Shown: positions 1 through 64,000 of the stretch, piece by piece
Layout: every line of letters starts with the position of its first letter
Numbering within the stretch: the stretch's first letter is position 1
DNA from: Rhexocercosporidium sp. MPI-PUGE-AT-0058
Taxonomy: Eukaryota; Ascomycota; Leotiomycetes; Helotiales
Reading direction: 5' to 3'
Assembly (NCBI GenBank): GCA_020746875.1
Contig: JAGTJL010000007.1
Span: forward strand, 372,001 to 436,000
Length of the DNA stretch: 64,000 nt
Notes under the pieces: generated by a model
Database searches by the model: none
What the model was told of the DNA's origin: nothing
Seen by the model: only the letters and a program-made list of their open reading frames with translations
Made by a program: the position numbers and the translations under genes

Positions 1-746
1 TCTCATCGAAATACCCGAACCTCTCAACCAAGAAATCATCCACTTCGCCGTTCACGATCGTCTTCCAAATGGCTGGAGCTAACGCGGCAGGATCTTTCAT
101 CAACGCCGTCATTATGACATCCGTCATAAGTGCAGGAAACCACGCCTTATTTGCCGGGACTCGTCTCATGTACTCACTCTCCGTCGATCGCCACGCACCA
201 ATGGTCTTCGCAAAGTTGAACCGGAATAAAGTCCCCTGGATCGCTGTTCTCGCCACGAGCGCAATCAGCGGTCTCTGTTTTGGTGCATCATTCATCGGAG
301 CAGGACAGCTCTGGACATGGCTCCAGAATATCGTCGGCGTGTCTAATCAGATCGCATGGACAGCCATCGCAGCAACATCGATCCGTTTCCGAGGAGCTAT
401 GGAACGACAAGGAAAGACTCATCTCCTTCCCTTCAAGAATCTCACTTACCCTTACGGACCATGGATCTCGCTCATTCTCAACATCGTCATCATTTTAGTG
501 CAGGGATGGAGCTCGTTCAGCCCGAAATTCTCGGCAGTGGATTTTGTGAGTTATTATGTCGAGATCCCGATCATGCTCGTAATGTACTTGGGATGGAAGT
601 TGTGGAAGAGGACGAGGGTTGTGAGATATGAAGATATGGATCTCGAGACTGATGTTTATGTTGTTAATGAACACGATTTGGCAGAGACGGAGAGGGAGAA
701 GAGTGCGAGGGGGAAGGTTGAGAGGGTGATTCGGTGGATTTTCTAA
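1..746 (+). CDS. Amino-acid permease (AAT family), C-terminal part, cut by window edge
   Basis: Membrane transporter of the fungal AAT amino-acid permease family (Gap1/Dip5 type), which imports amino acids by proton symport at the plasma membrane. The frame is already open at base 3 (reads ..SPFTIVFQMAG) and runs to a stop, so the 5' half lies outside the window. The visible part has the family segment NAVIMTSVISAGNHALFAGTR, then about five hydrophobic spans, and a charged cytosolic tail after LGWKLWKRTR. No intron is needed in this part. The substrate cannot be told from the C-terminal half. Confidence 0.9.
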   Translation, partial: SSKYPNLSTKKSSTSPFTIVFQMAGANAAGSFINAVIMTSVISAGNHALFAGTRLMYSLSVDRHAPMVFAKLNRNKVPWIAVLATSAISGLCFGASFIGAGQLWTWLQNIVGVSNQIAWTAIAATSIRFRGAMERQGKTHLLPFKNLTYPYGPWISLILNIVIILVQGWSSFSPKFSAVDFVSYYVEIPIMLVMYLGWKLWKRTRVVRYEDMDLETDVYVVNEHDLAETEREKSARGKVERVIRWIF

Positions 747-1254
747 GCTTGTTGCATACCTGGATGGAACTTTATCAACGTATTGTGAGGATACCGAATC
801 TTAGTTGCACCATCGTGATCTCCCTTTAAAGAGTCTCGAGGACGAGAATGACTTCCGCTGTCCTTTTTTCGACCAAGCCAATTGTTGTATTCCTAGACAA
901 GTAGGCAGCCAAAACATCCTTCGTCCAACCCTTCAAGCCACGAAAGAAATCCAAAATCATTGCTCAAATCCAAAATAAACTTTGTACAACCTCGGAGTTA
1001 GATCCTCCATAAGCACCTCAGCCTCGGCCTCATTAAAGTTCAAGTGAGATTACCGTGACTTTAAACTTTTACGTGAAACAAGTCTTACCCCGACCTCAAT
1101 CCATCACTCACTCATCTCAGTTCATCAACAAGCCAACGATTCTTGGCCAACATCGTCGATTTCAAGCCGATCTGAAAACAATACTGCACTTCACAGCCAG
1201 TATCTCCTCTCCTCTCTCGCAAGAAAGCCAACCAAAGGTCCCCAACCATCCATC
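747..1254. other. Intergenic, permease 3' side and promoter of next gene
   Basis: About 0.5 kb between two same-strand genes. It should hold the permease 3' UTR and the promoter and 5' UTR of the membrane-protein gene. I see no further coding signal or repeat. Confidence 0.5.
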
Positions 1255-1758
1255 ATGGCACCGCCCACAAATTCCACATCTATAACCCACATCTCCCTCA
1301 TCTATCGTTTCTATTTCCTGTACTACGAGCCCTTCGGCGCCATCTTAGGAACCTATCTCTGCCTATTCAATCCTCAGCGTTTCCTTTCCGGGACCGTGCC
1401 AGTGCCAGCCTACCTGTCCTTCTCATCCCCCTCCGGCATGACCACCTCAACCAACCACACTATCACCATCTCCCCCATTCTCCAAATGCAACTAATCAAC
1501 ATCGCCTCGCTGTACGTCCTCTTCGCCATCACCGAAGGCGTCGTGCTGCGTTTGACGCGCCAGAAGAGCATCTGGCTGGCTATCATCACGGCCATGGCGT
1601 GTGCCGATACGGGTCATCTGTATGCGGCGTGGAGTGTGAGTCCGGCGCGGATGGGGGATGTGGGTGCGTGGAATGGGGATGAGTGGATTAATTACGGAAC
1701 GCTGTTTGCGGGGTTAGGGTTGAGGATTCTGTTTTTGATGGGGGTTGGGAGGAGGTGA
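1255..1758 (+). CDS. Small four-span membrane protein, DUF7704-like
   Basis: A single-exon protein of 167 residues. It has four hydrophobic stretches: about residues 18-40 (YFLYYEPFGAILGTYLCLF), 84-106, 110-130 (IWLAIITAMACADTGHLY) and 145-165. The shape and the FYFLYYEP and ACADTGHLY elements fit the ascomycete-specific uncharacterised membrane family that I recall as DUF7704; no biochemical role is established. The ATG at a CATCATGG context is the first in frame, and the length matches the family (about 150-170). No neighbour suggests a function. Confidence 0.7.
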   Translation: MAPPTNSTSITHISLIYRFYFLYYEPFGAILGTYLCLFNPQRFLSGTVPVPAYLSFSSPSGMTTSTNHTITISPILQMQLINIASLYVLFAITEGVVLRLTRQKSIWLAIITAMACADTGHLYAAWSVSPARMGDVGAWNGDEWINYGTLFAGLGLRILFLMGVGRR

Positions 1759-2008
1759 GAAGTGTGAAGGGAAGTGTAACATGACATGAGAATGTGGTAT
1801 GTGAAGGAGTGGAAGGTTTAGAGTTGGCAGGTACTAGAATCAAATTGATATTTCAGATGCTCCCCTATGATACAACAATGACACTCGAAGATCCCACCGA
1901 TTCCTCTAAAACTCCAGCAATGCTGCCCGCAAACTCCACACCATGCATACAAAACACAAAACCAAAACAAAAGCCATTTTCCATGCAAAATCCAACCCAC
2001 ACACTCAT

Positions 2009-4117
2009 TTACAACCCCGAATCAGTCTTTGTCGGTGGCCGTCCATGATACCACTTATCCCACGCCTTGCAATTCTCCTTGACCTTCCCCAAGTCCATGC
2101 TCTTCGGGATATCATTCTGCCTCTCGAGGAATTGTACCGCAAGCCCCTCACTCACATGCCACGCAATATGGCAATGCATGAGCCACGCACCTGGGTTGTC
2201 AGTCTGGAAAGCGATAACCAGCCAGCCGTTGGCGGGAAGCATGGCAACGTCGCGACGGGTCGGGTTGTCGAAGTTCAGATCGTCGATGTTGTCCGCGGTG
2301 AAGTAGGTCGGTTTGGCAGTGCCGTTGGCGGGCGCAGGAGCGATGTCTGATGGGTCGGAGATCCCAAGCACGAACATGTCGTGGCCATGGAGATGGATGG
2401 GGTGGGCGACTGCGCCTCCGTTTTGGATCACCCAGAAGGTGTAGATGTTCCTGTGGGGAATCTCAATGATGCCGAGTTCTTTGTTGGCAAGGAAGGAATT
2501 GTCGCCATCGCCGACGTATTGGAGGGTTGGCTTGTCCCAATTTACGTTGATTGCGTTCCTATTATGAATCAGTACTTATTTATTATTTACATCATGAATG
2601 AATACGGCTTACCCATTGATCGTCCAGAAAAAGATCTTCTTCTCGTTCTGCTTGAGTCCTACCGTGAGGGTGCTGGTGCCGTTGTAACCATATACCTTCC
2701 TGAACTCATGCTTCGGCACACTCTTCTTCAGTATAGGTTCGAGGTCGACTTCGTCAACACAACCGGCTGTATAATTGGCGACAGGCTTAGAAGTAGGGAG
2801 AGCAAGCGGAACTGTCTTGTAATTGAAGATACCAAGAATCTGTCCATTGTTGTCATTCGTACCGCACCCTTTCTGAACTTCGGCACGGAACCAGTAGTTA
2901 GCTGGATCTTCTGAAGCTGTGAAGACGACATCATATCTTTGCCCAATAGCAATGAACAGCCAATCCGTCTCGTATGGAACGATAGGAACGAAGTCGGCTT
3001 GGATGACCGTGAACTGATGAGAGTCGAGAGAGACCATGAATGCATTGTCGACCGCTGTGTTGACGAGACGAAGACGGTACCTCTTCCCTGGGATTAAGGT
3101 AGTGTTGAAATAATGACCAGCTGTTTTGGCTACGTTCATGTTGGCACCATTGATCAAGCCATTGCTTGCTGATGGGGGTCCGAATTTGCCAGGGATTGGT
3201 GTTGTGCCATCTGCAACCCGACCAAGCTTCCACATGGATTCGTAGTAGAAATCAGTGATTGCGATAGGACCGAGGTCGTCAATGTCATAGTCGGCTGAAG
3301 CAGGGCCGTTAATTTGCATGGTTCCAACAATCCCGTCTCCATACTGATGAGAAAAATGGCTGTGATACCAAGTCGTTCCGTACTGCGTGGCTCTGAATGA
3401 GTATCTACGAGTAGATCCTGGTGGAATCGGACATTCCGTGACACCATTGACGCTGATGAAGTTAGTCAAGTCTCAAAACTTGAGGGAATGAAGGATTGAA
3501 GGGTCGTTGCTTACCCGTCCTCGGTGCCTGAGCCGACTTGCGTAAAACCATGCCAATGTATGCTGGTTCTTGAAGATGTTAGACCAGTTCTCTTCGATGA
3601 TCGATGTGACTTACCCATTGTCTTGCATACTATTCGTGACATCAATCTCCAACATATCTCCCCAATCTAATCTACATCAGTAAGTGCCATTAGCAGTTGT
3701 GGAGCTTGGCGACTTACCTGCAGTGATTACTGGTCCAGGATATTGTTTATTGATCACTAGCATCGATCTAGGAGTACCATCGAGTGATAAAGTCATGTTC
3801 GAGATGTCCAGGTCGTAATGAACAGTCTTCCCTGTATGCGGCCACCTCTCTTCAGAATCCGTCTCGACTGTGAAGTCTCCCGTCCAACAGCTCCTCGAAT
3901 CTGGGCCATTCTCGCAGTTTCTCTGTCCCCAGCCTCCGTTTTTGCCGCCATGGTAATTTTTGTTTCTGTTATGACCCCATCCAACTCCTTTGTGCCATCC
4001 ATGTCCAGACCCAGGCTCTGTGAATTGACCTCTTTCTTGAACAGTAGCATCTGGAATGACGGATGCAGATCCAAGTCCGAAGACTAAGACACTCGAAAAT
4101 AATGCTCCGAGCAACAT
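2009..4117 (-). CDS. Secreted laccase (ascomycete multicopper oxidase)
   Basis: Oxidises phenols and similar substrates by one-electron steps while reducing O2 to water; extracellular. Five exons on the minus strand, 4117-3718, 3666-3615, 3562-3515, 3452-2613 and 2558-2009, join in phase to 629 residues. All four copper motifs are present: HWHG (about 153-156), WYHSHF (195-200), HPIHLHGHD (499-507) and HCHIAWHVSEGL (575-586). Leu at the axial T1 position fits a higher-potential ascomycete laccase. The C-terminus ends in DSGL, the plug typical of ascomycete laccases. MLLGALFSSVLVFGLGSAS is a signal peptide. The preceding in-frame ATG at 4171 would bury this signal, so 4117 was chosen. Odd: residues about 30-70 form a Gly/His/Asn/Trp-rich stretch not usual in the family. 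Confidence 0.93.
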
Positions 4118-7100
4118 GTTGAGAGAAAACCCACTTTCTGCCCCAAATATTTGGCAAACTAAACAACTCAAATACTGTGTATTAAATCAAGGAAAGATAA
4201 GTGACCAAGGAGATAAATCAAACAATGTCGATGTACAAAGAGCGAATGTGTATGATCCTTCCAATGCAGAGAGGGAGTTCCGGGACTTATAACAACAGTA
4301 GAGAGAAGACAACCCAAGGAGCGTTGTCCAGGATTGAAGCTGCCTCATGTCGGTAAAGATGAATGAGGATATTTTTACTGGAGAAGACTCACATCAGATA
4401 CACAGCCTCTTACTCCACCGGGGCCTGTAATACGCTGACTCTCAGAAAATTTGTTTGCACAAGGCACAGCACTAGTGAAGGCTGTGAAGCATTCAAGTCA
4501 AGATCCTTGGCTCCTCACAGGTACGAGGGCTTCGAATAGGCTTCCATGGCAAGGAGGATTGGTAATAGGCAGACTCTGGCCGAGAACGAACCCAGGGAAT
4601 GGTTTCTTGCAAGGTAAATATATGAAATAGGGCGTTGGATCAGAACAGTGCAAGATCCAAATTGGTTTCATCATTTTATCCGTTCTGGGAACCCGCCAGA
4701 TAAAGTGGAAAAGCAGGACAGAACTTGGCGCCGAGATCCACGCTGCCATTTCCGTGAACTGAGATTCCACCGATAGAACAATAACAAAAGACCCCGGCTC
4801 ACAAGGCTGAGAATTCCTTCGGGCAGGGTGAAGGCCGCAGCTGGTCGAGGGGTTCTTGGCTGTGAGGTTGGTAGGCGAATTCGGTAAGCTTAATGTCAGC
4901 CCCGATGCACCTAATTATCGGCTGGTTTAAAGAATTCGGGCAACTAAAATATTTAACGTTAACGGTGCTTGTAAAATAATCATCATTACTCAAGCAGGGT
5001 TAGATTTTCTCGTGCGATGGCCGAGGACCTCGTAAACAAAGAGACCGAAGATATAGAATCTCTCGATTTCCTTCCTGCTGCCTTCTTTTGCCCAGGCAGC
5101 TAAGCGCCGAGAAGAAAAACGTGACACAAGGGCATAATCCATCGTCTGGGGCGCAATCCAGGCGGTTGGATCCTCAGCCAGACTATTTTAAGGTTCACCA
5201 TGCGGCAACGAAACTGTGCCGCTCATTGGAGAGCCCGTAACCGGATATTGTGCTGCATCCTGAAATTTAGACTAATTCCATTATGATCAATTCTGGCAGG
5301 GCTGTTACGAACCTTTATCTGACTACATGTCTATATCGTCTCCTGCCGAGGGAAAATCAGACGAGTGTACTGGATGCGTAGCATTCAGACCTCCCATGCT
5401 TCAAAAGCTCCAGGGTGGATACCAAGACTTCGTGCCACTGCAACCCTCTTGTAGATCATCATTGCTTGATCAAGGATGAGGCTGACTGGACTGGACTAGC
5501 TGTTTCTTGGCCGAATAGCATGACACGAGACACTGCATGAAGTACTGCTGCGTACGAGCATCAACGATACCATTCAACAAGTGCTCAAATATGAATTACG
5601 TGAGAATATAATCCTGAGTAAGGGAGGTTGCTCAAAAAATTCAATTAATGTGCTGGCATTGTAGCAGCTTTGGACGTTTCTTAAGGAATGATTTGCAGGT
5701 ATGCCATGTACTTCACTGCATTGCTCAGTATTAAAAGCTTGACGCTCGATTCGGGGTTCCCGGGGGTAGCTGCGGAGCATGCCTATGGCGATGAACAGCT
5801 GCACATTCTTATCTGCCTTCAGACGATTCACCGGATGTCCGTTTGACATTTGATCAGATGAAGACCCGTACTGAATGCATCTTTACAAAAGTGGAGGCTT
5901 ACGAACGTCTAGCGGCGGAATCGCCGATTCAAGTAGCACAGAAGGGGCAAACGATGAATCGTATCTTTTCAACGGTGAGTGGAAAATTTTGTTAGGAATC
6001 GAAATGAAGTGGCAAACTGGTCGGTCATTCATGGAATGATCGGATGACGTTTGTGATAGGTTGCGTCCACTTTCGCGGAGAATTTCAACACGTTTTGCAT
6101 GCTAGCTTTGCGGCTGTGGTATCTCAGCAGCACAGCTAAAGCCAACGACCCAAGACAAGAAATGGATGTTACCAAATCGCTTGCAGGAGAGAACGTACCC
6201 AATAATAGAAGCCAAGAACGACCAAAAGTAAGGTTGCAGTGGTACAACTTCCAAGTACGTTCAATGCGAACCAGGAGGTTTGAAGCAGAAAGACATGCAA
6301 TGTCCTCGTAGCGGACAGCACAGATATCCGATCGAATGAAGCCATCGGACCTTCGAGATGGCCTTCTACGCAATCCGACGGGGTCGAATTATCTTCGCAC
6401 ATACATTGTTAGGCTTGGAGATCGATATTTGACGCGTACAATAGAATCGGAGCTTGTAGAAAGAAAACTCAGGAGGGTTATGGCATTGATGATGCTAATC
6501 GCCTCCACGGTGCAGCTCGCTTTCCGGCTCGGTCCGCCTCCCTTCATCGCCCTTATCTTGACTTTCTATTCGTAGATTGAGCTCCGTCCTCTGGGTGAGA
6601 CAGCTGTGTGTCTTTAATCACCATTGCGGTTGTCGCCGGGTCGAGACGTTGTTTTAATGAGGGTAATTTTCTTTTGAAGGCTGCTCGTCCAGACGTCGCT
6701 GGTGGATGAAAATCCCAAGCTGACTAATCGACGCTATCAAGACCCAACAATCTCAATCTTTCGAATTCGTTCTATAAGGGTCCCTGATTAATCCGATGTT
6801 CTGATGATCTGGCTGATGAGGGGAGATCTATCTCTTGTTCATGGCGAAAAGAAGGCAGTCTTCCGATCTTCAGCTCGATCCTAGGCTCAGGAAGCTGCAA
6901 TGACAGGGCGGTGCTCGCTGAAAACGCTGAGCTATCAGTGAACGTTGGCGAGACTTCCAGGGGCTCCAGTTAAGTGCGGGGTAATTTTCACACTTATAAG
7001 AGATATTACCATTGTGAGTTCGTCACGGTACTGTCTATAAATCAAAGCTACACACCTATCTTACCCTGCACTATTTTGAATCTGGTACGCGACTAAGGCG

Positions 7101-7136
7101 GGGTCACTCATGGCGATCAGGCTGCCATCGATCAAG
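4118..7136. other. Gene-poor tract upstream of the laccase
   Basis: Three kilobases with the laccase promoter at the left end and no gene I can support. Short open frames at 4498-4770, 5574-5849 and 6029-6402 (minus) have no start context, splice pattern or recognisable motif. The 6029-6402 frames are hydrophobic and could be a remnant of a membrane protein, but nothing confirms it. Confidence 0.5.
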
Positions 7137-7144
7137 TAATTATA

Positions 7145-7197
7145 GGGACCAGCTAAATCCACTTGGGCAAATAGCTAAATCCACTTGCCAAGGCCTC
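7145..7197 (+). repeat. Left terminal inverted repeat of the MITE
   Basis: 53 bp, identical to the reverse complement of the right end. The match stops exactly after ...GGCCTC. It holds two direct copies of AGCTAAATCCACTTG at 7151-7165 and 7173-7187. Confidence 0.92.
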
Positions 7198-7279
7198 CAG
7201 TCTCGGGTACGGGGTGTGCATTTAGGATACTCGCGAACACCGTATAAATTACTACTAGGACTAGGTACCCCCTGTGCAA

Positions 7280-7618
7280 CTAGTCGATCCATAACGCACG
7301 CTCCTGCGTACTACCATTCCCCCCCCTCCATTGAGAATCAGCCTCGAATGGTGCGTCAGTTTCAGTCAACTGACTCTCTGTGAGTACTCTGGACTGGTTC
7401 TCTTGCCACTGCATAGGAGTGACTCGTACTGGTAACTCTATTGGGTGAGAAGTAGAGGTAGTTGTGATGTCAATACAAGGGGTATTGTCCTCAACGTCAT
7501 CAAGGTCGTCGTCTTGCATCAAGGCTAAGGTCTCGTTGACAGCTGTTTGCATTGCAAGTGCAGCAGCTGTAGTAGCATCTTCTATACTATCTGACTGATA
7601 GATTGATGAGAACGTCAT
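7280..7618 (-). CDS. Short acidic ORF inside the MITE, doubtful
   Basis: A 112-codon ATG-started frame lying wholly between the inverted repeats. It has an acidic stretch (MQDDDLDDVEDN) and no recognisable DNA-binding or DDE residues. It could be a leftover end of the parent element's transposase, or chance. No function is assigned. Confidence 0.22.
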   Translation of the reverse strand: MTFSSIYQSDSIEDATTAAALAMQTAVNETLALMQDDDLDDVEDNTPCIDITTTSTSHPIELPVRVTPMQWQENQSRVLTESQLTETDAPFEADSQWRGGNGSTQERALWID

Positions 7619-7812
7619 ATTAAAGGTGAGGGTGGTGGTAGGAGTAAAAGTGGTAGTATTGGTGGTGTTGTTATTGGAAAATCCTTATATCTTCAAATGT
7701 AGGGTGACGAAGGTAAGGCTCTGCCCTGCATCAGGCTTAGGTACATTCGCTAACAAATAGTAGGGGAAATTACTTTGATAAATGTACGGGCGCAGTCAAT
7801 CAAAAGTTTAGC

Positions 7813-7865
7813 GAGGCCTTGGCAAGTGGATTTAGCTATTTGCCCAAGTGGATTTAGCTGGTCCC
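7813..7865 (-). repeat. Right terminal inverted repeat of the MITE
   Basis: 53 bp, perfect inverted match to the left end with the same internal pair of 15-bp repeats. It is followed at once by the second TAATTATA. Confidence 0.92.
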
Positions 7866-8022
7866 TAATTATAACTCGGCGCCGAAGACGCATAGTTCTG
7901 TCTTGTCTGAACTGGAGATGGCAATCCGACTTATACAACGGCAATATACCTGGCCGAACAAGGCTGGAACAGTCAGTCGATTCATGTACACGATCTAACG
8001 AAAATCGGTTCCATTCTCGAAT

Positions 8023-8690
8023 TCAGATCTTGCTTCCAGCTGCCTCTGAAATTGGTATTGCAGTCTTTCTATGTTCACCCAGCGCAAGAATATCACCACT
8101 CGCATTCCAGAGGGTACATGTAATGTGAGCTGAGAAGCATCAGCGGTTGATACCTGATCAAGCCAGACGAAAAGAGAGCCTACCAAGTCGTTTCCCAATT
8201 CCCCTAACCTCACAATCAACATAAACAACCTCTCCACCCGGCACTAGCTTCAAACAAGTTACATTCAATGTCCTGGTCAGGCCTCCAAAATGCCAGAACT
8301 CCTCTGACGAAAGTGGAGCGACAGCCATCGTCGTGCACATGTCAACTAGTGGTGCTTGCGCTCCTCCATGCATGAAGCCTCGTGGATTTTTGAAGATTGC
8401 GCGTTACTAGAACGGAGAATGTTGTTTTTGCTGTTGGTGACGAGGCGTTGTTGTTCGTGACCTCGGCGGATCTACTTTAATGGCTCTCATGAGAGTGCCG
8501 TCGAAGCCCTAGACAAATTTGAACAACGACTCATAGATGAGGCCTGGAGCGCTTTGGCGCCGTATACGAAGTAATTCAGAAAGGGACATACCTCATAATC
8601 GGGGACCTTTTTTTACTCGTCAATGAAGGCCTGTACTCTTGCGATGGGATCACTTTGTTTGACTGCGAAGAGGATATCCCATGGAGCCAT
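8023..8690 (-). pseudogene. Broken acyl-CoA thioesterase (hotdog, 4HBT) gene
   Basis: Conceptual reading on the minus strand starts MAPWDILFAVKQSDP and covers a whole thioesterase-superfamily protein in pieces. After FIDE comes an in-frame TAA (8613-8615). An intron with GTATGT...CTAG ends precedes GFDGTLMRAIKVD. A frame change near 8461-8471 leads into AKTTFSVLVTRNLQ. A second one in the A5 run at 8387-8391 leads into NPRGFMHGGAQAPLVD, the family's catalytic HGG motif. The last intron (8183-8130) joins GKRL to AHITCTLWNASGD, and the frame then ends naturally. One stop and two frameshifts mean no intact protein. Hotdog thioesterases hydrolyse acyl-CoA. The order and length of the pieces match an intact homologue. 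Confidence 0.85.
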
Positions 8691-10682
8691 GATAACGAAA
8701 TGTCGAGGATGTTGGCTTCAAAACATTACATTTACTATCTAGGCATACAAAGTCCAGAAGATCAGTACAAGAGGAGGCGTGACGTTAGCCACGGCAATAT
8801 GAGAGATTATTGCCGGCGGCGCCAGGTAGTGCTGGGCACCAATCATAATCAATCTTGAGATGTTTGAATTGAATTGAAAGATCTCCCCTAATCCATGATT
8901 GATCATCTAACCTGTCAACTGCACATAACAGACATGCCTAGGCCCATCGTACCTTATGATATGCCTGGTGGACTTCATATCTGACCCCCCTCGATCTATC
9001 TAGCCCGCAATCGAAATCGCAAGTCATAACTGCCACGATTTTATGGGATATTGTTGACCAGACTTTTGATAGACTGCGGAGAGAGGAGACAAAATCTTCC
9101 AAAATTTGTGTCTATCACAGAATGATTGTTCAATCGAGTACGCAATCAAAGAATCTTATCAACTTACTTGTTCTATGGTTAACCACCGAAATGTTCTAAG
9201 CGAAGCCCCTGAAATTAAGCAAGCAAGTTCACTGCCCACACTGGGTTCAACCATCGTCTCGCTTCACGGTAGCAGGGTTGGAATGTTTGCACGCGTAGTG
9301 AATTGATTTGAGATGACAACGAACTTGATGCTGACGATGACACAGGGTGTTTCATTAGCGAACACAAAGTTTTTGAGGTGAGAGATAGAAAGCCCTCGCT
9401 GGAAGCTGAACTTCATATGTAGTCCGGAAGATGAGAATATGTCAGGAATTGCGTGATAGCATTAACCAACCACTTCTAGACCGTGGGAGAATGGTATGCA
9501 GTGTTCATTGAGGTGCGAAATGTATGAAAAGTAGAACCCATGTTTTAAGAATAGTGTTTTATATTGGTGAACCCTCCCACCTGCGAATTTCCATGGATGG
9601 CAAAAGTCTCTAGCGCACATGGCGATATTCAAACTCGACCTCGGAATTCAGCTGAGGTCTTCCATTGCGTATCTTCCATGAATTCGCAAAACAGCAACAA
9701 GAAATGGTCTGAGTCCCAGATATAAAACCCCAGCTTTCAGAGAACTGTTTCATTTCTGCACGGATACCATCACGTCATTTTCAGCAGAGCTTGATTCCAG
9801 TGTTCGATCAAAGCGTAAGCAAGGCGACGGAGAGCAAATATAAAGAGATAATAAACCTAGAACGTTTAAGTGTGATGAGAAGAGGTAAATAATTGACAAC
9901 AAGCTCATGATTGACAACGATTTCTGATGTCCAAAAGAGACACAAAGAGGAGATTAGTGTGCCTAACCCGTGTGGAAAATAGGCCAAGGCAGGTCTTAAA
10001 AGACCTAATAACTTATCAATCTTCAAATCGGAGAAGAAGGAAAAGCGGCGATAAAGAGACAGTTGCTGGACCCATGGATTACTGGATTGTTGGGTTGTTT
10101 GAAATGTGATCCTTGTACATTTGTTTGAGTCATAATCTTGTATATCATATATTCATGAGACTTGGTGAGGACAGGAATGGGATCAGCACATGAACTCCCC
10201 TTGTGTTAGTTTCCTGGTCGCTTGTTGAGAGAATCAGAGGAGTAAAAACATGATGTGTGGAGCAAGAAAGGATTCCCACAGCTTGAGAAGTCAGGAAGGA
10301 TAACCTATGTCAATGATATTTCCTTGATCATTCTGAGATATTTAAATGTTTTTTGCTTTAGTAGTGCATATGATGATGATCTTTACTTCTTTGGACCCGA
10401 GTGAGTGATTTTTATTGAACGTGAAGCCCAACCACCTAAATTTAAACACGTCAAATCAACATCGCTCATCGCTCCTCAAGGTGCTAAATATCACTAGGCA
10501 GTGCTTTTGAGAGTAGCATCAGCGCTCTTTTCTTCTCTATCTCGCCTTCTAACCTAGAGATTGAAAGGAGGGAAAAGTGCAGATATATTCGAGTTCCTCT
10601 TTTACATGACTAGAATGCAGATAAATCTGAGCGATGAGGAAGAGAGGATCCCTGGGAAAGACATTCGAGCTGAAATTGGTAG
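8691..10682. other. Gene-poor tract
   Basis: Two kilobases with only short, start-poor open frames (for example 9106-9306 plus). I see no domain, repeat or splice-consistent gene. Confidence 0.5.
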
Positions 10683-11159
10683 CTTACTTCTTGATCTGTG
10701 CCAAAGCGTATTTGGCAGCAAGTCCAGAAGTGACAACTGCATTTGAAGTGGCACCGCTTCCCCAGGATAGTTTTTAAGACGGTCGCTAATGTGTCAGTAG
10801 ATTCAAGAAATGAATTCTGCTCCGCAAACCTAACTTCGAAGCATGCTGACATTATGACAGCATCACGGATGGTCAGCATCCTATTGTGAATGTGTTTGTT
10901 ATTGTGAGGTTAAGGAGCCCTCACAGAATTTCCTCGCGTACTCTTATAATTACACATTTCTTTTGCTAGAATAGTGACTCACTTGAACAGTGTCAGCTTT
11001 CCCACCTTTTCCTGGCTTTTGAGCGTCTAGTCTGTAGAGGTCGTATGTATAAATGACCTCAAAAGAGTTATCCGACTTGCAGCAGGATTGCAAGTCTCTC
11101 GTTATTTCAGAATCACGAGAGTAGGATGCGTAAGATGGAGTCCCAGGACTTGAGAACAT
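10683..11159 (-). pseudogene. Unassigned coding-like remnant
   Basis: Two stretches on the minus strand look like real protein. One is 11159-10983, starting MFSSPGTPSYASYSRDSE, containing VIYTYDLYRLD and ending at a good GTGAGT donor. The other is around 10770-10690, reading SWGSGATSNAVVTSGLAAKY and ending at a possible donor. The sequence between them (a frame containing TIRDAVIMS) is in a different frame, and I could not splice the parts into one open gene. I do not recognise the family. It may be a decayed gene or one with exons I failed to resolve. Confidence 0.3.
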
Positions 11160-13002
11160 GTAGAAGTCAGAAAATGAGGAAGGACTTGCATTTTATCAAC
11201 CTGTACCCGAGACGAGAAGAAACAGCAGTTGGGTATCCAAATATTAGACACTCCAAATGAACTGGAATAAAGGATGACAGCGAGTATTGAGATGGCAACA
11301 AATCTTATCGAGCTGTTTTTATTTTATTTTGTTAGCATCCACCCATCCAATGGCTCCATCACGCCTATGTACAGGTCCCCTGGGAAACATCATATACAAC
11401 AGCACCGAGAACGGGGAACAACAATGACCCACCACATCCTCAACCGGCCCAGTACCTCCACTGAATGCACCAGTCAATTTTTCTTGCAGCAGGTTGGAAT
11501 GAGACACATTACTAGTGTTGTTCTTATTTAAGTGTCTTCCGAACTGCAGCATACTTACAACTATTCTTCTCGCTTTTGCACGCACTCAAGAGCGTAGGTA
11601 ATTAAACTAGCCTGTATAGGAGGTGGAACTCCATTTTCCGGTTCGCTATAACCTGGACCGCCAGTCAACGACCACACTTCTAAGTTCTAGATCTCCCGAC
11701 TGCTGCGTTTGTTTCAAAGCTAGAACAGGAAGAGTTGAAGACCACCATCTCTCATCTCTACGGATTGTCATTGAAGGAGCTGAGCAGATTAAAAAAAAAT
11801 TGATCTGAAACAAGGAAACCATTCTCTTACTAATCTCAAAGTCGCGGAGCAGCGCGGTGGAACATGATGACAACGACAAAGAAAAAAAAGAAATGACGAC
11901 CGTGACGGAGATGATAACAGTTGTTTCGAAATCAGGCATATTCGAGAACTTCAATCAGAGGCCCGGAAATCACAGAGGTGTGACGAAGACGAAGACGAAG
12001 ACGAAGCAAGCAAGCGGCATCCTCTTGATCGCGACAAAATTATGACGCGAAATAAATTGCACACTGGAGAACTGAGAGCTTCCATGGTAGGTCCTTTGCT
12101 GAAACCTATCTATCCCGATACAGAACTGGATGTGAAGATACAAGATGACGTTTTTATATATCTTTTTGTCCCATCTCCGCTTTACCTGCTTGAATGAACT
12201 ATTTATTTGCTTTTGCACCAAATTGCTCACAAACTCAAAAGTTGCCGTTTGATTCACCTTCAAGCTCGTCAAGGTATCGGTAGTTACTCTCTTCTGCCAG
12301 TCTACTCGTCTGTGTATATATTCCCGAGCAAGAAGACCTATGGCGAACACATGAACCCAGGTTGGGAAAGTACCGGGATGGTGCATGCGGCAGCAAGGAC
12401 TTTTTGCTAGGTTGTTAGAAAGAGGTGAGACGTTGAAGAGACATATGGGAACGGAATAGGATTCGGATCGTTCGGTGCAGATGTGAAGGAAGGCATGGAG
12501 TGAAAAGTCCACTCTGACTGTGGATGAAGCATACATATCAACATATGCTAGGGCTGAATGACAATGAGATTTGACATGGCGACAATTCGGAGACGTAGAT
12601 TTCTTTTGTCTAAAAAAATAGCCGGAGGAAAAACGGGGGCAAGACGTAGATACTATTCCAAGATCCCTTACGCGTAACACCTTTTTGAGATGGAGATATT
12701 CAGTCATTGAATGGTTACGACATGTGGACCTGGAATTGTGAGCTCATGCCCTTAACGTTTGGTGTGTCGTGTTAGTGTGATCATTAGTCAAAAAAGACTT
12801 CCGGCTTGCAGGTTTGGGATGTATTCAAGTAACTAAATTCGAAGTCTAGAGCCTGAGAAATCGATAGGACAAGAACTCGAGGTATTATGGGTCAAGTAAT
12901 CGGGTTAGGAACAAGACAATCGTTGTTCCAGAAGACTTTAAGCGTTGAACAAATGAAGGGTATCATTCTCCTATCTCTCTATCCTATCAACTCACTCCTC
13001 AC
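11160..13002. other. Gene-poor tract with a small GACGAA-type repeat
   Basis: No supported gene. A short run of GACGAA/GACGAAG units lies at about 11980-12005. A 245-codon minus frame (11970-12707) exists but has the composition of a chance frame. The right end holds the ALG8 3' region. Confidence 0.5.
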
Positions 13003-14648
13003 CTAGCTCTTGAAGAACACAACCAAGAACCCCAACCAGCTGCCCACGACACCGACAGCCGAGTAGCTACTCATGAACATCAACGGCAAGAACTCCAGCT
13101 TGTCGCCCCAGATGATCCCATGCAGTAAACTACAATACGCAATCAGCGGTATGCTCACAGCGATATACACCAAACTGAAGCGATCCAGCAAGAAGAATCT
13201 CGACTTGCTACTCGCGGGTGCCAGTCTATCGAACGCGAGTAGGAATAGCACGAGCCAGAAAATGGTGTAGACGGTCTTGATGGGGAATTCCGCAGCTGTG
13301 AAGAGCAGCGGGAAGAGCGAGACGTGGCCTGCTACGGCGAGGGGGCGGAACGCTCCTAGATAGCGGCGATCTTTGAGTGCGATTAAGGAGAAGGGAATGA
13401 TGACAAGTAAGATGGCTTTCTCGTGGACGTGCCAGCCGAAGAGGAAGGACGCGTAGCCGCAGAGGGTGACGGCGCCAATGAATGTATCCCAGGTTGGGTC
13501 GAAGAAGAGTTTGATCAGAGGGATAATTTGGAAGATCAGGGTTAGGATGAATGTCATGCGTGCTGTGATTTCGGGGAGGACGGCGAAGGAGGAATCGCCT
13601 ACTAGGCCGCGAGTCACACTGTTTATGGCGTCTTGATTGACGGAAAGCTTGAGGTATGGGGCAGCTGTTTGTGTTAGTGACTGTAAGCTGGGCCTTGGGT
13701 ATAACATACCATAGATCAATATCCGATCAGTGAACGAATACATAGCCCATACATTCGGAGCCCAATACGCATGACACAACCCTCTAGAAAATGGGAACAA
13801 TCTGCTCAACAATTGCGGTATCTGACCCCAGTATGCGAATGGACCAAATGCAGCACCGAAAATAGCAATGATTCCTGTTCCAAGCTTCAACGCATTTCCG
13901 AACTTGATATGGAAGATCGACTTTGGTCCTAGACAGTATGCTCGTAGTAGATAGACGAAATATGCTGGAGCAAGGTAGAGGTAGATGTGCTTTAAGCAGA
14001 GAAGGATTGCGAAGAGCAGCCCGCTGGCTAGTATGGTTGACTTCTTCCTTGCCAATACAAGAGAGAGGATCAAGAGTCCGTACATAAATCCATTATATTG
14101 AAAGTGTATATGATCAATGATCAAGAGGCCGGGAGAGAGAAGGATCGAGAGCGCAGCGGCGTGGGATGCTCTTTTGGAAGCTGGTGGTGACGATTGAACG
14201 AAGCTTGAAAGTCAGCATTGACTTCTCCAAGTAGCTTTGCAGACGTACAGGTAAAGCGCCAAAACCAGAACCAGCTCCGTAGCTATCACGGTCGCCCTTT
14301 GGAAATATATTGTCTGCCAACTATCATATCCCAAGTTGAACACTTTCAGCATCTCCGGGTCAGCCAGCTTTGCGCCTTGCGACAGTGCCCATTCGAAGTA
14401 CGCAAAAAATGGGGGGTAGTCGAGAGTCCATTCCGAAGTTTTCTCGTAGTACCATTTCTGGATTGGGAGACTGTTGGTTATAGCTAGCCAATTCCTATGG
14501 ACCTCGAAATCGGTAGATTTGCTGTAACACTGTCAGGAAACGCTCCAGAATATCTCGAGGACCGAACGTACTAGGCAGGTAGGAGTAGCAATTTGAAGGC
14601 GGTTGCTACTACTGCACATTGTGCTATTGAAGGATATGATTCCGCCAT
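13003..14648 (-). CDS. ALG8: Dolichyl-P-Glc: Glc1Man9GlcNAc2-PP-dolichol alpha-1,3-glucosyltransferase
   Basis: Adds the second glucose to the lipid-linked oligosaccharide in the ER lumen during N-glycan assembly; multispanning ER membrane enzyme of the ALG6/ALG8 (GT57) family. Four exons, 14648-14572, 14521-14249, 14203-13710 and 13664-13003, join in phase to 501 residues, the usual length. Hallmarks: [15 protein letters not shown] and [15 protein letters not shown] near the N-terminus, the luminal catalytic region, then [13 protein letters not shown] and [19 protein letters not shown]. The [10 protein letters not shown] and HFQYNG pattern favours ALG8 over ALG6. The introns are 45-50 bp with clear GT/AG ends, and the last has a CACTAAC branch point. 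The start [10 protein letters not shown] is the only suitable ATG before the first donor. Confidence 0.93.
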
Positions 14649-14904
14649 CTAGACATCCCTCTGCGACAATTCCTGGTGTTTTGGTGAGGAAGTGGGAGTG
14701 GGAGTGGGAGAATGATAATAATGTCTCGGGACCTTGCAGCCACCGTGAAGCCAGCGCGCGCCAATGAAAAGTACTGCCGCTCCCCACCGCCCTCCCTCCA
14801 GGGATTGTCTCACGGCATCATTGGTCAACTCCAGAGCTCTGCTTGACCTTCACTTCAATGGTAGGTATCTCTGTCTATCTTTATCTACATCTCCCTTCCA
14901 GATT

Positions 14905-15147
14905 ATGGACGCAGCATTTCTCCCGTCCGAAGTCGTAGTCAAGCATTTCGTTTCTCACTCTTTCACTCTAGAGCTTGGTCCTTCTATCACCAGCCTAGGC
15001 AGACCCCTCCGCAACGTGATACTGGCCGCGGTTGCAATATATTGCATCGGTGATATCGTCCGTGGTTCCCTGCAAGCTGTCCTCAAGAGCTCTAGAGACA
15101 GCTGCAGCTCCAGCTCCAGCTCCAGAGACACAAAGGACAAGGACTGA
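14905..15147 (+). CDS. Small hypothetical membrane protein
   Basis: An 80-residue frame starting MDAAFLPSEVVVKHFVSHSF. It has one clear hydrophobic span (VILAAVAIYCIGDIV, about residues 38-52) and a Ser/Arg/Asp-rich tail ending KDKD. An in-frame ATG at 14764 also exists, but the sequence just before 14905 looks like a GTAGGT...TTCCAG intron, which makes 14905 the better start. The gene would be divergent from ALG8 with a short shared promoter. I do not recognise the family, and it may not be real. Confidence 0.42.
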   Translation: MDAAFLPSEVVVKHFVSHSFTLELGPSITSLGRPLRNVILAAVAIYCIGDIVRGSLQAVLKSSRDSCSSSSSSRDTKDKD

Positions 15148-15358
15148 TACAGTCACCCCCCGGTTAAAGCCAGAGTGTCGCAGAATTCTTATTTGACGAC
15201 TTTCTCCTTTTTCTTTTATTTAACTCAATTAACAGTTGCAGTAGCTGTTGCAATTGAGCACGAGTTGAGCTGCTTTCCCTGCTAGCTGCTGCTGGATCAG
15301 TACAATAGAAATAGAGGCTTGTCTGTCTACATAAGCTCGAGGTTTCGAAGAAGCAACC

Positions 15359-16765
15359 ATGCATTTCAACACGCCTCTCACGTCTCTTGCTTCTGCTTCT
15401 GCTTTCTTCTTTGCCTATGCGCAAGCGTCATACCTCCACAATGATTTGAGCTTTGGTCACCAAGACAGGTAAGTGATCGCATTCCCTCCTTTCAAGTCGC
15501 CCCCTCAAACCCCTCTAACACCAACAAGAATATCCCCGAACCTTCGCGCCATACCGAGTTGGCATCTGATAGGCAAACCCGACCCTCCAGAGATCCTCTC
15601 CAACAAACTAGTCCTCACTCCTCCCGCACCAGGCAATCAACGAGCTGCAGTCTGGTCGGAGAAGGTGCTACAACACCAGTACTGGACGGTAGATCTGGAC
15701 TTTCGAGCTACGGGACCGGAGAGGGCAGGAGGAAATCTGCAAATGTGGTATGTGAAGGATGGGCTGAACGTAGTAGGAACAAGTAGCATTTATACCGTGG
15801 GGAGATTCGACGGATTGGCGCTGGTGGTCGATCAATACGCTGGTTCGGTACGATCACCCACTGAACCTCTCGTAGGAAATGGAATACTAACAAACCAACA
15901 GGCAGGATACATACGAGGCTTCCTCAACGATGGAAGCACCGACTACGCCTCTCACCACAGCGTGGACAGCCTCGCCTTCGGGCACTGCGAATACTCTTAC
16001 CGCAACCTAGGTCGGCCCTCTCGAGTAGCAGTCCAACAATCAAGCAACGGCTTCAAAGTCTCCGTAGACGGGAACCTCTGTTTCGAATCTAACAAAGTAA
16101 AGCTTCCCCTGGGGAACAACTTCGGTCTCACAGCCGCCAGCGCCGAGAACCCCGACTCTTTCGAGGTATTCAAGTTCGTGACCACGACCGAGTCGCACAC
16201 ACCCGACATCCAAGACCCGAACCACCAAGGTGGGCAACAGATCCTAGGCTCTGAGATGCACGGCCGGGCAGAAGAGAGACCCCATGGGGAAATCCCAGCA
16301 TACAGTGACCCACCCGATGAATCGGCAGCGAAATACACATCCTCGTTCGAGCAGTTCGCAGATCTGCATAACCGACTGCAGAGCATGATGAAGCAAATCA
16401 GCGCCTCCACTCGCGACGCGACGCATTTCTCCACGCAAATGCAGAAGACGACCGAATTACTCGCCGAGCGCCTCGCCCGCATCGAAGCTTCAGTCGGGGA
16501 GCTGCATAGTCTGCGTGAGAGGATCGATGCTATTCAAGCGGATGTGAGGCAGACGAAGAGCGATCTGCACAATCAGCTTGATAGGCACGTGGCGAACATC
16601 AAGGGCGAGGTGAGAGATACGCATAGTAGCCTTACGGGCACGCTGGAGAAGGGGAGTGGGATTGGGAAGTTCGTTGTTGTGGTTGTGGGCAGTCAGGTTG
16701 TGCTTGTGGGAGCGTATTTGATGTATAAGAAGAGAAGGGCGGGGAATCACATGAAGTATTTGTGA
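15359..16765 (+). CDS. L-type lectin cargo receptor of the ER-Golgi (Emp46/Emp47, ERGIC-53 type)
   Basis: Binds high-mannose glycoproteins and carries them from ER to Golgi in COPII vesicles. Exons 15359-15468, 15529-15847 and 15902-16765 give 430 residues. The N-terminus is a signal peptide (about 1-23, ending AYAQA). The legume-lectin-like domain spans about 35-240 (NLQMWYVKDG, DGLALVVDQYAG, IRGFLNDGSTDYA, FGLTAASAENPDSFEV). A coiled-coil stalk follows at about 290-390, then one transmembrane span (GKFVVVVVGSQVVLVGAYLMY) and a short basic cytosolic tail, KKRRAGNHMKYL. The second intron is in frame, but removing it restores the family sequence and it has an ACTAAC branch point. The tail lacks a canonical KKxx retrieval signal. 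Confidence 0.92.
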
Positions 16766-17263
16766 GGAGAGAGGGCCAAGTGGATACTAAAGATGGGAGG
16801 GAAGGATATTGGAGAGCTGCATTCTGTATTTATAGGTTTGGATCGTGGTTGAGTTTTGAGGCGAGGCGAAGGAGAAAGGACGGAGAAAAGGGGCTCAAGC
16901 GAGCGACCAACAATACTGCGCTCTTTGGATCGATTGAATGATAGATGGAATTTGCATACACGAACAGAGTGAAGTGAGAAATACAATAAACTATTTCAAA
17001 ACATGCACCCCTTCGTTATGTCTCTATTTGAGGGGGTTGGAGGTCAAGGAGGGAGAAATAGAGGAGGTAAACAAATTACTAGATTTGGTCTAAGCCATGT
17101 CAAGCTCATCTGAGGATAAATAAGAATGCAATAACTCTGATTTGAATTTCCCCAAGAAGTTTCTTTCCTTCACACCGCAAACGCCAAGCCATGATCATCA
17201 CTCTTGGATTACAAGATTACAATGTACACCTCCTCTTACCCCTCTCTCACACCCCCCAACAGA
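16766..17263. other. Convergent intergenic region
   Basis: The 3' ends of the lectin gene (plus) and PEX26 (minus) face each other here. No coding or repeat signal is seen. Confidence 0.5.
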
Positions 17264-18743
17264 TTAAATATAACTAACCTTAACCCCCATCCCAGCAGTC
17301 TGCCTAACCTTCATCCACCCACCCCCCAGAATCCTCTTCAACCTCTCCTTAACATCCCGCCGACTAAGCACGACCAAAAAACCAATCAAAAAAGCCAAAA
17401 ACTGTAAGATAAACAACGGTCGAGTCTGGAAATGCACCGCCATTCCCTCAACAAGCTTCTTCACATTCCCCAGGACGTTACCTGCCCGGGTGAGGATAGA
17501 AGGTGGAACTTTCCTTGCGTTGGAGGAAGAGGCTGCTCCTGAGCGGGCCGTGGGTGAGGGTTTGTCTTGCTGAGATTTCTTAGATGAGGATCCCTTTGCT
17601 GAGCCAGAGCCTCCTCGTGCTGAGGAGCGTGATTTCGAACTCCCTGGTCTCGCGGGCGTGTTTTCCACGCCATAGTCGATTTCGCTCCCTCCTGCTACGC
17701 TGCCGCTACTGCGATGAGCTCTATCTCGCTTGAGACGCTCTTCTTCTTCTCTTTTGCGTTCGCGCTCTTCGTTCTCGAGACGTCGCCGTCTGGTATCTTC
17801 GATGTCTTTCTTTAATTGCTCTTCTTGGTACCGTCTCTCCTCTTTCTCTCGGCGCTCGCTCTCGTTCTGTTCGTCTTGCAGACTTTGCAGGGCTTGGAGG
17901 AAGGCTTCGCGCCGCTCTTCGTCGAGGACCGAGGATATCGATATGAATTCTCGGGCGTAGTCCCATTCGTTGTTGCGGAGGAGGACGTGGAGAGTGTAGA
18001 GTTCTAGGATCTTAACGCGGGCGTTGAGGTCTCGAGGGGTGTCTGTTCCGCTGGTTTTGCTGGGGCTGGGCCCGCGGCGGGGGGAGGTGGGTGTTTGAAG
18101 GCGGGAAGAGATGTCGAGGTTGGGTGTTGTGGAGGAGGCTAAGTAGTTTTCTAGGCGTTGTTGGTTGACCTTTTGGGAGCGGGCATGGGCGAGGAGGAGA
18201 GTTGCACTGAACTGTGTTAGCAAGTGTGTTATAATGCATCGTCGGGGAGAACACTCACAGGTTTATCACAACATCCGAATCAACATCTCCCTCCACCCCT
18301 CCATATCCATTCTTCACAACGTCCTCCCAGACCTCGCCGTCCCGCACCTTGGTCACCAAACCCCTCCACTCCGAACTCCCAAATGCCTGTTTCCCCTCGT
18401 CTGGATCCAGCTCAACTACTGCGTTCAATATCGTGAGGTACAAACTCCAGACCTTAACCCTTGTTGTCTTTCCAGCTTTCGAGATAGGTGCAGGTTCCGA
18501 ATCAGCATTGGTATCGTCTGTTGGAGGTGGTGTAATAACAGGTAGGATAGTTGATAATGATTCAGGTAATCGACGCGTTAGGAAGAGTGTAGATGATTGA
18601 CGGTAGATCTTGGATATTTGCGAGGTGGCCTGTCGCGAGGAAGTAGAGTTCAGTGAGGAGATGGAGGATGTGAGTAGTTGTGATGATGACAACGTCTCTC
18701 TCGTAGGAGCGAGAGTCGTCGCGATAGAGCCGTTAGAAGTCAT
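17264..18743 (-). CDS. PEX26: Peroxin 26, peroxisomal anchor of the Pex1-Pex6 ATPase
   Basis: In filamentous fungi PEX26 is the tail-anchored peroxisomal membrane protein that recruits the Pex1/Pex6 AAA complex, which recycles the import receptor Pex5. Two exons, 18743-18259 and 18206-17264, join in phase to 475 residues. Recognisable parts: [20 protein letters not shown] near residue 45, [40 protein letters not shown] and, across the splice, [18 protein letters not shown] charged Arg/Glu-rich coiled coil follows (about 250-310), then a Ser-rich linker and a C-terminal anchor ([17 protein letters not shown]). MTSNGS is the first true ATG; the frame extends upstream only from a TTG. Assignment rests on remembered family sequence. 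Confidence 0.75.
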
Positions 18744-19482
18744 TGTGTAGAAAATGCCCAAGGACGCGAATGAGAGGAGAATAAGGAAAGGGGGAGAGCG
18801 CAGGAATGGCTAGAATGAAGTTCGCGATTCCCTGGCATCTGAAAACAACGGGAATTCGGACGGAGAGGGTGAAGCCTCGGCCCAGCGCGGGGTTTGTGAT
18901 TGGATGGATTTATGTAAAATATGCAGCTTTTATGCGAGCTTGAGATAGTGCAAGGCGGACGAGGCTGAACAACAAACCTCGGACACTGTGATTATACTGT
19001 CAATCAATCATGGCTAGCCACATCACTTGCACAACCACCAACTCAAGGGAATCAGGACAGGCAAACGTGGCTGATACTTGACAGGTCATATTCTTGTCAA
19101 TTCCCTCACACCTTACAGGGAATTTCTTCTCCTCCTCCCAACTTGCCTTGCCATCATCAACTTGCCACTTGCCACTTGCCACTTGCCACCGCACTACCTA
19201 CACTCTAACATTCAGGTGTATCTTCATTCTCCATCTAGCCCAAACACCACGAAAATCTAAAGTCAGGGTCAAGAAGTGAATGTCATATCAATTGCCAATG
19301 CGATTTCACTCTGCTCTTTTTCGTCTTTGATTTCGTCCTTGGCATTACATTCAATATCTCCTTCCTCAATAGCCGACCACTACACTCAACCCTAGGCTTT
19401 GGCTGGGTTGCCAACTTGTTTTCTATGCTCTCCTGCTCGATAAAGCAGCTCTTTCTTTAGCAACCCATCAGCCACCTTCACA
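18744..19482. other. Divergent promoter region PEX26 / deadenylase
   Basis: The two flanking genes are transcribed away from this 0.74 kb. It contains four head-to-tail copies of ACTTGCC at 19160-19187. No gene is supported. Confidence 0.5.
19160..19187 (+). repeat. Four tandem ACTTGCC units
   Basis: Perfect 7-bp period, four units, in the promoter region of the deadenylase gene. It may be a simple repeat or a cluster of factor-binding sites. Confidence 0.7.
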
Positions 19483-21338
19483 ATGGAGGTCGATCAAGCA
19501 CACTTCCGTCGGCAACTGCTGCCCATTCTGAAGAATATCGCCAATGCAACGTTCGTCACTTTTGATCTGGAGATGAGCGGTATCAGTACTCGACCCAAGT
19601 ACTCTGCTGGAGACCGATCTCATGATGTTGGCAAGCCTACGCTACAACAACAGTATGATGATATGCGAAGCGCGGCGGAGACATTTCAAGTCCTGCAATT
19701 TGGCATCACTTGTGTGGAGGAGGATCGTGAGAAAGGCAAATGCAGCTGATATCAATCTGGATGTGTGCTAATATCTACCAGACTTCTATCTCGCCCGGCC
19801 GTACAACTTCAACTTGAACCCGTTGTCCGCCGACGGTGTTGATTTGAGACTGGACAGAACATTCACCTTTTCCACCAGTGCATGTGACTTCTTGAACAAG
19901 AATGGGTTCGACTTTGGCAAGGTCTTCAGAGAGGGTGTCCCGTACTTGTCTCGCGATGAGGAAGAGGAGCGTCGTGCAGAGCACTCTCAGCGAGCAAACA
20001 AGAATGCTTCCATCCCCGACATCGTCATTGGTCCTGAGGATTTGCCCACCCTTGAATTCAGCAGACTTGCTCGCAAGACTATTAAGGATTGGTTCAATGA
20101 TCCGACGGTGAGTCTTTAAGACTCAGGTCAATTGTGAGCCTTTGCTAAGGTTGTTTAGCCTGATATGAGCTTTGTCAATATTGGTAGTGATGCAGGTGCT
20201 CTAAATGCGTACCAACGTCGACTTGTCCATCAGCTGGTTCGCAATGAGTTCCCAACCCTCCGAACATTCCCCCGAAACGATGGCTACTTCATGCAAGTTG
20301 AGCATCTGGATGTCAAGAAAGAGGAAGAGGTTAGTCGCCACAGCTGCCTGACTCTAGGCTTTTCTAACCCGACCCTAGTTCCAGAAGAGAAAGGATACTC
20401 GATTCAACAGTCTCATCGCAAAGCAAAAGGGTATGTAAATCTCCAAGTTAACCGAGTACCTACTTAACTATTCAGGTTTGAGATGGATCTTTGAAGCCTT
20501 GAGCGGCGGCGAATTGTCCGACATTGACCCCGAATGGTTCTACAATCCATCCGCCGAAGACTCCCAGGAACAATGGCTTAAGGTGCAACGAGAATTTACT
20601 CAGATCACCCAAGCTCTCCGTAGAAAGAAGCATATAATTGTTGGCCACAATCTCTTCGCTGATCTAGCTTTCCTCTTCCGAACCTTTATTGGCCACTTAC
20701 CTGTCAACGTCAAGCACTTCCAAGAAGATATCCACGCCCTCTTCCCATACGTTATCGATACCAAGTACGTAGCGACCTACGGTAACGATGCCATGAACCC
20801 TCGATCTAACCTCAAGGAACTCCTTGCCCCCTTCCGCAAGATTCACGTTCCCCTTATTCTGCTCCATGAATCCCACACCAGCTACGGCGCCGAATTTGGT
20901 AAGGAGCACGAAGCCGGATTCGATAGCTGGATGACCGCCGAACTCTTCGTCAAGCTCGCTGCCTCCAAATGCCTGGAAGCAAATGTGGAGCTTGAATCTC
21001 TATCCAGCTCCGATTCCTCAGGTGGTGGTGCCCATCTCTATGATTCGGACCGCGAGTCTTCTATCGACAGTACCCCACCTAGTTGGCATGCCAGAAAACT
21101 CAACGCCAATACTAACCCATACGCTGCACTCAGCCTCGACTTCGCCGAGGAGAAAGACAGAAATAGTACAGGATCTAAGCAATGGCTGCCAGCCTTCAAC
21201 AACAAGTTCTGGGATATCTACGTCAATAAGCTGCGTGTCAATGCCAGCGAGACAGGCTTCTGCGATCTGGCAGAGCGGGAGGATGATGAACGCCTTAATG
21301 GCTTGCGCGTTCGCGTTCGCGTTCGTCAGGCATTGTGA
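19483..21338 (+). CDS. PARN-family poly(A)-specific 3' exoribonuclease (CAF1 ribonuclease fold)
   Basis: DEDDh nuclease that trims poly(A) tails or structured RNA 3' ends. Exons 19483-19726, 19782-20107, 20159-20329, 20379-20430 and 20476-21338 join in phase to 551 residues. Catalytic residues are all visible: Asp28 and Glu30 in FDLEMSG, the HNLFADLAF motif (Asp327), and His409 with Asp414 in HEAGFDSWMTAELF. Other family features are FYLARPYNFNL after the first intron and KGLRWIFEALSGG after the fourth. The C-terminal part (about 440-551) is Ser/Asp-rich and ends in alternating Arg/Val. No R3H domain is apparent, so it is closer to the fungal and PNLDC1-like members than to human PARN. Confidence 0.9.
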
Positions 21339-23459
21339 TTTCCAGCCCTTTCTTATCTTCCCGAAGGCGGTGACACGCATATCTTGCTCGCATGCATAAG
21401 CGTTGGCGTTAGGTAATTGTGGGTGGTTTCATGCATGGATGGAGTGACGGATGGAGGAGCATTACAGGCGTTCTACGGAAGGATGGAACCTAATAGGAAG
21501 CGAGCATGAAAGGGCATTCAAGAGCCTTTTCTTTGATCTTGCTTCCAATCAGATCGCTGATACTCTTCACTGGGGAGAATACCAGCGGACCACTTTGGTA
21601 CATCCAAAGCATTAAATTCAACTCTTGCGGCACTTTGCTGCATATCCCAACATCTCTGCTAGTTCTTGGGGCTTATGATTCATGATTGCTTGACACGCGG
21701 TACACTAAAGCAGTTCAGATATTTGATATCAGGTCTCTTTGTTAAGGCACCTCTGTGCGACGCCAATAGGATTCGAAGGCCAGATCATCGCTCTTTGTTT
21801 ACATTCTCGCTTCGCCCGACCCCGCTTCCAAGTCCGTTCCTCTCTTTTCCTAACCCCACACCTTACAATTGAGCTCCTAATCCCGCATGTACTGTATTCA
21901 ACCTGTCAAAGCCATCTTGATCTTTACGTACAAGACTTCAACTTCCAAACCTAAGTTTGATTCTACCTTCAGAACCACCCAGCCCAGCCGAGACAAGCCC
22001 AGCAGAATGCCCACAGACACACATCCCAGTATCTCACACATCCTCAATCAATTCAATCACGACCAAATTAAGTTTATCAAAAAGATGGACCCCCCGGTCC
22101 AGCCTCCGACCATAATCATCACACCTAGCAGCCCCACGCCACAAAGCGCAACGCAAACCCGCAATAGAGGCACGCCAATGTGTTGCCAGTGGCGACATAG
22201 AACGAAGATTGGGTGCCCACCGAAGCGCGTCTTGTAATCATGATCAGTGTGCGGATTGCAGTGCGGAGTAGTGGGCTTTTTGGAGTTAGTGGTGATGGAA
22301 AAGAAAGAGGAAGAAAAAGAGAATAGGATGGGATGAGGTGGAAAATAGTTGTGAGAGGGAGGGTCCACGGCCGGTATTTTGGAGCGGATTTCCGAGGTGT
22401 GAGTATAATTGATTTCATTTGTATAAAGTAATTGATAAATGCTATAAACTCTAGTTTGCTTTCTATTCTGTTTATCAGTGATCTTGCGAGGTCGAGCGGA
22501 AATGAACATTGTGATATATCCCGCATTGTTTCTCACAACCTCGCAAAATAGTTCCAAGTTCCAAACCTTTCCACGCGGAGACCGCCAGGCGCTCTCTCGT
22601 CGACGAAATCCTCCCAGAATTTATAGCCTTCGGCATGAGCTCCTGTCAACGGTGACTTTGAAATACGGGAGTATAATTTCTGGGATCCTGAGTCGTATTC
22701 GAATCAGCGACACATCGTCACTTCCAGTACTTGTAGCTCCGTAGACATCAGGAATAGACCTGGCTCCACGAACACAGCATCTGACTCCTGCATATCGAGA
22801 GGAAGACTTCGTCCCTTGGATTGAGAGTACTTATCGACGGTGATAAGAAGCTAGCGTGAATGGTTCAATAGGTTGGCATCAACTCGGCTGTCCCAATCAA
22901 GGAGTTCACAGCATTCACAATCGGACTAATGTATTATTGCAGAGCTGTGATATTGAAGCAACTTTATCAGTTTAGCTGGATTATGTTCAAGTCATTGACG
23001 GGCTGGGATTAGATGACGCTGTTGTCGAGTCGCGAGGTTATCTAGCTTATAGGGCGAGCATTGTGATCGCCCCACGAAGCGGCAATCATGATATCAAATT
23101 ACATGATCTTGTACTCAATCGAAGTAAGGAATTTGATTAACGAGGAAACACGTTTGGTAAGATAGCAATGGACGAGAAAGATGGAACAAGGAACAAATTT
23201 AACAAATAGAAAGCAGATAATAAGGACATACTTTGCTCTGTCTGAAATGGCTCGATGTTCTCAATCAAGAGGTGATTGATACGAAAGAGAATGGATGCCC
23301 GTTCAAGAGGGCTGATTTCCTACAGAGTACTCAAAACCATGCCATTCACAACTCCTGCAATGTAATATTTCCAGACTTCGACACAAGGTCAACGCTCATA
23401 TGCAATTCTTTTGTTACAGGAAAACTGCCTTCAGAGGTGAGATGCATGTCTGATGCCTT
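21339..23459. other. Intergenic, about 2.1 kb
   Basis: The left part is the deadenylase 3' flank and the right part the oxidoreductase 3' flank. Overlapping short frames at 21739-22557 on both strands are Pro/Thr/Ser-rich or hydrophobic without motifs. I support no gene here. Confidence 0.45.
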
Positions 23460-24918
23460 CTAATTGTCGTAAAACTTCCTTTCAAACTGAAAGCCGGCTC
23501 CATCTAACCTATCAATGAACCTCTGGCCCAGACAAGCAGGGGTGTAAATTCCGCCAGAAAGGTCATGTTCATCGCGCAGAATTGAGATGGCTGCTTGTGC
23601 CAGAGAGAGACCAGTGACTACGAAGTATCAGCGAGGGAACGAATAGAACAAGGAATTGGCATTTGGAGGTTTCTCAATCCCTCCGTGTATGAAATGTCTT
23701 GGATCGACATAAGAAGAAACGGAATCACTTACAAGCATACAACGAGCCCTCGTACTTTGCTCTGCAGAAAGCCCTAGGCGGATTGGGAGTCTGCACATCC
23801 GGAATTCCGATACCGCGGTATTCAACTCGATCATTCTTGTATTGTTCTCTGGTTGGTCCTTCGCCCGGTTTGTAGACATATTTTCTGGCAATCGTTCGAA
23901 ACAGCGGGATTGCGAGCAAGACAGATCCAAACATAAGACCGAAATGAATTGCGATGGCACCGAGGTAGTTTCTAGCTTTCATGTACTCCGCGAAATGGAA
24001 ATTTGGGCCGTATGATTTGTCTCCTCCGAGAAGAGCCCAGCTTCGGTAGACGATTGGTCGGTCTGCGGTACCTCCTAGGGAGCTAGTGAGGATCCCGAGA
24101 TCTGAGACGGAGCGGAAACCAAAGATCTTTGTAATGATGGATTTGTGAGGTTGGGCTTTTGGGATTGGTATCGGGGTGATGCCGCCTGGTGCATGTGCTG
24201 CTCCTATGTCTTTCAAGCTCCATGTGTCCATCATAGAGAGGACTGTGTTCAGTGTTCCACCAGATGGTGCCGAGCTACTCAATGTCAGCAAGATCGAGAC
24301 ATCTATTCCAAAGGTCTTACTTGAGATCATGAACAGAAACCACAACTTCTCCTGTGGGAGCAGACAGCTTCTTCCGGATCATGTCTACCAGCGTCCAGGT
24401 GACAAGATCTGCTGGAGCGGATTCGATTCCGATCTGAGGGATCATGATACAGCCATTTGCTTGTGCTGTCTTCTCGTATTTCCTGATCATATCTCTTACG
24501 AAGGGAATCTCTCCAGTGACATCGAGGTAGTGAGTACCATTCTCAGCACAAGCTTTGAAGGCATGCTCTCCATACATGCCATAAGGCCCCACAGTTGCAA
24601 TGAGAACCTTTGTCTTCTTTGCCAATTCACTCAAGTCTGCATCTTCGAGTTTGCAAACTTCAATGGCTAAAAGTTGTTAATTGAGATTTAGGTCAAAGAG
24701 CTTGCGGATGTTCCCAGCCTTTAGTGCTTACCTGGTTGACTCCTATCGGGATTCAAGGCCTTGCACTCTGCTGCCACATCTTCCAACTTTGACGCAGATC
24801 TTCCTGCGAGAGCCCACTTCAAATCAGTAGGCAGATGTGTTGTGATATGCTCTGCTGTAAGCTTGCCAGTGTAACCTGTCGCGCCAAACACCACCAAATC
24901 ATATTGGCGAGATGACAT
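23460..24918 (-). CDS. Saccharopine-dehydrogenase-like oxidoreductase (SCCPDH family)
   Basis: NAD(P)-binding Rossmann protein related to human SCCPDH and mycobacterial trans-acting enoyl reductase; in eukaryotes it associates with membranes and lipid droplets, substrate not established. Four exons, 24918-24732, 24666-24321, 24274-23733 and 23617-23460, join in phase to 410 residues. The N-terminus has VVFGATGYTGKLTAEHI, the dinucleotide loop. Next come VGPYGMYGEHAFKACAENGTHYLDVTGE, the family signature (about 90-118), and IPQIGIESAPADL. A hydrophobic segment, LGAIAIHFGLMFGSVLLAIP, lies near residue 300. The last exon (FTGLSLAQAAISIL to FYDN) is short and was found by splice phase. It is not a lysine-pathway saccharopine dehydrogenase, which lacks this membrane segment. 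Confidence 0.9.
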
Positions 24919-25319
24919 GTTGGCGAATGGCGACTTGGATAGGACGCAGCTGAAGTTTCAGTTAATCGCTCTGGAAAATCGTTTGCGAATGTTGATTTTG
25001 ATGAGTAGAATTGGACTTATTGAGGCTCAGGCGAGTTAATGTTCCTTCCTTAAAATATCAGTTATGAAATAACATATGACATCCAGATGCTCAACAGTTT
25101 CAATGCACGACCAGCAAGGGAAAAGCCTCGGCATACTCGACTCTCTAAATTGAGCTTAGCTTCAAAGCACATGACATTTTCGCACCTCGCAGCCTCAGGT
25201 TACAGGCCAGGCCACCATGAATTTAGGGCTCGCTTACGACCCACGAAGGAAAGACCTTCTAAATCATCTTCAACGACAATCCAACTCCAAACCCGTTCAT
25301 CACAGCAACCTCAGCCAAG
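24919..25319. other. Divergent promoter region oxidoreductase / eL43
   Basis: 0.4 kb between divergent genes. It should carry both promoters and 5' UTRs. No separate feature was recognised. Confidence 0.5.
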
Positions 25320-25892
25320 ATGACGAAGAGAACCAAGAAGGTCGGTGTTACCGGAAAGTACGGTACAAGGTATGTAACAAATCTACTCGGGCGCGCTGGA
25401 TTCCCTTTGCGCGCAGCCTGGAGCACACATTTCGAAATTCGAACCTCCCCACGTCGACAAATATCAATTCCACCTCTGCGCGCATTGGATTGACGGGGGG
25501 ATGGAATGAGAATGGAGGCAGAGCGCTGACAATTCTTCTCTCGCCATTCAGATACGGTGCCTCCCTCCGAAAGCAAGTCAAGAAGATGGAAATCACTCAA
25601 CATGCCAAATACGTCTGCACATTCTGCGGAAAGACCACCGTCAAGAGACATTCCGTCGGAATCTGGAACTGCAAGTCGTGCAACAAGACTGTCGCTGGAG
25701 GAGCATACACTGTGTCGTACGTCTATAATTTACCCCCGAACGAGTTCTGTGTCGGGTGGAGGGGGACTTCTCATCCGGGCATAGGAGAGGATGGATCAAC
25801 GAGGAGGGATACTGACAAAATTACACAGAACACCCGCCGCCGCTGCCATGCGATCGACGCTTCGACGATTGAGAGAAATTGCGGAGGTTTAG
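25320..25892 (+). CDS. RPL43: Cytosolic large-subunit ribosomal protein eL43 (L37a)
   Basis: Structural protein of the 60S ribosome with a C4 zinc ribbon. Exons 25320-25369, 25552-25716 and 25829-25892 join in phase to 92 residues, exactly the family length. The protein starts [20 protein letters not shown]. The zinc ligands are CTFC (about residues 39-42) and CKSC (57-60), and the end is [10 protein letters not shown]. The first intron (182 bp) is long for this window, a common pattern for ribosomal-protein genes. No anomalies. Confidence 0.97.
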
Positions 25893-27351
25893 ATGGTTGG
25901 GATGGGTTCTTTCGGTTGGCATTTGCTGGTGTCTGGGATCGCACTCTACGACGGGTACGAACATCGATGTTGCTACCTCGAGGAGCACAAAATAAAGCAA
26001 TTTTAAAAAGCACGCCTTCTTCCGTCCTTTATTTGCCTGGCGATGAATGGAGTCGGGCATACATTTTGTGACTTTTGCGAGTGGTTGTGATTGGGCATTG
26101 GGTGTCGATGCTATCTAATGGGTTGTGTAGGCAACAAGCATGGCTGTTACCCATGGAATTCTGCCTGGTCCTCGTCCCTTTCTTTTCCTGATCCATCTTC
26201 TCTGGTTCGCTACTCGAGGCTCGGCTCCATAACGCGACTCTTTCTATCACTACAGTATCAAGTGACAACTGTTCAGCCTCTCGGACCTGACAAGGACATG
26301 GACCGAAGTGAGGCTGTCGATGAGAGCCTCGAACCATTCGAGATCGTTCTCGCAAGTCTCCTGCCTGCCTTCCAGAGGCACACCGATCGAGAAAGTAGGG
26401 CGGTTCGTTGCCTCTTGTTGCCTTGTCATGGGTTCTAGGTTATTTAAGAGGCTGATCCCGCCGTTGAGTCTTCATTCTCTTACCATGCTACTCGTGACTC
26501 ACTCTTCTCCTAGTGATTATCTACTTTCATCATCACTCTCAAGGTCCCTAGTAACCGCACGGGACGGAGACAACAAGGTGGGTCACCTGACGGGTCTGTG
26601 GGAAGCTGATATAAGATTTCCATGTTTCTCTTTCACTTCAAAAGTCTCACCACTTATGCTCTAGATCCCGACGTTCAAACATCAGCACGGTGTTAAGTCA
26701 CTGGCCAATCCGGAAATATCTATCTGCACAGTACGGATGGAGCAGGCAGGATTGCCTTCCTTCTTGGGTCATATGCAGCTGCATTTTTGACTTCTCGGCT
26801 TGTCGGTCCTGATTTGGCTCGGGATATCGACATTTCCGATTTCTCCATCATCAACCTCCGCCTATCTGCCTGGGCAGAGGCACAGGCACAGGCACAGGAC
26901 ATTAGTCACGTACCAGTCAGTGTTAGTCGTCCAGTGCCACGTTAAACAGCCCCCACAACAGGCTCAATACGAGTCACTCCTCCATTACAGCAGCAACAGC
27001 CCCTCGAGCAGACCACCTGGGGGGGCACACTCGGTAGTGTTTGGGAGGTGGTTGGGTTGGGTCGGCTTCACCGCCTTCCAACTGGCTGGAGCGCCGTACT
27101 CAGAAAGCGGGGTGGACAGCATTTCTCTGATTGGTCCGCCTCCTGTGCGCTAAGCTAGTAAGCGACCAAGGTCACTCCCGCAGCTCGCAGGCCCGTTCCT
27201 CCATCTTCATTCATCCTTCAAATCGCCATCAATAATTCAACAACCTCGCGAATCTACGCAAATCCGCAGAAACTCCCTCCAAACCTTCAAACCTTTTTCA
27301 TGACTTTCTCCCTACCCATCGTCGCACACTCTTGCAAATCCACCCGTCAGC
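25893..27351. other. Intergenic, about 1.5 kb
   Basis: eL43 3' flank on the left, promoter of the RING/PHD gene on the right. Several short frames occur on both strands, none with a recognisable motif. A small GCACAG/GGCACA repeat lies near 26875-26900. Confidence 0.45.
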
Positions 27352-29521
27352 ATGGCTGACTCCTGCATCGTCTGTCTCGAGGACTTGGATGCCGTTCCTG
27401 ACCCAGGGCTTCCTGATGATCTTCAAGATGCGGGTGAAGTGGCGGTACAGGCCATTAATCTCCCACCACCACATCCCAGCACAACCACCAACAATCTGGC
27501 TATCGCTCTCATTAAACCCTGCGGTCACATTCTACACGACGAATGTCTACGGGAATGGTCTCAACAGGCAAATAGTTGTCCCATTTGCCGCCAAGCTTTC
27601 AATCTAGTCGAGGTCTTAGATAAGGTTAGAGGTATGTTGCCCCTTTGGATCCAAACGTCATTCCTACGCAATCGCACACTCTGCGGATTGTTTTCCCTTG
27701 TGCAAGAAGAAGCCCCAAGTCAGATTTGTTCTTCTTCACTCAAGAGCTTACCTGTCAGGGCTGAGCCACCCTCTGCAAGCTGGTAGTCAGCGAGAATGAG
27801 GGGCAGTGTCACATTCAGCTATAATTATTTCAAGTGCTAACTATTTTTCGCCAGGTACGGTTCTATCGGAGTACGAGGTCGAGGACAAGAAACAAGTTGC
27901 CGAGTTCGACCCCAGTGCTTGGATCGAAGAGGAAGAGGAGGAGGAACCAGCTCGCCCCTGCCCAATCTGTGGAGAGGCAGATCAAGAAGAGGTACGAATT
28001 ATCCCCTGCAAACTATGATGTGGATGCCCCCAGGAAGTTTGGATACGTTCGCTGTCGATTCCTCGAATGCCAGCCATTTTGCGCAATCTATTCTTCCATG
28101 ATCCAAAAACAATTACTGACTTGCTATTACAGGTCCTCCTACTCTGCGACGCTTGCGATGCCCCATACCACACCCACTGTACTGGTCTCGATCGAGTTCC
28201 GAATGGACACTGGTTCTGCATGGAATGCGAACATGAGGGTGCCTATGAGAGAGCTGCGTCCCCATCGGGAACACCCCTCACTGGAAGACTTGGCCCCAGA
28301 ACACTCGCTACAGTTCGACGTACTCGCCACCGAACAAGGACAGACCATTGGCAAGGTGCTTGGAGTATGCTGAGTAGCAGAATCCACGATGTTACAGGAT
28401 TGGATCTCGATTTCTCCGATGATGATCAAAACTTGGCCAGCTACAGAGAGACCCAACGTCGCACCGCAAATGAACGGAGACGTTTCAGCCAATGGCAGCG
28501 TCGGATAAACATCGCAACTCGACAAGGTGCCAGGGATGCATTTCGTGCCGCTGTTCCCTCAAGCATCCGGCCAGAGACTCCTGTCGAGTCGATCGAGGAA
28601 ACCAAAGCTTGGGGAGCATTTGAAAAGGCCAAGGAGATTGATACTGTCAGTCCCAATCGGCGAAAAAGAAAATCTAGGTCTGCGACCGCTTCACCATCCG
28701 AAGGTCCATCAGTACCAGCAGAGCCAGAGCGCAAACTCAAACGGCCACGAACTCGAAGAGTCTTGGACAGGCCAGAATCCGCAGCTTCTTCAGCTGCCAG
28801 TTCCAGTCGTCAGCCCATCCTCATTCGCTCGGGATCGCCAACTGCCAGAATTCTGAATGATGCCAATGGACAACCTTCGTTTCTTTCTTCTCTTCTGAAA
28901 GAGGTAGAAATGAATCCTGCTTCCGATGATGAGCGATCCACCTTTTCCTCGACAACCATTTCGGCCCCCAACAGAGTCACCAGCCCAGTCGATTACTCTT
29001 CGCCCGCTGCTTCCCCATCTTCATCCTCTCCATACCACACACCACGAGCCATGTCTACCACTCCTCCACCACATATCACCAATCGATCAAGGTCACCCCT
29101 TCGTCTCACGTCTCGGATCGAACCAATATTCCCTCCCGCCAATTACTCTCCCAACCGCTCACCTCCAGAACAGAAACAGGAACATGACCATCAATGCTCT
29201 TCACCAACAACCGAAATACGCCAACCACGCCCGAGGCAAAGAACTGTAAAATTACCTCGTTCTGAAGATACATCACCTGTCCGAGCAGCCATGTCCATCG
29301 AAGCCAAAGAAGGCATCAATAAGATTGTCAAGTCTGCACTTGCACCACATTGGAAGGCAGCAGAGTTGACCAAAGAACAATACGCTGATATCAACCGCGA
29401 CATATCACGAAAGCTGTACGAGATTGTCGCTGAACAACGAATCAATGACGAGAACGGAAATGAGCTAGGAAAGATCGCTAGTACAGAAGTAGCAATTGCT
29501 GTGAAGTCATTGACGGCTTGA
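27352..29521 (+). CDS. RING-H2 + PHD finger protein with C-terminal SRI-like domain (PHRF1/Asr1 type)
   Basis: Probable nuclear E3 ubiquitin ligase that may dock on RNA polymerase II. Exons 27352-27631, 27855-27991 and 28133-29521 join in phase to 601 residues. The N-terminal RING starts CIVC at residues 5-8, continues PCGHILHDEC and closes with CPIC near 80. After an acidic linker the PHD finger runs CPIC...LLLCDACDAPYHTHC...HWFCMEC (about 124-172); the second and third exons meet inside it. A long Ser/Pro/Arg-rich disordered middle follows. The last 75 residues (KEGINKIVKSALAPHWKA, LTKEQYADINRDISRKLYEI) resemble the SRI domain that binds the phosphorylated polymerase II tail in Set2 and PHRF1. 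The domain order matches metazoan PHRF1 and yeast Asr1. The SRI call is my inference. Confidence 0.85.
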
Positions 29522-30958
29522 ACGACGACACGTACGACTTGGCGAATTGGGATTGCTATTTGGGGATTTCAAGGCGCAAACAAGAGATACCCGGTACAGG
29601 CATTGGGAGGATGTGTTTGACTGGCGTAAAGAGGGGTTGGGATATCTGTCATACGACTGGATATGGCTTGTCATCTCCAGGCGTTATGCGGTGTGATTAG
29701 GTGCATTCTCTGCGAGATATCTGCATAGATTGCTCGGTATTGTTCATAGATGAATGGGTTTTAGTTCTTACTTACTCTTGTTTACTTACAATGTGATCTT
29801 CCTAGGCTAACCCCTCAAATAATGATTGCATACAATATCCAAAGCATCGAACTCGCGCCACCTCACGCAGCAGATTCGCAACGAAAGGTTCGCGCAGTAC
29901 AGCATGATCTAGCGCTTTATCATCACTGTGAGCTGACGCGTAACTTGTATACACCGGAAGAATGCCCTTGGGTGCTTGAACGCAGTATCTTATACCTACC
30001 ATTGAAGCTGAGTAGCGGCGTTGTACGTGCAGTGCCTCGAAGGTTCTCATTTAACACTGCAGATTTGAAATTCAACGATGACGAAGACGATGATGATAAT
30101 AGGGCTGCAATAGACCGATGCCGTGTGAACAATGTTACTGCTTGATATTCCACTACGTCGAATCTCCTCTATGGCAAATCGCATCCCTCATACTTAAAGT
30201 TGAGGCCGTAAAGGGGGGGCATTCGTCAGTCCTCAACACTCCCATGCTATTTCTTAGATGCCTTCGACCACTATGCATTGAGCTTGAGTATGCTACCCAG
30301 TGTCTTGGATGCAATCAGAGGTATTTCTTTGGAGTGGAGTACTATGCTGATGGAAGGTTCAAGATCGAATCACAACCTCGTTGTGTGTCCTACCACATCT
30401 AGATCCATCATTATACCGTATCTCTCATTTTAGCCATTCCCACCCTCTCTCCTACGGCTCTACTTCCTTTCCAATCCCTAAATAAACCCAGCCAAAGCGA
30501 AGAGGAAGAGTAAAGCAATTACCCAAACAAGAAATGTCTCCAGAAGCTATCTAACTATTCCCGTAGGACGCAATCTTACAAGGATCGGTTTGGAGGGTTG
30601 AGTTAGCGAAAAAAGCCTGGATTTGTTTTTCCTCTAGGCACCCGTAAATGGCCAGAACGTTCTGAGATGAATCGGGTTCTGGTGATAAGAATGGATGCCG
30701 TGGTTATTTAGAAGGAAAGAAATCGCCTCTCGCATCGAGAAGATTTTCTTATGTGGAATGCTTGAGCCGCTAGTGTGGTTTGGGGATAGTGCAGATTGAA
30801 GGTTGTGTTATGTAAGCATCGCCTGGAAATTTTGGAGCTCGAGTTGAGAGACAGGGCTTGGAGACTGAGGAGTGTTGGAATTGGATTGGATTGAAGAAGA
30901 GTGCAGACGTGGGAAAGAAATATACATCTTTTCTTTTTTCTTTCAATACACATTCAGG
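29522..30958. other. Intergenic, about 1.4 kb
   Basis: Between two plus-strand genes. A 107-codon frame at 29822-30145 ends in an Asp/Glu run (GACGAAGACGATGATGAT) and has no motif. I do not support a gene. Confidence 0.45.
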
Positions 30959-32243
30959 ATGACGGCAAGCAGTAGAGGTAGCAGAGCTGCTGCTTCAATT
31001 CTCCGTAAGTGCATTCAAATCCCAGGGGCTTGCAGAGAGGAAATACAGAAACTGACAAGCATCACAGGATCATCACGACCTTCCCATCCCCTAATCTGCT
31101 CAGACTGCATATCGCACATTCGCGCGCGAGCATCTCTAACATGCACACCTCTCTCTCGAAGATCTTACGCCGTCGCGGCAACAGCGCTGAAGACAAACGA
31201 CTCTGCACCCAATTCCTCCCTCCCACACCTCTCAAAACTCCAACCCATATCCTCAACATCCGCAGAATACATCCCCAAAGCAGGGATCTTACTCTCGCGG
31301 GCACCGATCCTCACAGCTCCGCAATCGTCCTTCGAGAAAGCGTTTTACTTCTACCAGAAACGGTTGAATGAGCGGCTGGCTATGCCTTACGCGAGGTATT
31401 TCTACTTTAAGAAGGATACGCCTGCGGATACGGACCGCAAGATTAAGGAGAAGGAGAGGAATTGGACGGCGGCGAGGGAGCTGGGCGGTTATAGAGCGTA
31501 TGGTGATGAGGCTTGGAATGATGAGCTGTTGTCTGAGGAGACGAGCGCGGCTGGAGAGGCAGCGAAGGGGTTCGGGAAGATGGGTATGGCGGAGCCGAAG
31601 TATCTTCTTGAGACCTTGGTGAAGGATGCGAAGGTTAGGGCTGTAGAGGGAAAGGATGGTGCGGCTGTTGAGGTTAAGGAGGGAGAGGGCGAGGTGGAGA
31701 TGGGTGCTGGGGAGTCGAAGATTGAGAAGCCTCTTAGCAGGTTTACGGAGAGTGATAAGAAAAATGATGTTAGGAGATTGGACAGGCAGTTGACCAGGAC
31801 GTTGTACTTGCTTGTCAAACCTGCTCAAGGGTCATGGATTTTCCCTCAGGGAGATTTGGAGGGTAAGGAGAATCTGCATCAGGTATGTTCCGCCTACTCA
31901 TATTTCATTCGCTATTGCTAATAATAAATAGGCAGCAGAGCGCATCCTCGTCCAAACGGGTGGTGTCAACATGAACACCTGGATCATCGGCCACGTCCCA
32001 ATCGGACATCACACTGTCTCCCCACGGTTCAGCAAGACAACCCCGGAGAACCCAACACCGCAGCTCGAATCCCCCGGCTCAAAGACCTTCTTCATGAAAG
32101 GGCGTATCATGGCCGGACAAGCCGATCTAGCAGCCAATACATTCGGGCACACGGACTTCAAGTGGCTAACGAAAGAGGAGATTAGAAAGCATGTCTCCAC
32201 CAGATACTGGAGTTACGTGCAGAACATGCTTGCAGATAGATGA
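30959..32243 (+). CDS. MRPL17: Mitochondrial large-subunit ribosomal protein mL46
   Basis: Component of the mitochondrial 54S ribosomal subunit, with a Nudix-like fold that has lost catalysis. Exons 30959-31004, 31068-31882 and 31932-32243 give 390 residues. The N-terminus is Ser/Arg/Ala-rich, consistent with a mitochondrial presequence (MTASSRGSRAAASILRSS). The core has YYQKR-like YFYQKRLNERLAMPYARYFY, then VRRLDRQLTRTLYLLVK and SWIFPQGDLEGKENLHQAAERIL, the Nudix-box region with the active-site glutamates degenerate. The first intron is 63 bp and in frame; it was accepted for its GTAAGT donor, CTGAC branch and CACAG acceptor. The C-terminal half contains GHVPIGHHTV and KTFFMKGRIMAGQ. Confidence 0.9.
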
Positions 32244-32748
32244 TCTACTGGAAAGCTATCGCTATACTGGATTGTACAAACATTAAAGACGGAAATGCTT
32301 GCATGGAGAGTTGTACTGTAGCATAGGTAGCGCAGTGTGTATTATTGTAGAATGTAACAACTCCATTGGATGATCTCCAGGTGCGGGCCGATGTCGCGGA
32401 TGTTTGCGAGGTTCGCTCAAGTGAGGCACGGGAAGGGAGACAACCACTCAAGTGAGTGAGTAGGGGAGGAGATCTTCGACGGGCAAAAATCTCCCGTATT
32501 TCAAGTTGCTATTTTCCCAGTACTGCAACGTCTTGCCTCTGCTCTTTTTCATTTCTTCAAAGTGATACTTTATTGGGCTGTTGGAATCGCCAGCAACTAC
32601 CTTATACTCCCATTAACACCTCATTTCAAGCCCACTATTATCAAGCATTTCATTTATTGCCACTCCATTCACACATTACTTCGAAGTACCCAGGTCAAAT
32701 CTCAAAGCCTCATTCTTCCTCCCACTCCCCGACGTCAGCGTCAACGTC
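32244..32748. other. Intergenic, promoter of the D-amino-acid oxidase gene
   Basis: Half a kilobase with 3' flank of mL46 and upstream region of the next plus-strand gene. Nothing else was recognised. Confidence 0.45.
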
Positions 32749-34053
32749 ATGTCTTCTTCCCCCACCCAAAACACCTCGACAGCCCATCCCCATCCCCATC
32801 CCCATCCCCATCCCCAGCCTCCTTCACCTCCCAAAACCGACCAAATCCTCATACTCGGCGCCGGCGTCACAGGCCTAAGCACAGCTATCTCCCTCCTCAC
32901 GCACCCCTCAACATCCCACCTCACGATTACAATCATAGCAGCCCATCTCCCAGGCGATCTCTCACCCGCGTACACCTCACCCTGGGCAGGTGGCGATTGG
33001 CACTCCCACGCTTCATTGTCGGATGAAGATGCCGATATCAGAAGGTGGGACGGGAGGACGTATGAGGCGTGGACGGAGATTCTCACCTCTCACTCGCTGT
33101 CCCCAGGAACCAACTCAAGAGATCCGACTTCACAGTCAGCCCAAACCAGCATAAAGCAGAACACAGAAACACGACCAAGCATCGGCCTCAACTTCACAAC
33201 CCTCCGCTACTTCTGGGGCTCCTTCACAACAGCCACCCAACCCGACGGGTCAGGTATTTGGTTCTCTTCCCTGGTACATGATTTCCACGTCTTGGATTTA
33301 GAGGAGGAGAGGAGGGAGGGGAGACCCGTTCCGAAAGACGCGGTGTTCGGGACGCGGTTTAGGAGTATGACATTTGATCCGGTGGTGTATCTTGGGCATT
33401 TACTGGGGAGGGTGAGAAAACTTGGGGGGAGGATTGTGAAGGCGAGGGTTGGGGTTGAAGGGGGCTTGGAGGGGGTTGTGGAGGAAATGAAGAGGGTTGT
33501 TGCTGGGGGCGAGGAAGAGGGGAGGGAAGGAGAGTTATTGGCGGTGGTTAATTGTGCTGGTCTCTCGGCGAGGGAATTCCTTCCCAGTGATGAGGCGAGC
33601 AAATTATTTCCTATTCGTGGACAGACTGTCCTTGTGAAAGGCGAGGCGAGGGATGCGCATACATACGTTTCTATCCCTTCTATATCTGCAGACGAGGTGG
33701 TTTATGTTATCCCTCGTCCGGGTTCGGGGACTACTGTGTTGGGGGGTTGTAAACAAGCTGGGAGTTGGGAGGAGGGTGTGGATGCGGAGCTTGGTGAGAG
33801 GATTATGGAGAGGGTTATGGGGGATGAGTTGGCTGAGGAATTGAGGACCGGAGAAGGGGGTGGGTTTGAGGTTGTGAGGCATCAGGTTGGATTTAGACCT
33901 GGGAGGAGGGGAGGACCGAGGGTTGAGGTTGAGAAGGGCGGGAGGGTTGGAGGCGTTTGGGTGGTGCATAATTATGGGCATGGGGCAGGCGGGTATCAGG
34001 CGAGTGTTGGTTGTGCGGAGAGGGTTGTTGAGTTGGTTGGTGAGTTGTTGTGA
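32749..34053 (+). CDS. D-amino-acid oxidase (FAD-dependent)
   Basis: Oxidises D-amino acids to 2-oxo acids, ammonia and H2O2. The model is a single exon of 434 residues. After a low-complexity N-terminus with five His-Pro repeats (residues 14-23) comes the FAD-binding loop ILGAGVTGLSTAISLL. SPAYTSPWAGGDWHSHA matches the family flavin-contact region. LFPIRGQTVLVKGEA, YVIPRPGSGTTVLGG and the C-terminal signature WVVHNYGHGAGGYQASVGCA (about 400-420) complete the enzyme. D-Asp oxidase is a close alternative. Odd: the C-terminus is VELVGELL with no PTS1 tripeptide, though fungal DAAOs are usually peroxisomal. The segment after residue 105 is longer than usual and Ser/Thr-rich, possibly an unspliced in-frame intron. 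Confidence 0.88.
   Translation: MSSSPTQNTSTAHPHPHPHPHPQPPSPPKTDQILILGAGVTGLSTAISLLTHPSTSHLTITIIAAHLPGDLSPAYTSPWAGGDWHSHASLSDEDADIRRWDGRTYEAWTEILTSHSLSPGTNSRDPTSQSAQTSIKQNTETRPSIGLNFTTLRYFWGSFTTATQPDGSGIWFSSLVHDFHVLDLEEERREGRPVPKDAVFGTRFRSMTFDPVVYLGHLLGRVRKLGGRIVKARVGVEGGLEGVVEEMKRVVAGGEEEGREGELLAVVNCAGLSAREFLPSDEASKLFPIRGQTVLVKGEARDAHTYVSIPSISADEVVYVIPRPGSGTTVLGGCKQAGSWEEGVDAELGERIMERVMGDELAEELRTGEGGGFEVVRHQVGFRPGRRGGPRVEVEKGGRVGGVWVVHNYGHGAGGYQASVGCAERVVELVGELL
32780..32818 (+). repeat. CCCATC hexamer repeat encoding His-Pro
   Basis: About six CCCATC units in a row inside the oxidase coding region, giving a His-Pro run at the protein N-terminus. Hexamer slippage keeps the frame. Confidence 0.8.
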
Positions 34054-35154
34054 GGTGGGTTTGGGGTTGGGAGGGAGTAGTGAATGATGAAGTTGTACTT
34101 TTTGTGGTATATACTGTCTGTCACAGCGTTCGTTTCCTAGGCATGTCGTACATCCACAACAACGAGATCGCCCAGACCAGCGCCATGGTATGAGTTGTGG
34201 AGGAGCATCTCTGTAGAACCTCTGTTTGCCTATTCGATGAAATAGTCTGTACTTAGCTTTCGAATGTGTGTTCTGTATTGCTTCATCAACTCAAAATCAT
34301 CAGCCAATCAGCCGCTAATTACTGTCACCTCAAAACCCTGCTGTCGCTTCAAAGTCTACTGTCACTATATAACTGCATACCTCTTCCCGGATTCCATGCC
34401 TTTCAAAATCCCATTATGTTACTCTTCAAGGTAGGTTCTACCGTCTCGTGAAACAATGTAGGCTTCATCAGTTCTCTGACCAGTCGGCTACAAGCGTAAA
34501 GAATGTAATCTTTTAACATCTGATTTCTCGATTAGATTTTAATAAATCATGCTCAGCACTCAAACTTATACTCTCCAGATTCAAAAACTTTCAGTCGTTC
34601 CAAAACTCATCCTGTTAGTCATCCTCGTACCATTCACTCTGAAAGCAAGATTAGCTTAACCGAGGAGGTTTGTATTTATATACATGGACTACTTCGAATG
34701 CCTCTGCAGAATTGGCGGAAACCCGGCTGCCACCAGTACATTGGAGTTGGTCGTGGAGTGCTACTTTGACAAATATCAGCATCTATATTTAAAGCGCTGT
34801 AGGTCTGTTGAATATTGTCTAGTTTTCGGTCCATTGACACGAAGCTGCGTTTCCACATTGAAAATGAAATCGCCGGCGTCCAAATATTGCCATTCTGATA
34901 CATGTTGTCATTTCCGCTTCTTCTTTTCGTAGATGGACTCGCATTTTTTCATTCTGTTTTTTTAAGTAGAAAGATAACTAGCGTGAGAATACTTGGGGTC
35001 ACGAACTTACGAGCTCGAAGCATTCATCCACCGTCAACTCCGCTTTCCATCTTCGGTATCGAATATTCCAAAATCATTTTGATTCAACTTTCTACGTGTA
35101 CTTCCAGTGATCAAATCATTCTCCTGGCGCTTCCTCCCTCTTAATCCACCAGGG

Positions 35155-35207
<53 letters not shown>

Positions 35208-36089
35208 CTATTAAGGTCGCTGACTCGCTGTCAGTTGACAAGTTACCACAATTTCTGCTTCCTGCACAGTTCTCCCATAGTGATTTGGCGCATATAGAAA
35301 TTTATCCTCCATCACCCATCTCTTGGGTCCAGCTTGATGTCCCGCGCTGCTTTTGTTTGGATCCTCGTACTCTTGCGAAGAATTAAATCAGATTGTCTGC
35401 AAATTTGTAAGCGTCAAATAGACCGCTGACCATGGTTTCTCAGTGAGGATTTGTTAATAATGTTGTTTCTGTTGTCAAGATAACTGGAAATTCCTGTTAG
35501 CAAAGCCGTAACCTTGTCAATTTAGGTAGAACCAGAAACTCGAGAGTTCTTCGAGACGTAGAATTAGCTCTATCCACGTCCCAAGCTAGGAATCCGACTG
35601 ACTTACGTATGCATTAACTCACACATTAGTTATCCTCGGCATATTTTGCTCAAAGTTGCAATCGCCCACTGCAGATAGAACGGCCATTTATTCATCTTTG
35701 CATTCTCATCCCCCACCCCCAGGACTCCCAGCTCTCTTGCCCTACCAACTCACCCTCACCTCAGGCATTAGAATGGCCAGAGATTTTGTTCAAAACATTG
35801 GATGTTCATTTCAACTCTACGGTAAACACCTCGAGTATGCACATGCAACAATTCCATGCCACCAGGCATTCCATCCCTCCAGGCCACACAAATGAACCCG
35901 TGGAAGCCAGATGATAAATCGTGCTTTCTAAACACAACGGTCAGACCCATGCACCCCTCGCTACCAACCATTTTTTTATCGAAAAACGCAACGCAACGCC
36001 AACCCATCCATACTCCATGCTGAATGAGCCGCTCCAGTCTCAATATTCTAACAAAACTCCTCCCAATGGTAATTATGACGACGCTGAGT
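34054..36089. other. Intergenic, about 2 kb, with a compound microsatellite
   Basis: Convergent region between the oxidase (plus) and ITC1 (minus). Apart from the CT/GT microsatellite near 35.2 kb I see only short frames without motifs. Confidence 0.5.
35159..35207 (+). repeat. Compound dinucleotide microsatellite (CT)16(GT)8
   Basis: Sixteen perfect CT units run directly into about eight GT units. It is likely to vary in length between strains. Confidence 0.95.
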
Positions 36090-39000
36090 CTAAAAGTTGT
36101 AGCGCGAGCCTTGACGACCAGTGCCCTTTTCCTTCTTGCCCTTGGCTTCGCTTCTAGTTTGACGCTCCTCCTCAACGACGGGCGGTGGAGGTGGTGCGGC
36201 CTTCTTTGCCGGCTTGCGTGCGCGAGGTTGCTCGGAGTGTAAGTGGCCAATCTTATCGATTGCTGTTCCATTGTGCCATGCGAGACATCTGTGAGCAGTG
36301 AGATCGACATGTTGATCCTTCTTGCGTGTTGACATGCGCTTTGGTCCTGAATCAATCGACTTGTCTTCGGTCGGATTGAGATACTCGTTGCGCTTCTTCA
36401 TGTTGTTGATGATCCTATCTCGGTACAGTTTGATCTCCTTACTGAATTTTATCTCGTTCTTTCCGCGAACGTCCAACCATTTAATCAGAGCATCAACTTC
36501 CTCCGGCTGGTCGTAGTACCCCCATTGGTGAGCGTTGAAAACAGGAGTGGGTCCGTCCTCGAGCTTCTTTCGCTCGGGAACTGTCATGTTGAACTTTGCC
36601 TTGTACTCGTTCTGCCATTCCGGCTTCATGTCGATGAAACCCTCTCGCTCAATCTCATCCGGTCCTTGAACCCAGATGCGACCATTGGCGTATCCGGCAT
36701 CGGCAGTTGAGCTGTCTGGCATACCTGTATATGGCATACCGTTGCGCTCAAACCAGTAGTAACGATTCCAGAATCTATCCTTGCCAAGGACAAGAGTTCT
36801 CGGACAATTATTCTCCCGAAGATCGTTATCGAGAACGGCGATTTCTTCCTCTTCTTCCTTGATTAAGTCTTCTTTTTTCTGAATATCCTTCAAAAGCTTT
36901 GTAAACTGTTTTGACTGCTTCGGAACCTTCGCCTCGGCTTCGGCCTTTTCTTTCTTTTCCTGTTGAGCTTCACGCTTGCGCTTTCTCTCCGCTGCTCGGT
37001 CCAGACCACGACGTAAAGAGCGGCCTGATTTAGGATCGTCATCGGTGTCCATAATGTCCTCATCAACCGAGTCATGAACCTCGTCGACAGGTGGAGCCTC
37101 AGTCATGCTGACATCGCCATTCACTTGGGTATGATCTGGAACAGGAGATGGTGGCATATTGGCTGGAAGTAGAATCTTCCTCTCCTCGTTCAATAAACGA
37201 AGCTCCTCGGCTCTGATCAATGTTAGACATGGAAATTCGATCGAAGAGAAACACGTGATAACTTACAATTCCTTCTTTCTTCTCTGGTGATTGATCTTCT
37301 CCTTCCGATAACTAGTCATTTCCTCGGCGCACTCCTCCATGTATGCTCGGATAGCCTTTGTTTCGGCCGTAAGCATGCAGACAATTTGGAGAGCCTGGAT
37401 TCGAAGATTGACGTCGAGCTTGGCGTACTGCTGGCGGGTGGTTTCCGGCGTAGGATCCATGTCGAGAGGCGCGAGTTCCTTCAATAATGTCTCGCAAGTT
37501 TCAAAATGGCGAGGATTCTTCGAAAGTTGATGTAACAGACCAACCATGATAAATTGCCATCCACCATTCTTGAAATCACGCTTTCTCAGACGGTCCATCC
37601 AGCCGACCTCCAGTTGCATCTCAGCTGCTCGGTGAGTAAACTTCGGCTCAGGTGTTTGTTCCTTCACTGGTTCCGGTTCTGCCTTTAGTGCTTCTGCCTC
37701 CGCCTTTGCCAAGCTGCTCCTGGTAGCTCGTCCCCTGGGCTTTGGTTCCGGTTCCGGGGTAGGGGTCGGAGGCGCACTGGCTTCAGCATCAGAATCCTCG
37801 TCCTCACTATCTTCATCCATGTCAGGTAACTGAACATGAACTTTTCCGCCATCCGCTTCCGAGCTGACAAGAATTTTCAGAGCTGCACAGTGTACCTCAA
37901 CGAACAACTCGCAATCGACATCCTCCGAGGTAAATTGCATGGCCTCAACGAAATCGTCAAAAGTAAAAGAATCCAACTTAAAGACTTCACAGTAGACATT
38001 CAAAGTATCCCATGTCTCCAGAAGAGGTCCAACGGATTTCATGAGGATACCATTTCCTTCGCCTTTGGTTTTTCCATCATCCAGAGGTGTATCTTGAGAG
38101 AAGTACTTGAGTGCTGGCTTCATTGGTGGATTATGTCGTAGAATAACTTGCAAGTCCTCAATTGGATATTTAATTGGTGGAGGTGGCGGAGGAGCTGGTG
38201 GTAGCGAAGCAAGTTGTTGGAATGTAAATGCCTGATTGTGAAATTGGTGTTGATGAGGACCCGGATGATGTGGTGGGCCGACAGCTTGGAATGTGTGAGA
38301 TACGTATGGAGGTTGAGGATAATATGGGGGAGGATTCTGATGATTTGGAATTGGAGCATAATTCAAGAACGTTTGCTGCTTACTCTTGGCCAGCTGCTGA
38401 CCTTGTTGCTGCTTGCTCTTGTGGCTCTTCGGGGCGGGTTTCAACTCTGGAAGTCGGGGTCCATTTCCTTGAAAGCTTCCAACCATTCCATCGTAGTCTG
38501 GAGCATGCTTTTGTTGGGCCTGCTTTTGCTTTCGTTCCGCAGCCTTGCTCTCATAGCGAAGATGTGGTGGAACTCGGGTGTCGATATGGTAGATTACTGC
38601 AACCTCGGGTTTGACTAACCAAGGTGCACCGGTCCATGCTTCTCTAGTAACAGTCTTCTTGATGAATGAGCGTAGAACCTGCTTCGTGAAGATCTTGCGA
38701 TCTCGGGTAATATGCGCATCGTCCACCACAGCTTCCTCAGTCGGGCGATTGTCGAGGCTGACGAAGTATCTCGAGAAAGGCGGGTTGACAGTACCATCCG
38801 GGAGTTGCTTCGGGCCAAAACGTGTCTTGTCTCTGACAATTCCTGTAAGTCTCTCGCCCGTCACCACATGTACGGTCACAGCCTCGCCCGGGTAGTAATC
38901 GGAGCGGAACTCGTCGTAAATGAGGTCGACAAGAGTATCGATTCGGGAAATAGTTTGAAATTGTACTCGTCGTAGAATTGGGTCTTTGAGTGCTTCCGGG

Positions 39001-39500
39001 AATGCCTCCTCAACTTCTTGTGCGCCAGCTAGCTGGAGGATGTTAGTTGCGCCTGGCCGCGAAAATCCTTGAAAATTTCCTTACCTCACTCTTCAGAGCC
39101 TCGAAAAAGGACAGTCCAGAATGGCCAGTAATTTGACATATAAATCGGCGCTGTAGTATGTTAGAGTGTATCTGCGACGCGTCTAGGCTGTGGTGTTGCT
39201 AACCTGCTTGTAAAAGTCGATTCTGGGGCAACGTTAGCAAAGTGATAATAACTGAAGCCTGGGGACATACCTTGCCAGATATTGCTCGTAGTCCGTAAAG
39301 ATCTCTCTTGTCTGGTTGATCATCCACACCTGTACCCCATATCAGCACTTGCGCCGCTCCCCATAGCAGGTATTCCTACCTCGGTGTCATCACTCTCAAC
39401 TGGCGGAGGGGACATGTACTGAACGGGCTTCCGCTTGAAGAGAACCTATAGTTATTAGCATATATCTTCGAGGTAGCCGGAAGGGGCGGGTTCGTACCAT
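36090..39500 (-). CDS. ITC1: ITC1-type subunit of the ISWI (ISW2) chromatin remodeller, WAC-DDT-WHIM protein
   Basis: Partner of the ISWI ATPase in a nucleosome-spacing complex, related to metazoan ACF1/BAZ proteins. Seven exons, 39500-39498, 39445-39380, 39329-39271, 39222-39204, 39150-39085, 39032-37267 and 37212-36090, join in phase to 1033 residues. The N-terminal WAC domain begins VLFKRKPVQYMSPPP and includes REIFTDYEQYLARIDFYKQ. The DDT region lies in the middle of the long sixth exon (WDTLNVYCEVFKLDSFTFDD). The WHIM motifs follow: VGWMDRLRKRDFKNGG, GKDRFWNRYYWFERNGMPYTG, and WGYYDQPEEVDALIKWLDVRG. The C-terminus is basic and Pro-rich. No bromodomain or PHD is present, as in yeast Itc1. 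The first coding exon is only the ATG. Confidence 0.9.
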
Positions 39501-41639
39501 CTTATCGGCTTCTTGCGTTCAAAGAACGCTGACCGTGCTCGGGGAACCTGGGTTTAAGTGGAATGTCAGACTCGATGTACCCTTCCGCAGAACTGATATC
39601 TTGCTCTGTGGGGCTTTTTGGCCGTAGGAAAGATGGTATAAGTGAATGGGGGATCGATTCGAGAGTGGGAGTGAGTCGCAAGGGAGTGCCCAGGCTTGAT
39701 TGCGTAGCCCTGGGGTTGTATATCAAGTAGCACTTACAGATGGAGGCTCTCGACGCGTCAGTGGTCCTCGAAGATACTGAGGAAAGGCGCATACAGTTAT
39801 TGGTCTTGAATGGTGGGATTGATGCTGGGTGCTGGTGGTTGTTCACGACGCGTAGGGTGGTGGGTTGAAGAAGGAGGAGGAAGAGTTTTGGACTTTGGGC
39901 CCATCGGGAGGCATACACATTGCGCTTGACCGCATTGGTCATAAGTAGGGCGGGAGTGTAGGGCGGGATGCCGCTCGTTTATTTTGGAGGTGGAGAGAAG
40001 TCCAGCACAAGGAACCCTACCCAAATCACCTCCCCCTCGCCCGAGATCAAGAACAACGCATATATCCCACGATTTCTTGCGCATATTGTAGATCTAGACG
40101 AGCTCTCTCGATTGAGTACTCATTTGTCTATTTTTGATGACTTGCACTACGTGGTATGCGGTTTCTAAATAAATAGGAAGAGATAGCCACATTTTGAGAA
40201 ATCATCCTCGAATTTGCACTCAGGGGTACCTACCAATTGCACGATATTCTATGTGTCTATGACGCGATTCTAATGTCACATAAACTTCCGGTAGTTTCAA
40301 AGATGCCATAAATACGATGAAGAGATACGGTTGTTGATGCTCTAGAGTGCTGGTCTGTAGTGTTGACGCCGCAAGGGGTCCTCGCATCAGCTCAGGGGTT
40401 CTCGTTTAACGAGTCGGCATTTTATTATGTTATTATAGACCGAGCGCATTGATTCTTGATCTTCTCCTGTCCTGTTTGGATGTAGATACTCGATAGTCTG
40501 TCAACTACTCGACATGCGTTCAGGCTGACTCTGCTCCTCGGGCCCGGGCATCTCCTGCCAGCAAGCCAGCAATTGCCCTCGCTTGAGCGACCTGGGCTAG
40601 CGCAACACGTGACTTGATCCAGTCTCGCGAGTTGCTGGGTCTCCACAGATTTCCTTGTCGTGCTCACCGACTCCTTTCAAAGTTCAAGGAATCTGAATTC
40701 TGGGCGTTTTCATCTCTCGCTCACACGAGTGCTACAATCAGTAATATAGGTCGACTGGGTTTCTTGATCCACTCGCTTACCCCAATTCCAGGCGCTGTGC
40801 CGAGGACAGTCTACGATGATTAAGCTTCAGACCTTCCGCCATTCCGAGGACGCTTTCCATCTGTGAAGTAGCCTACAGATCGGTCCGCAGACGTTTTAAT
40901 TATCAATGAAACTGCGTTTATTCGAGTTTTGGGATGTTCAGGGATGCATTTCAATTGGAATGGGATTTGTTTACTTTCATTTCTGTCTAGATCGCTTAGT
41001 CGTGTTTTCGAATATGTTCGATTTTCCTGGAACTTCCACCCCGGTTGACTGAAATTTGCAGAGCACTTTCCATCTAGGTCGCGATGGTGGTAATAAGAGT
41101 ACATTATAGGTAGTTGTGTGTGATTCAATCACGATTTCACGATTTCCATATAGGACCTTTGAGAGTTTTCGCTTGAGCGACCTGCATCGTCGAGAGAATC
41201 ACTAGAACCAGTTTCCACCAATGTCCGATTTCAGTCACAGCCAAATCGTCTGTAAATATATACACAAGTTAAGTCACATCCAGGAGAGTACGTTGAGACT
41301 AGCACTTGTAATTCCCACCGCTCGTCTTGGCTCCTTGAGGGTTTTTGTATTTTAAGGCAATGAACTGTAGAAGCAACTCGGTGAGCCGACCACATCCCAC
41401 CACGTCAAATTGCGATGCAATAAATCTATGCTAGTGCTTCACATCAACGTAAATCGTATAAAATAAACCATCCTAAAAGTCAATGGGAGTCTCACAATTG
41501 CTGGGGTGCTGCCCGGAACACTTTCGCGAGATAAATTCGGCGCTGCCAATTCCCTCATCACCGTCAATCACATCAATCACCTCCTTCATGACCTTATGGA
41601 TGGAAATTAGCCCGTGACTTGAAAGTAGAGTATTGCAGA
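39501..41639. other. Gene-poor tract, about 2.1 kb
   Basis: ITC1 promoter on the left. The remaining sequence has only short frames (39502-40084 minus, 40425-40667 minus, 40820-41128 minus) without motifs or plausible splicing. Confidence 0.45.
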
Positions 41640-42171
41640 GGCACATCAACCGGGGATAACAGCTGGCACAAGGCTCGAAGAACGGTATCGAGTCATCCGA
41701 GGCTCAGGAGACTCCGCCGACGCTGCTCCACGGCCATGGAGAATACCGAAAGTAGGTCGGTCTCTCATTAGCTCTCTACCATCCGACTAACATCTTGCTT
41801 AAATATGCCACAGCCATATGGTGAACTCGAGGTCACTCGCAGCTCAATATGTGGCATTGCAGCATGAGTGAATTACGAGTACCACGTGTTCGCTCAGCGT
41901 AGCCTTGTTGCGCAGACTATACAGCCCCACTGCTGAATACGAAATAGAACGGGTGCAGCATTGAAAGCATATCGGAACGAGATACTCGAAGGGCTAGAAA
42001 ACGTCGCCGTCGACTGGCGCTACCCGTCTCTCAGCCTACTGGACCATGGCAAGCCTCAAGACCATCACAGATGATCCCACTGTAGTTCAGTCTCTTTTGA
42101 CAGCAATGCTACTTCTCAAACTTCGAAAAGGAAGGCCAAAACTGCTAGATTCTCATCTTGACAACCATTGA
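41640..42171 (+). pseudogene. Decayed gene, family not recognised
   Basis: Coding-like pieces follow one another on the plus strand in a gene-like order but different frames. First comes AQGSKNGIESSEAQETPPTL up to a typical GTAGGT...CTAAC...CACAG intron (41752-41810). Splicing continues RNHMVNSRSLAAQYVALQHE, then a TGA stop, then the same frame resumes as LYSPTAEYEIERVQH. A one-base shift gives ALKAYRNEILEGLENVAVDW, and a further shift gives TITDDPTVVQSLLTAMLLLK, ending LDNH and a stop. The coiled-coil character and the good intron suggest a real gene that lost function. I cannot name the family. Confidence 0.5.
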
Positions 42172-44080
42172 AAGCTTGACAACAGTGTCACAACGCGAGC
42201 TCAAAGCACATGAGTCACTCGTCCGATCACCCACGGAGATGTAATCAGGTAAAGGAAAGGATAAACAACGATGGGCTTTCGAAGACGTTATTGGGGAATG
42301 GGGTGGAAGGGGGGTTATGAATATCGGCTTCTAGTAGCTTATGTCTTCGATGTTCATTTTCGAAGCATTCTGCTTCTCCTTCTTAATTTCGAGTCGCAGC
42401 TACTTATGCGATGCAGGAGACATGAGCGACCTCTAGATTTTGAGCTGTTGCCTAAAGGGAAGTCGCCGAGCTGTACAAATCAACTTTTGTAGAAATGGGA
42501 CGATATTTGGGGAGTCAATATTCGATTTAAACCATAAGCAAGCGCATCGAGGTCGCCCGCAGCCGCGTAAACTCAGAGTTGAAAGATTGGTCAAATGAGG
42601 GAATTCGATTCAACCGTAGGATCTGACAACATGGGAAGTTTGAATGGTACGCTGATCTGTCCATGCACGAATCTCCTTCCCCAAGCGGATACCCTGCTGA
42701 ATAGATCGCGGCCCGAGGCTGGGAGTACGACAGATGAGATTCCAAAGCCGAAGATCTCATTAGAGGGTTCTTCAGCAGGACAGGGAAAATGCACCCCAGC
42801 CAGCGAAGCACCGGAAGACACTTCTTCCAGCTCAGCCTGATCCTTCGGGTATCCACAGATTGGTGCATTCCGTTCGCCTTGCCCTGAAACAAAAGAAATG
42901 CAAGCCTCACCCCAGCTCAACCGTGAACCTCGTCATACCATTCTCACGTGATCTTCAATCAACTGGCTGCATTCCTCCCCTGACCTCTAGGAGTCTAGCT
43001 ACCTACCACACAACAGACCTTCAAAGCTGCTAAGCACGCGCGATACTAAGCCAGAGATTGTTTCGTTTCCTCCTCAACAGCCGTAAATCGGAGAAATAAC
43101 AGCACGTTTCAGGCCTCACAAACAATCGCGAAATGATTGGATGCAAGAGAACGGCGGGACCGCTGGTTATTTAAGCGCGCGTGTTATTTTCGATCGTCCT
43201 GCCGCCAGCAAACAAAAGTCTATTTCGATCGCGGCCCCTCTTCCATCTTCCAAGCCTCGCTTGTTTCATGATTTATTCATAGATTTTCCCGCATCCGGTT
43301 GTAGGTCTGGCTTGTGCACCTCATTTCTCATCTGCCACGTCGAACAGCAGAAGTGGTCTTTGTTGTTCAATAACACAATATGATATTGCGATGTCATGAC
43401 AACGCAAACAAAGAAAGGATACCATTTGATGTTGCCCCTTGAGTGCGGGGTTGATGGAATGTGTCATGTCATCTTCATGATGTTGGATGGGACGAACCTA
43501 CTCAATGATGTTTCCGTACCTCTCCCTCTCTATGGATCCTTTCAAGTCCTCTTTTTCTTTCACCAGCAATATCAGTTATCATACTGAGATGATCTAATCC
43601 TGGAGGCTACAGGCAAGTAGCCGGCCACTCTAATGGCCTGTTCAAATGTTCAGTCATCGGGTCTCACCATTTCCGGCGATAAAGACAAAGCACCCCTGAA
43701 TAAGCCACAGCACCCACACCATCAGGCTGTGCTGCGCACTGTACCGCACAAGCGAGCGCTACCACCCAGCCATGCATTTCATTTTGCTGCAGCATTTCTC
43801 GAAAATAATCCCTGGAGGGCCTGCGACTTTTTATTTTAAATCTCACTGCCTTGTTGGTATGGGACCTCCTTTCATTCCAGAAGCGTTTGTTCCGGTGTAT
43901 AAAGGAAAGTCCTTGACCCAAGAATAATTCTCTCATTCCCACTCATATCAACATCCACTCATACCAAACACCCATTCACACACTCAACGACTCGCTCTCG
44001 CTTCTAATACTACAGAGCCTATTTATCAAAGCTTGATTTCTTTCATTGTCTTCAGCAATAATACCTATCCTCTCGCAATA
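42172..44080. other. Gene-poor tract, about 1.9 kb
   Basis: No gene is supported. The right end (about 43.9-44.08 kb) is the promoter and CT-rich leader of the cupredoxin gene. Confidence 0.45.
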
Positions 44081-44949
44081 ATGTATTTCTCATCTACTCT
44101 CCTCACTCTTGCTGCTATTGCAGCTACTGCCAGCGCACAAGAAGGGACAACCATTCAAGTCACAGTCGGCAAAGGCGGTCTCGTGTACACACCAAATGAC
44201 ATCAAAGCCGAGATCGGTACTAACATCGAGTTTTCCTTCTTTCCCAAGGTTTGTTTTGCCATCACTCCTATCATACACAAACATAATCTAACCCACCTCA
44301 GAACCACACCGTAACACAATCGTCCTTCAAAGACCCCTGCCACCCTCTCGAGAACGGCTTCTTCTCCTCCTTCGTGCCAACGGCCAACTCTCCTTCCGGC
44401 AGCACATTTACCATCACCGTCAAAGACACCAAGCCTATTTGGCTTTACTGTGGACAAGGCAACCATTGCCAGACCGGCATGGTAGCCGCAATCAACGCCC
44501 CCTCAACAGGCAACACATTCGAAGCCTTCGCACTCTTGGCTAAGAATGCCACTGCATCGACCTCTCCTCCTGGAGGAGCAGCGGGCGGTATCTTGAAGCT
44601 CGCTGGTGCTGCTGATTCTTCTTCATCAGCCTCGGCATCGGCCTCGGGGTCCGCTTCAGGCTTCAGCACGATCTCTACCACGCGGACTGTGCAGACGACT
44701 GTCACGGCTACCATTACTGCTGTCGTGACCAAGGATGGAAGCACTTATTCCACCACCTACCCAAGCACCTACGGAACTACATACACTACTGCTGTCCCTG
44801 GGACGACTATCGCCGTTGCGGCGAGCGGAAGCAGCACTTCGACTTCTACTTCCGCTTCGGCGAGCATTACTGGGAATTCGGCTGCTGGGCTTGCTGTCAA
44901 TGGTGGCATGGCTGGTGTGATCCTGATCGCTGGCTTGGCTATGTTGTGA
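44081..44949 (+). CDS. Secreted GPI-type cupredoxin (plastocyanin-like, Ser/Thr-rich)
   Basis: Fungal extracellular serine-rich protein with a single blue-copper-like domain, probably held at the cell surface by a GPI anchor; redox role not established. Exons 44081-44248 and 44302-44949 give 271 residues. The signal peptide is MYFSSTLLTLAAIAATASAQ. The domain starts IQVTVGKGGLVYTPNDIKAE. The likely copper ligands are the His of NHTVTQSSF just after the splice and the Cys, His and Met in LYCGQGNHCQTGM (about residues 115-127). A Ser/Ala/Thr-rich stalk follows (about 160-250), then a small-residue omega-site region and the hydrophobic tail AGVILIAGLAML, as in GPI proteins. The single intron is 53 bp. 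Confidence 0.92.
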
Positions 44950-45975
44950 TCTGTTTGTGATAGATGGAGTTAGGGTTCCTTTCAAAATGTAGTATTTTGG
45001 GTGGCATTTGTCTAGGTGTTTAGTTAGACTTATGCATCAAGTCGGGGTTAGACAGCGAAGGATTAAAATTGTACCAGTAGCTAGCAGGATCGCCATATAC
45101 CAATATTTGACTTCGATTTTAACTCGCTTTTCAGTCTTCTTCTCTTCATATCAATCTTCCGTATGAAGAGTGGCCATGCACTCCGCGCAAACATGCGGGG
45201 ATATATATTAAACCTATAGATAAAGCGCAATCTGCTCTACAACAATATCTTCTATAAATGATTTCGTCTCTTCTATGTCCATCACAACAGTCTTGCGGAG
45301 CCACATCATTGGTCGGTTGTGTACATGTAGCTGTTTTGGCGCCCGATTCAATTGAATCCTGCTCGGAATTGGGGAATGATTTAGACATACCGAAGACGCC
45401 ATGAGATGCGGAGCTTTCTGAAAATGAAGTATTTTGTAGATAAAACTCTTGCCTCGGTGGCAATGGTACAACTGTAGGCGGTAAGATTGAAGTGCAATAG
45501 TAGAGTGACGGGCTGGTATCGTACTGAATACACCCATTTCATTTAGAGTTATATGAGATTCACTACTAAAAAACTATGCTTTCTTAATGCGACCTTCTAT
45601 TACCATGCAACGACTTAGAGCTGGAGCTTGGTGCATAAAGCGGGCATCGCAGTCGATTTGTTTACTGCAACACAGCCACAATCGTACAGTACACTCATTG
45701 ACTAGTCGACAAACTTTGATGTAATTTGCGTCTCTGTCTATCACTCCTAGTCTAATATCTAACACTCCCTAGCAGCCTGGGAAGATAGTCAAACACTTCA
45801 TCTGATGCAATCCCAACAGGAGCTAGAATAGGCCATGGAACCTTACAAGCCCCAGAGTAACCTTTCCACCGATTCATGGCATTCTTGGATTTCTCATCTC
45901 CCACCCGACCGCGTACATTTAACAGCATCCAAGAACATGACAGGGGCACGGCTATCAGCAGCAGGAAGGTCAGCC
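44950..45975. other. Convergent intergenic region, about 1 kb
   Basis: Between the cupredoxin gene and the small secreted-protein candidate. Short frames at 45146-45765 on the minus strand show no motif. Confidence 0.45.
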
Positions 45976-46180
45976 TCAACCCTTACATCCATCATAACCC
46001 TGTATCAAAATGGCAAGAAGCCAGAAGGCGAGAAAGCAAACTCACACAATCCACACATGGGAATGGCCCCCTAGGAGTCACAAGTGGGGCACCATCGATA
46101 TCGAGCATGGGCGCCGGTCCTGCGTGCACGACGGCTAGGAAGGGGATGAGTGCGAGGAGGGTGGAGGATGAGAATTTCAT
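45976..46180 (-). CDS. Candidate small secreted cysteine-containing protein
   Basis: A 52-residue product from two exons, 46180-46046 and 45999-45976. The N-terminus MKFSSSTLLALIPFLAVVHA is a strong signal peptide with cleavage before GPAP. The mature part is short and ends GPFPCVDCGYDGCKG with three cysteines. The intron (46 bp) has a GTGAGT donor and GATACAG acceptor. Without splicing the frame continues to a 63-residue version ending SCHFDTGL. A second possible intron starting at GTAAGG inside the end of the protein would give a longer, different tail. The size fits fungal small secreted proteins, some of which act on hosts, but no family is recognised and no role is claimed. Confidence 0.5.
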
Positions 46181-47205
46181 TTTGGGTGGGTCGGTGGTGG
46201 TATGGGATTGGGATTTGAGGGAGCAGGATTGTTCTTGAAGGTGTTGGAGTGTTTGCTGGATGATTAGGAATGGGAGATATCTTCTGGATGAGTTTGAGGA
46301 TAGTGGATGATGATTTCCTATTCTCTTCACGCGGGGGATGAAAGGGTTTTATATCTTCCCCCTCATGTGCCTGCCCCTCTTAACACCTCCTCCTCCTCCT
46401 CGAACGCCAGACTATACATACTAGCGATCTTTATCGTCATTATACTGAGAACATACCAACGAGTTTCTCCTTGTCGTTCTCGACCTTCCTTTTTAGTTAT
46501 TCTTTGCGTGATTGCTGACTATCTCTCTCAGCTTCATCTGCGATCGGGACATTTCTGCACCTTGCAGTCCGCATGTCCATCACTCCTTGATCAAAGTAGA
46601 GCAAGTCCATTGGCATGAGAGGTTGCGAAACTCTTTCCAAAGTTTTCCTGTTTTAGTCAAGAGCTACCATGCTAGAACCAGAAGGCCAACATGCACATAT
46701 AGTACGCAATCACGGCAGCCCACGGCTGCAAGTCTTTGAGTCGTTCCGTCCCGCTGTCATAATTCTCCTCATGCAGGTCAGACTGAAGCTTATTTGCTGT
46801 CCGAAGAAGATGATTTTGCTTATGAGCTGACTACTCGATAAGCTTTGCGGAGAGTGGGCATATTTTGATACCCTATCTCTCTTCCGTCCCTTTACCTTCG
46901 CCGCTTATGCTGTAGCTCGTAACATTTTTTCGACCTTCCTCTTTGATACAACCTAGGTCGAAATGAAAAGGATAGTGAGGCCAGTAAGAACGAATATCTC
47001 GCATATTATATAATCTATGACAATTTAATTAGAATTGCAGCAAGACGAAACCGGAACTCCTGACTCTTGGGACTAAATTTCATGTTCTGTCGGCCGCGCG
47101 CTGTTAAACACCTGCCCGTCTTCGTATCTAACAAGATTCAAACCACTGCTACGACTTTTGCCTATTACTCCTCCATTCAGTTCCAAAGCATCTCAAAACC
47201 TACGC
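46181..47205. other. Intergenic, about 1 kb
   Basis: Promoter of the small secreted-protein candidate on the left, 3' flank of an MFS gene on the right. Contains a CTCCTCCTCCTC run near 46390. No gene is supported. Confidence 0.45.
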
Positions 47206-48794
47206 TCAAAGCTCAGTACCCACAGTAGGCGTCGACTCACCCCCATCCCCACTCTCATGACCCTTTCCCCTCTTCCACGGCAACATCACCCACAACAGCG
47301 CCATCACAACCAGTAACGCCAAAATAATAGGCTGCAGCGTCTTAACACCCTTCCTCTGCGCAACAGCTCCCACCATAAACGGAAAAATTGCACCGCCACT
47401 GCCTCCAAACGCAGTCCCGAACCCAATACAGCCAACATGCAAGTCGCGCGGGAGGAGTTTCGTTACGATTACGATGGCGGTGGGGAACATGGGGCCCATG
47501 AAGGCGCCGAGGAGAGAGACGGCGACGGCTGAGACGACGAGGTTAGGGACTAGCCAGAAGATGAGCTCGAGGGCGAAGGAGAGCCCGAGGTAGAGGATCA
47601 CGGCGGGGTATTCGCCTAGCCGCGAGGTTAGGTAGGGGAGGAGGAGGCGGCCGAGGGTCATGCCGCCCCAGAAAGCGGTTGATGTTGCGGAGGAGGCGAA
47701 GGGTGCTGCACCACGGATTTTGGTCATGAAGGTTATGATCCAGCCGCCGAGGGAGACTTTCACATTGGTGGGACTGTCAGTAGCACTCTTAAGTCACATA
47801 AAGAGGGAAATATACCTTCAGCACCGACGTAGGCGAAGATGAAGAAACAGAAGAGCCAAGTCACTTTTGATTTCAGCGCTTGACGTGTTCGTCCTGTGCT
47901 GGAGTTAGAATCGCGCGGGTTTTCCGCTTCGTAGACTGCTCCAGTCTGCTTCCAGAACGTGAACGAGGAGGTGACGAATTCGACTGTCGAGGCAGCAATC
48001 TAGTCTTAGTAAGTACTTGAGCTTATCGAAGAGAGAGGAAGGGATACTTACCATGAGATAATAGAAGCCATACCATCCAAGACCGGACTTTTGGATCAGA
48101 GCCGTGGCGATCAACGGGGAGACTGTAGCACCTAGCGAGTAAGACGAGTGCAAGAATCCTTGTACTTCGTTCGCGTTCGCCATGTTTCCCAACCATGCAC
48201 ACCATGCTGCATCGATGAGGCCATTTCCAAAGCCAACAAAGATGAACATTACAACCACGACTGGGTAAGGTGGATGGACGGCGACGACGACGTAGGGTAT
48301 CACATGACAGAGAGGTCCGACGAAAGCTACACCTCGCTGACCGAATCGAACATGGACTGAGTTATTCGCGATGGAAGCGAGCGAGTAGCCTGCAAATGGG
48401 GCCAAGAAAATCAGGGAGACGATGGTGTAGTTGAGGCCGTAGTATGGTTCCAGATGTGGAATCAGTGCCTGTTTCGTCAAAATACATATATAACAGATAA
48501 AAGTCTGGGAACACTTACACCGAATGAACCATCATTCATGCCAACGACGAAGAACGACCAGAAAGTAGCAAAGACTCTCCATTTGTTCCCAGAAGGAGAG
48601 TTCCATTGCTGCTTCACTTCTACGGCTTGCATGGAAGGAAGGGAATCCTGTCGGATCTCTTCTAGGTCTGACACCCCTAGCTTTCTTTCTGAGAGAGTCT
48701 GAGATGGAGGGTAGGATTGAAGCTCGATGACATTGCCACTGCCATTGCCAGCAGCGCTTGATGACTCGGCTTGGGTCATGGTGTATGTTGCCAT
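47206..48794 (-). CDS. MFS transporter, fungal 12-span type (Bsc6-like)
   Basis: Major facilitator membrane transporter, substrate unknown; resembles the fungal group around yeast Bsc6 and fucose-permease-like MFS proteins. Four exons, 48794-48519, 48468-48052, 47999-47816 and 47756-47206, join in phase to 475 residues. The cytosolic N-terminus is about 75 residues, Ser-rich. The first span starts VFATFWSFFVVGMNDGSFG, followed by ALIPHLEPYYGLNYTIVSLIFL. GFGNGLIDAAWCAWLGNM and GFLHSSYSLGATVSPLIAT are the conserved loops of this group. The second half begins after a hydrophilic loop (about 235-265) with WLFCFFIFAYVGAEGVSLGGWI. The short hydrophilic C-tail has no motif. MATYTM was chosen as start because the upstream ATG adds a hydrophobic run unlike the family. 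Confidence 0.88.
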
Positions 48795-49663
48795 GATGGT
48801 TGACCAGAAGAAAGCAAAAGATACAAAGAAATGTCTGAATAAACAACACGAAGCCTTCAACAAGAGGCACTCGGCCGGTTTATATCTCTCGCTCTATTGC
48901 TCGTACCTTTCCCCTTCCACTTCCGCTTTTCCTTCCCCAGAATACCAAAACATCGAAAGAGTGGGGTAAAGGGGCGGGAAACTCGCGCCGCCTTCCTTCT
49001 TGCTGACATGTGGGGAGATGATCGTCAAGATCCATAATTCTTGGCATGAGTCAAAACCCGAGATTCTGCCGTCGTTTAACTTCTGTTATGATTGTCCTTG
49101 TGATGTCGAATTTCGCCTTCGTAAGCCAGATGAGTAATTCCATCAAGAGAAATGTCCAATGTGTCATTATCTTTGCACTGTTTACGAGTCCATCCGCATA
49201 TAAGCGAGCTAGCAAATCGAGAAAGGATAGAAACACTGACAAAGAAGACCCATCTAGACCCAACCTTCCCATATTTAGTCAAGCGGCGGCTCGTCCCGCC
49301 TCGGATTCAAAGCGAGGCAACCAATCAGAAAATGCATGACGCACTTGACCAAATAGCGCTCGCCGAAGCCTAGAACCAAAAATTCAATTTCATCCAACAG
49401 GAACATTTTTATCCCGCCTCTTCTGCAGTTCCACGCAGTCACACCGCAACACAAGGGTAATTACCATATACTTGTGGACGCTCTCAAATTGAAGATCCAT
49501 GCCTCTTCAACTAGATTTTAACAGGCGTGCTCCGGATCTTCCAACTCTTTATTGCCTCAGCTAATAGTTAGCTTTCTAGTTATTTTAACGTCAAATTTTT
49601 TCCCCGCCTCCACCCCACATCGACAATTATATTGTACAGTACCTGTCTGCATTTCGCACTGCC
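48795..49663. other. Divergent promoter region between two MFS genes
   Basis: The two transporters are transcribed away from each other across about 0.87 kb. No further gene was recognised. Confidence 0.5.
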
Positions 49664-51100
49664 ATGGCGGCAACAGATTACTCTAATGAGCCATGGGGCT
49701 TGAAATGGCGCTCCAATACGCTATTCATCCTCGGCACCGTCGCAATTGGCATGTTCACTGACCTCTTCCTCTACGGGCTCGTCGTGCCCATCCTCCCATT
49801 CATCCTCGTCGACCGCATCCAAATCCCCAACGACCAAGTCCAGTACTACACCTCCCTCCTACTGGCATGCTACGCCGGCTCACAAGTCCTCTTCTCACTG
49901 GTGGCGGGCATCATCGCAGATAAGCTGCCGTCTCGACAACCTCCCTTCCTCGTTGGCCTCGCGGCTCTGTTTGGCAGCACGGCGATGTTATTCTTGGGAA
50001 CAAAAATATGGGTTCTAGTGCTCGCGCGCGTACTGCAGGGGATCAGCGCATCGGTGGTCTGGACAATTGGGCTAGCTATGGTTATGGACACAGTAGGGAG
50101 CAGCAAACTGGGCGTTACAATTGGGAGTATATTCAGTTTCATCACGGTGGGCGAATTGATCGCTCCAGTTTTCGGAGGATTGGTGTATAAGAAAGCTGGC
50201 TCTGGTGCTGTGTTTGGCACAGCTTTCGCGCTGCTGGTCGTCGATTTCCTCATGCGCTTGGTGGTCATTGAGAAGAAAGTCGCCACGAAATATGGCGTTG
50301 ATTACTCCACCGAAAGCGAGGATAGCGATTCCGAAGCAGGCGAAACGTCGCCCCTTCTTTCAAACGGAAACACAAAGGAAGAAGAGCTCGCGAAATGGAA
50401 GATACCTAAAGAACAACCGGCGTGGATCAAGAGATTTCCCATCCTGTATTGCATGGGCAACTCGCGGCTCCTAGTCTCCCTACTTGTGGCTTTCACGCAA
50501 GCTACACTTCTCGCAGTCTTTGACGCTACGATCGTGATCCAATCTAGGGATCTATTTGGATTTGACTCGTTGAAAGCAGGGTTGCTTTTCATCCCGCTCA
50601 TCCTCCCACCTCTCGTCATCGGCCCCATCGCAGGACGAGGCGTTGACAAATACGGCGCGAGGATATTCGCTACTCTAGGCCTAGCATACCTCGCTCTCCC
50701 GCTCGTTCTCCTACGAATTCCACACGCAGGTGGCTCGGCGGAGATAGTGAAGATGGCCAGTTTCCTTGGCATGTGCGGGCTAGGTCTTGCTACGATCTCA
50801 TCGCCTAGCATCGTCGAGGGAAGCTATGTCGTCGAGCAGTTCCATACTGCGAATGAGGATTTGTTCGGTGAGAATGGTCCTTATGGACAGTTTTATGCGG
50901 TGAGCAGTATGGTGTTCAGTGCGGGCTTGACTTGTGGTCCTCTCATTTCGGGGGCGTTGAGGGAGAGGGTTGGGTACGGGAATATGAATGCTGTTATGGG
51001 TGGGATGTGTGTGATTGTGAGTGTGTTGAGTTGGATGTATCTAGGGAGGATACCGAAGACTGTGAAGAGGGATAGAAGTGGTTGTTCGACTCCTAGGTAG
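49664..51100 (+). CDS. MFS transporter, vesicular-amine/multidrug (DHA1) type
   Basis: Single-exon 478-residue major facilitator protein, probably a proton-driven exporter. Twelve hydrophobic spans can be followed. Conserved parts are FTDLFLYGLVVPILPFIL in span 1, GIIADKLPSRQPPFLVGLA (motif A loop), LARVLQGISASVVWTIGLAM (span 4 motif B) and GSIFSFITVGELIAPVFGGL (motif C, antiporter-type). A central acidic loop (about 210-265, ESEDSDSEAGE) separates the halves. The second half includes GPIAGRGVDKYGAR and FYAVSSMVFSAGLTCGPLISG. This arrangement is like VMAT-related fungal DHA1 transporters. The substrate is not predictable from sequence, and no biosynthetic genes sit beside it. Confidence 0.9.
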   Translation: MAATDYSNEPWGLKWRSNTLFILGTVAIGMFTDLFLYGLVVPILPFILVDRIQIPNDQVQYYTSLLLACYAGSQVLFSLVAGIIADKLPSRQPPFLVGLAALFGSTAMLFLGTKIWVLVLARVLQGISASVVWTIGLAMVMDTVGSSKLGVTIGSIFSFITVGELIAPVFGGLVYKKAGSGAVFGTAFALLVVDFLMRLVVIEKKVATKYGVDYSTESEDSDSEAGETSPLLSNGNTKEEELAKWKIPKEQPAWIKRFPILYCMGNSRLLVSLLVAFTQATLLAVFDATIVIQSRDLFGFDSLKAGLLFIPLILPPLVIGPIAGRGVDKYGARIFATLGLAYLALPLVLLRIPHAGGSAEIVKMASFLGMCGLGLATISSPSIVEGSYVVEQFHTANEDLFGENGPYGQFYAVSSMVFSAGLTCGPLISGALRERVGYGNMNAVMGGMCVIVSVLSWMYLGRIPKTVKRDRSGCSTPR

Positions 51101-52743
51101 ATTGGATAGCTAGAATTAATGTTTATTGTTTGAAAGAACTGTTGTCTGTGTGATAGGTAGCCATGAGTACGTGAGTGTCGGCTTGCCTCGTTGGGCTTCT
51201 TGCATTTCTTCAATCTCATTTGAAAGTGAATACAAGCTAAGAGGCTCATGGCATTAGCTGATGATTAGTTCGATTTTCGTAGAATGAGACAAGTCTGCCT
51301 TAGACCCATCGACAAAAGGAAACAGATGGCATTGTCACTTCGTCAAGCATTCAACATTCTCACAGCATGAGCTCATGGGTTGGGTGTCGAGTTAAGGAAG
51401 CAGTGCTGTATTGCAGCGACCTCGATTTCCTATCCAGACTACAGCTCCCTCACTTCCAAGAATCAGCCTACTTTTTCCGTTATGCGGAAAAACACCTCGT
51501 TCGAATATAACCGAATTTGGAAATTGATCTCATTTTTGTCGCCTATCATTTCATCGTCATTTACTCGACATTAAGCATTCCTCGCATTCTCTGGCGTTGC
51601 ATTCAGATTTTACTCAAAATACCCAGCACCTACTGTATTAGAAGCGAATCCTGTGATACAACGAATAGATGTGTCCCTACCTAACTTACTAGTGTGTAGG
51701 TAACTTCAAAAGTGAGGTCTCTCCCGTAATGCTTTCTCTGTATTTGAGTTGTGCTGGAAGGTCAACTGAGTGTATTGCGTTTTGTAGCTTCGCAGGATGG
51801 GAATCGGCAAAGCAGCTAGTGGGTCCATATTCACATAACTCCTTGAAGAAATCTCATCCTCTCTTAGAAATAATTAGTGTCACTCCTGGCTAGGACGACT
51901 TCAAGAGCCAGGGTGCAAGCGACGGTACGTAAACAGGCGTCCCATCTCATTCAAACTTTGCAAGTGTCGCACCCAAGCATCACCCAGGAGCCTGAGACGT
52001 TTTGGAGGAGAGTCACGCTGTAGGAATTATTCCTTCTCCACAACACTTCACGGTTTGATGTACGGAAGTAACCAAGTATTGCACTGTAAGAGCTTGAAAA
52101 CTTTGGAGTATGATTTTGGTATTTGAAATTTTGCTTTCCAAGTGACAACAAACGCAAATGACAGTCACAATTCTTATGACAATGCATCTTCTCAACTGAC
52201 ACCTGACATCGTACATTCTGAGATCCTTGAACTACGTTTCGTTCAGATTGCGTAGATTAAGCTTTGCTTGAGCCCAACTTGCCGTGATAAGGGATTAGAT
52301 TCCTTGCATCCTGCACAAGAGATTCTTTCTCTAAGTATGTTGAACCTGAATAACAGTGATACAGCTTATGATAGCGAAAATCCTCACAGGTCTCCCTCAT
52401 ATGAGAAGCGGGAGATTCGGGGTGGAGATGGCAGGATCGTGCAACAATGCAGTTAAACACAATAATTTTGCCAATTCCGTGGCCACTGGGAATGACCACA
52501 GCTCCATCTATTTCCTGAATCTGGGCTTGGGGTCTAGTGAGTTGTAGAAGCGGGATTGTGGGATTCTATCTACATGGTATGAATGATGTGGAGGAATCCT
52601 TTGTCCCTGAAGCGAAGCGAAAGTCAATAATACTGTACTCTTGGCGACACTTGATCCTTTCTCGACGGTTCCGAGAGTGAGGTACCTGACAACATCTAGC
52701 CCACACTGAAGCAAAATCACTCGCAACCTATCTGCCGCGATGC
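51101..52743. other. Convergent intergenic region, about 1.6 kb
   Basis: Between the MFS gene and the RING2 array. Only short frames without motifs were seen. Confidence 0.45.
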
Positions 52744-53510
52744 TCATCTCCGTAAAACCATAATCCTCTCCGCCCGCTCAATTCTCATCCTCTCCTCCCG
52801 TTGTACCCTCTCCAAAATCTCCACTCTCCTCTCCCTAAACTGTTGCTCCATCGTCTCTATCTGACTCCTCATCCGATGATTCCCAGCATACCCCTCATAC
52901 TGACATGGGGGGGAGTTCCTGCTATTACTGGTGCTAGTGCTGGGGTTTGCAAAACCGGGTAAGCGCCGTCCGGTGAATTGGAAGCTGGGATTGGCTGCGT
53001 TTTGGGGATGCAAGGCACAGGTCGGGAGGTGGAAGGCTTGGAAGATGCTTTGTTCCCAGGTGACGAGGCAGAGCCAGCAGAAGGAGTGGCCGCAGAGGCC
53101 TGTTGGTTTTATATTAATATCGATGACAGATCAGACATATTTCGAGAAGCTGCAAGGCTATGGTGAGGTGATGCGCATCTACACTTACAAGTCATGTGGT
53201 TACACCCCTCTACTTTCTCCATAGCCCACAAACAGCTCGGACACGTCTTTGTATTCTCCCTGATGTAGCGCTCCGATGCTAATTCTTCCTCTCTCTGGCG
53301 CGTTTTCCGTGCTTGTATTTCTTCAGAGGATTCGGTAACATCGACAGCTGGGAGGGGTGTGTATTCTGGTGGAGGATCGTCGGGAGCCAAATCTTGAGGA
53401 GGTGATTGAAGTTGTACCTGGGGTGATACTTGATGTGGTCGTTGAGCTAGAGTTGGTATTGGACGCTGTGAGCGGAAGATCTTGGGACGTAAGAAGCAGG
53501 GCATGAACAT
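52744..53510 (-). CDS. RING2-only (half-RBR) zinc-finger protein, copy 1
   Basis: Exons 53510-53189 and 53099-52744 join in phase to 225 residues. A Pro/Gln-rich N-terminus leads to a charged helix (about 63-88, EEIQARKTRQREEELASERY). Directly after it comes TKTCPSCLWAMEKVEGCNHM, followed across the splice by TCLCGHSFCWLCLVTWEQ, a close match to RING2 of ARI/Parkin-type RBR ubiquitin ligases. The Cys of EGCNHM sits where RBR enzymes carry the ubiquitin-accepting cysteine. PTCALHPQN supplies the last C-x2-H pair. The C-terminal 70 residues are again charged and helical. There is no RING1 or IBR upstream, so E2 binding would need another partner. The intron splits the Cys codon after HMT in phase 1, as in copies 2 and 3. 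Confidence 0.82.
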
Positions 53511-53766
53511 CGTCTTGGCGATTGAGTGTTAGAATTATGAGCATATTTCACGAATCGGGAAAAAGAAGGGACAAAAAGCACGAGGAGAAGAATGTGGTCT
53601 ATTACGGTGAGTTATTTGCACTTATTCACACTACAATGTCATGGGCATACGAGTCTGTGGGTCTGCCCTGGAGAAAGCTGGTCGACTAGAAGAAGCCTCG
53701 CTAAGCTAGAAGCCAGTCTACTTACTTCCTCTAGAAATCGACTGCGTTAAGCCAAATGTCCTACCC

Positions 53767-54273
53767 TCAACTAGACGGGGCACACTTAATCTCAAAATTC
53801 GGCGTCTTGAGAGATTCCCTTATCATCTGTTCCTCCCTCGCTTTCTCCTGTAGTGTGATATAGAATTGTGGATGCATAATGCAAGTGGTTGCGTGTTGGT
53901 TCCAGGGCTTGACACAACCGTAGCAGAAGAGCTCTCCACAACGACCTACTCAAAGTCAGAGATAATCAATCGTAGGATGGTGGAAGAATACAAATGATAA
54001 AGTAGAAAGTGAGGTTGTTGATAGGATTTACTCACAGTGTATCTGGTTGCATCCTCCGTATCTCTGCACACCCGCTTGGCAACGAGGGCATCGCTTAACA
54101 TGCTGAGAGAGGTAAGCTTTGGACGCAGCTTCCTCTTTCTTGAGTCTCGCTGCTGTTTTACTGTCGGTATTGTAAAGTGTGGGAGCTGCTGGGATGGTCT
54201 TAGATTTGGAGTTAATATGAGGGTGTGCTTTTTCACCGCCCTGGAACAGATTGGAGAATGGATTGCAGGGCAT
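53767..54273 (-). CDS. RING2-only (half-RBR) zinc-finger protein, copy 2
   Basis: Exons 54273-54036 and 53945-53767 join in phase to 138 residues. After about 45 polar residues comes a helix, TAARLKKEEAASKAYLSQHV, then KRCPRCQAGVQRYGGCNQIH and, across the splice, CRCGELFCYGCVKPWNQH, with the tail TTCIMHPQF. The ligand spacing and the GGC motif equal those of copy 1, and the intron interrupts the same cysteine codon in the same phase. The C-terminal helix (LQEKAREEQMIRESLK) is shorter than in copy 1. Gene order and direction are the same, about 250 bp upstream of copy 1. The function is inferred only: possibly ubiquitin transfer or a dominant-negative decoy. Confidence 0.8.
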
Positions 54274-54664
54274 GGTGACTTTCGCTGATGGAAATGATGT
54301 GGTGATGTGAAGTGCTGAATATAGTAAGAGTGAACATGATGGATTTTTCTGGTGGTCGTCAATGAGATTGAAGCTGGCATTTGAAGTGACTTTATTCTAG
54401 TTAAGTAGTCCTCTGTGGGTGCTGTGAAAATTTAGCGAGAAATCGGACTTAGACCCCCTTCTAGCCGTGTGTGAGCCTGGTAGCGAATATTCCGGTTCTA
54501 TAATGTGACGGCCTTTTCTGGTCATTTGACAGGCTTCTAGAAGGTTTCCAGAACTAGCCTTGAACTAGCCCACAAGCTAAAGCTCGTCGGTTCCATGTTC
54601 TGTTTATAATTTCAAAATTTGGTTGGGCTCTGTGATTTCGTGGGTGACAAAGTCATCGACCCCC

Positions 54665-55193
54665 TCAAGCGATCTCAGGATGCAACAGGCACAGCTCCTC
54701 TTGAGCTTTTACCTCGCCTGCTTTCAATGGAGTATTGCAGACGAAGCAGAAATTCTGTCCACACATACCTATCACAAGTCAGCAAAGTTAATAAATCCGA
54801 CCTCTCGCATTGCCATTGAAAATGCAGTAACTATAGGCAAGTAAACACAAAAGGCGAGGCGGAGACACTTACAAACAACGGCATAGCACCCTCCATCCTC
54901 GACCTCAATCCCGTACCCACAACCAGGACACTACTTAATAACGCTTTCAATATACAACATCGACATATCGACTTCCCACTTCTGCCACTCTAGCCTATCT
55001 TGTCCGTACCCCTCCTTTCAGCTAGTCGCTGTTCCTGTCTGCGTTTCTCTATTTCCGCTTTGCGAGCTTCTCGCGTTCGGTATTTGTGGATTTTGTGCAG
55101 TGCACGAAAAATAAGGCTATAGTCTTTAAAAGCAAATAGATCCCTGAGGGCCTGAGGCTGAAATTGGGGAGACTGAAGGAAGAGGGAGCACAT
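54665..55193 (-). pseudogene. RING2-only zinc-finger gene, copy 3, broken
   Basis: The same layout as copies 1 and 2, but disrupted. An ATG-started frame (MCSLFLQSPQF ... RRQEQRLAERRG) shifts at the GGGG run near 55008-55013. The helix continues in another frame as EWQKWEVDMSMLYIESVIK, followed by an in-frame TAG where a residue before CPGC should stand. Then come CPGCGYGIEVEDGGCYAVV, an intron (GTAAGT...TTGTGATAG) splitting the next Cys codon in phase 1, MCGQNFCFVC, and the tail LCLLHPEIA with a stop. The zinc ligands and the GGC motif are intact, so the damage is recent, or an error in the sequence. A mid-gene intron would remove the TAG, but none gives the right phase. Confidence 0.7.
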
Positions 55194-55882
55194 TGTTCTG
55201 GTTGGGAGGGATGTTTGGGAGTATATGAAGAGGTGTGTGACTTGAGGATTGAAAGGTAAAAGATAGAAGTGAAGCATGTACTGGGATATATTGTCTGGGT
55301 CGCATTGCAAAGGTAGAAGAAGATCAACGAAGATGCTGAAGATACAGGCAGGCAGTCCAGGGCTCAGTTTACATCTCAATAACCTGATCACATGAATCGG
55401 TCTACTCGCGAAAATAAGCGAGGTGTATGGTTCTATTATATTGCGGCTACTAGATTGTAGTGCTGAGACAATTCCCTTACTTGCTTACGAAAAAGGGGGC
55501 CTAGAAGAACGCTAGAATATTTGGATGTTGGCACATACCGATATGCCACTTTGTTTGAGAAACCAAGTGTACACTCGCTTAATTTCCCCCTCAAAAACCG
55601 TACTTGCGATGTCACATGCAGAACACAGAAGGAAACAGAATCAAGAAAAGTACTCTAGACTTGTTCAGACAACAACAATAATTACAAGAGTGAGTCGCTA
55701 AATTATAGGAGAGTTGGAGACATACCTCCCTGCTGAAGTCCAACACTTTGCGCAAAGTTCATCTCCTATAAACAAAGTCTATTCCATAGATAACTTCTAC
55801 CATACAGTATTGACACTTCAAGATCGAACTCACAAACAAGTGTGATCTCTCATCTAAGCCCTTGTCCTCCACCACGTAACCC
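55194..55882. other. Intergenic, about 0.7 kb
   Basis: Upstream of the RING2 array and downstream of the MFS gene. No RING1- or IBR-like coding sequence was found here on the minus strand. Confidence 0.5.
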
Positions 55883-57956
55883 TCACAACGAGTACCTAAA
55901 GTACGGATTCTTCAAATCCGTCACATCCTGCTCACCCATCTCCCTCCCCAACCGTTCCATCTCCTCAGCACTAACACCACTCTCCCTCGCCTCCCTTTCC
56001 CTCTTCCTATTCTGCCACATATACCAACCCCTCCACGCACAAATGAGCAAAAACTCCATCCCTAAACAGATACTCGCACCAATCGTGCCAGGAATGTACT
56101 GCGGCGCGTCTTCAGTCCTGAAGATCTGGCTGCCGCACATGTTGCCGACGCAGTAGCCGAGGAAGGTCGAGGAGGAGATGATGGTCTTCTTGGTGCGGCC
56201 CGAGATGTTGGAAGGGATTAGGGTCCAGGCTAGGAAGAGGGAGAGGACCGTGGGGACTGTCATGAAGTAAAGGCCCCATTTTGTCCATTTGAGGTGGGGG
56301 GACGAGGGGAGGAGGGAGAGCGAGAGGAGCCCAATGAACGGGGGCAGACAAGCGAGTGCCATGATATACATGCGTCTGTTGGGGACTTTTCGGGTGTAGA
56401 AACCGACGATTACGAAGAGGATTAGGGACATGACTATGCTCGTTAGCCGAGGACTTAAGTTTGGGAGGTTGATAAATAGAAGCCTACCTGATCGCGGGAT
56501 TCCAACAAGAAGAACTTGAAGCTGGGTGAAGCCAAATGACTTATACATCAACGACCCAAATGTTGTGATGCCACTTCGAATGTCAATTAGCAAATATAAT
56601 TGCATTGGCAGGGAGTGAAAACATACCCATTAGGAACAGAGCTCAAGAAAGCGTTGAGCGTTGAGAAGTACAGAACAGGATCCTTCAAAGCCTCAGTGAC
56701 CTGATCCCAGTTCCATTTCGTGCCCGTAACATCACGTCCAGCTTTGTTACCGAGAATTCTCGCGGCACTGTAAACGCACCAGCCAGTCAGTCAGTCCATC
56801 CGCTCAACAGAATAGTGCTAGTGGGATCGTGGAGCACATACGCCATACGCTTCTCATCCTTATTCATCCACCTAACCTCCTTCGGGCTCCCTAGTAAAGC
56901 AAAACACACCAAAGCCGCCACAATAGTCGACGCACCCAAGAACAGCGAGATACATCTCCAAGCCGCAATACCGCCGTACTTCTGAGCATGCGTTCCAATA
57001 CCGTACATGACTAGGTCAGCAATGACGCCGAAACCAGCGTTTGCGGATTGGAAGAAGAGCGAGCGTGAGCTGTGCTCTTCTGTGCGATACCAGGTGCCGA
57101 TGACGAGAATGAAGCCTGGCGAAATGGTGCATTCGAAGAAGCCTTGGAGGGTGCGGAGGACCATGAGATGAGTCCAGTTCTGGGCGGCGGAGATGCAGAT
57201 TACGCAGATTCCTGAAAGGGTGGTTATTATGGGCTGGAGGGTTGTGGATTAGGATAGGAGACGCACCCCAGCATAGCATGTAGATACTTAGAGTTCGGCC
57301 AAGAGCCCAGCGTTGGAGGAGGAAGTTAGAGGGTAATTCTCCGCAGAGGTAGGCGATGTAGAACCTAGCCGCCGAGACGGTCAATATATATCCTAATCAC
57401 GGTCTTTCTGAAAGCAAATGCTACTTACATGGTAGTCAACCACTGGTACTGCTGACCCAAAAGACCTGTGTCCTCTCGAATACCGAAGAGCTGTAAAGAT
57501 TATCATGGATGAAGACCAGCGAGAAAGATATGTGCCTACTGCTTGAGTTCCCAGGGACACCTTATCAGTTTGTTGGATACCATAGCAAACCCACCTAGCT
57601 TATCAGGCAAGACTCATAATCATTGGCAGGTGCTTGGACGTACATGAGTGGCAGGAGATATCTATCAATCTTCTTGAGTAGTTTCTTGTAGTCTTCTGGG
57701 GTGTAATCTTGGTGGTACATCAGCAAGAGCACATCACCAAGATACTTCCAGTGTCTAGAATTGAAGTACGGTTGTATCATAGAACTGAGCACATACCACT
57801 CTCTCTGATCTCATCTCCCTCTTCAACAATGACAACATCGACATCTCCATCGGAAGAACTCTTGTCATTCTTCTCATCGATTGGGTACTTCTCATCAAGA
57901 GATGGCTGTTCCGACCGAATGGCCGCCGTCACGCCATGATTATTCGTAGTAGTCAT
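55883..57956 (-). CDS. MFS transporter of the allantoate/anion permease family (Dal5-like)
   Basis: Plasma-membrane proton symporter family for small organic anions and vitamins (Dal5, Tna1, Vht1 relatives). Exons 57754-57644, 57594-57540, 57490-57429, 57364-57267, 57211-56842, 56767-56627, 56573-56488 and 56433-55883 are all phase-consistent. They read KIDRYLLPLMWVCYGIQQTDK, LFGIREDTGLLGQQYQWLTT, FYIAYLCGELPSNFLLQRWA, LRTLQGFFECTISPGF and GWYMWQNRKREREA. An upstream exon, 57956-57797 (MTTTNNHGVTAAIRSEQPSL, acidic), ends at a good GTATGT donor but joins one base out of phase. An ATG at 57780 is in frame and would give 499 residues. So the start is uncertain, or the gene carries a one-base defect. 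Confidence 0.85.
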
Positions 57957-58691
57957 TATTGGAAAGGATCAAGTCGGTTCTTTCTCAAATCACAAACGAC
58001 ATGAAGTGAATGACATCTCTTTATCTCCTGTAGGGCAGTACAATTATATACACCAACATCTTGCCATCGTTATCAAAAGCAACGTAAGATAACATGGATA
58101 TGCCCGTAACGTAGCCATTGCCAAGATGATAATATGTAGGTTGGCCGCCACAGGTCAGCCAAAATGCAGGATAAGACGGATGGCGTTGCACAGAGAGGGT
58201 ATGAAGTTCTTTGTTATCTCGATGAGGAGAGTCAAGAAGCTGGGCTTCCCATCCCTCCTATCAAGGGACGTTGGTTTGTGTACCCCATTCTTGGCGCTAG
58301 ATCTTCGGAATTTCCGCCCTGTTGCTTGCATGTGTGCAATAGAAGAATGACCGGCGTGCATTTGTTTGAATGCCGGAGAACTTGCTTAATAGGATTTGCA
58401 GTACATGGATTTGCGGGGCTTGTGACGGACTTTGCAGAAAGTGATGCGCGTCGCAGTATGCACAACAAGAAAGATAAGCATTTTGGTCACAACTGTGTGA
58501 CACATGAAGTTGAAGAAATGAAAGCGACTCCCACTTGTGCAAGGCATTAGTGTTGGGACAGCTTGTCAAACCGCAATTCGCGATTGACATGTCATATTGG
58601 AGCCCATTCCCTCCTACTTACTCCCGTAACACCATCCGATCCGTATCTTGATCTTGATATAATACACCTTGCTCCATCTATCCCAAAACAC
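57957..58691. other. Intergenic, about 0.7 kb
   Basis: MFS promoter on the left, SNF5 3' flank on the right. Overlapping frames at 58126-58590 on both strands show no motif. Confidence 0.45.
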
Positions 58692-61001
58692 TCAAGAACT
58701 AGTCGATGGCCGACTCGCATTCCTATCTGCTGCTATTCGTGCATCTACCCTTTCTCTGTGTTGACGATTCTTCAAATGTACCTCGAAATTTCCTACTGTT
58801 GTTTCTGGGCCTGGTGTGTAAAGTTTCCCTGGACAGTCGTGACACCTTATTCGTGGGAGATACATCCACTTCACTCCATCGGGTGTTTGGCCTGGTGGAG
58901 GCGCGGGGCAAGGCATTTCAGTAGCCGAGTTGACGGCCGAGTACCGCATTACACCTTCAAATCGATCACCGGGGTATTGGGTGAGAAGTGAGTTAAGGCC
59001 CGCTGTAAGCCAAGTTGGAGGCGGAGGCTGAAAATTGTTAGTATGTGACCGAGGATAGGATTTCGGAATCGCTTTCTTGGGGCTTTTGTCACTTATAATA
59101 GCATTCACTTGAGGGTATTTCAAAATAGAAAGCTCTTGAGAAACGGACACACGAATCAAATATTGACTTACAGGAACGTGAGGAGGCTGCCCTGGTGGTG
59201 GAGGAGGCGGTGCATCGACTCGGCCGATTTGCCCAACTGGAGCCGGAGTCGTTGAAGTTTGCAACGTCTGACTTTGGGTATTAGGTGTCGAAGGTGGTCC
59301 CATCGAGCCTTGTGGAACTACAGCAGCAGGGGCTGCTGGAGTTGAAGGGGCTGCTGGAGTGCGGGCGGCGGGTTCAGGTGGTTGCGAATTCGAAGGACGA
59401 CTTGAAGCTCGAGTGATCTCTCGATGGAACTTTCTCATCCGTTCCCGTCCAGGTTTGAGCTTCACAATCAATGACGGAGGTTCACTCTCGTCGCGAGCAT
59501 CACGACCACCGAATCTTCGGGCCGAGGTTCTCGTTTCGTGATGGTGGAGGACAGCAGCTTCCGGTGTTTCTGATCTTCCAAGATTGGCCATTCTCTGTTG
59601 GGCAGCGGTGGCAGCTCCTCGCATATTTCTCGTCCTTGCAGTTCCACTTTGTAGATTTGCCAGGGCAGGAGACTCGGGGTTTGAATCTTCACTCTCCGAT
59701 TCTTCAGAAAGGTCTCCATCTCGAGCACCAGGACGCTTCGCTTTTCCTCCAACACCTCCAACTCTTTTATACAACCGACTATCCTCGACTTTTTCAGCTG
59801 ATCCTGGAATGACTGAAGAGACCACCAATGTGCGCACAGTCCGTTGCCTATCCTTCAAGTCCGGTAATGTCGGTCCGCCTCTTCTATTTACGGAGCGCTT
59901 TTGCCTCCTCTGCTCTCTCGAATATATTACCTCCCCGCGCTCCAAGTCTGCTTCCGTCAATTCGTACAAGAAAGGCGTGTATTCACGCGCCTGCTGCTGA
60001 GGACGGAAGACCGAAGGTAATGGAGATGGTAGAAATCCAGCAATCAAATCCGCATCTTCCAAGGGTCGCCCGTCGAACGGATGTCCTACAATATACAAAC
60101 TCCTTGTGAACAACTGGCACTGCTCCCGTATTGAATGTGCAATCGCGGTCGTAAATTCTCCAGCTAACGACAATTCCCGAGCCAAACTTTGCGCAAACTC
60201 CTCGGGTGAGTTCAGGGGGTTGTTGATCTCCCATTCAAATTTATCCTCCAAAGTATGCGGCCCAATGGTTATATTTAGCTTGATCAGAATTCGCATCTCT
60301 TCGTTCTTGTAAGCCGAGTATGGCAATTCTGGATCCAACGCTTCCTCTCCAGCATATAATTGTGGATAGAAATCCATCAATTGTTCGCGCAACTGGTGCT
60401 GAACTTGCTCCAGAACCGGAGCGTGGGCAGGAGGTGTCAATCCAAAATCCTCAACCATCTGTGCAGCAAAAATCTCAGGGCTTATGATCCGATCGAAGTA
60501 GTTCCAGGTAAATGTATCGCGAAGTTTTATCTTATCCCAGTCAATTTCTAGCCGGATAGGGACCAATTCTTCGTCCTGTTCTGCCTGCGTTGCCACATCT
60601 TTGCGCTTCAGTCGCAACTTTGGAGCCTTTCTATGTCCCAACCTTGGCTTTGCGTGCGGATAGAGCACATGCGCTGGACCATCGGTCCTCCCATTTCCAT
60701 AGCCACCGTAGCCAGGGCCGTAGAGTCGACTCGAGGTGAAGTATTGTCGGTACTCCTCGCGAACCTTTCTGTAATCCTCGACCTGCTGGTTCATGAAACC
60801 ATAAGACTTCTCCCGGTGTTCCTGTGTATCAAGGATAGCTGCCGAGTGTAACAAATCACGATGAATGTGGCTTTCGAGGAGGATCTTTTGGAAGTCTGAT
60901 TTTGTTCGAGGCCGATGGGTCAGAGGAGAAGAAGGGGGTGAAGGAGCGTCGACGGCATCAGAAGCCTGGGGGTCTGAGGATGGCTGAGGATCGGGAGCCA
61001 T
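58692..61001 (-). CDS. SNF5: SNF5/SMARCB1 core subunit of the SWI/SNF (or RSC) chromatin remodeller
   Basis: Core subunit that contacts the nucleosome acidic patch; nuclear. Exons 61001-59172 and 59027-58692 give 721 residues. The 144-bp intron is in frame but has GTAAGT and TTTTCAG ends and reads unlike protein. The SNF5 domain (about 145-345) shows both repeats: VPIRLEIDWDKIKLRDTFTW with PEIFAAQMVEDF, and ILIKLNITIGPHTLEDKFEW with PEEFAQSLARELSL. A basic Ser/Pro-rich region follows. The C-terminus carries a GATA-like finger, YLPRIRCHDCPGKLYTPGP, typical of Pezizomycotina SNF5. MAPDPQP is preferred as start; an in-frame ATG at 61211 would add 70 residues of presequence-like character. Sfh1 is the alternative paralogue. 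Confidence 0.9.
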   Translation of the reverse strand: MAPDPQPSSDPQASDAVDAPSPPSSPLTHRPRTKSDFQKILLESHIHRDLLHSAAILDTQEHREKSYGFMNQQVEDYRKVREEYRQYFTSSRLYGPGYGGYGNGRTDGPAHVLYPHAKPRLGHRKAPKLRLKRKDVATQAEQDEELVPIRLEIDWDKIKLRDTFTWNYFDRIISPEIFAAQMVEDFGLTPPAHAPVLEQVQHQLREQLMDFYPQLYAGEEALDPELPYSAYKNEEMRILIKLNITIGPHTLEDKFEWEINNPLNSPEEFAQSLARELSLAGEFTTAIAHSIREQCQLFTRSLYIVGHPFDGRPLEDADLIAGFLPSPLPSVFRPQQQAREYTPFLYELTEADLERGEVIYSREQRRQKRSVNRRGGPTLPDLKDRQRTVRTLVVSSVIPGSAEKVEDSRLYKRVGGVGGKAKRPGARDGDLSEESESEDSNPESPALANLQSGTARTRNMRGAATAAQQRMANLGRSETPEAAVLHHHETRTSARRFGGRDARDESEPPSLIVKLKPGRERMRKFHREITRASSRPSNSQPPEPAARTPAAPSTPAAPAAVVPQGSMGPPSTPNTQSQTLQTSTTPAPVGQIGRVDAPPPPPPGQPPHVPVSQYLIRVSVSQELSILKYPQVNAIISDKSPKKAIPKSYPRSHTNNFQPPPPTWLTAGLNSLLTQYPGDRFEGVMRYSAVNSATEMPCPAPPPGQTPDGVKWMYLPRIRCHDCPGKLYTPGPETTVGNFEVHLKNRQHRERVDARIAADRNASRPSTSS

Positions 61002-61535
61002 GGCGAATGCATTCGCGACGGCTATGCGACGCTGTTGACGTGTGGGTAGAGCAGTCCTGAGGACTGTAGATTTGGAGATGCACGAGATTAGAGTTGAGTG
61101 AAGCGCGATTGATGGGGATTTGAGCGACCGCGTCAACAGACAGAGAGGCTGGCTGGACTGGGCGCTGGGCACTGGACACCGTGCGCAGAAAAGGCCTTGA
61201 CCACGTGACATAATCAACAGCCCCCTGCACCACCCACTCGAGCCACTCCCACTCCTACTCGAACCACCCCTGCTCCCACTCCCCAAAGGCGGGAAGGGCG
61301 GGAGGGAGAAGCGAAGCTCAGCTCAAGGCGGCCCAGCGAGTCAAACGAGTCTGAGCTGCCGCCAGGGACTGGACTGGACATCCATCCATCCATCTTCCAT
61401 GCTTCGCCTCGCTAAACCCATCTTGCCCACAGTCTAACCCCTCCTTTTCCAAACAATCTACCACTTCTCACGCTCCTTCATTCATTCACGAACCCCCTTT
61501 TCAAACACAAACCGACTTACTGAAATACCTTCATC
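61002..61535. other. Divergent promoter region SNF5 / EBP1-like gene
   Basis: About 0.5 kb between divergent genes. It includes GGGAGTGGGAGTGG-type runs near 61240-61290 and CCATCCATCCATC at about 61380-61392. No other gene is supported. Confidence 0.5.
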
Positions 61536-63080
61536 ATGGCAGACAAGAAGGAAACCGAGGAGATCGGTGAGTTGGTCCCGCACGTTCTTTCTTCAAAGGA
61601 GGGGTGTTTCTACCCCGCTATCAGCTCCAGAATCAGCACCACGACGACATCAGGAATGCTTCAGAACTATTTACTGATATCTAAATGTCTAGATTACACT
61701 CTCAACAACCCAGATACCCTCACTAAGTACAAGAGCGCTGCTACGATCTCCCAGAAGGTTTTGGAGGCTGTTACTGCTCTTTGTGTTGCTGGAGAGAAGA
61801 TCGTCAACATCTGCGAACAGGGTGACAAGCTTTTGGACGAGGAGATTGCTAAGGTCTACCGTGGAAAGAAGATCTCAAAGGGTAGAAGCTCGTTCGGTAT
61901 CCATCTCTCGAATACATCTGACAAGTTCCAGGTATTTCCCACCCGACCACTGTCTCCCCATCTTCCTTTGTTACGCCATACACCCCACTCAAATCCGATG
62001 AGGCCGAAGCTGCTGTCACACTGAAGGAGGGCGAGGCTATCAAGATCCAGTTGGGAGCACAAATCGATGGCTTTGGAACAATCGTCTGCGATACTATCAT
62101 AATCCCAGGTGCCGACAACAAGGGCGAGATCGAGGGCCGGGATGCTGATCTCCTCCTGGCTACATACTGGGCTAATGAGCTTTTGTTGCGATTGATGGTT
62201 CCACCTGGACTTCTGGCGACCGGTACAGATGAGGAGAAGGCAAAGGCTGCTAAAGTCAAGGCCCCAGCTCAGAGCAAGATTACCAGTCTTCTCGAGAAGG
62301 TCGTGAAGAGCTACGACTGCAACTTGGTTGAGCATACCACCAGCTGGCAGTTCGAGAGGAACGAGATTGAGGGAAAGAAGAAGATCATCCTTGCTCCAGG
62401 AGATGGGACCAAGGGAGATGGTGTTCCTGAGGTCGGTGATGTATGGGGTGTTGAGATGGGTGTTAGTGCCGGAACCGGAAAGATCAAGAACTTCGAGAAC
62501 AGAACTACACTCCACAGACGTACGACTCTCACGTACGCCTTAAAGAGACCTAGTTCCAAGAAGGTTCTCAACGAGGTCGTTAAGAGATTTGGTGTCTTCC
62601 CATTCAGTTTGAGACAACTTGAGGATGAGAGAGATGCCAAGGTTGGTGTTGTTGAGTGTGTACGAGGAAATGTTCTTCGTGCGTACGAGGTTGCTGGAGA
62701 TAAGGATGGTGCTGCTGTTGCTAGACTCTTGACCACAATCGGTATGTTTGATTCGTTCCAGGGCGATGGACAGCGTTGAATCACCAGCGATTTGAGAGTC
62801 TTGCCCCAGACATTGCATCTACGTTCATTCCCATGCTCCTCACTAACACTCCCCAGCAATCACCAAGAATGGTCTTCAAAGAATCGCCGCCCCTCCCTCC
62901 CCAGACCTCTCCAAGTTCAAGACCGACAAGAAGATCACCGACGAAGAAGTCCTCAAGATCCTCGAGCAACCCCTAGCCAAGGAAGTCAAAGCCAAGAACA
63001 AGAACAAGAAGAAGAAGCCCGCCAAGAAAACTACCGCTGCCGCTGCTGATGACGAGGAAGAGAGCAGTGATGAGGAGTAA
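61536..63080 (+). CDS. EBP1/PA2G4-type protein (methionine-aminopeptidase fold, cdb4-like)
   Basis: Non-catalytic methionine-aminopeptidase-fold protein that binds ribosomes and structured nucleic acids; related to human PA2G4 and fission-yeast curved-DNA-binding protein. Exons 61536-61566, 61693-61881, 61932-62741 and 62857-63080 join in phase to 417 residues. The protein opens MADKKETEEIDYTLNNPDTLTKYK. It continues KISKGISHPTTVSPSSFVTP across the second intron, then IKIQLGAQIDGFGTIVCDTI and LLLRLMVPPGL. The end is a Lys-rich stretch (KNKNKKKKPAKK) and an acidic tail, DDEEESSDEE. The metal-binding residues of active aminopeptidases are not kept, as expected for EBP1. The unspliced frame at 61882-61931 gives a wrong protein, which confirms the intron. 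Confidence 0.92.
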
Positions 63081-64000
63081 ATGGTTAGGACTGGTGGGAA
63101 TTATTGCATGATTTTAACATGATGGATGTCTCCGGATGTGCTGGTTTGGGTTGGGGAAATGGGCTCTGGAATTGAGAGCGGGGTATGGATGGATGGATGG
63201 ATGGATCGGCATGGGATATCTGCATGGGTTTTCGATGTAGGTAGCCTCACTTTAGGTGAGCAACGACAAATCTTTCACCTGCACAGTCCGTTTTGAGACC
63301 AGTTACATGCGTGTTAGCTCTGGCCGTTCTCAACGCCCCTACTTCCTGTGAGTACTGTACTTCGCGATGGACAAGAAACCGTCTCTTCCTCGATTTCCAG
63401 AGCATGAGAGGTCGGTTCTTCACAACATGTAATGAATATCATGGCCTGTACCTCCTTTCTACAACCTATGTTGCTCCCGTTGCTCACCTCTCTCCAAATC
63501 CTGCGAGATCTGCTTATTGCCGTATTTCTGAGCCGGGCTCAACTTGCTGAAAGGTCACAGCATAGATCTCCAGGCAGTGGTTTTCAGGTATGGCCTTGTA
63601 TGTCTCAGGTAGAGGACGAGGGGAGGAGGTGCTTATGCGTTTCAAAGTTTGATGGGCGGTATATGGAATCAGCGGGCTGGTTAGTGGAAAAGAGTGGTGT
63701 GATCTAAGAGACTGCGTATCTAGGAGTCTACTTCTATATCAGAGGGAGGGTGGCCTGGCGCATAGTGTGATGACCGGGGAACTTGGGAATTGAGAAGGAG
63801 GTGAGAGGATTCGGAGAGGTGCTACTGGGGATGAGGAGGTGTGTGAGCGTTCAAGTTACCAAGAGATGCTTTTAGCTGACGCGGAATTGCAGGATCGTGA
63901 AGTGATCACGTTAGCGCTGGGTCTATTTAGCTGGGCTCAAGAAACATATCGTCCTGGCTAGACAGTGAAGTGGAGCTACGTGATGCAGAGGAATTCTCCA
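63081..64000. other. 3' flank of the EBP1-like gene and intergenic DNA to the window end
   Basis: Contains an ATGG tetranucleotide run at about 63184-63206 (five ATGG units in a row). Two overlapping frames at 63293-63707 have no motif. No gene is supported. Confidence 0.45.

Follow-up and report, generated by a model that had tools for sequence, protein, structure and literature searches.

The window analysed here, a stretch of 64,000 nucleotides from Rhexocercosporidium sp. MPI-PUGE-AT-0058 (Helotiales), contains three RING2-type fingers, all on the minus strand and all within positions 52744–55193, as located by a motif scan and by Pfam searches (table 1). We designate the corresponding genes A, B, and C. 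Each finger matched a Pfam family above that family's curated cut-off, namely IBR_1 for gene C (5.2e-10) and IBR for gene B (1.3e-7) and for the finger of gene A (1.4e-6); gene B also matched IBR_1 and gene C also IBR, and an NCBIfam scan gave nothing useful. A fourth gene, D, lies on another contig, and its public model P0003 is identical to the splice derived here. The initial annotation had described A, B, and C as an array of three RING2-only genes, and a finger with the catalytic-cysteine motif was indeed found on the minus strand in each; the three are, however, not equivalent: A is broken, and B carries Gln at the second position after the catalytic-type cysteine (+2), where C and D have His.

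Table 1. Coordinates of the RING2-type genes and their features (window positions for genes A, B, and C).
Feature	Position	Strand	Description
Gene C	53510-52744	-	225 residues, intact, two exons, one finger, guide-helix-Rcat protein; catalytic-type Cys103, His105, PPPEY 46-50, C-terminal helix
Gene C, exon 1	53510-53189	-	
Gene C, intron	53188-53100	-	Phase 1, 89 nt, GTAAGT..CAG
Gene C, exon 2	53099-52744	-	
Gene C, guide helix plus first half of finger	53189..53285	-	
Gene C, PPPEY motif	53361..53375	-	Residues 46-50
Gene B	54273-53767	-	138 residues, intact, two exons, one finger, guide-helix-Rcat protein
Gene B, exon 1	54273-54036	-	
Gene B, intron	54035-53946	-	Phase 1, 90 nt
Gene B, exon 2	53945-53767	-	
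Gene A	55193-54664	-	Broken copy with the same finger and intron
Gene A, ATG-led frame	55193-54990	-	Ends at 54990; frame differs from that of the finger
Gene A, helix relic	~54981-54934	-	Another frame; ends in TAG 54933-54931
Gene A, finger exon	54930-54873	-	
Gene A, intron	54872-54769	-	Phase 1, 104 nt
Gene A, second finger exon	54768-54664	-	
Gene D	L036:2557-3065 (contig C2, about 905056-905564)		RING2-only, public model P0003, 153 residues

Gene A is dead: A TAG stands immediately 5' of its CPGC. Rescue by splicing was considered and rejected: Only one single GT-AG intron would connect an ATG with the finger, and it starts at a poor donor (GTCTCC) and takes out the helix; 13 GC-AG combinations exist, and the 12 of them that were listed have their intron end at 54931 and thus remove the stretch directly before the finger. 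Gene B retains the catalytic-type cysteine together with the Gln at +2, and a database search with it returned no matches and hence no orthologue; it is probably a doubtful, weakly constrained copy.

The spacing of the fingers is CPxC-x8-GC in C and B and CPxC-x9-GC in A, with the G immediately preceding the cysteine, and not CPxC-x10-GxC as first read. The C-x2-H-P tail reported for the three genes is present in A, B, and C, but C-x2-H was rejected as the conserved zinc pair: what is kept in C, B, D, and four orthologues from related fungi (P0002, P0004, P0005, and P0006; see below) is H-x3-C, of which gene A lacks the His. It had also been considered that the cysteine of the catalytic motif might be a zinc ligand; in the alignment, eight further conserved Cys/His residues would provide for two predicted zinc sites in these same seven proteins, and the cysteine is left over. 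In gene C, the finger after the helix runs C90, C93, the extra C103, and then C108, whose codon is split by the intron. The catalytic-type cysteine is invariant in a 27-row alignment and in 9/9 rows of another, and the His at +2 is present in C, P0002, P0004, D, P0005, and P0006, with Ala at this position in A.

Sequence searches placed the fingers of B and C on the RING2 domains of ARIH1/ARIH2, CUL9, and parkin, with the catalytic cysteine in register in the alignments listed (C with ARIH2 and CUL9, B with ARIH1); gene B scored 28.7 bits against the RING2 of ARIH1 and 13.8 bits against its IBR. A comparison of predicted folds with RBR RING2 structures, as suggested in the initial annotation, pointed the same way, the models agreeing with RBR ligase structures. 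For gene D, the predicted helix (residues 3-38) continues into the finger, with block-mean pLDDT values of 89-98 for residues 1-70 and 73 for residues 71-80, and its Foldseek list is headed by RBR ligases, including the RING2-alone structures 2m9y, 9c5e, 9egv, and 2lwr. The helix that had been noticed before the finger is placed directly in front of it in the structure models of both D and C, and carries equivalents of the parkin guide-helix residues in B and C.

Using the parkin sequence to fix the numbering, we find equivalents of E404, S407, I/L411, and K416 in every one of the seven RING2-only proteins that are intact (C, P0002, P0004, D, P0005, P0006, and B) and of T415 in five of them; in gene C these are E76, S79, I83, K88, and, for T415, T87, and the EAASK of gene B is identical to parkin 404-408. 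Helices of full-length RBRs were tabulated for 11 of the 16 loci, and only that of L036b, the neighbor of gene D, has all four residues. The smallest parkin fragment described as reacting with ubiquitin vinyl sulfone comprises the helix and the Rcat (residues 404-465), whereas residues 413-465, the Rcat without the helix, show no reaction; neither E1 nor E2 is needed for an Rcat construct to ubiquitinate from Ub-MESNa, and AlphaFold modelling of the complex puts E404 and I411 in contact with ubiquitin (PMC11742612). Judged by sequence, then, C, B, and D retain the counterpart of the minimal ubiquitin-accepting fragment of parkin, a guide helix and an Rcat with the extra cysteine, and given how consistently the helix residues occur here and how rarely in the full-length RBRs, the gene-forming piece corresponds to the minimal reactive fragment and not to an arbitrary 3' end.

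The RING2-only proteins thus share with the Rcat of ARIH1/HHARI, ARIH2, and parkin the CPxC, GC, C, C, CxxC finger, the register of the cysteine, the preceding helix and the predicted fold, and with parkin also the guide-helix residues of 404-416. They differ in that no RING1, IBR, Ariadne, or RING0 domain was found in them, in a C-x-C in place of the C-x2-C or C-x4-C of ARIH and parkin, and in a last zinc pair read as H-x3-C, given for parkin as C457/H461. Like the parkin 404-465 construct (PMC11742612), they consist of the helix and the Rcat as their only RBR parts; the construct is a man-made truncation, whereas in the fungus each such piece is a gene by itself, with N- and C-terminal extensions of its own.

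The absence of RING1 and IBR from the array, as initially proposed, is borne out by several searches. A splice-aware motif scan of 52001-56000 found the three RING2 fingers alone, and a RING1 pattern run over spliced and unspliced sequence of the same interval matched only the RING2 finger of C itself. When 45 Cys-rich segments from 17 RBR-type loci were compared with the whole window by tblastn, 36 of the 60 matches fell inside 52744-55193, and the best 15 of the 24 outside were proline-rich or charged stretches only. On the motif scan and tblastn, a RING1 or IBR exon near the array was rejected, and the fingers are probably not exons of a larger RING1/IBR gene; the C-type orthologues are, moreover, annotated as separate proteins. 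No RING family exceeded its Pfam cut-off in B, C, or D; each protein has one finger, and in A, B, C, and D alike the stretch that Pfam matched to IBR is the RING2 finger itself, so that C and B are each a single RBR-type RING2 (Rcat) by Pfam IBR_1/IBR and motif scan, with no RING1 or IBR found. It should be noted that exon-wise Pfam searches of the genome, in which no RBR domain appeared on the contig of the array, also missed A, B, and C themselves and are therefore weak evidence of this absence.

The remaining RBR-type loci provide the context for the origin of these genes. By eye, 16 of the 17 have RING1, IBR, and RING2 (L049 being atypical), and the other, L042 (contig C56, 2413969-2414139), is a decayed Ariadne-like IBR fragment with in-frame stops, in which no RING2 was seen. 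As the initial annotation observed, a phase-1 intron interrupts the codon of one and the same cysteine in A, B, and C (GTT T|GT, CAC T|GT, and ACT T|GC, respectively). This had been taken as proof of local duplication, a conclusion that does not hold: The same intron occurs in the same codon in gene D and in the full-length RBR genes L033, L035, L036b, and L041, so that it marks descent from an RBR lineage that already had this intron (in L044 and L048, an intron of a different phase lies beside that place). These four genes differ from the RING2-only genes in the presence of RING1 and IBR; L036b, which also shares all four guide-helix residues, has a diverged RING2 (CPGPGC). Gene D lies ~0.6 kb upstream of L036b on the same strand, and in Cadophora sp. 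M221 a D-like protein (P0006, 51% identical to D) continues into the beginning of the same RBR, with 63% identity over 157 residues to the RBR neighboring D. The join may be a mis-joined model or a real fusion; in either case, the neighborhood of D and the RBR seems to be conserved in another genus as well. A RING2 tree of 21 rows was poorly supported (of 18 inner branches, 2 starred and 12 open), with A, B, L036b, and others on long branches, and placed the RING2-only rows on one side of a 74/89 branch only if nine unlabelled rows are ignored; it therefore shows neither that these genes arose once nor which gene they came from.

A profile search, which by its method requires shared exact words, retrieved 51 proteins at E<=1, of which 28 were inspected, 20 as sequence and 8 as alignment rows; the structure-prediction alignments contained 27 and 20 of the 51. 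Orthologues of the C type are found in Leptodontidium (P0002) and Cadophora sp. DSE1049 (P0004), annotated separately as proteins of 193 and 238 residues, and orthologues of the D type in Leptodontidium (P0005) and Cadophora sp. M221 (P0006). In all six orthologue pairs within the two types, identity is 65-82% in the helix and finger as against 40-61% in the rest. Among the 22 inspected matches besides P0001-P0006, 18 lack contig data or lie on contigs <3 kb and are possibly truncated, so that a wider spread of isolated Rcat genes is not shown by them.

Outside the finger, the C-type proteins share a second element. The motif DPPPxYTxLP is common to all three, inside an otherwise poorly conserved proline-rich stretch, and places a PPPxY in register (PPPEY in C and P0002, PPPAY in P0004); no PPxY was found in B or in the D-type proteins. 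Adaptor PPxY motifs bind the WW domains of Rsp5, and the genome contains a piece of an Rsp5-like gene coding for a HECT domain and three WW domains (L071, contig C56, around 1095332-1095892), a possible partner, as judged from the motifs, for the C-type PPPxY. In fungi, adaptors of the alpha-arrestin (ART) type are described as recruiting Rsp5. Gene C resembles these in the PPxY motif and differs in carrying an Rcat finger and, in Pfam, no arrestin domain, the scan of C at E<=1 giving no match to the arrestin family.

We propose that C, B, and D are natural stand-alone guide-helix-Rcat modules, in which the catalytic 3' end of an RBR gene would have been copied without RING1 and IBR to form separate genes, and that C and D may act as ubiquitin acceptors in trans; as a whole, we give this proposal about an even chance. 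C and D would receive ubiquitin as a thioester from an E2~Ub that is bound to a different ligase, and would hand it on to a substrate or to the product of that ligase. The candidate for this ligase is, for D, the RBR next to it; for C, it is an Rsp5-like HECT ligase brought in by way of the conserved PPPxY. The basis of this reading in sequence is the domain family, the catalytic-type cysteine beyond the eight zinc-site residues, the guide helix and the shared intron, and further the constraint across three genera (C and D types) and the linkage of D to a full-length RBR. That RING2-only genes are kept in related fungi suggests that the catalytic end may be able to act alone or with another ligase, and stand-alone ubiquitin-transfer modules are the reading best supported by the sequence data. 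In crystals of HOIP with E2-Ub, contacts of RING2 come from an adjacent complex, an arrangement believed to be an artefact, and halves of two molecules have been suggested as the relevant unit (PMC5758712); a domain-swapped dimer is also described for HOIP (PMC6276879). By analogy with this arrangement, ubiquitin transfer in trans by an Rcat would be sterically plausible. A more specific form, which we put forward tentatively, is a split RBR system, where the free guide-helix-Rcat would be the trans catalytic subunit for the adjacent RBR in the case of D, or for a PPPxY-docked Rsp5-type HECT ligase in the case of C; if true, this would be a two-protein E3 with the thioester half as an exchangeable, separately inherited part.

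The retention of the ubiquitin-binding guide helix in all seven proteins, while B lost the His at +2, is also compatible with a role as decoy or regulator, in which the helix-Rcat binds ubiquitin or competes with the Rcat of an RBR for E2~Ub or for an autoinhibitory surface, and so damps or releases RBRs without turnover. The loss of RING1 and IBR and the position of D next to a full RBR would fit such a role, as would the behavior described for parkin, where RING2 and the phospho-Ubl compete for RING0 and where, according to PMC11368401, untethered RING2 is displaced from RING0. We nevertheless consider it doubtful, as the catalytic-type cysteine and the His at +2 are both retained in 6/6 C-type and D-type proteins and a pure binding module would not need them.

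It is unlikely that the genes are merely debris of partial duplication, that is, decaying 3' pieces of RBR genes beside promoters and without stable function. The broken gene A, the long branch and lack of a detectable orthologue of gene B, and the decayed Ariadne-like fragment elsewhere (C56:2413969) are what such a process would leave, but both the C type and the D type still have orthologues in Leptodontidium and Cadophora, in which the constraint is concentrated on the helix and finger, and the C type also retains its start region and PPPxY, both outside the finger. That B and C are instead one gene for a two-Rcat protein, which would be compatible with the other explanations, is very improbable: The public model P0001 does splice B into C as one 353-residue protein holding most of both products, but it must splice out the stop codon of B and omits the beginning of C, a stretch conserved in Leptodontidium P0002 (MTFMPCFSLLKIFRS vs MFMPCFLRPKIFRS) and in part in Cadophora P0004, and both of these carry a single finger. 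The conserved start argues for C as a separate gene, and P0001 is probably a gene-model error.

According to a 2014 review, no obvious isolated Rcat protein had been identified, which makes conserved isolated Rcat genes notable, and by title and abstract the open-access papers searched (subscription papers being mostly outside this scope) yielded nothing on isolated Rcat or RING2-only proteins apart from PMC3940038, and no later report. The fungal genes described here are kept in at least three genera with the guide helix that parkin needs for its minimal reactive fragment. If active, they would imply that a protein of its own can serve as the thioester half of an RBR, and would offer small natural models (D with 153 and C with 225 residues) for Rcat chemistry without inhibitory domains; if inactive but constrained, they could represent a natural antagonist of RBRs or of ubiquitin.

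The host is a root-dwelling fungus. Genes for MFS transporters lie on both sides of the array (49589-51100, plus strand; 55883-57248, minus strand), the minus-strand gene exceeding the MFS_1 cut-off only for the piece 56790-57248. Ten ORFs were scanned in 13003-39080 and 58692-61322, and among them are ordinary conserved genes, those for ALG6/ALG8, a legume-like lectin, a CAF1 ribonuclease, a PHD finger protein, mitochondrial ribosomal L46, an FAD oxidoreductase, WSD and DDT/WAC chromatin proteins, and SNF5.
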